The notes beneath the pieces were generated by a model. The model did no database searches. It had not been told where the DNA came from and saw only the letters and a program-made list of their open reading frames with translations. This document shows positions 1 to 64,000 of a stretch of 64,000 nt of DNA, piece after piece. This DNA is from Cellulomonas gilvus ATCC 13127 (lineage in GTDB: Bacteria; Actinomycetota; Actinomycetes; Actinomycetales; Cellulomonadaceae), in contig NC_015671.1 in NCBI RefSeq assembly GCF_000218545.1, forward strand, positions 2,604,001 to 2,668,000, read 5' to 3'. The position numbers and the translations under genes were made by a program. The first letter of the stretch is position 1; each line of letters starts with the position of its first letter.

Positions 1-397
1 CGCGCGACCCGTCGGGCAGCCCCCACGCGAGCTCGCCCGACCGGATCCGCAGCGCGACCCCGTCCTGCGCGGCGGGGACCGTGTCCTCGAGCACCCGCGG
101 CCGGACGAACAGCGCGCGCATGGTGCTGTCGTCGAACACCGCCTCGGCGCCCGGCACGGGCGGCAGGGTCGGCGTCGCGGACGGTGCGGCGGTCGGTGCG
201 GTCGGGGACGCCGACCTCGGCGAGGTGCTCAGGGCGCTCTCCGTCGGTGGGAGGAGGGGTTCGGTCTCGTGCGACCACGGCTGCAGGACCAGGACCACCA
301 CGAGCCCGAGCAGGGCGATGCCCGTGAGCCACCACCACCCGGACCTGCGAGAGCGCGCGGGAGACGTCCCGGGGCCGTCGGGCACCGTGCTCGTCAC
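1..397 (-). CDS. membrane-anchored hypothetical protein (partial, C-terminus outside window)
   Basis: A GTG-started frame runs off the left edge of the window, leaving about 132 residues. The N-terminus is short, basic and cytoplasmic. One hydrophobic segment follows at about residues 20-40 (WWWLTGIALLGLVVVLVLQP), then a Ser/Thr/Pro/Ala-rich linker to about residue 80, then the start of a folded region. This is the layout of a secreted or surface-anchored actinobacterial protein with an uncleaved anchor. I do not recognise the extracellular domain from the part visible. Codon choice (third-position G/C) supports it as coding. It is the last gene in its direction before cimA, with 110 bases between them that show no clear terminator. 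Confidence 0.6.
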   Translation of the reverse strand, partial: MTSTVPDGPGTSPARSRRSGWWWLTGIALLGLVVVLVLQPWSHETEPLLPPTESALSTSPRSASPTAPTAAPSATPTLPPVPGAEAVFDDSTMRALFVRPRVLEDTVPAAQDGVALRIRSGELAWGLPDGSR

Positions 398-507
398 GCC
401 CCGTCCTCTCCCGCGGCGGCGCCGCGTGCCGTGCTGCGGTGCCTGCTCGCACCCGTGACGGTTCCGAGGCTAGGGCGCCGGGCCGTCCACCGCGAGGCGC
501 ACCCGGG

Positions 508-2169
508 TCAGCGCGGCTCGACCCCGTGCTTGCGCAGGCCCCAGATGGTCGCGTCGGTCAGCGCCTCCCACGACGCCTCGAGCAGGTTGGGGCCCACGCC
601 CACGGTGCTCCAGGACGCCTGCCCGTCGGTCATCTCGATGAGCACGCGCGTGACCGCATCGGTGCCGTGCATCGAGTCGAGGATCCGGACCTTGAAGTCG
701 ATGAGCTCGAACGGCTCGAGCTCGGGGTAGGCACCTACCAGCGCGAGCCGCAGCGCATGGTCGAGCGCGTTGACCGGTCCGTTGCCCTCGCCGGTGGAGA
801 CCATGCGCTCGCCGCCCGCGTGCAGCTTCACGGTCGCCTCCGCGGTCGCCGGGGTCCCCCGTCCGCCCACGCGCTCGACGATCGTGCGCCACGACTCGAC
901 GCGGAAGTAGTGCGGGCGCCGACCCTCGACCTCCTCGACCAGCAGCAGCTCGAACGACGCGTCGGCGGCCTCGTACGTGTAGCCACGCGCCTCGGCGTCC
1001 TTGACGCGCTCGGTCACGCGACCCAGCACCTCGGGGCGCCCCGACAGGTCGAAGCCGAGCTCGCGGCCCTTGAGCTCGATCGACGCGCGTCCGGCCATGT
1101 CGGAGACGAGCATGCGCATGTCGTTGCCGATGAGCGCAGGGTCGATGTGCTGGTACAGGTCCGGGTCCACCCGGATCGCGGACGCGTGCAGACCGGCCTT
1201 GTGCGCGAACGCGCTGGCCCCCACGTACGGCGAACGCGCGAACGGCGAGATGTTGGTGATCTCGCTGATCGCGTGCGCGATGCGCGTCAGCTCGGGCAGG
1301 CCGCCCGGGCGCTCGTCGTCGTGCGCCAGCACCGGCAGCCCGTACTTGAGCTCGAGGTTCGCCACCACGGCGAGCAGGTCGGCGTTGCCCGTCCGCTCGC
1401 CGTAGCCGTTGACCGTGCCCTGCACGTGCGAGCACCCGGCCTCGACCGCGGCGAGCGTGTTCGCCACCGCGCAGCCCGAGTCGTTGTGCGCGTGCATGCC
1501 GAGCACGGCGTCGGGGCCGACGGCCGCGCGCACGTCCTGCACGATCGCCGCGACCCACGCCGGGATCATGCCGCCGTTGGTGTCGCACAGCGCGACCACC
1601 TCGGCACCCGCCTCGAACGCCGCGAGCACCGCCGCGCGCGCGTATGCGGCGTCGAACCGGAACCCGTCGAAGAAGTGCTCCGCATCCACGACCACGCGCC
1701 GCCCCTCGCGGACCAGGAGCGCGACCGTGTCGGTGATCATCGCCAGGTTCTCCTGGCCCGTCGTCCGCAGCGCGCGCTCGGCGTGCCGCAGGTCGCTCTT
1801 GGCCACGAGCGCGACGACCGGGGCCTCGGAGTCGAGCAGCGCCCGCACCTGCGGGTCGTCGTGCGCGCGCGTGCCGGGCTTGCGCGTCGCGCCGAACGCG
1901 GCGAGCTCGGCGTTGCGCAGGTCGAGCTCCTTGGCCGCGCGCTTGAAGAACTCGGTGTCCTTGGGGACCGCGCCCGGCCAGCCGCCCTCGATGAAGCCCA
2001 CGCCCAGCTCGTCCAGCAGCGGCGCGATCGCGAGCTTGTCCGCGACGGACAGCGCGATGCCCTCCTGCTGGGCGCCGTCCCGCAGCGTCGTGTCGTACAC
2101 CTGGAACGCACGCCCGGTCAGGTGCGGCAGGGCGGTGCTGGCGGTCGGGCCGGAGGTCACTGCGCTCAC
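508..2169 (-). CDS. cimA: citramalate synthase (CimA/LeuA-like)
   Basis: A 553-residue DRE-TIM metallolyase of the citramalate/2-isopropylmalate synthase family. It condenses acetyl-CoA with pyruvate, or a related 2-oxoacid, and opens the threonine-independent route to 2-oxobutyrate and isoleucine. The N-terminal catalytic barrel has YDTTLRDGAQQEG (about residues 25-37) and the metal-binding HAHNDSG. The C-terminal LeuA-type dimer/regulatory domain begins near residue 415 and contains GEGNGPVNALDHALRLAL. Length fits the CimA group of actinobacteria. The gene lies downstream of leuB and ilvE on the same strand. It is separated from ilvE by a strong terminator and has its own leader region with an Ile-Ile peptide and attenuator hairpin, which supports a role in isoleucine supply. 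Substrate choice cannot be proven from sequence. Confidence 0.88.
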   Translation of the reverse strand: MSAVTSGPTASTALPHLTGRAFQVYDTTLRDGAQQEGIALSVADKLAIAPLLDELGVGFIEGGWPGAVPKDTEFFKRAAKELDLRNAELAAFGATRKPGTRAHDDPQVRALLDSEAPVVALVAKSDLRHAERALRTTGQENLAMITDTVALLVREGRRVVVDAEHFFDGFRFDAAYARAAVLAAFEAGAEVVALCDTNGGMIPAWVAAIVQDVRAAVGPDAVLGMHAHNDSGCAVANTLAAVEAGCSHVQGTVNGYGERTGNADLLAVVANLELKYGLPVLAHDDERPGGLPELTRIAHAISEITNISPFARSPYVGASAFAHKAGLHASAIRVDPDLYQHIDPALIGNDMRMLVSDMAGRASIELKGRELGFDLSGRPEVLGRVTERVKDAEARGYTYEAADASFELLLVEEVEGRRPHYFRVESWRTIVERVGGRGTPATAEATVKLHAGGERMVSTGEGNGPVNALDHALRLALVGAYPELEPFELIDFKVRILDSMHGTDAVTRVLIEMTDGQASWSTVGVGPNLLEASWEALTDATIWGLRKHGVEPR

Positions 2170-2265
2170 GTTGCTGCTCTCTTCGGACGAGTCACACGGG
2201 GGACGGACGGAGAACCGCTCGCCGGTGCGGGGGTGTCCTCGTGAGACGGACCCGCACCAACAAAA

Positions 2266-2290
2266 AGACCCCCCGGGGTACGGGAGGTCT
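2266..2290 (-). terminator. attenuator-type intrinsic terminator upstream of cimA
   Basis: Read on the minus strand, a 9-bp stem (AGACCTCCC paired with GGGGGGTCT, one G-U pair, 7-base loop) is followed directly by TTTTT (complement of 2262-2266). It sits about 95 bases before the cimA start and just after the leader-peptide hairpin. It therefore looks like a conditional terminator rather than the end of a gene. Confidence 0.8.
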
Positions 2291-2317
2291 GCGCGCCGAC
2301 GGGGTGGGTCGGCGCGC
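2291..2317 (-). promoter_or_regulatory. leader hairpin 1 of the cimA attenuator
   Basis: A perfect 10-bp stem (GCGCGCCGAC with GTCGGCGCGC) and a 7-base loop begin at the last stop-codon base of the leader peptide. They end one base before the terminator hairpin. In ribosome-mediated attenuation this is the position of the structure that a stalled ribosome would disturb. The exact antiterminator pairing is not certain by eye. Confidence 0.6.
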
Positions 2318-2355
2318 TAGTCGATAATCGCGGTCCACGGGGACATGCGGGCCAT
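2317..2355 (-). CDS. cimA leader peptide with Ile-Ile codons
   Basis: A 12-codon frame, MARMSPWTAIID followed by TAG, lies 148 bases upstream of cimA. It has two adjacent isoleucine codons, ATT ATC, three codons before its stop. ATT is rare in this GC-rich genome, so a ribosome would plausibly be slow here when charged tRNA-Ile is short. The stop abuts hairpin 1, and the terminator follows. No strong Shine-Dalgarno sequence or -10 hexamer is obvious. The peptide is inferred from arrangement and codon content, as in ilvB leaders. It probably has no function other than sensing isoleucyl-tRNA. Confidence 0.62.
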   Translation of the reverse strand: MARMSPWTAIID

Positions 2356-2429
2356 GGTGGCACACGTCACCCCGGCAGGTCACGCCGCTCCCCCGCGGGT
2401 TCCATCCCTTGGACCCGGCGACAGACGCA

Positions 2430-2468
2430 CCGGCCCGGCCGACCCTCCATCGGGTGCGGCCGGGCCGG
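2430..2468 (-). terminator. strong terminator hairpin after ilvE
   Basis: A perfect 12-bp GC stem (CCGGCCCGGCCG with CGGCCGGGCCGG, 15-base loop) lies 15 bases past the ilvE stop. It has no T-run, which is common in actinobacteria. It separates ilvE transcription from the cimA leader. Confidence 0.7.
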
Positions 2469-2482
2469 GGTGGGCGTGCAGG

Positions 2483-3592
2483 TCAGAGAAGGCGGTGCAG
2501 CCAGCCGTGCCGGTCGGTCGCGCGCCCGTACTGGATGTCGGTGAGCTCGGCGCGGGTCCTCGTCGTGACCGGACCGGCGGCACCGTCGGCGACCGTGAGG
2601 TCGAAGTCGTCCGACGCGAGCCGGCCGATCGGCGTGATGACCGCGGCAGTGCCGCACGCGAACACCTCGGTGATCGAGGCGTCCGCCAGCCCCGCACGCA
2701 GCTCGGCGAGCGTGACCTGGCGCTGCGAGACCTCGTGGCCCGCGTCCGTGAGGAGCTGCAGGATCGACGAGCGCGTCACGCCCTCGAGGATCGAGCCCGA
2801 GACCGGGGGCGTCACCACCGAGCCGTCGGCGTGCACGACGAAGATGTTCATCCCGCCGAGCTCCTCGAGGTACGTGTTCGTCGATGCGTCGAGGAAGCAC
2901 ACCTGCTCGAAGCCCTTGTCGTACGCCCGCTGCTGCGGCAGCAGGCTCGCGGCGTAGTTGCCGCCGCACTTGGCCGCCCCCGTGCCGCCCGCACCCGCGC
3001 GGTGGAACTCCTGGTCCACCCAGATGGCGACGGGGCGCACCCCGCCGGAGAAGTACGGCCCCACGGGTGAGGCGATCACCAGGTACTCGGCCTCGAGCGA
3101 GGGACGCACGCCCAGGAACGACTCGGACGCGTACATGAACGGCCGCAGGTACAGGCTCGTCTCCTCGCCCGTGGGCACCCACGCAGCGTCGGCGCGCACG
3201 AGCGCCTCGATCGATGCGAGGAAGTCCTCCTCGGGCAGCTCGGGCAGCGCGAGGCGGTGCGCGGACCGCGCGAACCGTGCCGCGTTGGCCTGGGGCCGGA
3301 ACGTCCACACCGAGCCGTCGGCGTGCCGGTAGGCCTTGAGGCCCTCGAAGATCTCCTGGCCGTAGTGGAGCACCGACGTCGCGGGCGCCAGCTGCAGCGG
3401 GCCGTACGGCTCCACACGCCTGCTGTGCCAGCCGCGCTCCTGCGAGAAGGAGATCCGGGACATGTGGTCCGTGAAGACCGTGCCGAACCGCGGCGCCGCG
3501 AGGTGCTGCGCGCGCTCGTCGTCCGGGACGGGGGTCGTCGACGCGTGCACCTCGAAGAGGTCGGCCGATGGGGAGGAAGCGACGGTGCTCAT
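2483..3592 (-). CDS. ilvE: branched-chain amino acid aminotransferase
   Basis: A 369-residue class IV PLP aminotransferase that makes Ile, Leu and Val from their 2-oxoacids in the cytosol. The Schiff-base lysine is in GAAKCGGNYAAS. The downstream RSSILQLLTDAG and TEVFACGTAAVITPIG stretches are standard for actinobacterial IlvE. The start chosen is MSTVASSPSADLFEVH; an upstream extension of the frame is low-complexity and overlaps leuB. It follows leuB on the same strand after a 203-base gap and is followed by a strong terminator. Length matches the family. Confidence 0.93.
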   Translation of the reverse strand: MSTVASSPSADLFEVHASTTPVPDDERAQHLAAPRFGTVFTDHMSRISFSQERGWHSRRVEPYGPLQLAPATSVLHYGQEIFEGLKAYRHADGSVWTFRPQANAARFARSAHRLALPELPEEDFLASIEALVRADAAWVPTGEETSLYLRPFMYASESFLGVRPSLEAEYLVIASPVGPYFSGGVRPVAIWVDQEFHRAGAGGTGAAKCGGNYAASLLPQQRAYDKGFEQVCFLDASTNTYLEELGGMNIFVVHADGSVVTPPVSGSILEGVTRSSILQLLTDAGHEVSQRQVTLAELRAGLADASITEVFACGTAAVITPIGRLASDDFDLTVADGAAGPVTTRTRAELTDIQYGRATDRHGWLHRLL

Positions 3593-3761
3593 GGGGGGCC
3601 TTTCACCTGGGCTGGTCTGACGGTACCCGGCGGCGGCGGCCTGGAGAACAGCCCGCGTCGGTCCGTCGCCACGGGGGCGACGGTCACGACGAGGCCGGCC
3701 GGCCGCTCCGTCGCCGGGGACCCGGGGACGGAGGAGACGACCTTCGGTGGAGCAGGGTGCC

Positions 3762-3781
3762 GGACGCCGCGGACGGCGTCC
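3762..3781 (-). terminator. possible terminator hairpin after leuB
   Basis: A 7-bp stem (GGACGCC with GGCGTCC, 6-base loop) lies 15 bases past the leuB stop, with no T-run. It is a weak candidate. The rest of the 203-base leuB-ilvE gap shows GC-rich short repeats but no gene. Confidence 0.4.
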
Positions 3782-3795
3782 CGACGAGCGTGCGG

Positions 3796-4860
3796 TCAGC
3801 CCGCGACGCGCGCGGCGAGGTCCTTGCCCACCTCGGCCGTCGACCGTACTCGGGCCGCGGTGCCGCGCTCGGCCAGGTCCGCGGCGACCGCGTCCTCGAC
3901 CACGCGCGCCTGCGTGTGCAGCCCCAGGTGGTCCAGCAGCAGCGCGACCGACAGCACCGTGGCCGTCGGGTCCGCCTTGCCCTGGCCCGCGATGTCGGGC
4001 GCCGATCCGTGCACGGGCTCGAACATGCTGGGCGCCGTGCGGTCGGGGTTGATGTTGGCGCTGGCCGCCAGGCCGATGCCACCCGTGATCGCGGCCGCGA
4101 GGTCGGTGAGGATGTCGCCGAACAGGTTGTCCGTGACGATCACGTCGAACCGGCCCGGGTCGGTGACCAGGAAGATCGTCGCGGCGTCGACGTGCAGGTA
4201 GTCGACCGTGACGTCCGGGAACTCGGCGTTGAGGGCCTCGACCGTGCGGCGCCACAGGTGCCCCGCGTGCACCAGGACGTTGTGCTTGTGCACGAGCGTG
4301 AGCTTCTTGCGCGGACGGGCCGCGGCGCGCGCGAACGCGTCACGCACCACACGCTCGACGCCGAACGCGGTGTTGACGCTGACCTCGTTCGCGACCTCGT
4401 GCGGCGTGCCCACGCGGATCGCGCCGCCGTTGCCGACGTACGGACCCTCGGTGCCCTCGCGGACGACGACGAAGTCGACCTCGCCCGGGTTCGCGAGCGG
4501 CCCGGTGACACCCGGGAAGAGCTTGCCGGGGCGCAGGTTGACGTAGTGGTCCAGCGCGAAGCGCAGCTTGAGCAGGAGCCCGCGCTCGAGCACGCCCGAC
4601 GGCACCGTGGGGTCACCGATCGCGCCGAGCAGGATCGCGTCGTGCGTGCGGATCGCGGTCAGGTCCTCGTCGGTCAGGGTCTCGCCGGTGGCGTGCCACC
4701 GGCGTGCGCCCAGGTCGAAGCTCGTCGTCGTGACGCCCACGCCGCTGCCCGCGAGCGCGGCCTCGAGCACCAGGAGCCCCTGCTCGACCACCTCGGTGCC
4801 GATGCCGTCGCCGGCGACGACGGCGAGGTTGATGTCCCGGGCGGTGGCGCTGCTGCTCAT
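3796..4860 (-). CDS. leuB: 3-isopropylmalate dehydrogenase
   Basis: A 354-residue NAD-dependent beta-decarboxylating dehydrogenase of leucine biosynthesis. The start region reads [21 protein letters not shown]. Family motifs include the substrate-binding [10 protein letters not shown] segment, [20 protein letters not shown] (the Asp cluster that binds Mg and isocitrate-like substrates) and [18 protein letters not shown] near the C-terminus. A TACTGT hexamer 7 bases before the ATG suggests a leaderless transcript and fixes this start over an in-frame extension of 47 residues. No leuA, leuC or leuD is in the window. Confidence 0.94.
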
Positions 4861-4867
4861 GCCGGCC

Positions 4868-4873
4868 ACAGTA
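4868..4873 (-). promoter_or_regulatory. -10 element, leaderless leuB promoter
   Basis: TACTGT on the minus strand, followed by 7 bases and then the leuB ATG. This is the TAnnnT spacing expected when transcription starts at the initiation codon. No clear -35 hexamer is seen. Confidence 0.5.
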
Positions 4874-4898
4874 CTCGTCGTCCCACTCCCCGGACGGT

Positions 4899-4912
4899 GC
4901 ATCTCACGATGC
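4899..4912 (-). promoter_or_regulatory. palindrome upstream of leuB promoter (candidate operator)
   Basis: GCATCTCACGATGC is a 5-bp inverted repeat with a 4-base centre. It lies just upstream of where the -35 of the leuB promoter would fall. Regulators of leu genes in actinobacteria (IclR-type NdgR/LtbR) bind upstream of such promoters. Assigning this site to one of them is inference. Confidence 0.35.
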
Positions 4913-4918
4913 GGCCGG

Positions 4919-5374
4919 TCAGTCGACAGGCGGCGTGGGCCCGTCCGTGGGGTAGACCAGCTCGAACTGCTCGGCCACGACGTCGTCGGCGAGCGTGACA
5001 TGCGTCGTGCGGATCAGCGCGCGCGGCTCGCCGCGGGAGTCCAGCACGATGGCCAGGTCCCCCGCGCGCGGCAGGTCGCTGTCCAGCCCGTAGTCGGCGC
5101 GCGGCGAGCCGCCCGACGTCCGGGCACCCGCCAGCACCTCGAGCACCGCCGCGTCCGCCTCGGCACCCTCGCCGAACGAGAACGACGGCGGCGGAACCAC
5201 GTCGAGCGGCACCGAGCCGACGATGCCGTCGAGCTTGCCGAACCCGACGTGCCCGCGCGCGGCCTGCCAGAACGCGGTGATGCGCTCGTCACCGTCGGAG
5301 GCCACGTCGGCGTGCTCGTCGACCATGTCGTGGCCCCCGTGCTCGTCGTACCCGCCGTTCACGTGCCCGTTCAT
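4919..5374 (-). CDS. ASCH domain-containing protein
   Basis: A 151-residue protein. [18 protein letters not shown] near residue 30 and [18 protein letters not shown] followed by [13 protein letters not shown] are the hallmarks of ASCH domains, a PUA-like fold proposed to bind RNA. The C-terminus stops soon after FELVYPTD, short of the Trp/His-containing tail often present in the family, so the domain may be trimmed. The start at ATG 5374 has GAGGGG 8 bases upstream; a longer frame lacks such a site. It stands alone between the ilvC terminator and leuB. Its role is unknown. Confidence 0.7.
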
Positions 5375-5457
5375 GTGCGTCACCCCTCGCGAAGTCGGTG
5401 CCCCCATCCTGCCCGACGCTGCCGTGCGCACCACCGGCGGACCTCGCCCCGGACGCC

Positions 5458-5491
5458 GACGAGGCCGGCCCCGGGTGGGACCGGCCTCGTC
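5458..5491 (-). terminator. terminator after ilvC
   Basis: An 11-bp perfect stem (GACGAGGCCGG with CCGGCCTCGTC, 12-base loop) lies 15 bases beyond the ilvC stop. It marks the end of the ilvBNC operon. Confidence 0.7.
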
Positions 5492-5506
5492 AGGGCGTGC
5501 GGCGGG

Positions 5507-6595
<1,089 letters not shown>

Positions 6596-7120
6596 TCAGG
6601 CGGAGCGCGAGACGCGCTCGAGCGCCCGGTCCGTGATCGAGCGCGACCCGCGGCCGATGGCGACGGTGCCGGACTGCACGATCTCACGGATGCCGAACGG
6701 CTCGAGGGCGGCCAGGAGCGCGTCGAGCTTGCCGGGCGAGCCGGTCGCCTCGATGACGACCGAGTCGGGGACGACGTCCACGACGTGCGCGCGGAACAGC
6801 TGCACGACCTCGAGCACCGAGGTCCGCTGCGTCACGTCCGCCTTGACCTTGACCAGCAGCAGCTCGCGCTGGACCGACGCGGCGTCCTCGAGCTCGACGA
6901 TCTTGATGACGTTGATGAGCTTGTTGAGCTGCTTGGTCACCTGCTCGAGCGGCAGCTCGTCGACGTCGACGACGACCGTGATCCGGGAGATCTCCTGGTG
7001 CTCCGTGGGGCCCACGGCCAGGGAGTGGATGTTGAACGCCCGTCGCGCGAACAGGCCCGCGACGCGCGTGAGCACGCCCGGCTTGTTCTCGACGAGCACG
7101 GACAACGTGTGACGGCTCAT
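6596..7120 (-). CDS. ilvN: acetolactate synthase small (regulatory) subunit
   Basis: A 174-residue regulatory partner of IlvB. An N-terminal ACT domain (HTLSVLVENKPGVLTRVAGL, residues about 4-75) binds valine for feedback control. The C-terminal ALS small-subunit domain spans about residues 80-165. Length is standard. It starts 3 bases after the ilvB stop, so translational coupling is likely. Confidence 0.95.
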   Translation of the reverse strand: MSRHTLSVLVENKPGVLTRVAGLFARRAFNIHSLAVGPTEHQEISRITVVVDVDELPLEQVTKQLNKLINVIKIVELEDAASVQRELLLVKVKADVTQRTSVLEVVQLFRAHVVDVVPDSVVIEATGSPGKLDALLAALEPFGIREIVQSGTVAIGRGSRSITDRALERVSRSA

Positions 7121-7123
7121 GGG

Positions 7124-9016
7124 TCAGTCCTCCCGGTCCCAGGCCGGCGAGATGCCCCGCGCGTACTGGATGTCGTCGTTGCTCACGCCCGCGGCGACCA
7201 TCGGCCACACCATCGCGTCACGCGAGACGGTGAAGTCGACGACGACGGGCTGGTCGTCGATCTCGAGCGCGCGCTTGATCGTCGCGTCGACGTCCGCCTT
7301 CGTCTCGCAGCGCAGGCCGACGCAGCCGTACGCGTCGGCGAGCTTGACGAAGTCGGGGATGCGCGCGGTGCCGTGGCCCGTGTGCAGGTCCGTGTTGGAG
7401 TAGCGCGACTCGTAGAACAGCGTCTGCCACTGCCGCACCATGCCGAGCGAGGAGTTGTTGACCACCGCGACCTTGATGGGGATCTCGTTGATCGCGCAGG
7501 TCGCGAGCTCCTGGTTGGTCATCTGGAAGCAGCCGTCGCCGTCGATCGCCCACACCGTGCGGTCGGGCTCGCCCACCTTGGCGCCCATCGCCGCGGGCAC
7601 CGCGTAGCCCATGGTGCCCAGGCCGCCGGAGTTGAGCCACGAGTTCGGGCGCTCGTACCTGATGAACTGCGCGGCCCACATCTGGTGCTGGCCCACGCCC
7701 GCCACGTACGTCGCGTCGGGGCCCGTGATCTCGCCGATGCGCTGGATCACGTGCTGCGGGGCCAGGTGCCCGTCCGTCGGCTCGTCGTAGCCCAGCGGGA
7801 ACGTCTCGCGCCACGCGTCGAGCTGCCGCCACCACGCCTCGAGGTCCGGCTTGCCGTGCTGACCGTGCTCGCGCTCGAGCTCGGGCAGCAGGTCACCCAG
7901 GACCTCGCGCAGGTCGCCCACGATGGGCACGTCCACGGCACGGTTCTTGCCGATCTCGGCCGGGTCGATGTCCGCGTGCACGATCGTGGCGTGCGGCGCG
8001 AACGACGCGAGCCGCCCCGTCACACGGTCGTCGAACCGCGCGCCGAGCGCGACGATCAGGTCGGCCTTCTGCAGCGCGGCCACGGCTGCCACGGTCCCGT
8101 GCATTCCGGGCATGCCCAGGTGCTGCGGGTGCGTGTCGGGCAGCGCGCCGCGGGCCATGAGCGTGGTCACGGCCGGCGCACCGGACGCGTCGACCAGCGC
8201 GCGCAGCTGACGCGCCGCACGTGCGCGGATGACGCCGCCGCCGACGTACAGCACGGGTCGCCGCGCCGTGGCGAGCAGCCGCGCGGCCTCCCGGATCTGC
8301 TTGGCGTGCGGCTTGGTCACCGGGTGGTAGCCGGGCAGCGCGACGTCCTGCGGCCACGTGAACGTGGTCGACGACTGCATGGCCGACTTGGCGATGTCCA
8401 CGAGCACCGGTCCGGGACGGCCCGTCGCGGCGATGTGGAACGCCTCCGCGATCACGCGCGGGATGTCGTCGGGGTCCGTGACCAGGTAGTTGTGCTTGGT
8501 CACCGGGAGCGTGATGCCGACGATGTCGGCCTCCTGGAACGCGTCCGTGCCGATCATCGCCGCGCCGACCTGACCCGTGATCGCCACGAGCGGGACGGAG
8601 TCCATGTTGGCGTCGGCGATCGGGGTGACCAGGTTGGTGGCTCCCGGGCCGGACGTCGCCATGCACACGCCCACGCGGCCGGTCGCGGCCGCGTAGCCGG
8701 TCGCGGCGTGGCCGCCACCCTGCTCGTGCCGGACCAGGATGTGCCGCAGGCGGGTCGAGTCCATGAGCGGGTCGTACGTCGGCAGGATCGCGCCGCCGGG
8801 GATGCCGAAGACCACCTCGGCGCCGGCCTCCTCGAGCGAGCGGACGATCGACTGCGCACCCGTGACGTGCTCGACCGTCGTCGTGACGGCGAGGCCGGAC
8901 GGCGCGCCGCCCGGTGTCGCACCGGACGCGACCGGGGCGGGCGCGGGACGCGCCGCCCCGACCGTGGCCGGGCTCACGGGCGTCCTCGGCGGTGCCGGGT
9001 GGGGGCCCTGGACCAT
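7124..9016 (-). CDS. ilvB: acetolactate synthase large (catalytic) subunit
   Basis: A 630-residue ThDP-dependent acetohydroxyacid synthase. After a Pro/Ala-rich N-terminal extension of about 45 residues comes [18 protein letters not shown] and the cofactor-activating Glu in [16 protein letters not shown]. The C-terminal ThDP/Mg motif begins at [15 protein letters not shown] and runs to the asparagine pair in [14 protein letters not shown]. It makes the first intermediates of the Val/Leu and Ile branches. The ATG at 9016 has AGGGAGA just upstream. The operon is preceded by a leader peptide and attenuator. Confidence 0.96.
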
Positions 9017-9093
9017 CGGTGTCTCCCTGCTGCTGGTGGGGTGCTGCGGGTGGAGCGCGTGCGCCGGGGCGGACGCCCCGGGAAAACAGAAAA

Positions 9094-9127
9094 CCCCTCG
9101 CGTCGACGGAGCCGACGGGGCGAGGGG
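9094..9127 (-). terminator. attenuator terminator of the ilvBNC operon
   Basis: Minus-strand stem CCCCTCGC paired with GCGAGGGG, followed at once by TTTTCTGTTTT. It lies about 80 bases before ilvB and after the leader peptide. This is a classic intrinsic terminator in an attenuator position. Confidence 0.85.
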
Positions 9128-9128
9128 T

Positions 9129-9176
9129 GAGCGCGCGGACGAGGCCTGTGCGGGCGTGGCCTCAGCCGGCGCGCTC
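9129..9176 (-). promoter_or_regulatory. leader hairpin of the ilvBNC attenuator
   Basis: A two-part stem: outer GAGCGCGC with GCGCGCTC and inner GAGGCC with GGCCTC. It overlaps the last codons of the leader peptide and lies just before the terminator stem. It is the likely pause/anti-antiterminator structure that the translating ribosome opens. Confidence 0.6.
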
Positions 9177-9203
9177 AGGAAGTACTACGAGGATCGTCTG
9201 CAC
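9162..9203 (-). CDS. ilvBNC leader peptide
   Basis: A 13-codon frame starting with [16 protein letters not shown] and then TGA. The run Ile-Leu-Val-Val-Leu contains all three end products of the pathway. A TAACCT -10 hexamer lies 7 bases before the GTG, so the message is probably leaderless and begins with this peptide. Ribosome stalling at the branched-chain codons when charged tRNAs are scarce would favour read-through into ilvB. Leaders of this kind are known for ilvBNC of Corynebacterium and Streptomyces. Confidence 0.8.
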
Positions 9204-9210
9204 CCGGCCG

Positions 9211-9216
9211 AGGTTA
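9211..9216 (-). promoter_or_regulatory. -10 element of the ilvBNC leader promoter
   Basis: TAACCT on the minus strand, 7 bases before the GTG of the leader peptide. No convincing -35 is visible. Confidence 0.55.
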
Positions 9217-9337
9217 CGCCTCCGTCGGTTCCGTGTCACGCCGTCTCACATCCTGGCTCACGCGACCATCATGTGGATGCGGGACGCCGTGCGCCGATCC
9301 TCGCTAGCGTGGGTGGCCACCGATGAAGGGACCTCAC

Positions 9338-9979
9338 GTGCGAGTCCACCGGAGCACGCTCATGGGCGGCGCAGCGCTCGTCGTCGTCGCCCTCTCGGCC
9401 TGCGGCGGGGCGGGGGACCCGGACGACGTACCCACGACGACCGGGCCGGGCACCGCATCCTCGTCGTCCTCCCCGTCCGCACCGGCGACGAGCCCGCCCG
9501 CGTCGCCGGCGGCCACCACCGCTCCCCCGGAGCCGGCCGGGCCCCCGTTCGCCGAGCCCGGCGGCGAGCTGGTCCGCGAGGCCGGCGCGTCCGCTGCGCT
9601 CACCGTGGTCGACGTCCGCGTGGGCCGGCACCCCGGCTTCGACCGGGTGGTCTACGAGCTCGCGGGCCAGGGGACGCCGGGCTGGCGTATCCAGTACGTC
9701 GACGAGGCGGTCGACGACCCCAGCGGCGAGCCCGTGGACGTGACGGGCGACGCCTTCCTGCAGGTCCTGGTCACCGGGACCGCGTACCCGGACGACACCG
9801 GCCACGACGAGTTCGCCGAGAACCTGCTTCCTGCGGCGGGCGCGGTCCGCGAGGTCACCCGACCACTCACGTTCGAGGGCATCACGCAGTCGTTCGTCGG
9901 GCTCGACGAGCAGCGCCCGCTGCGGGTCGCGCTCCTGCGCGACCCGGTCCGCGTGGTCGTCGACGTCCGCACCACCTGA
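9338..9979 (+). CDS. lipoprotein with AMIN-like domain
   Basis: A 213-residue exported protein. A signal sequence ends in the lipobox VALSACGG (Cys near residue 22). A Ser/Thr/Pro linker to about residue 70 follows, then a beta-rich domain starting LTVVDVRVGRHPGFDRVVYEL. That is the pattern of the AMIN-like domain found in actinobacterial secreted lipoproteins. The GTG at 9338 has AAGGGA 6 bases upstream; an in-frame ATG at 9323 is possible. TAGCGT at 9305-9310 may be its -10. The partner or ligand is unknown. It is the only plus-strand gene in this stretch. Confidence 0.72.
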   Translation: MRVHRSTLMGGAALVVVALSACGGAGDPDDVPTTTGPGTASSSSSPSAPATSPPASPAATTAPPEPAGPPFAEPGGELVREAGASAALTVVDVRVGRHPGFDRVVYELAGQGTPGWRIQYVDEAVDDPSGEPVDVTGDAFLQVLVTGTAYPDDTGHDEFAENLLPAAGAVREVTRPLTFEGITQSFVGLDEQRPLRVALLRDPVRVVVDVRTT

Positions 9980-9995
9980 CGCGAGGGCCCGCGCG

Positions 9996-10970
9996 TCAAC
10001 CCACGTCGCGCAGCCGGAACACCAGCAGACCGAGACCGACCACGACCGCCGCGACCCCGAGCATCACCAGCCCGCCCTGGGTCTGCGAGATGACGTGCTC
10101 GACCACGTCGCAGACCTCGTTCTTCGCCGCGTCGAGACGGCACGTCTCGGTGACGTACGACGTCCCGCCCTCGGTCCAGGCCCGCAGGTTCGTCACGAGG
10201 GTCACCCCCCGCGACGTGGGCAGGATCGTCGGGAGCGCGGTCTCCACCGCGGCGACCCACCACACGACCACGCCGATCACGGCCGCGGAGTGCCGGAACG
10301 TGAACGCGAGGCCCGTACCCAGGACGACCCCCCACAGCGCCGCGACGACGGCGCGCCAGCCGTACGCCGCGATCGAGGCCGCCGCCTGACCGCCGTCCTG
10401 CATCGCCCCGTTCCATGCCACGACCCCCGCCATGCCGAGCGCCGCGGCGGTGAGCACGGCCAGCGCGAGCGGCACGGTCGCGGTCGCGGCCGCAAGGAGC
10501 CGGCTGCCGACCACGCGCGCGCGGCGCGGCTGGAACGTGAGCCACGTCGCCATCGCACCTGACGCGAAGTCAGCCGCGGCCAGGCTGGTGCCCATGATGA
10601 GCAGCCCGAGCACGAGCAGCCCGCCGATCGGGGCGAACCGGCTGTCCACGACCTCGGCGAGCCCGTCCCGGTACGGCAGGAACTGCTCGAGGACGGGACG
10701 TCCGAACGTGTCGCAGTCCACGCTCTCGAACCACGGATCCTCCGCGTCCTCGCACTCCGCGGTCCACCAGTCCTGCTCGTCCTCCCAGGACGCGAGGGCG
10801 TCATCGAGGTCCAGGTGCGCCTGGGCGACAGCAGCGTCCGACGGTGGCCTCGTGTCGTCCCACGCCGCGATCACCAGGCCGGCGCAGGCGACCAGCAGCA
10901 CGACGAGCGTGCCCCAGAAGGCCGAGCGGGAGCGCACGCGCATCAGCTCCGCGCGCAGCATCCCCCTCAT
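9996..10970 (-). CDS. ABC-2 type transporter permease (copy A)
   Basis: A 324-residue membrane protein. The first transmembrane segment is near residues 18-36. An extracytoplasmic insert of about 90 residues contains several acidic residues and cysteines (WWTAECEDAED). Five further hydrophobic segments follow, including GLLVLGLLIMGTSLAAADFA and VAAVVVGLGLLVFRLRDVG. Its start overlaps the stop of the upstream ATPase by 4 bases, so the two form a pair. The permease at 12037-13038 is a paralogue with the same layout, including the insert and the ending FRxRDVG. The substrate is unknown. Confidence 0.85.
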   Translation of the reverse strand: MRGMLRAELMRVRSRSAFWGTLVVLLVACAGLVIAAWDDTRPPSDAAVAQAHLDLDDALASWEDEQDWWTAECEDAEDPWFESVDCDTFGRPVLEQFLPYRDGLAEVVDSRFAPIGGLLVLGLLIMGTSLAAADFASGAMATWLTFQPRRARVVGSRLLAAATATVPLALAVLTAAALGMAGVVAWNGAMQDGGQAAASIAAYGWRAVVAALWGVVLGTGLAFTFRHSAAVIGVVVWWVAAVETALPTILPTSRGVTLVTNLRAWTEGGTSYVTETCRLDAAKNEVCDVVEHVISQTQGGLVMLGVAAVVVGLGLLVFRLRDVG

Positions 10971-11995
10971 GAGAGGTTCCCGAGACGGACGCCACGGCGG
11001 ACGGCGGGCCGGTCGATCCCGCCCGGACCCGTCCCTGCCGTGAGTTCGAGGAACGCGGCCTCGAGATCGGCGCGGACCGTGCGCACCTCGTGCGCGAACA
11101 CGCCGGCCCGCGCGAGGGTCTCGTTGACGACCCCCGCGTCCGGTGCGCCCGCGACGACGAGACCGCTGTCCTCGGCCTGCACGGACCAGCCCTGGCCGGT
11201 CAGGACCCGCTGCGCGACCACCGGGTCCGGGACCCCGACCCTGACCTGGCCCCGGCCCGCCACCAGCGACGCGACCGTGCCGGATGCGACGAGGCGCCCG
11301 CGCGTCACGATCGAGACCGTGTCGGCCACCTGCTCGACCTCGCTCAGGATGTGGCTCGAGACCAGGACCGTGCGGCCCTCGTCGGCCAGGCCCCGCATGG
11401 TCGCGCGCACGTCGTGGATCCCAGCGGGGTCCAGCCCGTTCGTCGGCTCGTCGAAGATCAGGAGCTCGGGGTCCTTGAGGAGCGTCGCGGCGATCGCCAG
11501 ACGCTGCTTCATGCCGAGCGAGTAGCGCCGGAACGGGTCGCGGCCACGTTCCCGCAGCCCCACCCGCTCGAGCACGTCCTCGACCTGCGTCGGCGGGACG
11601 TCGATGCCCGCCGCCAGGATCTGCAGGTTGCGGCGGCCCGAGAACGTCGGGACGAACTTCGGCTGCTCGACGATCGCGCCGACGCGCCCTACGACCTCGG
11701 GCAGTCGCTCGGGCACCGGCACGCCGAAGATGTGCATCCGGCCGGAGTCCGGACGGGCGAGACCCAGCAGCATGCGGATCGTGGTGGTCTTGCCCGAGCC
11801 GTTCGGCCCGAGGAAGCCGTGCACGCCACCCGCGGGGACGTCGAGGTCCAGGCCCTCCACGGCGACGACCTGGGACAGGTCGAAGCGGCGGTAGGTCTTG
11901 CGCAGGCCGCGTGTCGAGATCGCGGGCTCGCCGTTCCTGATGGTGCCCCCCTCGTCGTCGTCTCGTGCTTCAACGACGTCCCGACCCCGCGCCAC
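10967..11995 (-). CDS. ABC transporter ATP-binding protein (copy A)
   Basis: A 342-residue ATPase of the drug/lantibiotic-exporter (ABC-2) class. Walker A is GPNGSGKTT, the signature is YSLGMKQRLAIA, and Walker B is LLIFDEPTNGLDPAG with the switch His in SSHILSEVEQ. A C-terminal extension of about 90 residues follows the nucleotide-binding domain. The GTG start is the only convenient one but has no clear ribosome site. It shares long identical blocks with the ATPase at 13035-14030, and the two modules are adjacent. Confidence 0.88.
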   Translation of the reverse strand: MARGRDVVEARDDDEGGTIRNGEPAISTRGLRKTYRRFDLSQVVAVEGLDLDVPAGGVHGFLGPNGSGKTTTIRMLLGLARPDSGRMHIFGVPVPERLPEVVGRVGAIVEQPKFVPTFSGRRNLQILAAGIDVPPTQVEDVLERVGLRERGRDPFRRYSLGMKQRLAIAATLLKDPELLIFDEPTNGLDPAGIHDVRATMRGLADEGRTVLVSSHILSEVEQVADTVSIVTRGRLVASGTVASLVAGRGQVRVGVPDPVVAQRVLTGQGWSVQAEDSGLVVAGAPDAGVVNETLARAGVFAHEVRTVRADLEAAFLELTAGTGPGGIDRPAVRRGVRLGNLS

Positions 11996-12036
11996 GAGCG
12001 GCGCGATCGAGCTTCACCCGATCGGAGCAGCCGCCG

Positions 12037-13038
12037 TCACCCGACGTCCCGGCGCCGGAACACCAGCGCGGCCACGGAGACGAGCACCGCCACGACCACC
12101 AGGAGCACGACGGCCCCGTGCAGCTGGCTGACCGCGTGCGGGACGTACGCGCACACCTGACCGCCGCCCTCGGGGTTCGGCGCGCACACCTCGACCGTGT
12201 ACTCGGTCCCGCGCTGGAGCCACGCCTCGAGGTTGACGTGGAGCTGGAGCCCCTGCAGCCGCGGCACGAGGCTGCCGAGCATGCCCTCGACCACCACGGC
12301 CCACGCGACCACCAGACCGAGCACCGCCGCGGTGTGGCGCGCGACGAACCCGAGCGCGGCGCCCGCGACGGCGAGCAGCACGATCGCCGCCACCAGTCGC
12401 GCGCCGAAACCGACAGCGTCTGCGACGTCCCACAGCGGCGCGTCCTCCTGCGGGCGGGGGTTGTGCAGCGCGTCGTTGAGCGCGAACGCGCCCCAGGTCC
12501 CTGCCAGGAGAGTGGTCACCGCGACGACCGCCGTGGGCAGGAAGCCCAGACCCGCCGCGACGAGCTTGCTGGTCAGCACCCTCCCGCGCCGCGGCGCGAA
12601 CGTGAGCCAGTTGCCGATGGCGCCGGTCGTGAACTCCGCGGCGACGAACGACGCGCCCGCCATGAGCGCCACGACCGCCAGCAGGATCGACACCCCGGCG
12701 ACGCCGCGCTGGGCCTCGGTGTCGAAGTACTGGCGCCACGGCAGGAAGTCGGTCGCGGTGGGCCGCCAGTCGCAGTCGAAGTCGACCGTCGGGTCGCCGG
12801 TCGCCTCCCGCTCGCGGGCCTCCTCCGCACGGCATACCTCGATGTCGGCGTCGCTCATGGGTTCGAACTGCTCGACCTGCAGCTGCGCGTCCCGCAGGTC
12901 CTCCTGCGACGGGGCCCGCGAACCGGACCAACTCTGGAACGGCACCAGCAGCATGAGCAGCACGGTCCCGCCGGCCAGCCCCCACAGCAGCGACCGCGAG
13001 AACCAGCGGCGCAGCTCGGTCCACACCAGGCGGGTCAT
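12037..13038 (-). CDS. ABC-2 type transporter permease (copy B)
   Basis: A 333-residue permease starting MTRLVWTELRRWFSRS. It has a first membrane helix near residues 17-35, an extracytoplasmic insert with two cysteines (EVCRAEE and DFDCDW), then about five helices and a second cysteine-containing loop (VEVCAPNPEGGGQVCAY). It ends in FRRRDVG like its paralogue. The start codon overlaps the stop of the ATPase gene by 4 bases. Longer upstream frames were rejected because they read antisense to that ATPase. Confidence 0.86.
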   Translation of the reverse strand: MTRLVWTELRRWFSRSLLWGLAGGTVLLMLLVPFQSWSGSRAPSQEDLRDAQLQVEQFEPMSDADIEVCRAEEAREREATGDPTVDFDCDWRPTATDFLPWRQYFDTEAQRGVAGVSILLAVVALMAGASFVAAEFTTGAIGNWLTFAPRRGRVLTSKLVAAGLGFLPTAVVAVTTLLAGTWGAFALNDALHNPRPQEDAPLWDVADAVGFGARLVAAIVLLAVAGAALGFVARHTAAVLGLVVAWAVVVEGMLGSLVPRLQGLQLHVNLEAWLQRGTEYTVEVCAPNPEGGGQVCAYVPHAVSQLHGAVVLLVVVAVLVSVAALVFRRRDVG

Positions 13039-14030
13039 GCCGCACCTCCCTGCGCGCGGCGCCCGTGCGACGCCTTTCGTGGCGCGTCCGGCGGCCGCGT
13101 ACCGGGCCCCTGCCCCGCGGTCAGCTCGAGGAACACCTGCTCGAGGTCCACGCGCACGGGCATCAGCTCGTCGACGAAGAGCCCGGCCCGCGCCAGCACC
13201 TCGGTGACCCGCGCCGGGTTCGGTGCGCCGTCGACCAGGAGGTACCGACCGTCCCGGCGCACGCCCCAGCCCTGCGCGGTGAGCAGCTCGCCGGCCGTAC
13301 CGGGTACCTCGATGCCGACCCGCACGGTGGTCGCCGAGCTTGCCCCGATGAGCTCGGCGACGGTCCCGGCGGCCACCAGGCGCCCCCGCGCGACGATCGA
13401 GACGGTGTCGGCGACCTGCTCCACCTCCGCGAGGATGTGGCTCGAGACCAGCACGGTCTTGCCGCGGTCGGCCAGGCCGCGCATGGTCTGGCGCACCTCG
13501 CGGATCCCGGCGGGGTCCAGCCCGTTCGTCGGCTCGTCGAAGATCAGCAGGTCCGGGTCCTTGAGCAGCGTCGCGGCGATCGCCAGCCGCTGCTTCATGC
13601 CGAGCGAGTACGAGCGGTACCGGTCCCGAGCGCGGTCCGCCAGGCCGACGTCCGCGAGCACCACGTCGACCAGCCGCTCGTCGGCGCCGATGCCTCCGGC
13701 CAGCAGGGACAGGTTGCGGCGGGCCGAGAAGCTGGGGAAGAACTTGGGCTGCTCGACGATGGCACCCACGCGCCCGACGACGGCGGGCAGCCTCAGCGGC
13801 ACGGGCTCGTCGAACACGCGCATGGTGCCCGAGTCGGCGCCCACCAGGCCCAGCAGCATGCGGATCGTCGTCGTCTTGCCGGCCCCGTTGGGCCCCAGGA
13901 AGCCGTGCACCCCACCGACCGGCACGTCCAGGTCGAGGCCCTCGACCGCGACGTGCGGGCTGCGGCCCGGCCGCCGGTACGTCTTGCGCAGCCCGCGCGT
14001 CGACACCGCGAGCTCTCCTGTGAACCCCAC
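13035..14030 (-). CDS. ABC transporter ATP-binding protein (copy B)
   Basis: A 331-residue ATPase with Walker A GPNGAGKTT, signature YSLGMKQRLAIA, Walker B LLIFDEPTNGLDPAG and SSHILAEVEQ. It begins with the same VSTRGLRKTYRR stretch as copy A and has the same type of C-terminal regulatory region ending near ELTAGQGPG. The GTG start is preceded by AGGGGGA. It is the upstream member of copy B, and copy A lies 41 bases beyond the copy B permease. Confidence 0.88.
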   Translation of the reverse strand: MGFTGELAVSTRGLRKTYRRPGRSPHVAVEGLDLDVPVGGVHGFLGPNGAGKTTTIRMLLGLVGADSGTMRVFDEPVPLRLPAVVGRVGAIVEQPKFFPSFSARRNLSLLAGGIGADERLVDVVLADVGLADRARDRYRSYSLGMKQRLAIAATLLKDPDLLIFDEPTNGLDPAGIREVRQTMRGLADRGKTVLVSSHILAEVEQVADTVSIVARGRLVAAGTVAELIGASSATTVRVGIEVPGTAGELLTAQGWGVRRDGRYLLVDGAPNPARVTEVLARAGLFVDELMPVRVDLEQVFLELTAGQGPGTRPPDAPRKASHGRRAQGGAA

Positions 14031-14111
14031 CCTGTCCCCCTGCCTCGACCCCCGGGTGGGGCCATCGGCACCGTACCCGTCCGCCGACGAGGGCCGGGCC
14101 GAACACGCTGG

Positions 14112-14702
14112 TCAGGTGCGAGGTACGGCCTCGGGGGCGGGGTCCATGTCGAACGCAGGAAGGCCGTCGATCGAGGTCCGGTTCTTGAGCCGGCGGTAGT
14201 CCGCGCGGCCCTGTTCGCCCTTGCGCTCCATGAACGGCGGCAGGAGGTCGCGCTCGCCCGCGTAGGTCATGAGCGGCACGCCGTAACCGCACGAGTCGGA
14301 GACGCGCTCGACGTCGACGACGACGACCGCACGCGCCCCCCGCGAGTCGTCGACACCGCCGTCGAACCGGGTCAGCAGGTCGGCGAAGCCCTCGTCGTAC
14401 AGCGTCACGAACCGGCCGCGACCGTGCAGCCGGACGATGTTCGGCGGGCCCTCGAACGCGCAGAACATCAGCGTGATGCGCCCGTTGTCGCGCAGGTGCG
14501 CGATGGTCTCGGCACCCGAGGCGGTCACGTCCACGTACGCGACCGTGCGCTCGTCGAGCACCGCGAACGTGCCGCCGATGCCCTTGGGTGAGACGTTCAC
14601 GTGCCCGTCGGACCCGCTCGGGGCCGTGGCGACGAAGAACATGTGCTGCGCCTCGATGAACGCCCTCAGCCGGTCGTCGATGCGCTCGTGGACCTTCCCC
14701 AT
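14112..14702 (-). CDS. pyridoxamine 5'-phosphate oxidase family protein
   Basis: A 196-residue split-barrel flavin-fold protein. MFFVATAPSGSDGHVNVSPKG (about residues 21-41) is the PNPOx-like strand pair that cradles FMN. VAYVDVTASGAETIAHLRDN and ITLMFCAFEGPPNIVRLHG follow in the usual order. Members reduce or bind flavin, F420 or haem, so the exact substrate cannot be told. The ATG has TAGGTT 6 bases upstream, consistent with a leaderless transcript. It stands between the exporter cluster and the alpha-glucosidase gene. Confidence 0.8.
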   Translation of the reverse strand: MGKVHERIDDRLRAFIEAQHMFFVATAPSGSDGHVNVSPKGIGGTFAVLDERTVAYVDVTASGAETIAHLRDNGRITLMFCAFEGPPNIVRLHGRGRFVTLYDEGFADLLTRFDGGVDDSRGARAVVVVDVERVSDSCGYGVPLMTYAGERDLLPPFMERKGEQGRADYRRLKNRTSIDGLPAFDMDPAPEAVPRT

Positions 14703-14751
14703 GCGCCGAACCTAGCCAGCGCCCCGCGGGTGCAGCGCCCGCGTCTCGCGG

Positions 14752-16473
14752 TCAGCGCGTGCGCCGCACCACCAGCGCCTCCCACGGCCGCAGCCGCACG
14801 GGCGTCTCGACCACGGGCTCGTCGTAGTTGCCCAGGAGAACCTGCGCATCGGTCCAGACCGGGTCGACGAGCGCGAGCTGCTCCTCGCCCGTGAAGTTGC
14901 CCAGGACCAGCAGCTCGACGTCGTCCAGCCGACGCGTGAACGCGTACACGGCCTCGTCGTCGGGCAGCAGCATCGTGAAGTCGCCGTGCGCCACGGCCGG
15001 CTCGTCGCGCCGCAGCGCGATCAGCCGGCGGTAGTGGTGGAACACCGACCGCGGGTCGGCGCGCTGCGCCGCGGCGTTGAGCTCCACGTGGTTCGGGTTC
15101 ACGGGCAGCCACGGCTGCCCGGTGGTGAAGCCCGCGTGCGCGGACGCGTCCCACTGCACGGGCGTGCGCGCGTTGTCCCGGCCCATCGCGCCGTACGCGG
15201 CCAGCAGGTCCGCCTCGGTGCGGAACGCCCGCGCCTCGGCCAGGTGCCGCAGCGTCTCGATGTCGCGGTAGTGCTCCGGCGCCGTGAGGTGCTGCGCGTT
15301 CGTCATCCCGAGCTCCTCGCCCTGGTAGACGTACGGCGTCCCCCGGTGCAGGTGCAGCACGGTCGCGAGCATCGTCGCGGACTCCCGGCGGTACGCGCCG
15401 TCGTCGCCCCAGCGCGAGACGATGCGTGGCTGGTCGTGGTTGTCCCAGTACAGCGAGTTCCACCCGACGTCGGCCAGGCCCGCCTGCCACCGGCCCAGGC
15501 TCGCCTTCAGCTCCGTCAGGCGCAGCGGCCGCGGGTCGAACTTGCCGCCGGGGCCGTGGTCCAGGCCCACGTGCTCGAACTGGAACACCATGTCCACCTC
15601 GGCGCGCGCCGGATCGGTGAACAGCCGCGCGTCCTGCACGGTGACACCGGGCATCTCCCCCACCGTGAGGAAGGCGCCGGGGCGGCCCGCGAACACCTCG
15701 CGGTGCATCTGCGCCAGGAACTCGTGGATGCGTGGCCCCGACGTGTAGTGCGGGCTGCCGTCGCCCAGCCGCCCGTCGTGCGCGATGCCGTCCGGCAACG
15801 AGCCGTCGGGCCGGACCGCCTTGGACAGCAGGTTGACCACGTCCATCCGGAACCCGTCGACGCCCCGGTCCAGCCACCACCGCATCATCGTGAACACCGC
15901 GTCGCGGACCTCCGGGTTCTCCCAGTTGAGGTCCGGCTGACGCCTGCTGAACAGGTGCAGGTAGTACTCGCCCGTGATCGGGTCCAGCTCCCAGGCCGGT
16001 CCTGAGAAGAAGCTGCCCCAGTTGGTGGGCTCGGCGCCCGGGGCGCCCGTGGGCATCCCCTCGCGCGCGGGTCGCCACCAGTACCAGTCCCGCTTGGGGC
16101 TGTCCTTCGACGAGCGGGACTCGACGAACCACGGGTGCTCGTCGGACGTGTGGTTCACGACGAGGTCCATGACCACCTTGATGCCGCGCTCGTGCAGCGC
16201 CGCGATCACCTGGTCCAGGTCCGCGAGCGTGCCGAACAGCGGGTCGACGTCCTGGTAGTCGCTGATGTCGTAGCCGTTGTCGTCCTGCGGGCTGCGGAAG
16301 ATCGGCGAGAACCACACGACGCCGACGCCGAGCTCCGCCAGGTGGTCGACGCGCTGCAGCACACCCCGCAGGTCGCCGATGCCGTCACCATCGGAGTCCT
16401 GGAACGAGCGCGGGTAGATCTGGTAGACCACCGTGCTCGTCCACCAGGGCGCGTCCTGCTGCGTGAAGGCCAT
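14752..16473 (-). CDS. GH13 alpha-glucosidase / oligo-1,6-glucosidase
   Basis: A 573-residue cytosolic enzyme (no signal peptide) of GH13, oligo-1,6-glucosidase group. It begins with WWTSTVVYQIYPRSFQDSDG. Conserved regions are DLVVNHTSDEHPWF, the nucleophile Asp in DGFRMDVVNL, the acid Glu in VGEMPGV and the transition-state Asp in WDNHDQPR. It likely releases glucose from short malto- or isomalto-oligosaccharides. The start MAFTQQDAPWW is chosen because TACGGT lies 7 bases upstream; a GTG 9 bases earlier is also in frame. Confidence 0.9.
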   Translation of the reverse strand: MAFTQQDAPWWTSTVVYQIYPRSFQDSDGDGIGDLRGVLQRVDHLAELGVGVVWFSPIFRSPQDDNGYDISDYQDVDPLFGTLADLDQVIAALHERGIKVVMDLVVNHTSDEHPWFVESRSSKDSPKRDWYWWRPAREGMPTGAPGAEPTNWGSFFSGPAWELDPITGEYYLHLFSRRQPDLNWENPEVRDAVFTMMRWWLDRGVDGFRMDVVNLLSKAVRPDGSLPDGIAHDGRLGDGSPHYTSGPRIHEFLAQMHREVFAGRPGAFLTVGEMPGVTVQDARLFTDPARAEVDMVFQFEHVGLDHGPGGKFDPRPLRLTELKASLGRWQAGLADVGWNSLYWDNHDQPRIVSRWGDDGAYRRESATMLATVLHLHRGTPYVYQGEELGMTNAQHLTAPEHYRDIETLRHLAEARAFRTEADLLAAYGAMGRDNARTPVQWDASAHAGFTTGQPWLPVNPNHVELNAAAQRADPRSVFHHYRRLIALRRDEPAVAHGDFTMLLPDDEAVYAFTRRLDDVELLVLGNFTGEEQLALVDPVWTDAQVLLGNYDEPVVETPVRLRPWEALVVRRTR

Positions 16474-16534
16474 GCCCCACACCGTAGGCAGCGCGCGGGC
16501 GCGCCGCCCGGGCTCGTCGCGCCGGTGGTGCCGA

Positions 16535-18250
16535 TCAGGTGAGGACCGCGCCGCGGCTCGCGGACTGCACCAGCTTGGCGTACTTCGCGAGCACGCCGCG
16601 GGTGTAGCGCGGCGGCAGCGGCGCCCACCCCTCGCGCCGGCGCGCGAGCTCGTCGTCGTCCACCAGCAGGTCGAGGCGCGCGTGCGCGACGTCGAGCCGG
16701 ATGCGGTCCCCGTCGCGCACGAACGCGATCGGGCCCGCGTCGACCGCCTCGGGGGCGATGTGGCCGACGCACAGGCCCGTCGTCCCGCCCGAGAAGCGTC
16801 CGTCCGTCACCAGCAGCACGTCCTTGCCCAGCCCCGCGCCCTTGATCGCACCCGTGATCGCGAGCATCTCGCGCATGCCCGGTCCGCCCTTGGGGCCCTC
16901 GTAACGGATCACGACGACGTCGCCCGCCTGGATGGTGCCGTCCTCGAGCGCGTCGAGCGCCGCTCGCTCCCGCTCGAACACGCGCGCGGTGCCCTCGAAC
17001 ACGTCGGAGTCGAACCCCGCGGACTTCACGACCGCACCGTCCGGTGCGAGCGAGCCCGACAGGATCGTGATGCCGCCCGTGCGGTGGATCGGGTTGTCGA
17101 GCGCGCGCAGGATCTTGCCGTCCGGGTCGGGCGGGTTCACGTCGGCGAGGTTCTCCGCGACCGTCCGGCCCGTCACCGTCAGGCAGTCGCCGTGCAGCAG
17201 GCCGGCCTCGAGCAGCGCCTTCATGACGACCGGCACTCCCCCGACGCGGTCGACGTCGTTCATGACGTACCGGCCGAACGGCTTGAGGTCGCCCAGGTGC
17301 GGCACGCGCTGCGCGACGCGCGCGAAGTCGTCGAGCGTGAGGTCCACCTCGGCCTCGTGCGCGATCGCCAGCAGGTGCAGCACCGCGTTGGTGGAGCCGC
17401 CGAACGCCATGACCACCGCGATCGCGTTCTCGAACGCCTCCTTGGTCATGATCTGCCGGGCCGTGATGCCGCGCCGCAGCATCTCGACCACGGCCTCGCC
17501 CGAACGCTGCGCGTACTGGTCGCGGCGGCGGTCCGCCGAGGGCGGCGCGGCGGAGCCCGGCAGCGACATGCCCATGGCCTCGGCGACGGACGCCATGGTG
17601 TTCGCGGTGTACATGCCGCCGCACGCGCCCTCGCCCGGGCAGATCGCACGCTCGATCCGGCCGACGTCCTCGACGCTCATCAGCCCGCGCGCGCACGCCC
17701 CGACCGCCTCGAACGCGTCGATGATCGTCACGTCCTTCTCGGTGCCGTCGGACAGCTTGACCCAGCCCGGCATGATCGAGCCCGCGTACAGGAACACGGA
17801 GGCCAGGTCGAGGCGCGCCGCGGCCATGAGCATCCCGGGCAGCGACTTGTCGCACCCCGCGAGCAGCACCGACCCGTCGAGCCGCTCGGCCATCATCACC
17901 GTCTCCACGGAGTCGGCGATGACGTCGCGGCTGACCAGCGAGAAGTGCATGCCCTCGTGGCCCATCGAGATGCCGTCGGACACCGAGATGGTGCCGAACT
18001 CCAGGGGATACCCCCCGGCGGCGTGCACGCCGGACTTGGCGGCCTTCGCGAGCCGGTCCAGCGACAGGTTGCACGGCGTGATCTCGTTCCACGAGCTCGC
18101 GACCCCGATCTGGGGCTTGGCGAAGTCCTCGTCCCCCAGGCCGACGGCACGGAGCATCCCGCGGGACGCCGTGGCCTCGAGACCGTCGGTCACCTGGCGG
18201 GAGCGCGGCTTGATGTCGATGCCGTCGGCGCCCGGGGCTGTGTCCGTCAT
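16535..18250 (-). CDS. ilvD: dihydroxy-acid dehydratase, short [2Fe-2S]-type
   Basis: A 571-residue IlvD/Edd-family enzyme that dehydrates dihydroxyisovalerate and dihydroxymethylvalerate to the 2-oxoacids of Val, Leu and Ile. Cysteines at about residue 60 (NEITPC), 133 (AGCDKS) and 210 (GEGACGG) match the three ligands of the [2Fe-2S] class typified by plants and mycobacteria. The active-site region is [17 protein letters not shown]. The ATG has TACAGT 6 bases upstream (probable leaderless start), which rejects a long upstream extension. A second, different ilvD lies at 24916-26778. Confidence 0.93.
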
Positions 18251-18256
18251 GCGCTC

Positions 18257-18262
18257 ACTGTA
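18257..18262 (-). promoter_or_regulatory. -10 element of the leaderless ilvD promoter
   Basis: TACAGT on the minus strand, 6 bases before the ATG of the short-type ilvD. No attenuator or leader peptide is seen here, unlike upstream of ilvB and cimA. Confidence 0.5.
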
Positions 18263-18506
18263 GGAGCGCACCCCCGCGCACGCGCGGGCCGGCCCGGTGA
18301 GCGCACCCGCGCCGCCGCCCCGGCCGGGACGCTCGGTGCACGCGCTGGTCAGCCGTGTGGTCGTCGCCGGTGCGGGTGACACGAGAAACCTCTCGGGCTT
18401 CCGGCTCAACGCGGGGAGCGCGCGGCCGATCGGAGGGGATGCGACGGAGGTGTGCGCGGTCGGTGCGGTCGCGCCGACCTGGACGACGACGAACCAGGGA
18501 GGTGCG

Positions 18507-20942
18507 ATGGACGACGTGCCCGCGCGCAGCGTGCGACGGCCCCTCGACGTCGTGTCGTGCCGGGCCTTCCTCGCGTGCGGGCTCGGCCTGACGTTCCTGG
18601 TCATGCTCGTCCCCGGCTGGGCCGGGGAGGTCCTGTGGGACGTGGTCCCCGTGCTCGCCGTCGCCGCGACCGTCGTCGGGATCCGGCGCAACCGCCCGGC
18701 CGCCGCACGTGCGTGGTGGCTCCTGGCCGCGGGCCTCGCCTGGTGGTGCCTCTCCGACCTCGCCTGGACCACGTGGTACGTCGTCACGGGCGACGACAGC
18801 CAGATCCCCTGGTGGTTCGACGTGCTGTACATGCCCACGTACGCGCTGCTGACCGCAGGGCTGGCCGCGCTGCCCCGCAACCCGCAGCGCTCCCGGAACG
18901 AGAGCGCCACGACCGACGCGTTCATCGTGGTCATGGGCCTCGCGCTCCTGTACTGGGTGCTCGTCTTCCGCACGCACGTGGGCACCGACGCGCTCGAGGA
19001 CCCGTCGCGCGTGGCCTCGATCGTGTCGATCGCGCTCGGCCTGCCGGTGGTGTTCGCCGCAGCGCGGCTGGCGTTCCGGTACGGCACCACCAACCGCGCG
19101 TACGTCCTGCTCGCGCTCGGTGTGGTGTCCTCGACCACGGGCGACATGCTCTACACGGTCACGCTGACCGGTGACGGTCTGCCGGGGATCTCGCTGCTCG
19201 ACACCTCGCTCGTCGAGGGCATCGGCAGCGCCTCGTGGCTCGTGTGGTTCGTGCTGTTCGCGACCGCGGCCCTGCACCCCGCGACGTCGGAGCCGCGTGC
19301 CGAGCGGTCCTCGCACACGCACACCGCGACGCGCGGCGCGATCTTCGTCGTCATGGCGACCGTCGGGCCGATCACGTACCTCCTGACGTTCGAGCCCGGT
19401 TCGATCGTGTCGATGCGGTGGTCCGACCTCGCGGTCCCGCTGCTGACCTTGACGGTCATGTCCGCGTTCCTGGTGGGCCGCCTCGTGGCCGGCACGAGCA
19501 CAGCGCAGCGCCGGGCCGTGCAGCTGGACCGCCAGGCCGCCGAGCTGTCACAGGCGCTGCGCGAGCAGAGCAACCTGCAGAAGCTGCTGCGCAAGCAGGC
19601 CCTGCGTGACCCGCTCACCGGCCTGGGCAACCGTGCGCACCTCTCGGCCCGTCTGGCCGACCCGGGGCCGCCCGGCGGCCGCACCCTGCCCCGCGCCGTG
19701 CTGATGGTGGACCTCGACGGGTTCAAGGGCATCAACGACAACTACGGCCACCCGGCCGGCGACCAGCTGCTGACCGCGGTCGCGCGGCGGCTGCGCCGCA
19801 TCGTGGTCCCCACCGACACGCTCGCGCGCCTCGGTGGCGACGAGTTCGCGATCGTCCTGGAACGCGCCACCGACGAGGACGCGCACGACATCGCGTGGCG
19901 GATCGTGCGCGCGCTCGCCGAGCCGCTTGAGATCGACGGCCAGTCCATCCGCGTCGCCGCGAGCGTCGGCGTGCGCGTCATGGACGACACCGTGTCCGTG
20001 CAGCAGGGCCTGCGGGACGCGGACCTGGCGCTGTACGCCGCCAAGGCCGCCGGCAAGAACCAGGCCTACGTCTTCACGCCCCGTCTGCGGATCGAGCAGG
20101 CCGGCCGCTCCTCGCTCACCGAGGGCCTGCGGCACGCCGTCGCGCGCGACGAGCTCGAGGTGCGCTACCAGCCCGTGGTCGACCTGGACTCCGGCGAGAT
20201 GCTCGCCGTCGAGGCGCTCCTGCGCTGGCACCCCGTGGGCGGGCTCGTCATGCCCGACCGGTTCATCCCCGTCGCGGAGGACACCGGCCTGATCATCCCC
20301 ATCGGCGCGCACGTGCTGCAGCGCGCCTGCGCCGACGCCCGGCCCTGGTACGAGCGTCACGGCGTGGCCGTGCACGTCAACATCTCCGGCCACCAGCTGC
20401 GCCGACCCGACGTGGTCGACACCGTCCTGGAGGCCCTGCACTCCTCCGGCCTGCCCGGTGAGGCGCTGGTCCTCGAGATCACCGAGACCGCGCTGCTGGC
20501 GACCGGCCGCGACGAGGCCGCACCCGCGATCGCGCACCTGGCCACCCTGCGCGAGCACGGCATCCGCGCCGCGATCGACGACTTCGGCACCGGCTACTCC
20601 TCGCTGTCCTACCTGCGGGACCTGCCCGTGGACATCGTCAAGATCGACGGCGCCTTCACCCGCATCGCCGCCGAGACCGGCGAAGAAGCCCGCCGCCGCC
20701 GCGCCCTGGCCGGCGCCATCGTCGACCTGTGCGCGAGCCTGGACCTGACCGCCGTCGCCGAGCAGGTCGAGACCCAGGAAGAGGCCGAGGCCCTGCGCGC
20801 CCTCGGCTGCCCCCAGGGCCAGGGCTACCTGTTCGGCCGGCCCGTCCCCCGCGAGGAGATCGACGGCCTGCTCGACTCCGCCACCGTCGCCTCTTCCGTC
20901 CTGCGCGGGACCGGCGGCCCCCGCCAGCACGAGCACGCCTGA
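18507..20942 (+). CDS. membrane GGDEF-EAL cyclic-di-GMP enzyme
   Basis: An 811-residue protein. About eight hydrophobic segments span residues 15-330. A short coiled stretch near residues 335-365 follows, then a GGDEF domain (motif at 443-447) and an EAL domain (EAL at 569-571). EAL catalytic motifs are intact: [32 protein letters not shown] and AEQVETQEE. The GGDEF motif is canonical, but the residues before it (VPTD) lack the Arg of the RxxD inhibitory site. It could make, degrade or sense c-di-GMP. The start ATG has AGGGAGG upstream. A hairpin follows the stop. Confidence 0.9.
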
Positions 20943-20976
20943 CCCTCGCCCGGACCCTTGCGAGGACCATCACACC

Positions 20977-20993
20977 GCCGCCACCACGGCGGC
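20977..20993 (+). terminator. possible terminator after the GGDEF-EAL gene
   Basis: A 6-bp stem (GCCGCC with GGCGGC, 5-base loop) lies 34 bases past the stop, without a T-run. It overlaps the left copy of the inverted repeat. The rest of the gap up to 21195 holds no gene that I can support. Confidence 0.4.
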
Positions 20994-21042
20994 ATGATCG
21001 CCCGACCCGAACGGTCCGGGAGCCCGGTTCAGGCTCCGCGGC
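20987..21042 (+). repeat. left copy of a diverged inverted repeat flanking the PQQ pair
   Basis: This 56-base stretch matches the reverse complement of 24761-24816 at 45 of 56 positions without gaps. Shared blocks are CGGCGGCATGA, GAACGGT and CAGGCTCCG. Both copies begin with a small hairpin (GGCGG/CCGCC; a G-U pair replaces one G-C pair in this copy). The two copies bracket the two PQQ-propeller genes and point inward. Confidence 0.6.
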
Positions 21043-21195
21043 GCGCAGAGGGGGAGTGTTCGGCACCGAGAACGACCCCATGCTGAGCCCTGGCGCGCCT
21101 GGGGAAGAGGCGAAAGCTCGAGCCGCCGAGGGCTCAACTCGCTGCCACCAGGCGCCGATGGGCTGAGAGACGTCACAACGAAAGAGGCGGAGGCA

Positions 21196-22950
21196 ATGCG
21201 GCGGCGTGTGTTCGGCCTCGGCGTGGTCGCGGCGTGTGTGCTTGCACTCGCACCCCCGGCTTCGGCCGACGCCTCGGTAGCGCCGACATCGTCGAGACCC
21301 TCCGACCCGTATGCCGCGGCTGCCTACCAGAACAACGCTCTGCACGACGGCCGATCCGTGGACCCTTCGTTCAGAGGCCCGTTGACCGAGGCATGGTCGG
21401 TGACGCTGGCAGGGGGCACCATCGGCTATCCCCTGATCGCCGAAGGCCTCGTCTTCGCGATGTCGGCCGATCCGGCGGGGCGTGGCCGGAGCGTCGTGGC
21501 GCTCTCCGCCGAGACGGGCGAGCGCGTATGGGGCCCGCTGGTGATCGGTGGCTGGACCACGGGCCCGAGCTCGTTCGCCTACGATGCGGGACAGGTCTTC
21601 ATCCTCGGTGAGCTCGGCCGGATCGTGGCCGTCGATGCGGTGACCGGTGAGGTCAACTGGGACCTCACGCTCGACCTCCCGTCCGGCGTGAATGCGCCGG
21701 TCACCGCGCGCGACGGCGTCGTGTACGTCGGCGCCCGCGGATATCTCGGGAATCTCCTTGCACTCGATGAACAGACGGGCGAGATCCTGTGGACGGCCTA
21801 TCAAGGCACTGGTGACACGAGTTCCCCGACGGTCTCCGCAGATGGCGTCTACGTCTCGTACGCGTGCAAGGAGACGTACAAGTTCGCGCTCGACGGCTCA
21901 CTCATCTGGCGTCGACCAGGCTCGTGCACTGGTGGCGGCGGAATGACGACGGTCCTGCACGGCGACCGGCTCTACGTGAGGAGTCCCGACACGTGGGAGT
22001 GGCCGAGCATCCTTGATGCCGCGACCGGGGCCGAGCTCGAGCTCGCGACGTTCAGCGGGTGGGCTCCTCCGGCGTTCGACGACTCGCACATGATCACCGT
22101 TGCTGGCGGGCTGCTGACCGCGTACGACCTGCGCTCCGGGAGCGACCGACTGATCGGCGACCCACTCTGGCAGGCCGCGGAAGACGATTACACGGTGCCG
22201 CCACTGGTCGTGAACGGCTACGTGGTCGGCGGACGCTCAGACGGCACCGTCGACATGAGAGACATCGAGACCGGTGCCCTGGTCTGGCGCGGCAGTGCTG
22301 GCGGCCCGATACCGCTCAGCATCGAGTGGGGCCAAGCGGTCATGGGTATGGCGCAGGGTGATGGTGTGTTGGCGGTGCCAGCCGGTTCGACGTTGACGGT
22401 GTTTGAGCCTGCGGGCGACACGACGGTCAGGTTGGAGGGTCCTGCCGCGGGTTCGTCGGTGGGTCCGGGCGTGCGGTTCGTGTTCAGCTCAGGGGTCCGT
22501 CACGCCAGGTACGTGTGCACGGTCGACGGGGTGGACCGGGAGTGCACGTCGCCGTGGTCGCCGGCGGGTCTGGGTGACGGGTCGCACACGCTGGGGGTGC
22601 GGGTCGCGTACGCGACGGTGGGCGCGGTCTCGACTCGATTCACACTGGATGCGACGTCCCCGAAGGTGTCGGTCGCGCCCTTCTCGTCTGCGGTGATCCA
22701 CACGTCCACCACGAGGGCGCGGTGGTCGGCGATTGACCGCGGAACCGGGGTCAAGGCCTATCAGGTGCGAGTCGGCCGAGCGCCGGTGGGCAAGCCGATC
22801 CGTTCGTGGAAGGTCCGGGCACGCTCCCAGGCGACCTCGGCGACGTTCTCGGTGCCCAGGGCGACCCGGCTGTGCGTCTCCGTGCGTGCGGGCGACCTCG
22901 TCGGCAACTGGTCTGGATGGAGCAGCCCACGATGCGTCAACCGCACCTAG
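21196..22950 (+). CDS. secreted PQQ-like beta-propeller protein (copy 1)
   Basis: A 584-residue exported protein with a signal peptide (VVAACVLALAPPASADA, residues about 10-26). PQQ/quinoprotein-type propeller repeats fill residues about 60-390, seen as recurring VxALxxxTGExxW units (VVALSAETGERVW, IVAVDAVTGEVNW, LLALDEQTGEILW). The last 200 residues form a beta-rich tail with paired cysteines (YVCTVDGVDRECTSPW) and end WSGWSSPRCVNRT. No catalytic motif is evident; propellers of this type often act as scaffolds or binders. Its 3' end is nearly identical to that of the next gene. Codon use has more T-ending codons than its neighbours. Function unknown. Confidence 0.78.
   Translation: MRRRVFGLGVVAACVLALAPPASADASVAPTSSRPSDPYAAAAYQNNALHDGRSVDPSFRGPLTEAWSVTLAGGTIGYPLIAEGLVFAMSADPAGRGRSVVALSAETGERVWGPLVIGGWTTGPSSFAYDAGQVFILGELGRIVAVDAVTGEVNWDLTLDLPSGVNAPVTARDGVVYVGARGYLGNLLALDEQTGEILWTAYQGTGDTSSPTVSADGVYVSYACKETYKFALDGSLIWRRPGSCTGGGGMTTVLHGDRLYVRSPDTWEWPSILDAATGAELELATFSGWAPPAFDDSHMITVAGGLLTAYDLRSGSDRLIGDPLWQAAEDDYTVPPLVVNGYVVGGRSDGTVDMRDIETGALVWRGSAGGPIPLSIEWGQAVMGMAQGDGVLAVPAGSTLTVFEPAGDTTVRLEGPAAGSSVGPGVRFVFSSGVRHARYVCTVDGVDRECTSPWSPAGLGDGSHTLGVRVAYATVGAVSTRFTLDATSPKVSVAPFSSAVIHTSTTRARWSAIDRGTGVKAYQVRVGRAPVGKPIRSWKVRARSQATSATFSVPRATRLCVSVRAGDLVGNWSGWSSPRCVNRT
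22345..22944 (+). repeat. 600-bp direct repeat, copy 1 (3' end of PQQ gene 1)
   Basis: Matches 24128-24727 at an offset of 1,783 bases with one difference seen by eye (T at 22472, C at 24255, changing Val to Ala). It covers the coding 3' third of the gene and stops within the last codons. Confidence 0.9.
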
Positions 22951-23005
22951 TCGAACGCGCGCGCGTCTGGCCCGCACGCCTACCGATGAGAGAGAGGCAT
23001 CGCCG

Positions 23006-24733
23006 ATGCGCAGGCGACTACTGTCGATGATTGCTGCCGTCTCGGCGGGGATCGCCTGCTGCGCCCCAGCCGCGGCAACGTACGGGTCGGATGTGGAGTC
23101 GCCCGACCCGTACGCAGCAGTGGCTTTCCAGCAGGGGCCGTTGCACGACGGCCGCTCCGTGGACCCGTCGTTCACCGGCCCGCTGACGGAGGCGTGGTCA
23201 GTGACGCTCCACGGCACGGTCAGCTACCCGCTCATCGCAGACGGCATCGTGTACGCGCTGTACTCCGACCCGCGCCGCCTCGGTCGAAGTGTCGTCGCGC
23301 TGTCCGCCCGGTCGGGTGAGGTCGTGTGGGGCCCGCGTGTCGTCGGCGGGTACACCGAGAGTACGAGCGCGTTCGCCTTCGACGCAGGTCGAGTCTTCGT
23401 GATGAGCGACTCGGGTGGACTCATGGCCCTCGACGCGACAACCGGACACGTCGCCTGGAACATCGACCTCCCCAGTCAGCGGTACTTCGACGGCCCGCCG
23501 ACCGCCCGCGACGGCGTCGTGTACGTCGTCGGCAGCGGTAGTGGCGGCACGCTCTTCGCGGTCGATCAGGGCTCGGGGAACGTGCTGTGGACCGCCGATC
23601 TCGCCACTGGCTCCGCGAGCTCACCGACGGTGTCGGACAACGGGATCTTCCTGTCGTTTGCGTGCGAGCGCATCTATCGCTTCGCACTTGATGGTGCGCC
23701 GGTCTGGAGCCGGCACGGCCCCTGCTCGGGGGGCGGCGGTTCGACGTCCGTCCTCCACGACGGCAGGCTGCATGTCCGTGGCTTCTACGTCGGGCGCCCG
23801 ATGGCAGTCGTCGATGCCCTCACTGCTTCCGATCTCGCGTTCGCGGCTGTCACGTCCTGGACCACACCCGCGTTCGACGACACGCACATGGTCGCCGTCG
23901 CCAACGGGCACCTCACCGTCCACGACGCGCGGTCCGGTGTCGAGTTGTGGAGGGCACCCACGAACGACAACACGACGCCGCCGTTGATCGTGAACGGCTA
24001 CGTGGTCGAGGGCCGCGCGGACGGCACCATTGACATGCGCGACGTCGAGACCGGTGCGCTGGTGTGGCGCGGGAAGGCACGCGGGCCCATTCCACAGGTG
24101 ATCGAGGGCGCAGACGCCCCGCTGCGCGGTATGGCGCAGGGTGATGGTGTGTTGGCGGTGCCAGCCGGTTCGACGTTGACGGTGTTTGAGCCTGCGGGCG
24201 ACACGACGGTCAGGTTGGAGGGTCCTGCCGCGGGTTCGTCGGTGGGTCCGGGCGCGCGGTTCGTGTTCAGCTCAGGGGTCCGTCACGCCAGGTACGTGTG
24301 CACGGTCGACGGGGTGGACCGGGAGTGCACGTCGCCGTGGTCGCCGGCGGGTCTGGGTGACGGGTCGCACACGCTGGGGGTGCGGGTCGCGTACGCGACG
24401 GTGGGCGCGGTCTCGACTCGATTCACACTGGATGCGACGTCCCCGAAGGTGTCGGTCGCGCCCTTCTCGTCTGCGGTGATCCACACGTCCACCACGAGGG
24501 CGCGGTGGTCGGCGATTGACCGCGGAACCGGGGTCAAGGCCTATCAGGTGCGAGTCGGCCGAGCGCCGGTGGGCAAGCCGATCCGTTCGTGGAAGGTCCG
24601 GGCACGCTCCCAGGCGACCTCGGCGACGTTCTCGGTGCCCAGGGCGACCCGGCTGTGCGTCTCCGTGCGTGCGGGCGACCTCGTCGGCAACTGGTCTGGA
24701 TGGAGCAGCCCACGATGCGTCAACCGCGCGTGA
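23006..24733 (+). CDS. secreted PQQ-like beta-propeller protein (copy 2)
   Basis: A 575-residue paralogue of the preceding protein. The signal peptide is MRRRLLSMIAAVSAGIACCA, followed by the shared DPYAAVAFQQGPLHDGRSVD region, PQQ-type repeats (VVALSARSGEVVW, LMALDATTGHVAW, LFAVDQGSGNVLW) and the same 200-residue tail. The propeller halves have clearly diverged while the tails are almost the same at DNA level. It starts 55 bases after copy 1 with GAGAGAGG upstream of the ATG, so the two are probably co-transcribed. The ligand and role are unknown. Confidence 0.78.
   Translation: MRRRLLSMIAAVSAGIACCAPAAATYGSDVESPDPYAAVAFQQGPLHDGRSVDPSFTGPLTEAWSVTLHGTVSYPLIADGIVYALYSDPRRLGRSVVALSARSGEVVWGPRVVGGYTESTSAFAFDAGRVFVMSDSGGLMALDATTGHVAWNIDLPSQRYFDGPPTARDGVVYVVGSGSGGTLFAVDQGSGNVLWTADLATGSASSPTVSDNGIFLSFACERIYRFALDGAPVWSRHGPCSGGGGSTSVLHDGRLHVRGFYVGRPMAVVDALTASDLAFAAVTSWTTPAFDDTHMVAVANGHLTVHDARSGVELWRAPTNDNTTPPLIVNGYVVEGRADGTIDMRDVETGALVWRGKARGPIPQVIEGADAPLRGMAQGDGVLAVPAGSTLTVFEPAGDTTVRLEGPAAGSSVGPGARFVFSSGVRHARYVCTVDGVDRECTSPWSPAGLGDGSHTLGVRVAYATVGAVSTRFTLDATSPKVSVAPFSSAVIHTSTTRARWSAIDRGTGVKAYQVRVGRAPVGKPIRSWKVRARSQATSATFSVPRATRLCVSVRAGDLVGNWSGWSSPRCVNRA
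24128..24727 (+). repeat. 600-bp direct repeat, copy 2 (3' end of PQQ gene 2)
   Basis: Second copy of the near-identical segment described at 22345-22944. Identity starts and stops abruptly inside the two reading frames. Confidence 0.9.
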
Positions 24734-24760
24734 GCAACCAGATGGTGCGGAGGGAGCGTG

Positions 24761-24816
24761 CCGCCGGAGCCTGTCCCGGTTTCCCGCACCGTTCAGGTTG
24801 GGCGGTCATGCCGCCG
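24761..24816 (-). repeat. right copy of a diverged inverted repeat flanking the PQQ pair
   Basis: Read on the minus strand, it matches 20987-21042 at 45 of 56 positions. It lies between the stop of PQQ gene 2 and the stop of the long-type ilvD. The remainder of this 182-base gap shows nothing else that I can name. Confidence 0.6.
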
Positions 24817-24915
24817 CGGTAGCAACTCCCATGGTTCATCGCCAAGCAGCCACCCGACATGTCAGGCCGGCCTCCGAGGACGAGACCCGGCGCACTGCTC
24901 GCGGCGACGGTCGGC

Positions 24916-26778
24916 TCAGCCGCGGCGCAGGCGGGTGACGTCGCGGACCGCGCCGCGGTCGGCGGACGTGGCCATCGCTGCGTAGGCCTGCAGGGCCGGG
25001 GACACGTAGCGGTCGCGGTCGCGCGGCTGCCACGGCGTCTCGGACGCCTCCATCTTGGCGCGGCGCTCGGCGAGCACGTCGTCGGGCACATTGATGCGGA
25101 TCAGGCGCGTCTCGACGTCGATCTCGATCTCGTCGCCGTCCTCGATCAGGGCGATCGCACCGCCCGCGGCCGCCTCGGGAGAGACGTGACCCACCGAGAT
25201 GCCGGAGGACCCGCCCGAGAACCGGCCGTCGGTGATGAGCGCGCACACCTTGCCGAGCCCACGGCCCTTGATGAAGGACGTCGGGTACAGCATCTCCTGC
25301 ATGCCGGGGCCGCCCGCAGGGCCCTCGTACCGGACGACGACCACGTGGCCGGGCTGCACCTGCTTGGTGAGGATCTTCTCCACGGCCTCGTCCTGCGACT
25401 CGCACACCAGCGCGGTGCCGACGAAGTGGAACACGTCCGGGTCGATGCCGGCGGTCTTGATGATCGCGCCGTCCTCGGCCAGGTTGCCGCGCAGCACCGC
25501 GAGGCCGCCCTCGACCGTGTAGGCGTGCTCGACGTCGCGGATGCAGCCGTGGGCGGCGTCGGTGTCCAGGGACTCCCACACGTTCGCCGTGGAGAACGCC
25601 TGCGTGGTGCGCACCCCCCCGGGCGCCGCCAGGAACAGGTCCTGAGCGCGCTGCGTGGCCTTGCCGCCGCGGATGTCCCAGTCGTCGAGCCACGCGCGCA
25701 GCGTGGGCGTGTGCACGGAGGTCACGTCGTGGTCCAGCAGCCCGCCACGGTCGAGCTCGCCGAGCAGCGCGGGGATGCCGCCCGCGCGGTGCACGTCCTC
25801 CATGTGGAAGTCGGGGTGGTTCGGCGCGACCTTGGCCAGGCAGGGCACGCGGCGGGAGATCGCGTCGATGTCCGCGAGCGTGAAGTCGACCCCCGCCTCC
25901 TGCGCCGCGGCCAGGATGTGCAGCACGGTGTTGGTGGAGCCGCCCATGGCCACGTCGAGCGCCATCGCGTTGCCGAACGCGGCGCGCGTGGCGATCGAGC
26001 GCGGGGCGGCAGTGTCGTCCTCGTCGTCGTAGTACCGCTTGGCCAGCGCGACGATCGTGCGGCCCGCCTCGAGGAACAGCTCACGCCGCGCCTCGTGCGT
26101 GGCCAGCGTCGAGCCGTTGCCGGGCAGCGACAGGCCGAGCGCCTCGGTCAGGCAGTTCATCGAGTTGGCCGTGAACATCCCGGAGCAGGAGCCGCACGTG
26201 GGGCACGCGTTCTCCTCGACCTGCGCGAGCGCGTCGTCGCCCACGTTGTCGTCGGCCGCGTAGTTGATCGCGTTGACCAGGTTGAGGGGCGTACGGGCGA
26301 CGCCGTCGGCGACGACGGCCTTGCCGGCCTCCATGGGCCCGCCCGAGACGAAGATGACCGGGATGTTGAGCCGCAGCGCGGCGTTGAGCATGCCGGGCGT
26401 GATCTTGTCGCAGTTGGAGATGCACACGATCGCGTCCGCGCAGTGCGCGTTGACCATGTACTCGACCGAGTCGGCGATCAGGTCGCGGCTGGGCAGCGAG
26501 TAGAGCATCCCGCCATGACCCATCGCGATGCCGTCGTCGACCGCGATGGTGTTGAACTCCTTGGCCACGCCGCCGGCCTCGCGGATCGCGCCCGCCACCA
26601 GGTCGCCCATGTCCTTGAGGTGGACGTGGCCCGGGACGAACTGCGTGTACGAGTTCGCGATCGCGATGATCGGCTTGCCGAAGTCCTCGCTGCCCATGCC
26701 GGTGGCGCGCCACAGCGCACGGGCACCGGCCATGTTGCGGCCGTGGGTCGAGGTCCGGGAGCGCAGCGGACGGCTCAT
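24916..26778 (-). CDS. ilvD: dihydroxy-acid dehydratase, long E. coli-like type
   Basis: A 620-residue IlvD/Edd-family enzyme, close in length to E. coli IlvD. It has Cys 123 in [10 protein letters not shown] and the cluster [18 protein letters not shown] near residue 195. At the place where the short-type enzyme has its first ligand Cys it reads [13 protein letters not shown]. That is the pattern of the oxygen-sensitive [4Fe-4S] class. The start has AGGAG 8 bases upstream. It is not next to other ilv genes and is separated from the GH3 gene by a terminator. Having two ilvD types is redundant for branched-chain synthesis; one may serve a sugar-acid dehydration instead. Confidence 0.9.
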
Positions 26779-26904
26779 CGAGGTCAACTCCTCACGCAGG
26801 TGGCGCGTCAGGGGCACGCGCCGGGTCAGCGTACGTCGGTGGGCGGCGCGGTCCGCGCGGTGTCCACGCTGCGACCTGCCACGACGGGTGCGGGACGACG
26901 AAGG

Positions 26905-26953
26905 CCCGCCCCCGGGCCGTGCCGTCGGAGTCGGCACGGCCCGTCGGGGCGGG
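26905..26953 (-). terminator. strong terminator after the GH3/transporter operon
   Basis: Inner perfect 11-bp stem GGGCCGTGCCG with CGGCACGGCCC, extended by an outer CCCGCCCC/GGGGCGGG pairing. It lies 43 bases past the GH3 stop and closes the operon. Confidence 0.75.
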
Positions 26954-26995
26954 CAGGGATGCTGGGCGGGCGTCGAGACGCGGGCCGTCGGGGCG

Positions 26996-29350
26996 TCAGC
27001 CGCCGACGATCTCCGTCACCGTCCAGCGGTCGTCGTCGTCGATCGTGTGCACGGCACCGGTCAGCCGGACCCGGGCCTGCGCGCGCCGGTCGGCGCACGT
27101 GCCGACCCACAGCTCGAGCTCGCCGGGCTCGACGATCCGCACCATGTCCCGGTCGCTGAACGCGACCCGGGTGGTCGGCACGTCGAACCGCACCACCGCG
27201 GACTGCCCCGCGGCGAGCGCGACCCGGCGGAACCCGACCAGCTGCGCGACGGGCCGGGTCACCGAGGCGACCGGGTCGTGCGCGTAGAGCTGGACCACCT
27301 CGTCGCCGTCCCGCTCGCCGGTGTTGGTCACCCGCACCGCGACGCGGATGCGTCCGTCCGTGGCGACCTCGTCGGCGGCCGGCTCGAGCGCGTCGTACGC
27401 GAAGGACGTGTACGACAGGCCGTGGCCGAACGGCAGGGCCGGCGTGCTGCGGAGGTTCGTGACGTCGCCGTCTCCCCCCAGCGCCGGGTGCAGGTAGGAG
27501 TACGGCTGGGCACCCGCCGAACGCGGCAGGCTCACGGGGAGCCGACCGGACGGGTTGACCCGGCCGGACAGCACGTGGGCGACCGCCGTGCCGCCCTCCT
27601 CACCCGGGAAGAACGCCTGCACCACGGCACCGCACCGCTCGAGCGCCCAGTCGACCGCGTAGGGCCGGCCGGTCAGGAGCACCAGCACCACCGGGGTGCC
27701 GGTCGCGAGCACCGCCTCGACCAGCTCGCGCTGCACGCCCGGCAGCTCGAGGTCGTCGCGGTCGCAGCCCTCACCCACGGTGCCCCGCCCGAACAGGCCG
27801 GCGTGGTCCCCCACGACGACGACGGCCACGTCGGCCGCCGAGGCCGCTGCCACGGCCTCGGCGAACCCGGCACGGTCCTCGTCGTCCACGGCGCTGCCAC
27901 GCGCGTAGGTGACCTCGGTGCCGTTCAGCTCGGCGCGCAGCGCGTCGAGCACGGTGGGGACCTCGATGCCCATCTCGGCCTCGGGGTGGTGCTCGAGGAC
28001 GTGGTTGACGAACGAGTAGCAGCCGAACATCGCCTCGGCACGGTCGGCGTTGGGGCCGATCACCGCGACGCGGCCGACGGGCCCGGAGGCACCGAGCGGC
28101 AGCAGCCCGTCGTTGCCGAGCAGCACCACCGACTCCTGCGCGAGCCGCAGCGCGACCGCGCGGTGCGCGGGCGAGTCGAGGTCGATCCCGGTGGGCGGCT
28201 CGTCGTCGAACGTCGCGTCCAGGAGCCCGAGCTCGGCCTTCTGCCGCAGCGCACGGGTGACCGCACGGTCGACGAGCGCCTCGTCGACCCGGCCCTCGCG
28301 CACCGCCGTGATGAGCGGCTCGAGGAACGCGTCCCCGGTGGGCAGCTCGATGTCGACGCCGGCCGCGAGCGCGAGGCCCGCGGCGGCACCGAGGTCCTCG
28401 GCCACGTGGTGCAGGATGTCGAGGAACGCGACGCCGAAGTAGTCCGCGACGACCACGCCGTCGAAGCCCCACCGCTCGCGCAGCACGTCGTGCAGCAGGC
28501 GCGGGTCGCTCGCCACGGGCACGCCGTCGATCTCGGCGTACGAGTGCATGACCGAGCGCACGCCACCGTCACGGACCGCCATCTCGAACGGGATGAGCAG
28601 CACGTCGGCCACCTCACGCGGCCCGGCGTGCACGGGGGCGAAGTTCCGCCCCGCCTGCGAGGCCGAGTAGCCGACGAAGTGCTTGAGCGTGGCGTGCACG
28701 CCCGTGGACTGCAGCCCGCGCACGTAGGACGTGCCGATCGCACCGATCAGGTACGGGTCCTCGGCGATGCACTCCTCGACGCGGCCCCACCGGGGGTCGC
28801 GCACGACGTCGAGCACGGGGGCCAGGCCCTGGTGGATGCCCAGCGCGGCCATGGACCCGCCGATGAGCGTGGCCATCTCCTGCACCAGCTCGGGGTCGAA
28901 CGACGCGCCCCACGCGAGCGGCGTCGGGAACGTCGCCGCCTGCCAGGCCGACAGGCCCGTGAGGCACTCCTCGTGCACGAGCGCGGGCAGGCCGCTGGTC
29001 GCGACGAGCTCGCGCTGCTTGGCCCACAGCCACCGCGCCCGGCCGTCCGGGTCCACGGGACGTGTGCCGTACACGCGGGTGAGGTGGCCGAGCCCGTGGC
29101 GGGTGGCCTCGTCGAGGCCGCCCTCACGCGTGAACTCGCCCTGCAGCGGTGCGACGACCTCGCCGTCGCCCTTCTCCCAGAAGCCGACGACCTGCGCGAT
29201 CTTGGCCTCGAGGGACATGCTCCCGACGAGCGCCGCGACGCGAGCCGCGGTCTCGTCGGCAGGAGCCGGCCGGGTGTCCGGCGCGGTGGTGGGGGTGCTC
29301 GGCGCACCCTGCAGCTGGCCCGCCTGGTCGCGGGTGGTGGTGTCCGTCAT
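26996..29350 (-). CDS. GH3 glycoside hydrolase (probable beta-xylosidase/beta-glucosidase)
   Basis: A 784-residue cytosolic GH3 enzyme. An N-terminal barrel (about residues 35-390) contains [14 protein letters not shown] and the nucleophile Asp 303 in VVADYFGV. The alpha/beta sandwich domain (about 400-640) has [17 protein letters not shown]-terminal fibronectin-like domain ends the protein. There is no signal peptide, so it acts on imported oligosaccharides. It starts 6 bases after the last permease stop and ends the operon. The order regulator / binding protein / two permeases / GH3 equals the Streptomyces bxl locus, where the GH3 enzyme is a beta-xylosidase (BxlA). With the nearby xylanase this favours xylo-oligosaccharides, though beta-glucosidase activity is possible. 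Confidence 0.87.
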
Positions 29351-29356
29351 CGCCGA

Positions 29357-30256
29357 TCAGCCCTTGACCGCGCCCTGCAGACCGCTGACGATCCGCTTCT
29401 GCATCGCGAGGAAGAAGATCAGCGCGGGGATCATCGACAGCGACGTGAAGGCGAACACACCGGCGATGTCCGACGCGTGCTCCGAGGAGAAGTCCGCGAC
29501 ACCCAGCGGCAGCGTCTTCTTGTCGCCCTGCAGCAGCAGCAGCGGCAGGAGGTAGGCGTTCCACGAGCCGACGAACGCCAGGACACCGACCGTCACCAGG
29601 CCCGGGCCGGACAGCGGCAGCAGGATCCGCCAGAAGAACCCGATGCGGCTGGCGCCGTCGAGCATCGCCGCCTCCTCGAGCTCGGTGGGGATCGCCTGCA
29701 GGAACGGCCGCAGGATCACCACGGTGATCGGCAGCGCGAACGCCGCCTGCGGGAGCGCCACGCCCCACCACGAGTTGCCCAGGTGCAGGTCCTTGGTGAT
29801 GAGGATGAACAGCGGGATGACGCCCACGGTCGCGGGGAACAGCAGGCCCGCGACGAACACCATGTAGAGGCCTTCGCGGCCCTTGAACTGGTACCGCGCG
29901 AGCGGGTACGCGGCCATCACGCCGCACACGACGACGAGCGCCGTGGTGACGAGCGCGATCACGGTCGAGTTGAGCGTGTACCGCCAGAAGTCGGGGTTCT
30001 GGATCACGCCGGCGTAGTTGTCGAGCACCCACGGGGCGGGCAGCGACGAGGGCGACTCGGCGAGCTGCGCGTTGGTCCGGAACCCGGACACCACGCCGTA
30101 CAGCACGGGGCCGAGCGTGAACGCGCACACGATGAGCGCGACGAACCAGATCAGCGGGCTCCCGCCGCGCATCGCGTTGGTGCTGCCGGACCGGCGCGCG
30201 GTCTGCTGCGACTGCGCTGCCGCGGCGCCCTTGGTCGGGGCGAGGGCGGTGGTCAT
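29357..30256 (-). CDS. carbohydrate ABC transporter permease (MalG-like)
   Basis: A 299-residue inner-membrane permease with six predicted helices. The coupling loop is EEAAMLDGASRIGFFWRILL, the EAA motif of binding-protein-dependent sugar importers. An N-terminal extension of about 35 residues precedes the first helix. It overlaps the upstream permease by 4 bases. It corresponds to BxlG in the bxl gene order. No ATPase gene is in this operon, so a shared MsiK-type ATPase elsewhere is the likely partner. Confidence 0.9.
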   Translation of the reverse strand: MTTALAPTKGAAAAQSQQTARRSGSTNAMRGGSPLIWFVALIVCAFTLGPVLYGVVSGFRTNAQLAESPSSLPAPWVLDNYAGVIQNPDFWRYTLNSTVIALVTTALVVVCGVMAAYPLARYQFKGREGLYMVFVAGLLFPATVGVIPLFILITKDLHLGNSWWGVALPQAAFALPITVVILRPFLQAIPTELEEAAMLDGASRIGFFWRILLPLSGPGLVTVGVLAFVGSWNAYLLPLLLLQGDKKTLPLGVADFSSEHASDIAGVFAFTSLSMIPALIFFLAMQKRIVSGLQGAVKG

Positions 30257-31299
30257 CGGGCGGCCTTCTTCCGGACGACCGTGACGGTGTTGTCACGGCG
30301 CATGACGAAGCGCTGGTACAGCAGCGCCATGATCAGGGCGACGACGAAGAGGATCACGGAGGCCGCCGAGGCGATGCCGTAGTTGGACCGCTTGGTGCCC
30401 TCGTTGATGAGGAACGTGGCCATCGTCGTCGTGGAGTTGGCGGGACCGCCGCCCGTGAGGATCCAGACCATGTCGAACAGCTGCAGCGAGCCGACCATCG
30501 ACAGGAACGCCCACGTGCGCAGCGTCGGGCCGAGCATCGGGATGGTGATGCGGCGCTGGATCTGCCACCAGGACGCGCCGTCGATCTGCGCGGCCTCGTA
30601 CAGCTCGTCGGGCACGCCCTGCAGGCCGGCGAGGAACAGGATGATCGCCAGGCCCAGGTACTTCCAGGTGAGGACCGCGATGACGGTCCACAGCGCGTAC
30701 TTCGGGTCGCCGAGGAAGCCCTGCTCGGGTCCGCTGAGCCCGATCGCCGAGAGCAGCGTGTCCATGACGCCCTCGTCGGCGACGAGCATCTGGTACCAGA
30801 CGACGCCCGCGATGACCTCGGCCAGCACGTACGGGACGAAGATGATGGTGCGCAGCACGCTCTGGCCGCGCATCTTGCGGTTCAGCAGGAGCGCGATGCC
30901 GAGGCCGAGCGGGAGCTGGATGGCGATGGACGCCACCACGATGATCATGTTGTGCGTGAACGCGCCGGTGAAGACGTCGTTCTGCAGCACGCTCGCGTAG
31001 TTGTCGAGCCCCACGAAGTTCTTGAGCGGGCCGTACCCCTTCCACTTGTAGAAGGAGAACTGCACCGCGCGGATGATCGGCCACACCACGAACAGGCCGA
31101 ACAGCACGAGGGCGGGCGCCACGAAGATCGTGATCTCGAGGCGCTTGCGGACCGATGCGCCGGAGCCGCGGCGTCCGCCCGGGGCGGGGGCCGCCGACCG
31201 TGCCTGAGCACGGCCGGCGGCCTCCACCGTCGGGGTGGACGTCGCAGTCGAGGCGGAGGCACCCGTCAGGGCGTTCGCTTCGTCTGCCACGTCGATCAC
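30253..31299 (-). CDS. carbohydrate ABC transporter permease (MalF-like)
   Basis: A 348-residue permease. A 50-residue Ala/Pro-rich cytoplasmic N-terminus is followed by six helices and the EAA loop (YEAAQIDGASWWQIQRRITI). It overlaps the binding-protein gene by 4 bases and the next permease by 4 bases, so the three are translationally coupled. It corresponds to BxlF in the bxl order. Confidence 0.9.
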   Translation of the reverse strand: MIDVADEANALTGASASTATSTPTVEAAGRAQARSAAPAPGGRRGSGASVRKRLEITIFVAPALVLFGLFVVWPIIRAVQFSFYKWKGYGPLKNFVGLDNYASVLQNDVFTGAFTHNMIIVVASIAIQLPLGLGIALLLNRKMRGQSVLRTIIFVPYVLAEVIAGVVWYQMLVADEGVMDTLLSAIGLSGPEQGFLGDPKYALWTVIAVLTWKYLGLAIILFLAGLQGVPDELYEAAQIDGASWWQIQRRITIPMLGPTLRTWAFLSMVGSLQLFDMVWILTGGGPANSTTTMATFLINEGTKRSNYGIASAASVILFVVALIMALLYQRFVMRRDNTVTVVRKKAAR

Positions 31300-32600
31300 T
31301 CCGAGTCAGCCGCAGCCTGGGTGGCGTCGACGATGTCCTGCGGAGATGCCTCGCCTGCGAACAGCAGGGCGATCTCGTCGTTCATCGCGCCGCCGACCGA
31401 GGCGCCGAAGGCCGTGTCGAAGTACAGCTGCACGAAGGGCGCCGCGTCACGGACGGCCAGCAGGTTCGCCAGCGCCGGGTCGGAGACGTACTTCGAGGCG
31501 GTGTTGTTCGTCGGCAGACCCATGTCCAGCTCGGCGAAGCCCTTCTGGACCTCGTCGGACAGCAGGTACTGCGCGAAGTCCACCGCGGCGTCCGGCGCGT
31601 CCTGGCCCACGGCCCACGCGTCACCGCCGCCGAGCGCGGAGGCCGGGTCGCCCTGGCCGTCGTCCACGGCCGGGAACGCGAACCAGCCCGTGTTCTCGCC
31701 CAGGCCCGAGCCGTCCTCGGTGAGGCCCTGCATCACGCCGGGCTCCCAGTGGCCCTGGAGCTCGATCGCGACCTTGCCGGTCGCCAGCAGGCCGGAGGCG
31801 CTCGTGGCACCCTCCTGCGCCTTGGTGGTGAGGAAGCCGTTGTTGAACGGCTTGGCCGCCACCAGCTCCTCGAGCGACTCGCCGGCGCGCACGAAGCACG
31901 GGTCGGAGAAGTCGAGCGACTGCACCGCGCCCTGCAGGACCTCCTGCGAGCACTGACGCAGCGCGAAGTAGTACCAGTAGTGCGCGGCGGGCCACTTGTC
32001 GCCCGCGCCCACCGCGATCGGGGTGATGTCCGCCGCCTTGAGCTTGTCGATCGCGGCGTACATCTCGTCCCACGTGGTCGGCGTGGCGTCGATGCCCGCC
32101 TCCGCGAAGAGCGCCTTGTTGTACCAGAACCCGACGACGCCCAGCGAGAACGGCAGCGCGTAGGTGGCGCCGTCGACCTGGAAGCCGGCGACCGTGCCGC
32201 CCAGCTTGGCGATCGTGTCGCCCGCGGCCTCGGACAGGTCCTTGACCAGGCCCGCCTCGACGTGGTCGGCGAGCTCGCCGCCACCGCGCTCCATGTAGAC
32301 GTCGGGCGCCTCACCGGCCTGGAAGGCCGCCTCGAGCTTGGTGGTCATGTCCTCGTGCTGCATGGCCTGGACGTCGATGTCGACACCCGGGTTGGCCGCC
32401 TCGAAGTCGGCCGCGACCTTGTCGTAGTACTTCTTGCCGTCACCCGTGTTGGAGTTGTGCCACCACGTGACGGTGACGTCCTCGCCCTTGCCCCCGGGCG
32501 TCTTCTCGCCTCCGGGCTCGTCCCCGCCGCCACAGGCTGCGAGCAGAGCCACCGTCGTCGCCACCGCGATCGTCGCGGTCGCACGGCGCATGCGTGCCAT
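31296..32600 (-). CDS. sugar ABC transporter substrate-binding lipoprotein
   Basis: A 434-residue extracytoplasmic solute-binding protein of family 1. The signal peptide ends with the lipobox ALLAACGGG (Cys near residue 22). A Gly/Glu/Lys linker follows, then TVTWWHNSNTGDGKKYYDK. Aromatic residues typical of sugar contacts occur in the mature part (HYWYYF, TGWFAFPAV). The start MARMRRATAT has AAGGA upstream; an in-frame extension of ten residues is less likely. It is the first gene of the operon and lies divergent to the LacI-type gene, with operator-like repeats between them. It corresponds to BxlE (xylobiose binding) in the bxl order. Confidence 0.92.
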   Translation of the reverse strand: MARMRRATATIAVATTVALLAACGGGDEPGGEKTPGGKGEDVTVTWWHNSNTGDGKKYYDKVAADFEAANPGVDIDVQAMQHEDMTTKLEAAFQAGEAPDVYMERGGGELADHVEAGLVKDLSEAAGDTIAKLGGTVAGFQVDGATYALPFSLGVVGFWYNKALFAEAGIDATPTTWDEMYAAIDKLKAADITPIAVGAGDKWPAAHYWYYFALRQCSQEVLQGAVQSLDFSDPCFVRAGESLEELVAAKPFNNGFLTTKAQEGATSASGLLATGKVAIELQGHWEPGVMQGLTEDGSGLGENTGWFAFPAVDDGQGDPASALGGGDAWAVGQDAPDAAVDFAQYLLSDEVQKGFAELDMGLPTNNTASKYVSDPALANLLAVRDAAPFVQLYFDTAFGASVGGAMNDEIALLFAGEASPQDIVDATQAAADSE

Positions 32601-32643
32601 GTCTGGTCCTTTCAGTCTTCGTTGACCCACCTGGACGCCGGCG

Positions 32644-32673
32644 AGTCTCGCAAAGTGTCGGGCGGAGTGTCAA
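32644..32673 (-). promoter_or_regulatory. promoter of the sugar-uptake operon
   Basis: TTGACA (minus strand, 32668-32673) and GAGACT (32644-32649) with an 18-base spacer, about 44 bases upstream of the binding-protein start. The CGTTATC repeats lie directly upstream of the -35. Confidence 0.5.
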
Positions 32674-32674
32674 T

Positions 32675-32705
32675 CGTTATCGAAACCGTTATCTATACCG
32701 TTATC
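32675..32705. promoter_or_regulatory. triple CGTTATC repeat, candidate operator array
   Basis: CGTTATC occurs at 32675, 32687 and 32699, exactly 12 bp apart, in an AT-rich island between the divergent regulator and transporter genes. It sits between the promoter of the uptake operon and the regulator's own -10, a good place to control both. A two-unit version lies at the xylanase promoter. The LacI-type protein encoded alongside is the natural candidate binder. Confidence 0.55.
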
Positions 32706-32717
32706 AAACCGATGCCA

Positions 32718-32723
32718 TATCAT
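32718..32723 (+). promoter_or_regulatory. -10 element of the LacI-type regulator gene
   Basis: TATCAT, 6 bases before the GTG at 32730, consistent with a leaderless transcript. The operator array lies immediately upstream, so autoregulation is likely. Confidence 0.5.
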
Positions 32724-32729
32724 CGCGGC

Positions 32730-33734
32730 GTGGAGCAGCCAGGGCGAGTCAAGATGGCCGACGTCGCACGTCAGGCGGGCGTGTCGGTCGCCACCGTGTC
32801 CAAGGTGGTCAACGGCCGGTACGGCGTGGCGCAGTCGACGCTCGACCGCGTGCAGCAGGTGATCTCCGACCTGGGGTACGAGGCGAGCCTGGGCGCCAGC
32901 AGCCTGCGCTCGCACCGCACCAACGTGATCGGCATCCTGGTCGCGGAGTTCGAACCGTTCAGCACCGAGCTGCTCAAGGGCGCCTCGAGCGCGATCGGCG
33001 CGACTGGCTACGAGCTGCTCGCCTACTCCGGCGGCGCACGCGGCGCCGAGGTCGGCTGGGAGCGCCGGTACCTGTCCCGCCTGGGCGGGACCCTGATCGA
33101 CGGCGCGATCATCGTGACCCCGACGGTCGTCGACGCCGCGAACGGCATCCCCGTGGTCGCGATCGACCCGCACACCGGCCCGTCCGGCAGCACGCCGACG
33201 GTCGACGCGGACAACTTCGCCGGCGCTGTCATGGCGACCGAGCACCTGATCGCGCTCGGCCACCGGCGCATCGGGCACGTGGGCGGCCGGCCCGACCTGG
33301 AGTCCGCGCGCCTGCGCGAGGCCGGCTACCGCTCGGCCATGGCCGCCGCGGGCCTGCCCGTCGACGAGTCGCTCGTCGTGAACGGCGGGTACCGCGCGGA
33401 GACCGCGGGCCAGCCGGCACGCGCGATGCTCACCGGCCCCGACCGACCCACGGCCGTGTTCGCCGCCAACGACCTCTCGGCCATCCGCACGGTCGAGGTC
33501 GCGCGCGAGGTCGGGCTGCGCGTGCCCGAGGACCTGTCGGTCATCGGGTTCGACAACGTCCCCGAGTCAGCGCTGTGCGACCCGCCGCTCACCACGATCA
33601 GCCAGCCGCTGCGGGACATCGGCGCGCAGGCGCTGCGGCTGCTGGTGGACCTGCTGAACGAGCGCGAGGTGCCGACGCACCTGCGTCTGCCCACGTCGCT
33701 CGTCGAGCGCGGCTCGACGCGCCGCCTGGCCTGA
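32730..33734 (+). CDS. LacI-family transcriptional regulator (xylan-utilisation locus)
   Basis: A 334-residue repressor-type regulator. The N-terminal helix-turn-helix reads MADVARQAGVSVATVSKVV, the hinge has SLRSHRTNVIGILV, and the periplasmic-binding-like sensor domain ends PTSLVERGSTRR. The GTG at 32730 is preferred because TATCAT lies 6 bases upstream; ATG at 32754 and ATG at 32712 are in-frame alternatives. It is divergent from the sugar-uptake operon. By position it matches BxlR, which represses xylo-oligosaccharide uptake genes in Streptomyces. The inducer is probably a xylo-oligosaccharide (inference). Confidence 0.88.
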   Translation: MEQPGRVKMADVARQAGVSVATVSKVVNGRYGVAQSTLDRVQQVISDLGYEASLGASSLRSHRTNVIGILVAEFEPFSTELLKGASSAIGATGYELLAYSGGARGAEVGWERRYLSRLGGTLIDGAIIVTPTVVDAANGIPVVAIDPHTGPSGSTPTVDADNFAGAVMATEHLIALGHRRIGHVGGRPDLESARLREAGYRSAMAAAGLPVDESLVVNGGYRAETAGQPARAMLTGPDRPTAVFAANDLSAIRTVEVAREVGLRVPEDLSVIGFDNVPESALCDPPLTTISQPLRDIGAQALRLLVDLLNEREVPTHLRLPTSLVERGSTRRLA

Positions 33735-33737
33735 CGA

Positions 33738-33762
33738 CCGCCCCGCGAGCGCCGTGGGGCGG
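33738..33762. terminator. shared terminator between convergent genes
   Basis: A 7-bp stem (CCGCCCC with GGGGCGG, 11-base loop) in the 35 bases between the regulator stop and the convergent transporter stop. It could serve both directions. Confidence 0.5.
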
Positions 33763-33769
33763 CCCGGCG

Positions 33770-35299
33770 TCACCCCGCGAGCGCGGCCTTGTCCTCGGTC
33801 TCGGCACCCTCGCGGATCTTGCGCGTGACCCACGGCGCGATCGCGAACATGGCCCCCGCGCACGCCAGCGCGACCGCACCGATCCACCCGAAGTACGCCG
33901 TCGGGCTCGCACCCTCGGTCACCTGGACCAGCTGCGCGGTCACCGCGTTGCCCGCACTGGTCGCCAGGAACCACAGCGCCATCGCCTGGCCGCGGAACGC
34001 GCGCGGCGCCAGGAGCGTGGTGGCCGCGAGCCCGACGGGTGACAGGCACAGCTCGCCGACCGTCTGGATCACGTAGACCACCACGAGCACCCACGCGGGC
34101 GACCGGCCGTCCCCCGCGATCGCCGACGCGCCGGCCAGGAACAGGAACGAGACGGCCGCGAACGCGAGCCCGATCGCGAACTTCACCGCGGTCGGCGGAC
34201 GGTCGTCGAGCCGCACCCACAGCCACGCGAACAGCGGCGCGAGCAGGATGATCGCAGCCGGGTTCACCGACTGGAAGAACGACGGCGACACGGCGAAGCC
34301 GAGCACGTCGAGCTCCGTGTGGTCCTTGGCGTACGCGGACAGCGTGCTCGCCGCCTGCTCGAAGATCATCCAGAACACCATCGCCGCGACGAACAGCGGC
34401 ACGTACGCGCGCAGCCGCGAGCGCTCCGGTGCCGTGACCTTGGGCGAACGGAACATGACCCAGAACGTCGCCACCGGCGCGGCGAGCGCGATGTAGGACA
34501 GCGTGTCGACGAACGTCGTCACCTCGACGCCGCCCGAGACCAGCACCGCGACGCCGAACGCGACCAGCGCGCCCACGCCCACGGCCGCCAGCAGGCGCAG
34601 CAGGCCCGGGCGGTCCTGCGCGGTCAGCGGGTTGGGCGGCGCGTCGCCCGCACCGCCGAGCAGGTGGCGCCCGGCGACGAAGAACGCGAGCGCGACGGCC
34701 ATGCCGACCGCGGCCACCGCGAACCCGGCGTGGTAGCCGCCCACCTCGCGCGCGATGCCCACCAGGATCGGCGCGAACAGCGAGCCGATGTTGATGCCCA
34801 TGTAGAAGATCGAGAACGCCGAGTCCCGGCGCGGGTCGTCGCGCGTGTACAGCTCGCCCACGAGGCTCGAGACGTTGGGCTTGAGCAGCCCGGTGCCGAG
34901 CGCCACGAGCACGATGCCGAGGTACGCGGTCGCGGCCGACGGCAGCGCGAGTGCCACGTGGCCCGCCGCGATCACCACGCCGCCGTACAGCACCGAGCGC
35001 CGCGCGCCGATCACGCGGTCCGCGAGCCACCCGCCCACGACCGACAGGAGGTAGACCGAGGCGCCGTAGGCCGCGACCATCGCGTTGCCGACGCCCTCGT
35101 CGAGGCCCAGACCGCCGTCGGCGAGCGTGTCCGTGAGGAAGTACAGCAGGATCGCGCGCATGCCGTAGTAGCTGAACCGCTCCCACATCTCCGTGCCGAA
35201 GAGCGTGAGCAGGCCACGGGGGTGGCCGAAGAAGCCGCGGTCGTGCGTGCCGCGGGCCGTGCCCGCACCGCCCCGGCCGGGTGCGCCGTCCTGATCCAT
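33770..35299 (-). CDS. POT/PTR family proton-coupled oligopeptide transporter
   Basis: A 509-residue major-facilitator protein. LFGTEMWERFSYYGMRAILL (about residues 36-55) is the ExxER(F)xYYG motif of proton-dependent peptide transporters. FYMGINIGSLFAPI and QTVGELCLSPVGL are the two other POT signatures. About fourteen hydrophobic segments are present. It imports di- and tripeptides with protons at the cytoplasmic membrane. The start MDQDGAPG (35299) is used; ATG at 35308 is in frame. There is no sign that it belongs to the xylan system. Confidence 0.9.
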   Translation of the reverse strand: MDQDGAPGRGGAGTARGTHDRGFFGHPRGLLTLFGTEMWERFSYYGMRAILLYFLTDTLADGGLGLDEGVGNAMVAAYGASVYLLSVVGGWLADRVIGARRSVLYGGVVIAAGHVALALPSAATAYLGIVLVALGTGLLKPNVSSLVGELYTRDDPRRDSAFSIFYMGINIGSLFAPILVGIAREVGGYHAGFAVAAVGMAVALAFFVAGRHLLGGAGDAPPNPLTAQDRPGLLRLLAAVGVGALVAFGVAVLVSGGVEVTTFVDTLSYIALAAPVATFWVMFRSPKVTAPERSRLRAYVPLFVAAMVFWMIFEQAASTLSAYAKDHTELDVLGFAVSPSFFQSVNPAAIILLAPLFAWLWVRLDDRPPTAVKFAIGLAFAAVSFLFLAGASAIAGDGRSPAWVLVVVYVIQTVGELCLSPVGLAATTLLAPRAFRGQAMALWFLATSAGNAVTAQLVQVTEGASPTAYFGWIGAVALACAGAMFAIAPWVTRKIREGAETEDKAALAG

Positions 35300-35349
35300 G
35301 ACGCCCATCGTGCGGGTGACGCCCGCCGCCGGACAAACCCGGACGGGCG

Positions 35350-35901
35350 TCAGTCCAGCTGACCCGCCCGGAACTCGTCCTCGAGCAGGCCCATGTCGAT
35401 GCCGTCGCACCAGCGCTCGCCGTCGCGGTACGCGTCGCGCCGACGGCCCTCCACCCGGAAGCCGAGGTTCTCGTACAGCGCCTGCGCGCGCGTGTTGATC
35501 GACAGCACGTCGAGCCCGACGCGGTGCAGACCCAGCCCGTCGAACGCGAGACCGAGCACCAGCTGGATCGCCTCGGTCCCGTACCCGCGCCCGCGGTACC
35601 CGGGCCGCATCGCCAGGCGCAGGTTCGCGCTGCGGACCACCTCGTCGATGTCGGTCAGGACGATCTCGCCCAGGTACTCGTCGTCCGTGGGGTCGGCGAG
35701 CGTGATGGCCAGGTCGACGCGGTCGGGCAGGTCCGCCACGGTCGCGCACCACGTGTCGATCTCGCCGCGCGTGAAGGCGCGCGTGGTGCCGGTCAGGCGC
35801 CGTCCCTCGTCGTCGGTCACCGCCTCCCACACGGCCTCGGCGTCCGAGGCGCGGATGGGACGCAGCGTGAGCATCTCGCCGTTCAGCGTGGGCTTGTCCA
35901 T
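35350..35901 (-). CDS. GNAT family N-acetyltransferase (RimJ/RimL-like)
   Basis: A 183-residue GNAT protein. The acetyl-CoA loop is RPGYRGRGYGTEAIQL, followed by the conserved LGLHRVGLDVLSINTRAQALYENLGF helix-strand block. This pattern is typical of the RimJ/RimL group that acetylates protein N-termini or small amines. Length is usual. It lies 51 bases upstream of the POT transporter gene on the same strand, so the two may share a message. Substrate unknown. Confidence 0.82.
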   Translation of the reverse strand: MDKPTLNGEMLTLRPIRASDAEAVWEAVTDDEGRRLTGTTRAFTRGEIDTWCATVADLPDRVDLAITLADPTDDEYLGEIVLTDIDEVVRSANLRLAMRPGYRGRGYGTEAIQLVLGLAFDGLGLHRVGLDVLSINTRAQALYENLGFRVEGRRRDAYRDGERWCDGIDMGLLEDEFRAGQLD

Positions 35902-35979
35902 GGGCGCAGATCACCTCCGGTGCCCGAAGGCTATGCCCGCGTGCGGCACGACGGACCTCCGAAACGCCGCACGCACGTG

Positions 35980-36048
35980 GGCGCCGCCCCGGGAGCAGCC
36001 CTCTCCCGGAGCGGCGCCGTGCGCGGCCGGTCCCCTTCGACCGGCCGC
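35980..36048 (-). terminator. double hairpin terminator after the xylanase gene
   Basis: Two strong hairpins in tandem: GCGGCCGGT with ACCGGCCGC (36023-36048) and a longer interrupted stem beginning GGCGCCG and closing CGGCGCC (35980-36018). They begin 7 bases past the xylanase stop. Confidence 0.65.
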
Positions 36049-36054
36049 CGGCGG

Positions 36055-39000
36055 TCAGCGCACCGTCAGGCGCACCGCCGTGCTGGTGACCGAGCCGGCG
36101 GCGTTGGTCGCCACCGCGCGGTACAGCGCCCCGTCACGGGCCTTCGTCGCCAGCACCTGGAGCTGCGCGGACGTCGACCCCGTGAGCTTCACCCACGTCG
36201 TGGAGCCCGCGCGCCGCTCGTACCACTGGACCTTCGGTGCGGGGAACCCCGTCACCCGGACCGTGAACGACGCGACCGTGCCGGCGCGGGCCGTGGTGGG
36301 CCTCGGCTGGACCGAGACGCGCGGCGCGACCGGCTTGACCGTGATGGTCGCCGCCCTCGTCGTGGCCGTGCCCACCGCGTTGCGGAACACCGCACGCACC
36401 TGCAGGCCGCTGTTCGAGCGCGAGGCCGTGACCTTGAGGCTGGTCCTCGTGGCTCCCTCGACCCGGACCCACTGCGACGAGCCCGCCTTCTTCTTCTCCC
36501 AGCGGACCTGCGGTGCCGGGTAGCCCGACGCCGCGGCCGTGACGGTCACCGTGGTGCCCGCCGCGACCTGGACGGACCGCGGCTGGGTGGTGATCCGCGG
36601 TGCGACACGGGTCACCCTGACGACGGCCGCCGAGGACCGGACGGTGCCGGCCACGTTGGTGAAGACCGCACGGTAGGCCGCGCCGTCGTTCGCCGCGGTG
36701 ACGACGACGGCGAGGCTCGCGCTCGTCGCGCCCGGCACGTCCGTCCACACCGGCGAGCCGGGTGCACGCCGCTGCCACTGCACGGTCGGCGCGGGTGCCC
36801 CGTTCGCGGCCGCGCGCAGCGTGAGCGTCCGGCCCAGCGTCACCGTGCCGCCCACGGGCTGCTCGGTGATCACGGGTGCGGTGGCGACCGCGGGTCCGAC
36901 GAGCTCGGCGACGCCCCAGTGGGCCGTGGACTGGTAGCCCGCACCCGTGGGGTCCGCCCAGTTGCTGATCGCGTGCCGGCTGCCGCCCGCGGCGTCGTTG
37001 ACCTGCACGTCCAGGCCGTGGAACGTCCCGAGGCCGCCGTGCTCGAGCAGGCTGATCGCCGCCTCCACCCGGTACCCCGTCGCCGTCTCGACGACCGCGC
37101 TCGTCAGCCGGTTGCGCTGGAACGCCTCGTCGCCCGTGCCGAACGAGACCGCACCGGTCGCGTCGATCCGGATCTGCGTGTCGTCGTACCGGTAGGAGCC
37201 GTTCTTGGCGTTCCCGGCGTCGACGTAGATCTCCACCGAGTCCTTGGTCCACGGGTCCGATCCCGACGTGTCGACCACGTCGTCGGCCACGTCCGCCAGG
37301 ACGTACAGCGTGCCGTCCCGCCACAGCGTGCGGAACGTGCCCCGGGCGCCGTCGGAGCCCGACGTCACCTTGTCCGTGGTGATCGCCCCGGCCAGCGTCC
37401 ACGCCGCGTCGACGTCGCCGTCGATCGTCGGGGCCGCGTCCGTGCGGTGGATCGCGACGAACGACAGCGGCTCGACGAGCGAGATGCTGCCGAGCACGCC
37501 CGGCGTGTTCCACGTCGTCGTGACGTCACCGTCGACCACCTGCACGTCGAGCTGGACCACGTCACCCTGCGCCGCATCGGTCAGGGGAACCCGGACCACC
37601 GCGGTCCACCCGCCGTCACGCTCGGTGGCGGTGCCCTCGAGGTCGCCCTCGCCGTCGCGGCCGAACGTGGCCGGGCCGTCCGTGGTCTCGACGACGACCG
37701 CGTCGGTCGCGTCGACGTCGGCGTCGTCGACGTCGACGAAGGCCGTGAGCCCGTCGGGCGCCCACCGCAGCTGGAAGCGGGCGTCCTCGCCCACCGGGTG
37801 CAGCGGCAGCCGGTCCCACTGCTCCGACGTCACCGCGTAGTCACCACCGGGGTCCGCCGCGAACGCGTTCGCCGAGCGGATCGCCGCGGGCAGCTCGAGG
37901 CCGGCCGCGCCGCGGAACGCGGGCTTGGCCTTGAAGAAGTCGTCGAACAGCAGCGGCTTGCCGTTGTTCGACGCGCGCCACGAGCGCCCGTCGGTCAGTC
38001 CCCAGACCGTGACCGAGAACAGGCTGTCCGCGTGCTCCCGGAACGCGTCGAACGCCTGCTGGTAGTAGTAGCCCTGGTCGATCGCCTTCGCGGTGTCCGC
38101 CGAGCCGACGACGACGTCGAGCTCGGTGACCGCCTGCGTGACGGGCAGGTCCTCGAAGTCCGCGATGGCGTCCTCGAGCGTGCTCGCCGGCGTGGACAGC
38201 GCGACGTGGAACTGGTGGCCCACGCCGTCGATCGGGACGTCACGCGCGAGCAGCCGCTCGACGAGCGCCTTGTAGCGCGCGCGCTTGCCCGTCTGCTCGG
38301 TGTTGTAGTCGTTGATGAACAGCGTCACGGGGTGCTCGACGCCGTCCGCCGCGTACACGTCGTTGAACGCCTCGTCGGCGTAGCGGAACGCGTCGTCGAC
38401 GAACTCCTCACCGAGGATCTGGTACCACGTGCTGCGGCGCATGCCGTCGGCGTACGCGGTGCCGTCGTCGATCACCTCGTTGACCACGTCGAACGCGCGC
38501 AGCGGGTTGGTGGCCGAGCCGAACGGCCCGTACTCCTCGCTCAGCGTCCGGGCGACCGCGAACACGTGGTCGCGCAGGCGCTGCCGCATCGCCTCGGGCG
38601 CGAGCAGCGCACCCTCGTCGTCCTCGAAGAACCAGTCGGGCGTCTGGCTGTGCCACGCGAGCGTGTGGCCGTAGACGGCCAGGTCGTTGGCCTGCGCGTA
38701 GTCCATCAGGGCGGCGGCCTCGGGGTGCAGGCGGAACGTGTCCACGCCCGTGCCCGCGTACCAGGCCTCGACCTTCATGTAGTTCTCGCTGGTCACCTGG
38801 TCGAAGTGCCGGAGCAGCAGCTCCGAGGCGGTGCCCGCGGTCTCGCGCGAGTCGATGGCCACACCGACCGGGAAGTCGACCGTGTCCTTGAGCGGCGTGA
38901 GGTCCTCGACGGTCGACGGCGGGGTCGAGGCGATCGTGATGTCGTCGATCACGAACGGCGACGTGTTGCCCGCCTCACCGCTGGCCCACTTCGTCTCGAC

Positions 39001-40671
39001 GTACAGCTCGGCGGCGGTCTCGAACGCCGGCATGGTGAACGTCCCGGTCAGGTGCACCCACTCGCTCGAGGAGAGCCCCGTGAACTGGACCAGGTTGGAG
39101 TAGGTCGCGCTGCCGTCGGTCACACCGCGCGCCGAGAGCGTCATGTCCCCCGGCGTGCCCTCGAACCGGACCCACGCCGAGACGTCGTACGTCGCGCCCG
39201 GGGTCGCCCGGTCGGTGACGTCGATCTGCAGGCCCTGGCCCTGCGACGTGCGGTCGGAGACGCGCGCCGCGTACGTGCTCTCGTGCGCGAGCTCGTCGGT
39301 CACGGCCAGCGTGGGGTCGCCGCTGTCGTCGCCGCGGGGCGTCCAGCCCTGCAGCGTGCCGTCCTCGAAGTCCGAGTCCGCCAGCGTCACACCACGCGGT
39401 GCGGCGCCGCCCGCGGGCAGCGTGAACGTCCAGCCGTCGGCGAGCAGCTCGGCGACCACGGTCTTGACCGCGGCGACACCTGCGCTCCGGTTGCCGCCGC
39501 CGTCGTGCACGAGCACGACCTGGCCCGGGTGGGACGTGATGGTCTCGCGCAGCGCGGCGGTCAGCTTCGCCTCGTCGCCCGCGTTCTCCGCGCCGTCCCA
39601 GTCCATGATCAGGTTCGTCACCGCGAGCGGCTGCATGCCGAGCGCGACCGCCACCTGGTTGGTCCGGCCCCAGTCGCCGTTCGGTGCGCGGAAGTACGGC
39701 ACCTGCGCGGTCGCGTCACCCAGCGCGGTCCGGATGGTCGCGAGGTTCGCCTTGAGCTTGTCCGCGACCTGCTGCGGCGTGAGCGAGCCCATGCCGCTGT
39801 AGTCGGTGCTGTGGTTGCACAGCGTGTGGCCGTCCGCGACGATCCGGCGCAGCACGTCCGCGCCGCCCGGCGCCTCGACGTTCTGCCCGATCACGCAGAA
39901 CGTGGCCGGCACGTCGTTCGCCTCGAGGAAGTCGAGCAGCTCGGTGGTCGTCGCGCCGTTCGGGCCGTCGTCGAACGTCAGCGCCGTGGTCTTCTCGGTG
40001 CCGCGGGCCGCCGTCACGGGCGCCTCGACGGCGTTGAGCGCACCACCGGGCACGAAGTCGGGGTCCGTCTCGACGTAGCCGCCGTCGCCACCGCCCGCCG
40101 CGCCGAGGATCTCCACGTCGTCGACCAGGAGGTCGGGGTGGACCGTGCCGATGTCCGCGGCCTCGACGTACAGCACCACGGACGTCGTGCCCGCCGGGCG
40201 GACGTACGTGCCCGTGAGCTCGAGCCAGCCCTCGGCCGTCGCCGTGACCGGCTCGGTCACCTGCGCGTAGGACGTGCTCGAGCCGTCGTTCGTCTGCGCC
40301 GTGATCTTGACGGCCGACGAGCCCGCGGTCCCGGCCGGGAGCTTGACGAACGCGGAGACCTCGTACGGCTCTCCCACGACGAGGGTGGAGGTCAGGTCGG
40401 CCTCGGTGCCCGCCCAGCTCGCGGAGCGCGCCGAGACGAGCAGGCTCTTGCTGCCGCCGTGCGCCTCGGTGGTGGTGGCGGCCACGGTCGAGCCACGCGC
40501 GCCCCACGGTGCGACGGCCGACTCGAAGTCGTTGCTGACCACGGGGACGGGGGCGGGGGCTTCTTCGGCGTGCGCGGCGGGGGCCGCCGCGAATGCCGTC
40601 AGGCTGGACGCGACGAGCGCGCTGAGTGCCGTCCAGGCGCTCGCGCGACTCCGTGCGGTGGGTCGGGACAT
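36055..40671 (-). CDS. secreted multimodular xylanase/acetylxylan esterase (GH10-CE4)
   Basis: A 1,538-residue secreted enzyme. In order: signal peptide (to about residue 36); CBM22/CBM4_9-like module (46-190); CE4 polysaccharide deacetylase (about 225-420: TFDDGP 232-237, RAPNGDWG at 328, LVHD at 387); CBM22 module (432-580, ADSDFEDGTLQGW); GH10 xylanase (about 595-920: acid/base E732 in VVNEV, nucleophile E850 in VTELD); two CBM9-like modules (about 930-1065 and 1070-1260); three Ig-like repeats (1266-1538). It should deacetylate and cut xylan outside the cell. In the CE4 metal motif the second His is Tyr (HSTDY, 287-291). The start has GGAGCG upstream. No dockerin or sortase signal is seen. 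Confidence 0.93.
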   Translation of the reverse strand: MSRPTARSRASAWTALSALVASSLTAFAAAPAAHAEEAPAPVPVVSNDFESAVAPWGARGSTVAATTTEAHGGSKSLLVSARSASWAGTEADLTSTLVVGEPYEVSAFVKLPAGTAGSSAVKITAQTNDGSSTSYAQVTEPVTATAEGWLELTGTYVRPAGTTSVVLYVEAADIGTVHPDLLVDDVEILGAAGGGDGGYVETDPDFVPGGALNAVEAPVTAARGTEKTTALTFDDGPNGATTTELLDFLEANDVPATFCVIGQNVEAPGGADVLRRIVADGHTLCNHSTDYSGMGSLTPQQVADKLKANLATIRTALGDATAQVPYFRAPNGDWGRTNQVAVALGMQPLAVTNLIMDWDGAENAGDEAKLTAALRETITSHPGQVVLVHDGGGNRSAGVAAVKTVVAELLADGWTFTLPAGGAAPRGVTLADSDFEDGTLQGWTPRGDDSGDPTLAVTDELAHESTYAARVSDRTSQGQGLQIDVTDRATPGATYDVSAWVRFEGTPGDMTLSARGVTDGSATYSNLVQFTGLSSSEWVHLTGTFTMPAFETAAELYVETKWASGEAGNTSPFVIDDITIASTPPSTVEDLTPLKDTVDFPVGVAIDSRETAGTASELLLRHFDQVTSENYMKVEAWYAGTGVDTFRLHPEAAALMDYAQANDLAVYGHTLAWHSQTPDWFFEDDEGALLAPEAMRQRLRDHVFAVARTLSEEYGPFGSATNPLRAFDVVNEVIDDGTAYADGMRRSTWYQILGEEFVDDAFRYADEAFNDVYAADGVEHPVTLFINDYNTEQTGKRARYKALVERLLARDVPIDGVGHQFHVALSTPASTLEDAIADFEDLPVTQAVTELDVVVGSADTAKAIDQGYYYQQAFDAFREHADSLFSVTVWGLTDGRSWRASNNGKPLLFDDFFKAKPAFRGAAGLELPAAIRSANAFAADPGGDYAVTSEQWDRLPLHPVGEDARFQLRWAPDGLTAFVDVDDADVDATDAVVVETTDGPATFGRDGEGDLEGTATERDGGWTAVVRVPLTDAAQGDVVQLDVQVVDGDVTTTWNTPGVLGSISLVEPLSFVAIHRTDAAPTIDGDVDAAWTLAGAITTDKVTSGSDGARGTFRTLWRDGTLYVLADVADDVVDTSGSDPWTKDSVEIYVDAGNAKNGSYRYDDTQIRIDATGAVSFGTGDEAFQRNRLTSAVVETATGYRVEAAISLLEHGGLGTFHGLDVQVNDAAGGSRHAISNWADPTGAGYQSTAHWGVAELVGPAVATAPVITEQPVGGTVTLGRTLTLRAAANGAPAPTVQWQRRAPGSPVWTDVPGATSASLAVVVTAANDGAAYRAVFTNVAGTVRSSAAVVRVTRVAPRITTQPRSVQVAAGTTVTVTAAASGYPAPQVRWEKKKAGSSQWVRVEGATRTSLKVTASRSNSGLQVRAVFRNAVGTATTRAATITVKPVAPRVSVQPRPTTARAGTVASFTVRVTGFPAPKVQWYERRAGSTTWVKLTGSTSAQLQVLATKARDGALYRAVATNAAGSVTSTAVRLTVR

Positions 40672-40710
40672 CGACGCTCCTTTGCGTGACGTGGCCGTAT
40701 CGGTGCGGTG

Positions 40711-40757
40711 AGGTTATCCGCTATCGGGCGACTATCGGAAACGTTGTGTATAACGAT
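40711..40757 (-). promoter_or_regulatory. xylanase promoter with candidate operator
   Basis: A -10-like TAACCT (40711-40716) lies 39 bases before the xylanase ATG. At 40740-40757, around the -35 position, the minus strand reads ATCGTTATACACAACGTT. There two CGTT units are 12 bp apart, as in the array at 32675-32705, and the first eight bases ATCGTTAT are identical. This suggests that the same LacI-type regulator controls the xylanase. Confidence 0.5.
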
Positions 40758-40882
40758 TTCGACACCGTTCTCGACGAGCACTGCTTCCGAACCGGCGCAT
40801 GAGAGGGCACATCGGGCACGGCGACGCGGCCCCTTCGGCCCGCGAGCACGCGTCCGCTCGCGAGGTCACGGCACCGGACGCA

Positions 40883-40921
40883 CGAAGGGCCCGGCCGGTT
40901 GTCGCCCGGCCGGGCCCTTCG
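40883..40921 (-). terminator. terminator after gatB
   Basis: A 16-bp perfect stem, CGAAGGGCCCGGCCGG with its complement and a 7-base loop, lies 36 bases past the gatB stop. It separates the gatCAB operon from the xylanase promoter. Confidence 0.8.
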
Positions 40922-40956
40922 TCCGACTGCGCCCCGTTGGGGCTCGATAGTTTCGG

Positions 40957-42456
40957 CTATCCCTGGACGCGCTCGAGGAGCAGCTCGCGCACCCGGCCCG
41001 CATCGGCCTGCCCTCGGGTCGCCTTCATCACCGCGCCGATGATCGCGCCCACCGGGCCCAGGTTGCCCGAGCGGATCTTGTCCGCGATGTCGGGCTGCGC
41101 CGCGAGCGCCGCGTCGATCGCCTCGAGCAGCGGACCGTCGTCCGAGACCACCTCGAGGCCCCGCGCGACCACCACGGCCTCGGGGTCGCCCTCGCCCGCC
41201 AGCACACCCTCGAGCACCTGGCGCGCGAGCTTGTCGTTGATCCGGCCCGCGTCGACGAGCCCCTGCAGCGCGGCGATCTGCGCCGGGGTGATCGGCAGGT
41301 CGCCCAGCTCGACGTCCCGCTCCTTGGCGGTGCGGGCCAGCTCGCCCATCCACCACTTGCGCGCGGCAGCCGGAGCGGCGCCCGCGGCCACGGTCGACTC
41401 GATGAGCTCCACCGCGCCCGCGTTGACCACGTCGCGCATCTCGGCGTCGGCGTAGCCCCACTCCCCCTGCAGCCGCCGCCGGCGCGCGGCCGGCAGCTCG
41501 GGCAGCCCCGCGCGGATCTCCTCGACCCACGCGCGGTCCGGCGCGATCGGCACCAGGTCGGGCTCCGGGAAGTAGCGGTAGTCCTCGGCGTCCGACTTCA
41601 CGCGGCCGCTCGTCGTCGTCCCCGTGTCCTCGTGCCAGTGCCGCGTCTCCTGGACGATCGAGCCGCCCGCGTCGAGCACCGCGGCCTGCCGGGAGATCTC
41701 GTGACGGACCGCGCGCTCGACCGACCGGAACGAGTTCACGTTCTTGGTCTCGGTGCGTGTGCCCAGCGGGCTGTCCGGCGTCGCGCGCAGCGACACGTTG
41801 ACGTCCGCGCGGACGTTGCCGCGCTCCATGCGCGCCTCCGAGACGCCCAGGGCGCGGAACAGGTCACGCAGCGTCTGCACGTACGCACGCGCCACCTCGG
41901 GCGCGCGCTCGCCGGCACCCGTGATGGGCCGGGTCACGATCTCGACCAGCGGGATGCCCGCGCGGTTGTAGTCGACCAGCGAGTACTCCGCACCGTGGAT
42001 GCGGCCCGTGCTGCCGCCCACGTGCGTGTTCTTGCCGGCGTCCTCCTCCATGTGCGCGCGCTCGATCTCGACGCGGAACACCGTGCCGTCCTCGAGCTCG
42101 ACGTCCACGTGACCGTCGAACGCGATCGGCTCGTCGTACTGGGACGTCTGGAAGTTCTTGGGGACGTCCGGGTAGAAGTAGTTCTTGCGCGCGAACCGGC
42201 ACGTCTCCGCGATCGAGCAGTTGAGCGCGAGACCGATCCGGATCGCGTACTCCACCGCGGTGCCGTTGACGACCGGCAGGCTGCCCGGCAGCCCGAGCGA
42301 GACCGGCGTGACGGACGTGTTCGGCTCCTCGCCGAACCCCGCGGGGGCCGCGTCGAACATCTTGGTCCGGGTGCCCAGCTCGACGTGCACCTCGATGCCG
42401 ATCACCGGGTCGAACCGCGTCACGGCCTCGTCGTAGTCGACCAGCTCGGCGCTCAT
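40957..42456 (-). CDS. gatB: Asp-tRNA(Asn)/Glu-tRNA(Gln) amidotransferase subunit B
   Basis: A 499-residue GatB. It carries the kinase-like activity that activates mischarged Asp-tRNA(Asn) or Glu-tRNA(Gln) before transamidation. [20 protein letters not shown] at the N-terminus and [19 protein letters not shown] are family signatures. The C-terminal tail domain ([12 protein letters not shown] end) binds tRNA. The start [12 protein letters not shown] has GGAGG upstream, and its ATG overlaps the gatA stop by 4 bases. A strong terminator follows. Confidence 0.96.
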
Positions 42457-43967
42457 CGGGCGACCTCCAGCTCCGGGGCCTTGGCCAGCAGCGGGCCGCC
42501 CCACTCGTTCTCGAGCAGCGCCTCGAGCGCCGCACCCACGCGGTACAGGCGGTCGTCGGCCTTGGCCGGGGCGAGCACCTGGAAGCCGACGGGCAGGCCG
42601 TCGTCGGACAGGCCCGACGGCAGCGACAGCCCGGGGACGCCCGCCAGGTTCGCGGGGATCGTCGCGACGTCGTTGAGGTACATCGCGAGCGGGTCGTCGA
42701 GCTTCTCGCCGAGCTTGAACGCCGTCGTCGGCGCGGTCGGCGAGACCAGCACGTCCGCGCGCTCGAACGCCGCCGCGAAGTCGCGCTGGATCAGCGTGCG
42801 GACCTTCTGCGCGCTGCCGTAGTACGCGTCGTAGTACCCCGCCGAGAGCGCGTACGTGCCGAGGATGATGCGGCGCTTGACCTCGTCGCCGAAGCCCTGG
42901 CCGCGGGTCGCAGCCATGACGCGCTCGGCCGTGACCGGACCCTCGGTCGGCTCGACGCGCAGGCCGAACCGCATGCCGTCGAACTTGGCCAGGTTGCTCG
43001 AGGCCTCCGCCGGCAGGATCAGGTAGTACGCCGCGAGCGCGTACGTGAAGTGCGGGCAGGAGACCTCGACGATCTCCGCACCCGCGCTCTGCAGCAGCTC
43101 GAGCGACTCGTGGAACCGCGCGAGCACGCCCGGCTGGTAGCCCTCACCCTGCAGCTCGGTGATGACGCCCACGCGCACGCCCGTCAGATCGGCGCCCGCA
43201 CCCAGCCGCGCGGCACCCACCAGGTCGGGCAGCGGCTCGGGGATCGACGTCGAGTCACGCGGGTCGTGCCCGCCGATGAGCTCGTGCAGCAGCGCGGAGT
43301 CCAGCACCGTGCGCGTCACCGGGCCCGCCTGGTCCAGGCTGCTCGCGAGCGCGATCAGGCCGTACCGCGAGACCGAGCCGTACGTGGGCTTGACGCCGAC
43401 CGTGCCCGTCACGGCCGCGGGCTGACGGATCGAGCCGCCCGTGTCCGTGCCGATCGCCAGCGGCGCCTCGTACGCCCCGACCGCGGCCGCGGAGCCGCCG
43501 CCGGACCCGCCGGGGATGCGGTCCAGGTCCCACGGGTTGTGCGTGTTGCCGTACGCGGAGTGCTCGGTGGACGAGCCCATCGCGAACTCGTCCATGTTGG
43601 TCTTGCCGAGGATCGGCAGGCCCGCGGCCTTGATCCGCTCGACGAGCGTCGCGTCGTACGGGGGCACCCAGCCCTCGAGGATGCGTGAGCCCGCCGTGGT
43701 CGGCACGCCCTGCGTCACGACGACGTCCTTGACGGCGATCGGGACACCGGCGAGCGGGTGCAGCTCCTCGCCGGCCGCGCGGCGCACGTCGACGTCGGCC
43801 GCCGTGGCCAGCGCGGCCTCGTCGGACACGTGCAGGAACGCGTGCACCGCGCCGTCGACGGCCGCGATGCGGTCCAGGTGGGCGCGCGTCGCCTCGACGC
43901 TGGACACCTCACCGGCCTGCAGCTTCTCGGCGAGCGCCGCGGCCGTGATCCGGGTCAGGTCGCTCAT
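42453..43967 (-). CDS. gatA: Asp-tRNA(Asn)/Glu-tRNA(Gln) amidotransferase subunit A
   Basis: A 504-residue amidase-signature enzyme that releases ammonia from glutamine for GatB. The Ser-cisSer-Lys triad is present: Lys in IAVKDVV, the cis-Ser in [12 protein letters not shown] and the nucleophile in [13 protein letters not shown]. It overlaps gatC and gatB by 4 bases each, giving a coupled operon. Confidence 0.96.
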
Positions 43968-44263
43968 GCGTCCTCCCCCAGGATCTGCGGCACCAGGAAC
44001 TTGCCGTCCTGCGCGGCGGGCGCCGCGGCGAGCACCGCGTCGCGGTCCACCGGGGGCTCGGGCACGTCGGTGCGGAACACGTTCGTCAGCGGCAGGGGGT
44101 GGCTGGTGGCCGGGACGTCGGACGTGGCGATCTCGCTCACGCGCGCGACCGACTCGACGATGACGTCGAGCTCGCCCGCGAGCCGGTCGAGCTCGGCGGA
44201 CGACAGGTCGATCCGGGCCAGCCCCGCCACACGCGCGACCTCGTCGCGAGAGAGGGTGGACAT
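43964..44263 (-). CDS. gatC: Asp-tRNA(Asn)/Glu-tRNA(Gln) amidotransferase subunit C
   Basis: A 99-residue GatC that wraps around GatA and stabilises the complex. [20 protein letters not shown] at the start and the C-terminal [10 protein letters not shown] are typical. The ATG has TAGACT 7 bases upstream, suggesting a leaderless gatCAB transcript. It is the first gene of the operon. Confidence 0.94.
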
Positions 44264-44270
44264 GCCCGGC

Positions 44271-44276
44271 AGTCTA
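44271..44276 (-). promoter_or_regulatory. -10 element of the leaderless gatCAB promoter
   Basis: TAGACT on the minus strand, 7 bases before the gatC ATG. Confidence 0.5.
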
Positions 44277-44284
44277 GTGGGGGG

Positions 44285-44701
44285 TCACACCCGCTCCACC
44301 GCTGCCGCGACGAGCGCCAGCAGCGCGAGCGCGTACGCGTCCTCCGCCCGGTCCGCGGTGAACACCTGCTCGGGCCGCCCCGCCAGCTCGACGAGCACCT
44401 GGTAGCGCCCGTCCGTCGAGCGCGCGAGCGAGCGGAACGTGCCGCCCAGCAGGTCGCGCAGCTGGTCCTCACGCGGCAGCCACACCGCGTCCTGCAGCGC
44501 GACCGAGTCGAGCGCCCACTCGGTGGTGCCGTTGAAGCCCAGCACCGTGCCGGTCGGGTAGTGGTGCGCCTCGATGGTCATGTCGCTCACCGTGAAGACG
44601 TCGTCCACGCCGTCCACGAGCACACCGAACCGGTCGCCGGACGCGGGGTGCCAGTGCAGTCCCGTCCGCCGCAGCCGCAGTGCCAGCTCGCGCGAGATCA
44701 C
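44285..44701 (-). CDS. conserved hypothetical protein (often labelled CpaE-like)
   Basis: A 138-residue protein starting ISRELALRLRRTGLHWHPASGD, with SDMTIEAHHYPTG, FNGTTEWALDSV and WLPREDQLRDLLGG. Relatives in actinobacteria are often given the name pilus assembly protein CpaE, but no ATPase motif or other support for that name is visible here. The GTG at 44701 has GATACT 6 bases upstream; a longer frame overlaps nrdI. It is divergent from nrdI. Function unknown. Confidence 0.7.
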   Translation of the reverse strand: MISRELALRLRRTGLHWHPASGDRFGVLVDGVDDVFTVSDMTIEAHHYPTGTVLGFNGTTEWALDSVALQDAVWLPREDQLRDLLGGTFRSLARSTDGRYQVLVELAGRPEQVFTADRAEDAYALALLALVAAAVERV

Positions 44702-44771
44702 ACCGTCAGTATCGACCGGTCCGGGACCATCTGCCCGGGCAGCGACGACCGACCGCGGCGATGCTCGCTGC

Positions 44772-45212
44772 GTGCGCCTCACACCCGTCTACTACTACTC
44801 GTCGACCAGCGGGCTGGTGCGCACGTTCGCCGAGCGGCTCGACCGGCCCGCCTACAACCTGGCCGAGCGCGCGCACCGGCTCAGCGAGGCCGACGGGCCG
44901 TGGGTGCTGCTGACGCCGTCCTACAAGACCGGCAACGACGCGAACGACACCGTGCCCGAGGCGGTGCACCGCTTCCTGCGCTCGGCCGTGAACCGGCGCA
45001 CGCTCGTCGGCGTCATGGGCTCCGGCAACCGGAACTTCGGGCGGTACTACCAGAAGGCCGCCCGCGAGATCGCGGCCCGCTCGGGACGCCCGGTGCTGTT
45101 CGAGTTCGAGCTCGCAGGCACGCCCTGGGACGTCGCCGAGTGCCGGCAGATCCTCGCCGACCTCGACGACGGCCTCGCCCGCGCGGCGCACGCCCGGCTC
45201 GGCGCGCACTGA
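44772..45212 (+). CDS. nrdI: NrdI-type flavodoxin
   Basis: A 146-residue flavodoxin-like protein of the NrdI family, which helps assemble the Mn-tyrosyl radical of class Ib ribonucleotide reductase. PVYYYSSTSGLVRTFAERL is the FMN phosphate loop. LLTPSYKTGNDANDTVPEAV and GVMGSGNRNFGRYYQKAARE are diagnostic. The GTG start has GATGCT 6 bases upstream. No nrdE, nrdF or nrdH is nearby, so it is an orphan copy here. Confidence 0.9.
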   Translation: MRLTPVYYYSSTSGLVRTFAERLDRPAYNLAERAHRLSEADGPWVLLTPSYKTGNDANDTVPEAVHRFLRSAVNRRTLVGVMGSGNRNFGRYYQKAAREIAARSGRPVLFEFELAGTPWDVAECRQILADLDDGLARAAHARLGAH

Positions 45213-45242
45213 GCACACCGGCCCGGGTGGTTCACTGTGCGG

Positions 45243-46424
45243 ATGGACGAGCCGACGCGGGCCCCGTCCCGGCCCGCGGGCGCGGGCGAGCTGTTCCAGC
45301 TCCTGCGTGACGGCCGCCCCCGCACGCGCTCCGACCTGGCGGCCAGGACCGGTCAGACGCGCTCGACCATCGCGGCGCGCGTGGACCAGCTGCTCGCATC
45401 CGGGCTGGTCAGCCCCGCGGGCGAGGCCGGCTCGACGGGCGGCCGCCCACCCGCGACGTTCGCGTTCCGCCCGGGTGCGCGCGTGGTGCTGGCCGTCGAC
45501 CTGGGCGCGACGCACGCGCGCCTGGCCGTGACCGACCTGGCCGGCTCCGTGCTCGCCGAGCACGACGAGCAGCTCGCCATCAGTGCCGGACCGCACGTGG
45601 TGCTCGCGCGCGTCGTCGAGATCGGCGAGCTCCTGCTCGAGCGCGCCGGCCGGCCCGTGAGCGACCTGGCGAGCGTCGGCGTGGGGCTGCCCGGCCCCGT
45701 GGAGCACTCGACCGGCCGGCCCGTGAACCCGCCGATCATGCCGGGCTGGGACGACGCCGACGTGCCGGGCCTGCTCTCGGACCACCTGCCCGTGCCGGTC
45801 CTCGTGGACAACGACGTCAACCTGATGGCCCTCGGTGAGCACGCCACGCAGTGGCCCACGGTGGACCACCTGCTGTACGTCAAGGTCTCGACCGGGATCG
45901 GCGTGGGCATCATCTCGGACGGGTCCTTGCGGCGCGGCGCGCAGGGTGCCGCGGGCGACCTCGGGCACGTCGCCGTGCCCGGGGGTGCGAACAAGCCGTG
46001 CAGCTGCGGCAACACGGGCTGCCTCGAGGCGCTCGCGAGCGGCCCGGCGATCGCCGCGACGCTGACGGCGCTCGGCCTGCCCACGCGCACGGGCGCCGAG
46101 GTGGTCGCGCTGGTCCACGCGGGAGACCCCGACGCGGCCCGGGCGGTGCGCGAGGCCGGCCGCCGGATCGGTGCGGTCCTCGCGACGTGCGTCAACCTGC
46201 TGAACCCGTCGGTCATCGTCGTCGGCGGACAGGTGGCCGACGCCGGGGACCACCTCCTGTCCGGGATCACCGAGGTGGTGCACGCGCGATCGCTCCCGCT
46301 GGCCACGCAGCACCTGCGCATCGTGGGCACGCGCACCGGGGCGGCCGCAGGCGTGCTCGGGGCGAGCGCGATGGCGGCGGGGCACGTGCTGTCCGCGAGC
46401 GCGATCGACGCGCTCGTCGGCTGA
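45243..46424 (+). CDS. ROK family transcriptional regulator/sugar kinase-like protein
   Basis: A 393-residue ROK protein. An N-terminal winged helix (FQLLRDGRPRTRSDLAARTG, about residues 18-75) is followed by a sugar-kinase-like domain with the phosphate loop AVDLGATHARLAV. The ROK zinc site CSCGNTGCLEALASG (with the His of GDLGHVAV) is intact, as is VDNDVNLMALGE with the catalytic-type Asp. It is a repressor responding to a sugar or sugar phosphate. A GTG at 45237 is also in frame. The target is not evident from the neighbours. Confidence 0.86.
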   Translation: MDEPTRAPSRPAGAGELFQLLRDGRPRTRSDLAARTGQTRSTIAARVDQLLASGLVSPAGEAGSTGGRPPATFAFRPGARVVLAVDLGATHARLAVTDLAGSVLAEHDEQLAISAGPHVVLARVVEIGELLLERAGRPVSDLASVGVGLPGPVEHSTGRPVNPPIMPGWDDADVPGLLSDHLPVPVLVDNDVNLMALGEHATQWPTVDHLLYVKVSTGIGVGIISDGSLRRGAQGAAGDLGHVAVPGGANKPCSCGNTGCLEALASGPAIAATLTALGLPTRTGAEVVALVHAGDPDAARAVREAGRRIGAVLATCVNLLNPSVIVVGGQVADAGDHLLSGITEVVHARSLPLATQHLRIVGTRTGAAAGVLGASAMAAGHVLSASAIDALVG

Positions 46425-46473
46425 CGCGGAGCCGCCGGCCCGACCGGGCCCCCACGCCCCGACCCGTCCGGGA

Positions 46474-50526
<4,053 letters not shown>

Positions 50527-50624
50527 CGTCGTCCGTTCGTCGGCGGGCTCGCGTGCAGCCGGGGCGGCCGCGCGTGCAGCCTACGACGCCCCTGCGGCGC
50601 GCAGACGGGCCGATCGGCCGACGC

Positions 50625-51638
50625 TCACGAGTACGCGACCTCGGCGACCGCGCGCGCCGCGCGGACCACGCCCGCGAGCGCTCCACGCGCCTGGTCGGGC
50701 GTGCCCTCGGACGGCCCCGCGAGCAGCACCACGTCCGCCAGGCCCGCGGCGGGCAGCCCGACGGACCGCCACGGGGCCGTGAGCGTGCGCGCCTGCCCGA
50801 CGGCGTCCGGTCCGGCACACTGCGAGCTCGCCTGCGGCGGCAGGTGCGCCCACAGCCGCAGCCCGTCCTCGACCACGGCGGCCACGCGCTCCCAGCCCGC
50901 CTCGCCCAGCCCCGCGACCTCGATCGCGAGGCCGTCCGCTCCCGTGCCGGCGATCGTCGAGACGGTCGACCACGCCGCACCGCCGTGGACGGCCACGTCC
51001 TCGGCGCCCGCGGCGCGCGTCGCCCGCACCACCTCGCCGATCCGCTCGGCCGCGAGCGGCCCCGGCACCGACCGCAGCCGCGCGTACCCGGAGAACGTCG
51101 GCAGCACCCCGGCCGTGGCCGGTGCGAGCAGCGGCTCGTGCACCAGCACACGCGGCACGGCGCCCGGGACCGCCCGCACCAGCGCGGCGAGGTGCTCGGC
51201 GACGCCCGCCGCGAGCGACTGCGTCAGCTCGCGGAACGCCCCCGCGTCCGCGAGCACGCGGTCACCGCGGGCCAGGTAGACGCTCGCGGCGAGCGTCACC
51301 GGTCCGAGCACGGGCACGACGAGCGGGCCCGCGTACCCGTGGCCCGCGACCGCGAGCGCGTCCCCGTCCTCGCGCAGCAGCGCGCGCCCGCGCGCGAGAT
51401 CCGCACCCGGGCGGTCCGCGAGCTTCCAGCCGTGCGGCCCGAGCTCGGCGGGCAGGTCCACGAGCATCGCGAGCGCGCGTCCGACGAGGGTGCCGAGCGG
51501 CCCGCGCTCGGGCAGGTGCACGACGAAGGGCAGACCCTGCACACCCTCGGGGGCGTCCACCAGGTCCCCCACGGCGACCTGCTGCGCCTCGAGCACGTCG
51601 AGGCCCGGCCAGTCCCCCGTCCCCGTGACGCCGATCAC
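50625..51638 (-). CDS. MetE-like (cobalamin-independent methionine synthase fold) protein
   Basis: A 337-residue barrel protein resembling the C-terminal half of cobalamin-independent methionine synthase. It is of the short type found beside mnmA in many actinobacteria. The zinc site of true MetE (His-x-Cys, Glu, Cys) is not present: the corresponding strand reads AVHGGAAWS. Methionine synthesis is therefore doubtful. Its start overlaps the mnmA stop by 4 bases. Neighbourhood suggests a link to thio-modification or sulfur metabolism, but no function can be assigned. Confidence 0.72.
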
Positions 51639-52819
51639 GCGCGACGTCCCGCGGCCGTCGGCACCGTCCGCCGTGCGGGGTCGTCGTGCTCCGCGCGCTC
51701 GTCCACGAGCCGCTCGGTACCCCTCACTGTCGCCTGCGCGAGCACGCGCGTCCCGTCGTACAGCACCAGCGACTGCCCGGCGGCGACGCCGTGCAACGGC
51801 TCCGCGAGCCGCACCCGGACGGCGTCCCCGCGCCGCTCGACGAACCCGGGCACGGGCGCGCCGTGCGCCCTGACCTGCACGCCGACCGGCCGGCCCGCCC
51901 CGGAGCCGGTCGGCTCCGCCGCCTGGCCGGCACCCGCGGGCTCGTCGTACCAGACGGTCCGGTCGGCGTGCACCGTGCCGACCGCCAACGCCTCGGCGGG
52001 CCCGACGACCACGCGGTTGTGCACGGGCTGCACGTCGAGCACGTAGCGCGGCCGCCCGTCCGCGGCCGGCCGGCCCAGGCCCAGGCCGCGCCGCTGACCG
52101 ACGGTGAACGCGTACGCGCCGTCGTGCGTGCCGACCACGGCACCGGACGCGTCGACCACCTCGCCCGGCCTGCTGCCGAGCCGGGACCGCAGGAAGCCGG
52201 GGGTGTCACCGTCGGCGACGAAGCAGATGTCGTACGAGTCGGGCTTGGCGGAGACCGCCAGACCGCGTGCGGCGGCCTCCTGACGCGTGACGTCCTTGCT
52301 CGTGACGTCACCGAGCGGGAACAGCGCGCGCGCGAGGCGCTCCGGACCCATCACCGCGAGCACGTAGGACTGGTCCTTGGCCGCGTCGCGCGCGCGGTGC
52401 AGCTCACGCGTGCCGTCGCCGCGCTCGACGACGCGCGCGTAGTGCCCCGTGCACACCGCGTCGAAGCCCAGTGCGAGCGCCTTGTCCAGCAGCGTCGCGA
52501 ACTTGATGTGCTCGTTGCAGCGCACGCACGGGTTCGGCGTCCGCCCGGCCTCGTACTCGCTCAGGAAGTCCGCCACGACCGTCTGCTCGAACTGCTCGGA
52601 CAGGTCCCACACGTAGTACGGGACGCCGAGCACGTCGGCGGCACGGCGCGCGTCACCCGCGTCCTCGATCGAGCAGCACCCGCGCGAGCCGTTGCGCAGC
52701 TGGTCGCGCGTGCGGGACAGGGCCATGTGGACAGCGACCACGTCGTGCCCCGCGTCGATCGCGCGCGCGGCGGCCACCGCGGAGTCGACGCCGCCCGACA
52801 GCGCGGCCAGCACCCGCAC
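51635..52819 (-). CDS. mnmA: tRNA-specific 2-thiouridylase
   Basis: A 394-residue MnmA that puts sulfur on the wobble uridine of tRNA Lys, Glu and Gln. The PP-loop [10 protein letters not shown] is at the N-terminus. The catalytic cysteines are in PNPCVRCN and [12 protein letters not shown]. The C-terminal barrel follows [10 protein letters not shown]. The GTG start lies one base past the TGA of the cysteine desulfurase gene, so sulfur donor and user are tightly coupled. Confidence 0.95.
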
Positions 52820-52820
52820 G

Positions 52821-54029
52821 TCAGGCCACCGGTCCGCGCGAGGCCGACCGCCCGGCGCCGACGAGCCCCGCGGCGCGCGCGCGGTCGAGCACCGCGGGCA
52901 GCGCGGCGACGAGCGCCGCGACGTCCGCACGGGTCGAGGTGTGCCCGAACGTGAACCGCAACGCGCCGCGCGCCTCGTCCTCCGTGAGGCCCATCGCGAG
53001 CAGCACGTGCGAGGGGCGCGGCACGCCGGCCTGGCACGCCGAGCCCGTCGACGCCTCGACGCCGGCCGAGTCCAGCAGGTAGAGCAACGAGTCGCCCTCG
53101 CAGCCCGGGAACGTCAGGTGCGCGTTGCCCGGCAGTCGGCGCGCACCGTCGGCGGGTCCGCGCAGCACGGCCGACGGGTCGATGCGCCGCACGGCCTCGA
53201 CCAGCTCGTCGCGCAGCGCCGCGACGCGGACCGACTGCTCGGCCCGCGCGCCCACCGCGACGTCGACCGCGGTCGCGAACGCCGCGAGCAGCGCGGCATC
53301 GAGCGTGCCCGAGCGCACGCCGCGCTCCTGGCCACCGCCGTGCTGCACCGGGGTGAGGTCCAGGCCGCGCCGCGCGAGCAGCGCGCCCGCGCCGCCCGGA
53401 CCGCCGACCTTGTGCCCGCTCACGGTCAGCGCGTCGAGGCCGCTCGCCGCGAAGTCGACCGGGACGTGCCCCACGGCCTGCACCGCGTCGGCGTGCACCG
53501 GCACGCCGTACCGGGCGGCCAGCGCGACCACCTGGTCCAGCGGCTGCAGCGCACCCACCTCGTTGTTCGCCCACATCACCGAGATGAGCGCGGCCGCGTC
53601 GCCGTGCTCCTCGAGCTCGGCACGGAGCGCGTCGACCTCGAGCACGCCGTCGCGGTCCACGGGCAGCAGCACCAGCTCGGCACCCGCGTGCTCGGTCATC
53701 CAGAACGCGGGGTCGAGGACCGCGTGGTGCTCGACCGCGGAGACCAGGAGCCGACGACGGCGCGGGTCCTGCGTCCGCCGTGCCCAGAACAGCCCCTTGA
53801 CCGCAAGGTTGTCCGCCTCGGTCCCGCCGGACGTCCAGAGGACCTCGCTGGGCCGCGCACCGAGCGCCGCGGCGAACCGCTCGCGCGCCTCCTCGACCGT
53901 GCGACGCGCCGCACGGCCCGACGCGTGCAGCGACGACGGGTTGCCCGTGCACGCGAGCTGCTCGGTCAGCACGCGGGCCGCCTCGGGCAGCATGGGCGTG
54001 GTCGCCGCGTGGTCCAGGTACGCGCTCAC
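52821..54029 (-). CDS. cysteine desulfurase (IscS/NifS-like)
   Basis: A 402-residue class V PLP enzyme that takes sulfur from cysteine as an enzyme persulfide. It starts [20 protein letters not shown]. It has [10 protein letters not shown] (PLP-stacking His near 101), the Schiff-base K207 in [10 protein letters not shown] and the active Cys in GSACQAG. It most likely supplies MnmA, which follows after one base. The GTG start has TAGACT 6 bases upstream. Confidence 0.93.
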
Positions 54030-54035
54030 CCGACG

Positions 54036-54041
54036 AGTCTA
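54036..54041 (-). promoter_or_regulatory. -10 element of the leaderless desulfurase-mnmA promoter
   Basis: TAGACT on the minus strand, 6 bases before the GTG start of the cysteine desulfurase gene. Confidence 0.5.
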
Positions 54042-54118
54042 CGAACGCCGGGCCGGGCCGCTGACCCCGCGTGGATGCCTGCCGCGCGGTGCGGGCCGCA
54101 CCTGGCAGGATGTGCGCC

Positions 54119-55108
54119 GTGAGCGCCGACGACGAGGTCCTGGCCCTGCCGCCCGCCTTCAGCGGGCAGCGCCTGGACTGGCGCGACCTGCCCCGCCACG
54201 TGCGCGAGCAGATCGCCGGGCTGTGCGGTGCGCAGGTCTCGGCGGAGATGGGCGCGACCAGCGGGTTCACGCCCGGCTTCGCTGCGGTGCTCGAGCTCGC
54301 GGACGGGCGCGGCGTGTTCGTCAAGGCCGTCTCGCCCGAGCAGAACCCGTCGTCACCGGACCTCGCGCGCGCGGAGATCCGCAGCGCCGCGGCGCTGCCC
54401 CCGCAGGTGCCCGCGCCGCGCCTGCAGTGGTCGCACGACGACGGCGACTGGGTCCTGCTCGGCTTCGACGTCGTGCACGGACGCTCGCCCGAGCTGCCGT
54501 GGCGGCTCGACGACCTCGGCGCGGTGCTGGACGCGGTCGGCGACCTCGCCGAGGCAGAGCCGCTCGACGGGCACGGCCTGCCGCGCACGGACGACCAGCT
54601 CGCGGAGGACTTCACGGGCTGGCGCCGGCTGGCCGCCGGACCGGGAGACGACGTCGACGCGCTGTCCCGCACCCTGGGCGAGGTCGGCTCGTGGGTGCAG
54701 GACTCGCTCGAGCGACTGGTCCTGCTCGAGCAGGACGCGCTGCCCGCGCTCGCGGGTGATGCGCTGGTGCACGGGGACCTGCGCGCGGACAACGTGATGA
54801 TCGACTCCGACCACAACCGCGTGTGGCTCATCGACTGGCCGCACGCGTCGGTGGGTGCGCCCTGGCTCGACCTCGCGTTCATGCTGCCGAGCGTCACGCT
54901 GCAGGGCGGCGGCGACCCGGCCGCGCTGTTCCGCAGCCACCGCCTGTCGATCGGCGTCACGGACGACGAGCTGCGCGCCGGCCTCGCGGGGCTCGCGGGG
55001 TACTTCGCGTGGAGCAGCCTGCAGCCCGCACCGCTCGGCATCCCGAACCTGCGCGCGTTCCAGGGCGCGCAGGCCGGCGCGACCCTGCGCTGGCTGCGCG
55101 ACCTGTAG
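54119..55108 (+). CDS. aminoglycoside phosphotransferase-fold kinase
   Basis: A 329-residue protein of the APH/choline-kinase-like superfamily. The catalytic loop is VHGDLRADNVMID and the Mg-binding segment is VWLIDWPHASVG. The nucleotide-binding Lys is probably in GVFVKAVSPEQ. These enzymes phosphorylate small hydroxylated molecules; the substrate is not evident and drug resistance should not be assumed. The GTG at 54119 has AGGA 8 bases upstream; an ATG nine bases earlier is in frame. It converges on the phosphofructokinase gene with 4 bases between the stops. Confidence 0.82.
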   Translation: MSADDEVLALPPAFSGQRLDWRDLPRHVREQIAGLCGAQVSAEMGATSGFTPGFAAVLELADGRGVFVKAVSPEQNPSSPDLARAEIRSAAALPPQVPAPRLQWSHDDGDWVLLGFDVVHGRSPELPWRLDDLGAVLDAVGDLAEAEPLDGHGLPRTDDQLAEDFTGWRRLAAGPGDDVDALSRTLGEVGSWVQDSLERLVLLEQDALPALAGDALVHGDLRADNVMIDSDHNRVWLIDWPHASVGAPWLDLAFMLPSVTLQGGGDPAALFRSHRLSIGVTDDELRAGLAGLAGYFAWSSLQPAPLGIPNLRAFQGAQAGATLRWLRDL

Positions 55109-55112
55109 CGGC

Positions 55113-56237
55113 TCAGTCGCCCAGGCCGGTCCCGACCTGGCGGGCCGCGGCGATCCAGGCGTGGTCGGGCGGCACCAGCTTGACCTTGCCGGCCACCTCG
55201 CTCAGCGGCACGGCCTCGGTCCCCTCGTTGCGGGAGGCGACCATGACGCCGAACTCGCCGCGGTTGACCAGGTCGGCCGCGGCGGCGCCCAGCCGGGATG
55301 CGAGCAGGCGGTCGGCCGCGCACGGCGTGCCACCGCGCTGCACGTACCCGAGGATCGTGACGCGCGACTCGAGCCCCGTGGCGGCCTCCAGCTCACGCGC
55401 CAGCGTGAAGGTGTGCTCCCGCTGCGCGTCCTCGACGTGCTTGAGGTGCGCCTTGGCGGCCCGCACGGCCTCGGGCGTCTTGGCGGCCTTCACCAGCAGC
55501 TGCGCGGCCTGGTAGTCCGCGGTGTCGTCGACGTCGCGCGCACCCTCGGCGACCGCGATGACCGAGAACGTGCTGCCGCGGGCCGTGCGCGCCTTGATGG
55601 TCGCCGCGATCGAGTCCACCGTGTACGGGATCTCGGGCAGGAGGATGACGTCCGCGCCGCCCGCGATGCCCGCACCGAGCGTGAGCCAGCCGGCGCGGTG
55701 CCCCATGATCTCGGTGAGGATGATCCGGTGGTGGCTGTGCGCGGTCGAGTGCACGCGGTCGATCGCCTCGGTCGCGATCTCCATCGCCGTCGCGAACCCG
55801 AACGTCGTGTCCGTCCGGGCGATGTCGTTGTCGATCGTCTTGGGCAGCGTGATGACGTTCAGCCCCGCGTCGACCAGGCGCATCGCGTTCTTCGCGGTGC
55901 CGCCGCCGCCCAGCATGATGAGCGCGTCGAGCCCGTTGCGGTGGTAGTTCTCCACCACCGTCGGGACCATGTCCCGCACCTCGCCGTCCACGTTCCACCG
56001 GTGCACCTTGTCCCGGCTGGTGCCCAGGATCGTGCCGCCGACCGTGAGGATGCCGGACAGCGCCGCACCGTCGAGCTCGACGAACCGGTCCTCGACGAGC
56101 CCGGTGATGCCGTCGCGGAAGCCGATCAGCTCCATGCCGTAGTGCCCGATGGCGGTCTTGCCGAACCCGCGGATCGCGGCGTTCAGGCCAGGGCTGTCGC
56201 CGCCCGCGGTGAGGATGCCGACGCGCTTGCTGGCCAT
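55113..56237 (-). CDS. 6-phosphofructokinase
   Basis: A 374-residue phosphofructokinase-family enzyme for fructose-6-phosphate to fructose-1,6-bisphosphate. Motifs are [34 protein letters not shown] (catalytic Asp) and [11 protein letters not shown]. In the two positions that separate donor classes it has Gly (GGGGT) with Lys (PKTIDND). That is the mixed pattern of actinobacterial and clade X enzymes, so ATP is likely but pyrophosphate cannot be excluded. The start [13 protein letters not shown] has GGAG upstream. Confidence 0.92.
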
Positions 56238-56307
56238 GGTCGCTCCGGTGCTCGAGGGTGCGTGATCGGCGCGGCCGGCGCACAGACCGGCCGCAGGTGT
56301 GGCGCGG

Positions 56308-57282
56308 TCAGCCCCGGAGCCGCCGGAGCTCGGCAGCGGCCTGCGGCAGGACGGTGTGCAGGTCGCCGACGATGCCCAGGTCGGCGATCTCGAAGATGGG
56401 CGCGTCGGCGTCGGAGTTGATCGCGACGATCGTGCCCGACGCCTGCATGCCGCCGCGGTGGTGCACCGCACCCGAGACGCCCGCGCCGATGTAGAGCCGC
56501 GGCGAGACGGTGACGCCCGTCTGGCCGATCTGGGCGTCGTGCCCGATCCAGCCCTCGTCGGTGGCCACACGCGTGGCGCCGACCGCACCGCCGAGCACGT
56601 CCGCGAGCTCCTCCACGGCCGAGAAGTCGCCCTCGGTGCCGCGTCCGCCCACGACCACGATGTGCGCGCTGCCCAGGTCCGGCCGCCCGGTCGCCGGACG
56701 CTCGGTGCGCGAGACGAGCCGCACGCGGCGCGCGGCCGCGTCGGCGGCGACGGGGTGCGTCACGACCTGCGGCGACGAGGGCACGTCGGCGTCGGTCGCC
56801 GTGACGCTGTTGGCCTTGAGCGCGACGACCGCGAGCGGCGTACGGATCGCGGTCCGCGACGTCCAGGAGCCCGCGAACACGGTCTTGCCGACGACGAGCC
56901 GGTCGTCGACGACCTCGACCGCGTCGGCGTCGGTCACGACGCCCGCTCCGGTCGCGAGCGCCACGTACGCGGCCGCCTCCTTGTTCTCGAACGTCGAGGT
57001 GACGAGCAGCGCAGCCGCGCCCGTCGCGCCCAGCAACGACGTGAGCCCCTGCGCCAGCACCGGCGCGACGTGCAGGTCCGCGTCCGACGTGACGTGGTGC
57101 ACCGTGCCGACGCCGAGCGCGCCCAGCTCCGCGAGCGCCGCCTCGTCGGGGCCCGTCGCACCGGCCCACGCGCCGTGCACGGTGCCGTCGGTGAGCGTGC
57201 GGGCCAGGGTCACCAGCTCGCGCACCGGCGTGCGCAGCGCACCGGCGTCGGAGTGGTCGAGCAGGACGAGGGTGTCGCTCAC
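56308..57282 (-). CDS. etfA: electron transfer flavoprotein alpha subunit
   Basis: A 324-residue ETF alpha. It holds the FAD that carries electrons from acyl-CoA and other dehydrogenases to the membrane quinone pool. The C-terminal FAD domain shows [34 protein letters not shown] and [18 protein letters not shown] in the usual order. The GTG start follows GAGGACC. It lies 62 bases after etfB. The beta-alpha order is standard. Confidence 0.94.
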
Positions 57283-57344
57283 GGGTGGGTCCTCTGGTTC
57301 GTCGTACGAGGTTCGTCGGGCGAGGTGTGCGTGGGTGCGGGCGC

Positions 57345-58124
57345 TCAGACGAGCTGGTTCTCGACGAGGTAGGCGGCGAGCCGCACACCCGCGTCGCCGG
57401 TGTCGTTGATGACCTGGCGGTCCGCACGCGGCGGACGCGGGGCCGCCTCGAGCACCTCGGTGCGCGCGCCGGCCTCGCCGACCAGTTCGGCGTCCAGGCC
57501 CAGGTCCGCGAGCGCGAGCGTCTCGACCGGCTTCTTGCGCGCGGCCATGATGCCCTTGAAGTTCGGGTAGCGCGGCTCGTTGGCCTGGTCCGTCACGGAC
57601 ACGAGCGCGGGCAGCTGCGCCTCGAGCACCTCGGTCGCGTGGTCCAGGTGCCGGGTCACGCGCACGGTCCCGCCCTCGACGACGAGCTCGGCAGCGAGCG
57701 GCAGCGCCGGGACGTCCAGCAGCGCGGCGACGGCCGTGGGCACGAGCGAGGTCAGCCCGTCGAGCCCCGCCATGCCCGTGACGACCAGGTCGACGTCACC
57801 GATGTGGCGGATCGCCGCCGCGAGAACACGCGCGGTGCCGATGGCGTCCGAGCCCGCGATCGCGTCGTCGAGCACGTGCACGCCCGCGTCCGCGCCCATC
57901 TGCAGGCCCTTGCGCACCGCGTCGACGGCGTCGTCGGGACCGGCCGTCACCACGACGACCTCACCCTCGCCCGCCGCCTCGACGAGCGCGAGCGCCGCCT
58001 CGAGGGCGTTCTCGTCGAGCTCGTTGAGCGTGCCGTCGCCGCCGTCACGGGCGGTGCGCCCGTCGACGAGCCGGCGGTCCGACTGGATGTCCGGGACGTG
58101 CTTCACGCAGACCACGATCTTCAC
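57345..58124 (-). CDS. etfB: electron transfer flavoprotein beta subunit
   Basis: A 259-residue ETF beta. It begins MKIVVCVKHVPDIQSDRR and has VVVVTAGPDDAVDAVRKGLQ plus the AMP-binding stretch DLVVTGMAGLDGLTS. The signature FKGIMAARKKPVETL follows. It pairs with EtfA. The GTG has TAACGT 7 bases upstream, a probable leaderless start. It is divergent from glgX, with 112 bases between their start codons. Confidence 0.95.
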   Translation of the reverse strand: MKIVVCVKHVPDIQSDRRLVDGRTARDGGDGTLNELDENALEAALALVEAAGEGEVVVVTAGPDDAVDAVRKGLQMGADAGVHVLDDAIAGSDAIGTARVLAAAIRHIGDVDLVVTGMAGLDGLTSLVPTAVAALLDVPALPLAAELVVEGGTVRVTRHLDHATEVLEAQLPALVSVTDQANEPRYPNFKGIMAARKKPVETLALADLGLDAELVGEAGARTEVLEAAPRPPRADRQVINDTGDAGVRLAAYLVENQLV

Positions 58125-58131
58125 CCGCGGA

Positions 58132-58137
58132 ACGTTA
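58132..58137 (-). promoter_or_regulatory. -10 element of the leaderless etfBA promoter
   Basis: TAACGT on the minus strand, 7 bases before the etfB GTG. Confidence 0.5.
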
Positions 58138-58236
58138 CCTCCCGCCCCGCACGCGGGCCGTCACCGGTTCGCCCACCGGACGCCGCACGCGGCGCGCGGC
58201 AACACCCCGGACACGGACGTCGCGCACAATGAACGC

Positions 58237-60477
58237 GTGAGCCCCCGATCCGCGCAACCCCGACGCCAGGCCCGCCACGGTGCGCGCCCGCCGCGCCTGG
58301 GGGTGCACGTGGTCGAGGGCGGCGTCGAGGTCGCGGTCCTCGCCTCGCATGCGACAGGCGTCGAGCTGTGCCTGCCGGGCCCGGGCGACGGGCCCGAGCG
58401 GCGCGTGCCGTTGGCGGGGCCGCAGCAGGGCGTGTTCAGCGCGTTCGTGCCCGGCGTGCGCGCGGGCGACCGGTACGGGCTGCGCGTGCACGGCGCGTGG
58501 GACCCGGTCAACGGGCTGCGCCACAACCCGGCCAAGCTCCTGGTGGACCCGTGGGCGCGCGGGCTGGTCGGCGAGATGACGTACGGTCCGGCGACCTACG
58601 GGCACGTCGTCGACGACGAGTGCCGGGGCGATGTGTACGGTCCGGCCGACGCAAGGGACTCGGCGGGTCTGGTGCCGTGGTCGGTGGTCGTCGACCCGGG
58701 AGCGCTCACAGGTCCCGACCCCGCAGCGAACCGGCCGTGGACCGCGTGGGAGCACACCGTGGTCTACGAGGCGCACGTGCGCGGCCTGACGATGCAGCAC
58801 CCGGGCGTGCCGCCCGAGCTGCGCGGCACGTACGCGGGGCTCGCGCACCCGGCCGTGCTGGACCACCTGGTCGGTCTCGGCGTGACCGCGGTCGAGCTGC
58901 TCCCCGTCCACGCGGCGGCCACGGAGCCGCACCTGGTCGAGAAGGGCCTGACCAACTACTGGGGCTACAGCACGCTCGGCTTCTTCGCACCCGAGCCGCG
59001 GTACGCGACCGCGGCCGCGCGCGCGGCAGGCCCCCACGCGGTGCTGGCCGAGCTGCGCACCGCGGTCCACGCGCTGCACGAGGCCGGGCTCGAGGTGCTG
59101 CTCGACGTGGTCTACAACCACACGTGCGAGGGCGGTCTGCCCGGCCCGCACGTGTCCTGGCGGGGCCTGGACAACACCCTCTACTACGCGCACGACGGCG
59201 CGGTCCCCGCGAGCTACGCGGACGTCACGGGGACGGGCAACACGCTCGACTTCCGCCGCCCCGAGGTCGTGCGCATGACGCTCGACTCGTTGCGCTACTG
59301 GGCCGACGTCGTGGGCGTGGACGGCTTCCGGTTCGACCTCGCGGTGACGCTCGCCCGTGGCTCGGACGGCTTCACGCAGGACCACCCGCTCCTCGTGGCG
59401 GCCGCCACCGACCCGAGCCTGCACGGCCTCAAGCTCGTCGCCGAGCCGTGGGACGTCGGGCCCGGCGGCTGGCGCACGGGGCAGTTCATCCTCCCGTGGG
59501 CGGAGTGGAACGACCGGTTCCGGAACGCGGTGCGCTCGTTCTGGCTCGCCGACCCGGCGCGCGCCGCGCACGGCCTGCCCGGGCACCGGGTCCGTGACCT
59601 GGCGACGCGGCTGTCCGGCAGCGTGGACCTGTTCGGCCACAGCGACCCCCCGCTCACGCGCGGGCCCGGCGCGAGCGTCAACTTCGTCACCGCGCACGAC
59701 GGCTTCACGCTCGCCGACCTGGTCGCGTACGACCACAAGCACAACTCCGCCAACGGCGAGAAGAACCGGGACGGCTCCGACGACAACCGCTCGTGGAACC
59801 ACGGCGCGGAAGGCCCCGTGGACCCCGAGTCGCCCGCCGCGGTGATCGTCCCGCTGCGCCGCCGCTCGATCCGCAACCTGTTCGCGACGCTCGTGATCGC
59901 GGCGGGCACGCCGATGATCACCGCGGGCGACGAGATGGGCCGCACGCAGCGCGGCAACAACAACGCCTACTGCCAGGACTCGGAGCTCACCTGGGTGGGC
60001 TGGGACCTCGCGCCGTGGCGGCGCGACCTCCTGGCGACGACCAGGTGGCTGCTGGCTCTGCGCCGCGACCACGCCGCGCTGCGCACCGACCGCTTCTACA
60101 CCGGCCGACCGCACCGGGACGGCGGCCGGGCCGACCTCGCGTGGTTCGACGCCGCGGGTGTGGCGTTCGACCACGCGCGCTGGCACGACCCCACGGTCCG
60201 CACGCTCCAGATGCTCCGCGCGGCGCACGACGAGCGCGGCCGCGAGGACGTCGTGCTCGTCGTCGTCAACGGCGCGCTCGACCCGGTCGACGTGACCCTG
60301 AGCGGTGCCGCGGACGACCGATGGCGCCTGGTGTGGGACTCGGTGTGGGAGCACCCCGACGAGCAGCGCGCGGCGGCGATCGCCGGCGTGCTGCACGCCG
60401 CGACGGGTGACTCGACGCTGCTGGAGCCGTTGAGCATGCGCCTGTACGTGCTCGAGCTGGGCGCGTCCGCGCACTGA
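58237..60477 (+). CDS. glgX: glycogen debranching enzyme GlgX
   Basis: A 746-residue GH13 isoamylase-type enzyme that cuts alpha-1,6 branches of glycogen. An N-terminal CBM48 module (about residues 15-115; RYGLRVHGAWDPVNGLRHNP) is followed by the barrel with DVVYNHTCEG. The nucleophile Asp is in DGFRFDLAVTL, the acid Glu in LVAEPWDVG, and the third Asp in VTAHDGFTL; GDEMGRTQRGNNNAYCQD is diagnostic of GlgX. The GTG start has CACAAT 6 bases upstream. It is near glgE, giving a glycogen/alpha-glucan set. Confidence 0.93.
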   Translation: MSPRSAQPRRQARHGARPPRLGVHVVEGGVEVAVLASHATGVELCLPGPGDGPERRVPLAGPQQGVFSAFVPGVRAGDRYGLRVHGAWDPVNGLRHNPAKLLVDPWARGLVGEMTYGPATYGHVVDDECRGDVYGPADARDSAGLVPWSVVVDPGALTGPDPAANRPWTAWEHTVVYEAHVRGLTMQHPGVPPELRGTYAGLAHPAVLDHLVGLGVTAVELLPVHAAATEPHLVEKGLTNYWGYSTLGFFAPEPRYATAAARAAGPHAVLAELRTAVHALHEAGLEVLLDVVYNHTCEGGLPGPHVSWRGLDNTLYYAHDGAVPASYADVTGTGNTLDFRRPEVVRMTLDSLRYWADVVGVDGFRFDLAVTLARGSDGFTQDHPLLVAAATDPSLHGLKLVAEPWDVGPGGWRTGQFILPWAEWNDRFRNAVRSFWLADPARAAHGLPGHRVRDLATRLSGSVDLFGHSDPPLTRGPGASVNFVTAHDGFTLADLVAYDHKHNSANGEKNRDGSDDNRSWNHGAEGPVDPESPAAVIVPLRRRSIRNLFATLVIAAGTPMITAGDEMGRTQRGNNNAYCQDSELTWVGWDLAPWRRDLLATTRWLLALRRDHAALRTDRFYTGRPHRDGGRADLAWFDAAGVAFDHARWHDPTVRTLQMLRAAHDERGREDVVLVVVNGALDPVDVTLSGAADDRWRLVWDSVWEHPDEQRAAAIAGVLHAATGDSTLLEPLSMRLYVLELGASAH

Positions 60478-60498
60478 CCCGACCGGGCCCGACGCGGG

Positions 60499-60531
60499 TG
60501 TGACGCAGTCGTGTGACGCAGTCCTGTGACG
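60499..60531 (+). repeat. short 13-bp tandem repeat upstream of the flavodoxin gene
   Basis: TGTGACGCAGTC plus one base occurs twice in a row, and a third partial TGTGAC follows. It lies 67 bases before the flavodoxin-domain gene and just after glgX. TGTGA is the half-site of CRP-type regulators, so an operator role is possible. Confidence 0.45.
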
Positions 60532-60597
60532 AGCGTGACGCCCGTTCGGGACCACCGACCCACCGACACGCCCGGTCCCGTCGCCGATACTGAAGGC

Positions 60598-61134
60598 ATG
60601 TCCGCAGTCGTGGTGTACGAGTCGATGTTCGGTTGCACGCGCCAGCTCGCCGAGGCCGTCGGCGAGGGCATCGCCGCGCTCGGCGCCCGCGTCGACGTGC
60701 TCGAGGTGGGCGAGGCCAGCGCGCGCGACGACGTCGTGCTGGCGGCCGAGATGCTCGTCGTCGGCGCACCCACGCACATGCGCGGGCTCAGCACGCCGCG
60801 CACGCGTGCCCTCGCCAAGGCCCGCGGCGCGAGCGCGTCCGCCGAGCTCGGCGTGCACGAGTGGCTCGACGCGCTCCCGGGTCTGCGGGCACGCCGCACC
60901 GCGGTCTTCGAGACGCGCAACAACGGGCGCTTCGCCGGATCGGCCGGGCAGCGCATCGAGAAGATGCTCCGCAAGAGCGGTGCCGACGTGGTCGTCCCGC
61001 TGCAGTCGTTCGGCGTGGACGCGGACGACGACGGCCGCGCGAGCGTCACGCCCGCCCAGGTGGACCTCGCTGCCGCGTGGGGCCGTTCGCTCGCGCAGGA
61101 GCTGCGGCCCGACCCGATGCGCGCGGTGCTCTGA
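60598..61134 (+). CDS. flavodoxin-domain protein
   Basis: A 178-residue protein with a flavodoxin fold. VVVYESMFGCTRQLAEAVGE holds the FMN phosphate loop, and LVVGAPTHMRGLSTPRTRA is the second flavin loop. It is probably a small electron carrier or a flavodoxin-like regulator. The ATG has GATACT 6 bases upstream. It lies between glgX and an FAD dehydrogenase, both on the same strand, but nothing shows that they work together. Confidence 0.78.
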   Translation: MSAVVVYESMFGCTRQLAEAVGEGIAALGARVDVLEVGEASARDDVVLAAEMLVVGAPTHMRGLSTPRTRALAKARGASASAELGVHEWLDALPGLRARRTAVFETRNNGRFAGSAGQRIEKMLRKSGADVVVPLQSFGVDADDDGRASVTPAQVDLAAAWGRSLAQELRPDPMRAVL

Positions 61135-61205
61135 CCTGCTCGACCCCGCGTCCGCCCGGCGGATGTCCGGTGCGTCGACCCCTGCCCCGACGCGCGTCGG
61201 GTGCG

Positions 61206-61211
61206 TAGGCT
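61206..61211 (+). promoter_or_regulatory. -10 element of the leaderless FAD-dehydrogenase promoter
   Basis: TAGGCT, 7 bases before the ATG at 61219. Confidence 0.5.
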
Positions 61212-61218
61212 CCCGGCC

Positions 61219-62862
61219 ATGGGAACCCACGACGTCGTGGTCGTCGGCGCCGGTCTCGCCGGCCTGGTCGCCACCGCAGAGCTGACACGCGCGGGCCGCC
61301 GCGTCCTGCTGATCGACGCCGAGAACGCGGCGTCGTTGGGGGGCCAGGCGTTCTGGTCCTTCGGCGGCCTGTTCCTGGTGGACTCCCCCGAGCAGCGGCG
61401 CCTCGGCGTGCACGACAGCGCCGAGCTCGCGCTGTCCGACTGGCTGGGCTCGGCGCAGTTCTCGACGGACGGCTCCGACCGGTGGGGCCGGGCCTGGGCC
61501 GAGGGGTTCGTCGACTTCGCGTCGGGCGAGATGCGCGCGTGGCTGCACGGCCTGGGCGTGCGCTGGTTCCCGCTGGTGCAGTGGGCCGAGCGCGGCGGCC
61601 ACCTGGCCGGCGGGCACGGCAACTCCGTGCCGCGGTTCCACGTCACGTGGGGCACCGGTCCCGGCATCCTCGAGCCGTTCGTCCGCGCGCTGCTCGACGC
61701 GCGCCGCGACGGGCTCGTGGACGTGCGGTTCCGGCACCGCGTGACCGGCCTCGTCGTGACCGACGGGCGCGTCACCGGCGTGCGCGGCGACGTGCTCGCC
61801 CCAGCACCCGGCGAGCGCGCGGTCCCGTCGGCGCGCGACGTCGTCGACACGTTCGAGATCGCCGCGCACGACGTGGTCGTCGCGACCGGCGGCATCGGGG
61901 CGAACCACGACCTGGTGCGCGCCACGTGGCCCGCCGATGCGGGCCGGCTGCCCGCACGCATGCTGTCGGGCGTGCCGGACCACGTGGACGGCTCGGGCAT
62001 CGCCGCCGCGCGTGACGCGGGCGGCGCCGTGGTGCACTCCGACCGGATGTGGCACTACCCCGAGGGCATCACCAACCACTCCCCGGTGTGGACCGACCAC
62101 GGGATCCGCATCCTGGCCGGACCCTCGTCGCTGTGGCTCGACGCCGACGGCGACCGCCTGCCCGCCCCGCTGTTCCCGGGCTTCGACTCGCTCGGCTCGC
62201 TGCAGCACGTCACGCGACGCGGCGACGACCACTCCTGGTTCGTGCTCGACAAGACGATCCTCGGGCAGGAGTTCGCGCTGTCCGGATCCGAGCAGAACCC
62301 CGACCTGACGGGCCGCGACGTCGGGCTCCTTCTGCAGCGGGTCAAGCCCGGTGCGGTGGGGCCCGTCGAGGCGTTCGCGGAGCTGTCGCCCGAGTTCATC
62401 TGGGCGGACACGCCCGCCGAGCTGGCCGCACGCATGAACGCGCTCAGCGGACAGGACCGGATCGACGCGGGCCGGCTCGAGCGCACCATCGTCGAGCGGG
62501 ACCGGCAGGTCGCGTCCGGCCTGGGCAAGGACCCCCAGGTGGTCGCGACGGCCCAGGCGCGCACGTACGTCGTCGACCGGCTGATCCGGGTGGCCAAGCC
62601 GCACCGGCTGCTGGACCCCGCGCACGGCCCGCTGCTCGCGGTGCGGCTGTCGGTGCTGACGCGCAAGACGCTCGGCGGCCTGCACACCGACCTCGAGGGC
62701 CGGGTGCTGCGCCCGGACGGTGAGGCCCTGCCCGGGCTGTGGGCGGTCGGCGAGGCCGCGGGGTTCGGCGGCGGCGGCGTGCACGGCCACCGCGCGCTCG
62801 AGGGCACGTTCCTGGGCGGCTGCCTGTTCACCGCCCGCACCACGGCCCGCGCCCTCACCTGA
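61219..62862 (+). CDS. FAD-binding dehydrogenase (KsdD/fumarate reductase flavoprotein-like)
   Basis: A 547-residue flavoprotein. The dinucleotide-binding start is HDVVVVGAGLAGLVATAELT. GGQAFWSFGGLFLVDSPEQ follows, then a long substrate domain, and it ends with the FAD-closing motif LWAVGEAAGFGGGGVHGHRA. It belongs to the 3-ketosteroid dehydrogenase / succinate-fumarate flavoprotein superfamily. Actinobacterial members of this size are usually annotated only as FAD-binding dehydrogenase. The ATG is fixed by TAGGCT 7 bases upstream. A 52-bp tandem repeat follows the stop. Substrate unknown. Confidence 0.85.
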   Translation: MGTHDVVVVGAGLAGLVATAELTRAGRRVLLIDAENAASLGGQAFWSFGGLFLVDSPEQRRLGVHDSAELALSDWLGSAQFSTDGSDRWGRAWAEGFVDFASGEMRAWLHGLGVRWFPLVQWAERGGHLAGGHGNSVPRFHVTWGTGPGILEPFVRALLDARRDGLVDVRFRHRVTGLVVTDGRVTGVRGDVLAPAPGERAVPSARDVVDTFEIAAHDVVVATGGIGANHDLVRATWPADAGRLPARMLSGVPDHVDGSGIAAARDAGGAVVHSDRMWHYPEGITNHSPVWTDHGIRILAGPSSLWLDADGDRLPAPLFPGFDSLGSLQHVTRRGDDHSWFVLDKTILGQEFALSGSEQNPDLTGRDVGLLLQRVKPGAVGPVEAFAELSPEFIWADTPAELAARMNALSGQDRIDAGRLERTIVERDRQVASGLGKDPQVVATAQARTYVVDRLIRVAKPHRLLDPAHGPLLAVRLSVLTRKTLGGLHTDLEGRVLRPDGEALPGLWAVGEAAGFGGGGVHGHRALEGTFLGGCLFTARTTARALT

Positions 62863-62877
62863 CCCACCCCCGCCGAC

Positions 62878-63067
62878 CTGGTACCTAACCGCCAGCTCGC
62901 CGCGGACGGGGCCACCCCCACCGGCCGAACTGGTACCTAACCGCCAGCTCGCCGCGGACGGGGCCACCCCCACCGGCCGAACTGGTACTTGACCGCCAGC
63001 TCGCCGCGAACGGGGCCACCCCCACCGGCCGAACTGGTACTTGACCGCCAGGTCGTCGCGGACGGGG
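62878..63067. repeat. 52-bp tandem repeat array (about 3.7 copies)
   Basis: Units begin at 62878, 62930, 62982 and 63034, exactly 52 bases apart. Each contains CTGGTACYTRACCGCCAG and a CCACCCCCACCGGCC stretch. Copies 1-2 read TACCTAACC, and copies 3-4 read TACTTGACC. The period is not a multiple of three, and the array lies in the 313-base gap between the dehydrogenase and glgE. No gene was found in this gap. Confidence 0.92.
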
Positions 63068-63162
63068 TGGCCGCTCAGGCCTCGGGCCGTGGCGTCGCGG
63101 CTCCGTGAGGGCCGGGCGGGTGTGTCGCGCGGCTGCGGATGCTGCACCCGCGCACCTGCGGA

Positions 63163-63168
63163 TAGGTT
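63163..63168 (+). promoter_or_regulatory. -10 element of the leaderless glgE promoter
   Basis: TAGGTT, 7 bases before the GTG of glgE. Confidence 0.5.
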
Positions 63169-63175
63169 CGGGACC

Positions 63176-64000
63176 GTGACGACCTCCCCCGCCGCACCGG
63201 GTCGACGCCGCCGGACCGCCCGCGCGACGACCGTGGCCGCCCAGGCCACGCCGCCGCACGACGCCGTCACCGCGAGCGCGACGCAGACCCCGCCCGCCAC
63301 GACCCCCGCACCGGCCGATCCCGCACCAGCCGACCCCACCCCCACGGGCCCGGCGCAGGCCGGTCCCGCGCACGCCCCGATCGGCCGCATCCCGGTGGTG
63401 GACGTGTTCCCCGTCGCGGAGGCGGGCCGGTTCCCCGCCAAGGCCGTGGTCGGCGAGGCGTTCCCGGTCCGCGCGACGGTCTTCCGGGAGGGTCACGACG
63501 CGGTCGCGGCGACCGCGGTGCTGATCGACCCCGAGGGTCGCGTGCACTCGACCGCGCCGATGGTCGACGTGGCACCGGGCCTGGACCGCTACGAGGCGCG
63601 GCTGCAGCCGGACCGCACGGGCCGCTGGTCGTTCCGGGTCGAGGGCTGGTCGGACCCGTTCGCGACGTGGGCGCACGACGCCGCGATCAAGGTCGAGGCC
63701 GGCATCGACGTCGAGCTCATGCTCGCCGAGGGTGCACGCCTGCTGTCCCGCGCGGCCGACCGCACGGGCGAGGACGCGATGAGCGCACACGGTGCGGCGA
63801 CGCTGCGCGAGGCGGTCGACGCGCTGCGGGACACGCACCGGTTCCCGGGCGAGCGGCTGGCCTGGGCGCTGTCGCCGCACGTCCGCCAGGCCCTCGCGCG
63901 CGAGCCGCTGCGTGACCTGGTCAGCGCGTCGCCGGACTACCCGCTGGTCGTGGACCGCCCGCTCGCGCTGACGGGCTCGTGGTACGAGCTGTTCCCGCGC
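63176..64000 (+). CDS. glgE: alpha-1,4-glucan:maltose-1-phosphate maltosyltransferase (partial, N-terminus)
   Basis: The first 275 residues of a GH13_3 maltosyltransferase, cut by the window end. After an Ala/Pro/Thr-rich N-terminal extension of about 75 residues come the GlgE N-domain landmarks: RFPAKAVVGEAFPVRATVFR, EGHDAVAA, GRWSFRVEGWSDPFATW and VEAGIDVELMLAEGARLL. GlgE extends alpha-glucan from maltose-1-phosphate. Its closeness to glgX supports a glycogen role. The catalytic barrel lies outside the window. The GTG start is supported by TAGGTT 7 bases upstream. Confidence 0.88.
   Translation, partial: MTTSPAAPGRRRRTARATTVAAQATPPHDAVTASATQTPPATTPAPADPAPADPTPTGPAQAGPAHAPIGRIPVVDVFPVAEAGRFPAKAVVGEAFPVRATVFREGHDAVAATAVLIDPEGRVHSTAPMVDVAPGLDRYEARLQPDRTGRWSFRVEGWSDPFATWAHDAAIKVEAGIDVELMLAEGARLLSRAADRTGEDAMSAHGAATLREAVDALRDTHRFPGERLAWALSPHVRQALAREPLRDLVSASPDYPLVVDRPLALTGSWYELFPR

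Follow-up and report, generated by a model that had tools for sequence, protein, structure and literature searches.

A candidate isoleucine-responsive transcription attenuator upstream of the citramalate synthase gene cimA in Cellulomonas and other Actinomycetes

Citramalate synthase catalyses the opening step of a second route to isoleucine, and how its gene, cimA, might be adjusted to isoleucine supply is the question raised by a 64,000-nucleotide stretch of the Cellulomonas gilvus ATCC 13127 genome (hereafter, the window). Between cimA and its upstream neighbour lie a very short open reading frame ending in isoleucine codons and two hairpins, which the initial annotation had read as an isoleucine-specific attenuator. 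Here, on the evidence of comparative sequence analysis, we propose that this element is very probably a ribosome-mediated transcription attenuator that responds to isoleucine supply. Homologous elements precede other branched-chain amino acid (BCAA) genes, and their predicted sensor codons appear to track the pathway that each gene serves.

The window carries ilvB, ilvC, leuB, ilvE and cimA in that order on the minus strand, and the element lies between ilvE and cimA at 2346–2262 of this strand (Table 1). The leader, its adjacent Ile codons ATT-ATC and both hairpins were recovered there as annotated. The identity of cimA also holds; its placing in a threonine-independent isoleucine route needs a qualification, as the genome additionally encodes a threonine ammonia-lyase (ilvA; G000:C1:727286-728416, TIGR01127, 419 bits), and the citramalate route is therefore an additional rather than the sole entry to isoleucine.

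Table 1 Features of the cimA and ilvB loci in window coordinates (functional assignments of the regulatory features are predictions)
Feature	Position	Strand	Details
cimA, citramalate synthase	508-2169	-	TIGR00977 596 bits, cut-off 450
Intrinsic terminator, 10-bp stem + TTTTT	2262-2290	-	AGACCTCCCG 2290-2281 with CGGGGGGTCT 2275-2266
Hairpin 1, 10 bp	2291-2317	-	5' arm GCGCGCCGAC 2317-2308 with GTCGGCGCGC 2300-2291
Leader ORF MSPWTAIID-UAG, 9 codons	2317-2346	-	Start in frame with stop in 78/80 relatives
Sensor codons ATT ATC (Ile-Ile)	2323-2328	-	ATT 2328-2326, ATC 2325-2323
Promoter-like sequence	2354-2383	-	-35-like GTGACC 2383-2378; 18-nt spacer; extended -10-like TGC-CACCAT 2362-2354
ilvE, branched-chain aminotransferase, upstream neighbour of cimA	2483-3592	-	NF009897 496 bits, cut-off 307
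ilvC	5507-6535	-	
ilvB	7169-8863	-	
ilvB attenuator	9090-9203	-	Leader 9203-9162; hairpin 1 9176-9129; terminator + T-run 9128-9090

Where the leader begins bears on how it could be translated. Its frame ends ATT ATC GAC TAG, with the TAG at 2319–2317, and contains two in-frame ATG codons (2355–2353 and 2346–2344 on the minus strand), the first of which had been taken as the start of a 12-residue peptide. That ATG overlaps the promoter-like motif and lacks conservation, and we rejected it; the start is most likely the second ATG, at 2346, giving the nine-residue MSPWTAIID. Across 80 relatives, an extended −10-like motif of the pattern TG-N-(C/G)A-N-N-N-(T/C), usually like TGCCACCAT or TGCCACGAT, stands 5–9 nt (mostly 6–7 nt) before an ATG or GTG in every case, and this codon is in frame with the UAG in 78 of them, yielding leaders mostly of 9 codons. 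In the window, the start follows the motif by 7 nt. Because the motif sits so close to the start codon, the arrangement suggests that the cimA leader is translated from a leaderless mRNA. Leaderless mRNAs have been reported for other Streptomyces leaders in a study that also reports an nTGACn −35 box in S. lividans (PMC8079986), a pattern into which the −35-like GTGACC of the window fits.

The codons in front of the stop carry the case for isoleucine. The initial annotation had proposed aligning cimA upstream regions from related genomes, and in that alignment the Ile codons, the stop and both hairpins proved to be conserved, hairpin 1 with compensatory changes. Among 68 distinct cimA leaders, the stop is always UAG, the codon at position −2 encodes Ile in 65 and that at −3 in 53, while Leu occupies position −4 in 45. 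In line with the description of ATT as rare, the window's five ilv/leu genes use it nowhere, against 93 uses of ATC. The further statement that the leader reads isoleucine alone is borne out as to the dominance of Ile codons and falls short as to strictness: relatives often have a Leu codon in front of the Ile pair (LIIE), a few have a single Ile (CLIS, SLIA) and some have Leu or Val beside Ile, for which reason we treat reading of isoleucine alone as a strong tendency, not a rule.

Both hairpins follow without a gap. Hairpin 1, placed by the initial annotation directly after the leader, in fact begins within the stop codon, the first base of its 5′ arm being the G of UAG, and its length of 10 bp stands as given. 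For the terminator, the TTTTT tail, which runs to 2262, was correctly described; the stem is one pair longer than the stated 9 bp, counting one U-G. No linker separates the two hairpins in the window, and the spacing is similarly tight (0–1 nt) in 140 of the 146 elements parsed. The 98-nt fold reaches −48.0 kcal/mol (z = −4.17), a value that none of 200 shuffles equalled, and nothing else within the window's first 20 kb looks like a terminator. Across the genus and its neighbours, six pairs of hairpin 1 show changes on both sides; for the whole structure, 53 cells are changed on both sides, where shuffles give 18.8, and the signal collapses in slid controls. Class-wide, the covariation is 164 compared with 55.1, in an alignment fitted to the model, which leans towards structure. 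The lower five pairs of hairpin 1 (GCGCG/CGCGC) and the terminator with its U-tract are nearly invariant among relatives.

This architecture extends well beyond C. gilvus. Among 86 dereplicated regions from Cellulomonadaceae and neighbours, a script placed the element upstream of cimA in 80; inspection by eye added one that the script had missed (L087, SIIGTRI before the hairpin). Four of the remaining five lie at contig ends too short to read; of the 82 regions in and around the genus that can be read, 81 thus have the element in front of cimA. The single region with no element is that of Sanguibacter suaedae (L093), in which cimA directly follows ilvE—a natural deletion that offers itself for comparison. 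Many Cellulomonas loci (for example, L055, L062 and L067) also carry, between the terminator and cimA, one or two short GGC-ACCACCCCC-GCC hairpins per leader. A covariance model (R1) was applied at thresholds of 1e-3 and 1e-2, which may admit some chance hits among the weak matches and which miss some elements that have diverged. It matched 161 of the 396 genomes in the order and 173 of the 297 in the class, the latter spanning 83 of 115 sampled genera. The 79 R1 matches inspected lie upstream of cimA in 71 cases, of ilvB in 7 and of ilvA in 1. Selecting loci elsewhere in the class by protein alone gave a similar picture, with the element at 28 of 29 cimA loci, a set made up of those whose products resemble the window's protein most closely. 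In Streptomyces-like genomes the element is longer and diverged (cimA leader MLSFAMIIGSRRAGPQ), and several lineages lack it (for example, L310, L311, L313–L319 and L321). To judge from these comparisons, what is predicted to be the same device is found at cimA across most Actinomycetes.

A second copy of the architecture precedes ilvB in the window. It matches model R1 weakly (14.2 bits, E 0.18 in the window), and its leader starts 7 nt after a −10-like hexamer, TAACCT, with hairpin 1 again abutting the terminator. A covariance model built solely from cimA elements detects ilvB elements at 51 of 59 ilvB loci (E up to 1), the weakly matched one of the window included, the best detections having E values down to 3e-8, and the linker is 0–1 nt in 42 of 44 ilvB elements. 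Mycobacterium-like ilvB leaders (LVVI) in the sampled genomes have the same abutting hairpins. The window's ilvB leader reads ILVVL (ATC CTC GTA GTA CTT), covering all three BCAAs, and we take the sensor codons to track the pathway because this homologous leader reads other codons than that of cimA. Within the window's five ilv/leu genes, GTA is used twice and CTT once; the predicted sensors are rare synonymous codons in both leaders, ATT at cimA and GTA and CTT at ilvB.

The contrast recurs wherever the two elements could be paired. In 18 genomes carrying both, the ilvB leaders read ILVVL or LLVVL, and xII or LII stands ahead of the final codon in the cimA leaders; in every pair, Ile codons are more numerous at cimA than at ilvB. 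Summed, Ile codons stand to Leu and Val codons as 39 to 14 in cimA leaders and as 9 to 81 in ilvB leaders (Fisher p 5.9e-15, indicative only since the sequences are related). Together with the conservation of the cimA leaders, this excess in 18/18 pairs supports the attenuator reading put forward initially.

Isolated elements in keeping with this pattern were also observed at other genes. One, in a genome from another class of the phylum (L351; G780:C182, ~1501–1586 of the reversed locus), precedes leuA, encoding 2-isopropylmalate synthase, with a leader ending SQNLLLT in which the sensor positions are Leu only. Another (L324; G604:C781) precedes an ilvA-like threonine ammonia-lyase gene, with a leader reading QLHLMAIT. 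Two more (L323, G632:C37:281200-284200; L331, G559:C6) precede a small ORF of ~105 aa with a weak match to an ACT domain (PF13291, below cut-off); the L323 leader reads MFALVIIM, and the ORF may possibly encode a BCAA-regulated ACT protein.

How might such an element work? RNA polymerase would start at or near the leader start codon, and a ribosome would translate the leader behind it. Given the usual ribosome footprint, a stall at the first Ile codon would bring the ribosome's edge to the foot of hairpin 1, and a ribosome that has reached the stop codon would lie over the hairpin's 5′ arm. Hairpin 1 starts 11 nt downstream of the first Ile codon in the window and 11–12 nt downstream of it in Cellulomonas and elsewhere, a spacing kept even where the stop codon falls inside the hairpin loop (LIIGRRAG, L164). 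From footprint and spacing together, hairpin 1 would be expected to form in starvation and not in plenty. With ample Ile-tRNA, the ribosome would reach the stop codon and cover the 5′ arm, the terminator would close and transcription would end near 2262. With Ile-tRNA scarce, it would stall on ATT/ATC, its front edge roughly level with the hairpin foot; hairpin 1 would form and the polymerase would read through into cimA. The same logic has been proposed for M. tuberculosis ilvB1, where changing LVVI to AAAA abolishes induction (PMC13236596); reporter data for that gene support a read-through that depends on the leader codons and increases as the cognate aminoacyl-tRNA runs short.

The step by which hairpin 1 would prevent termination divides this reading from its strongest rival, which assigns the element the same function through a trp-type antiterminator that has escaped detection, for example hairpin 1 loop with terminator 3′ arm, or a pseudoknot. 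A pairing between loop and terminator arm has been proposed for Corynebacterium ilvB (PMC10272879), and base composition here would suit it, C making up 59% of the hairpin loops and the terminator 3′ arm being rich in G. The complementarity that this composition might promise did not emerge: against shuffled loops, the real loop-to-terminator-arm duplexes show no advantage (mean z +0.19, n = 125). Folding of the hairpin 1 3′ arm with the terminator 5′ arm does no better than −6.2 kcal/mol and reveals no pairing common to the sequences, and consensus folding (RNAalifold) with ribosome footprints or either terminator arm masked finds no conserved alternative partner, upstream of the terminator included; weak or tertiary pairings lie beyond the reach of these tests. 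Around the Ile codons, a small hairpin (CTC...GAG, CACG...CGTG) gave the impression of covariation and was rejected, its register shifting between sequences and its mean z being only −0.64. We accordingly consider a hidden antiterminator unlikely, if still a serious contender.

These searches turned up no pairing able to compete with the terminator, and our account of the element therefore lacks the switch by which a classical attenuator is defined. Our working guess is that hairpin 1 itself would sterically block closure of the terminator in starvation, a guess prompted by the 0–1 nt that separate the two. Extended to all homologous elements, it yields a proposal that we put forward tentatively and with more doubt than conviction: a class-wide attenuator family that works with no alternative base pairing, in which hairpin 1 physically blocks the terminator and codons are swapped per gene. 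Its chassis would be a hairpin 1 abutting the terminator with sensor codons about 8–12 nt upstream of hairpin 1, and would serve ilvB (I/L/V) and cimA (Ile-Ile) as well as, in isolated instances, leuA (LLL), ilvA and an ACT-domain gene. The linker-less hairpin 1 would keep the lower pairs of the terminator from closing in the RNA exit channel, and a ribosome at the stop codon would melt hairpin 1 so that the terminator forms.

Another view dispenses with sensing altogether. The element would be a constitutive partial terminator that ends read-through from ilvE or fixes the level of cimA, its leader a fossil or decoration whose Ile codons sense nothing. The terminator is strong, no conserved antiterminator was found and, as the result is cited in PMC1262725, changing candidate regulatory codons of S. 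coelicolor ilvB had no effect, which weighs against our own reading too. Such a terminator, however, needs neither a leader frame nor a promoter-like motif, Ile codons or a fixed Ile-to-hairpin spacing, all of which are conserved over the class, and it needs no difference between cimA and ilvB leaders, which differ as sensing would lead one to expect; this explanation seems to us quite improbable.

Control might instead act on translation, with the leader governing cimA by reinitiation, coupling or exposure of the start region and the hairpins being secondary. In the window, leader and cimA happen to share one open frame of 602 aa, and it has been proposed that leader genes raise downstream translation by reinitiation (PMC4833913). 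Yet among relatives the distance from leader stop to cimA anchor ranges from 106 to 329 nt in all three phases, whereas the terminator and U-tract hardly vary, making translational control a highly improbable primary mode. For the same lack of a conserved phase, stop-codon read-through or frameshifting into cimA was rejected. Finally, although a structured leader precedes an amino-acid gene here and actinobacterial ileS genes carry T-boxes (PMC1262725), a ligand-binding riboswitch or T-box is scarcely credible, as none of 4227 Rfam families matched at gathering score or convincingly at relaxed E-value, only two simple hairpins are present and conservation follows the coding frame.

Ribosome-mediated attenuation thus being the reading we prefer, the citramalate route in Actinomycetes gains a candidate regulator. 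In agreement with the initial annotation, which knew of no such attenuator, we found no description of a citramalate synthase gene with a leader peptide or attenuation in the open-licence literature; one may exist elsewhere. Signals would be separated, with the shared ilvB step listening to all three BCAAs and cimA mainly to isoleucine, and the two homologous elements 7 kb apart in the window amount to a natural codon-swap experiment. The absence of detectable alternative pairing, combined with the rigid 0–1 nt spacing, makes antitermination in actinobacterial BCAA attenuators directly testable. In practical terms, the cimA element might also serve as an amino-acid sensor part in high-GC hosts.

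Earlier surveys frame these comparisons. Seliverstov et al. 2005 (PMC1262725) described ilvB leaders and no conserved structures for other amino-acid pathways, with no mention of cimA or citramalate, and a list of S. lividans leaders (PMC8079986, Table 4) includes none for cimA. Set against known systems, the cimA element shares with the enterobacterial trp/his-type attenuator the end-product codons in a leader peptide and the terminator before the structural gene, and differs in having no segment found able to pair alternatively with both hairpins; it is predicted to work like a classical trp-type attenuator and can be called one only by likeness. The LEU element and leuA leucine leader (PMC1262725, PMC8079986) likewise combine a BCAA leader peptide with a gene of the same enzyme superfamily, but the former is described as a pseudoknot and the leuA leader as having no typical terminator, whereas the cimA element consists of two plain hairpins and a U-tract. 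The Corynebacterium ilvB-II motif (PMC10272879) has a BCAA-codon-rich uORF, a P1 hairpin and a P2 terminator in common with it; in that motif, most of P1 lies within the uORF and a P1-loop/P2 antiterminator has been proposed, a complementarity that was not found in the cimA element. Nearest of all are the actinobacterial ilvB attenuators (S. lividans ilvL MRTRILVLGKRVG, PMC8079986; M. tuberculosis ilvB1 LVVI, PMC13236596), which have the same short, often leaderless BCAA leader, a hairpin at the leader end and a terminator directly behind. The cimA element differs from them in the gene it would control, in its Ile-Ile sensors in place of I/L/V mixtures, in its often shorter hairpin 1 and, in Cellulomonas, in a stop codon at the hairpin foot. 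We therefore file it, as a prediction, as a new, isoleucine-specific member of the actinobacterial ilvB-type BCAA leader attenuators.
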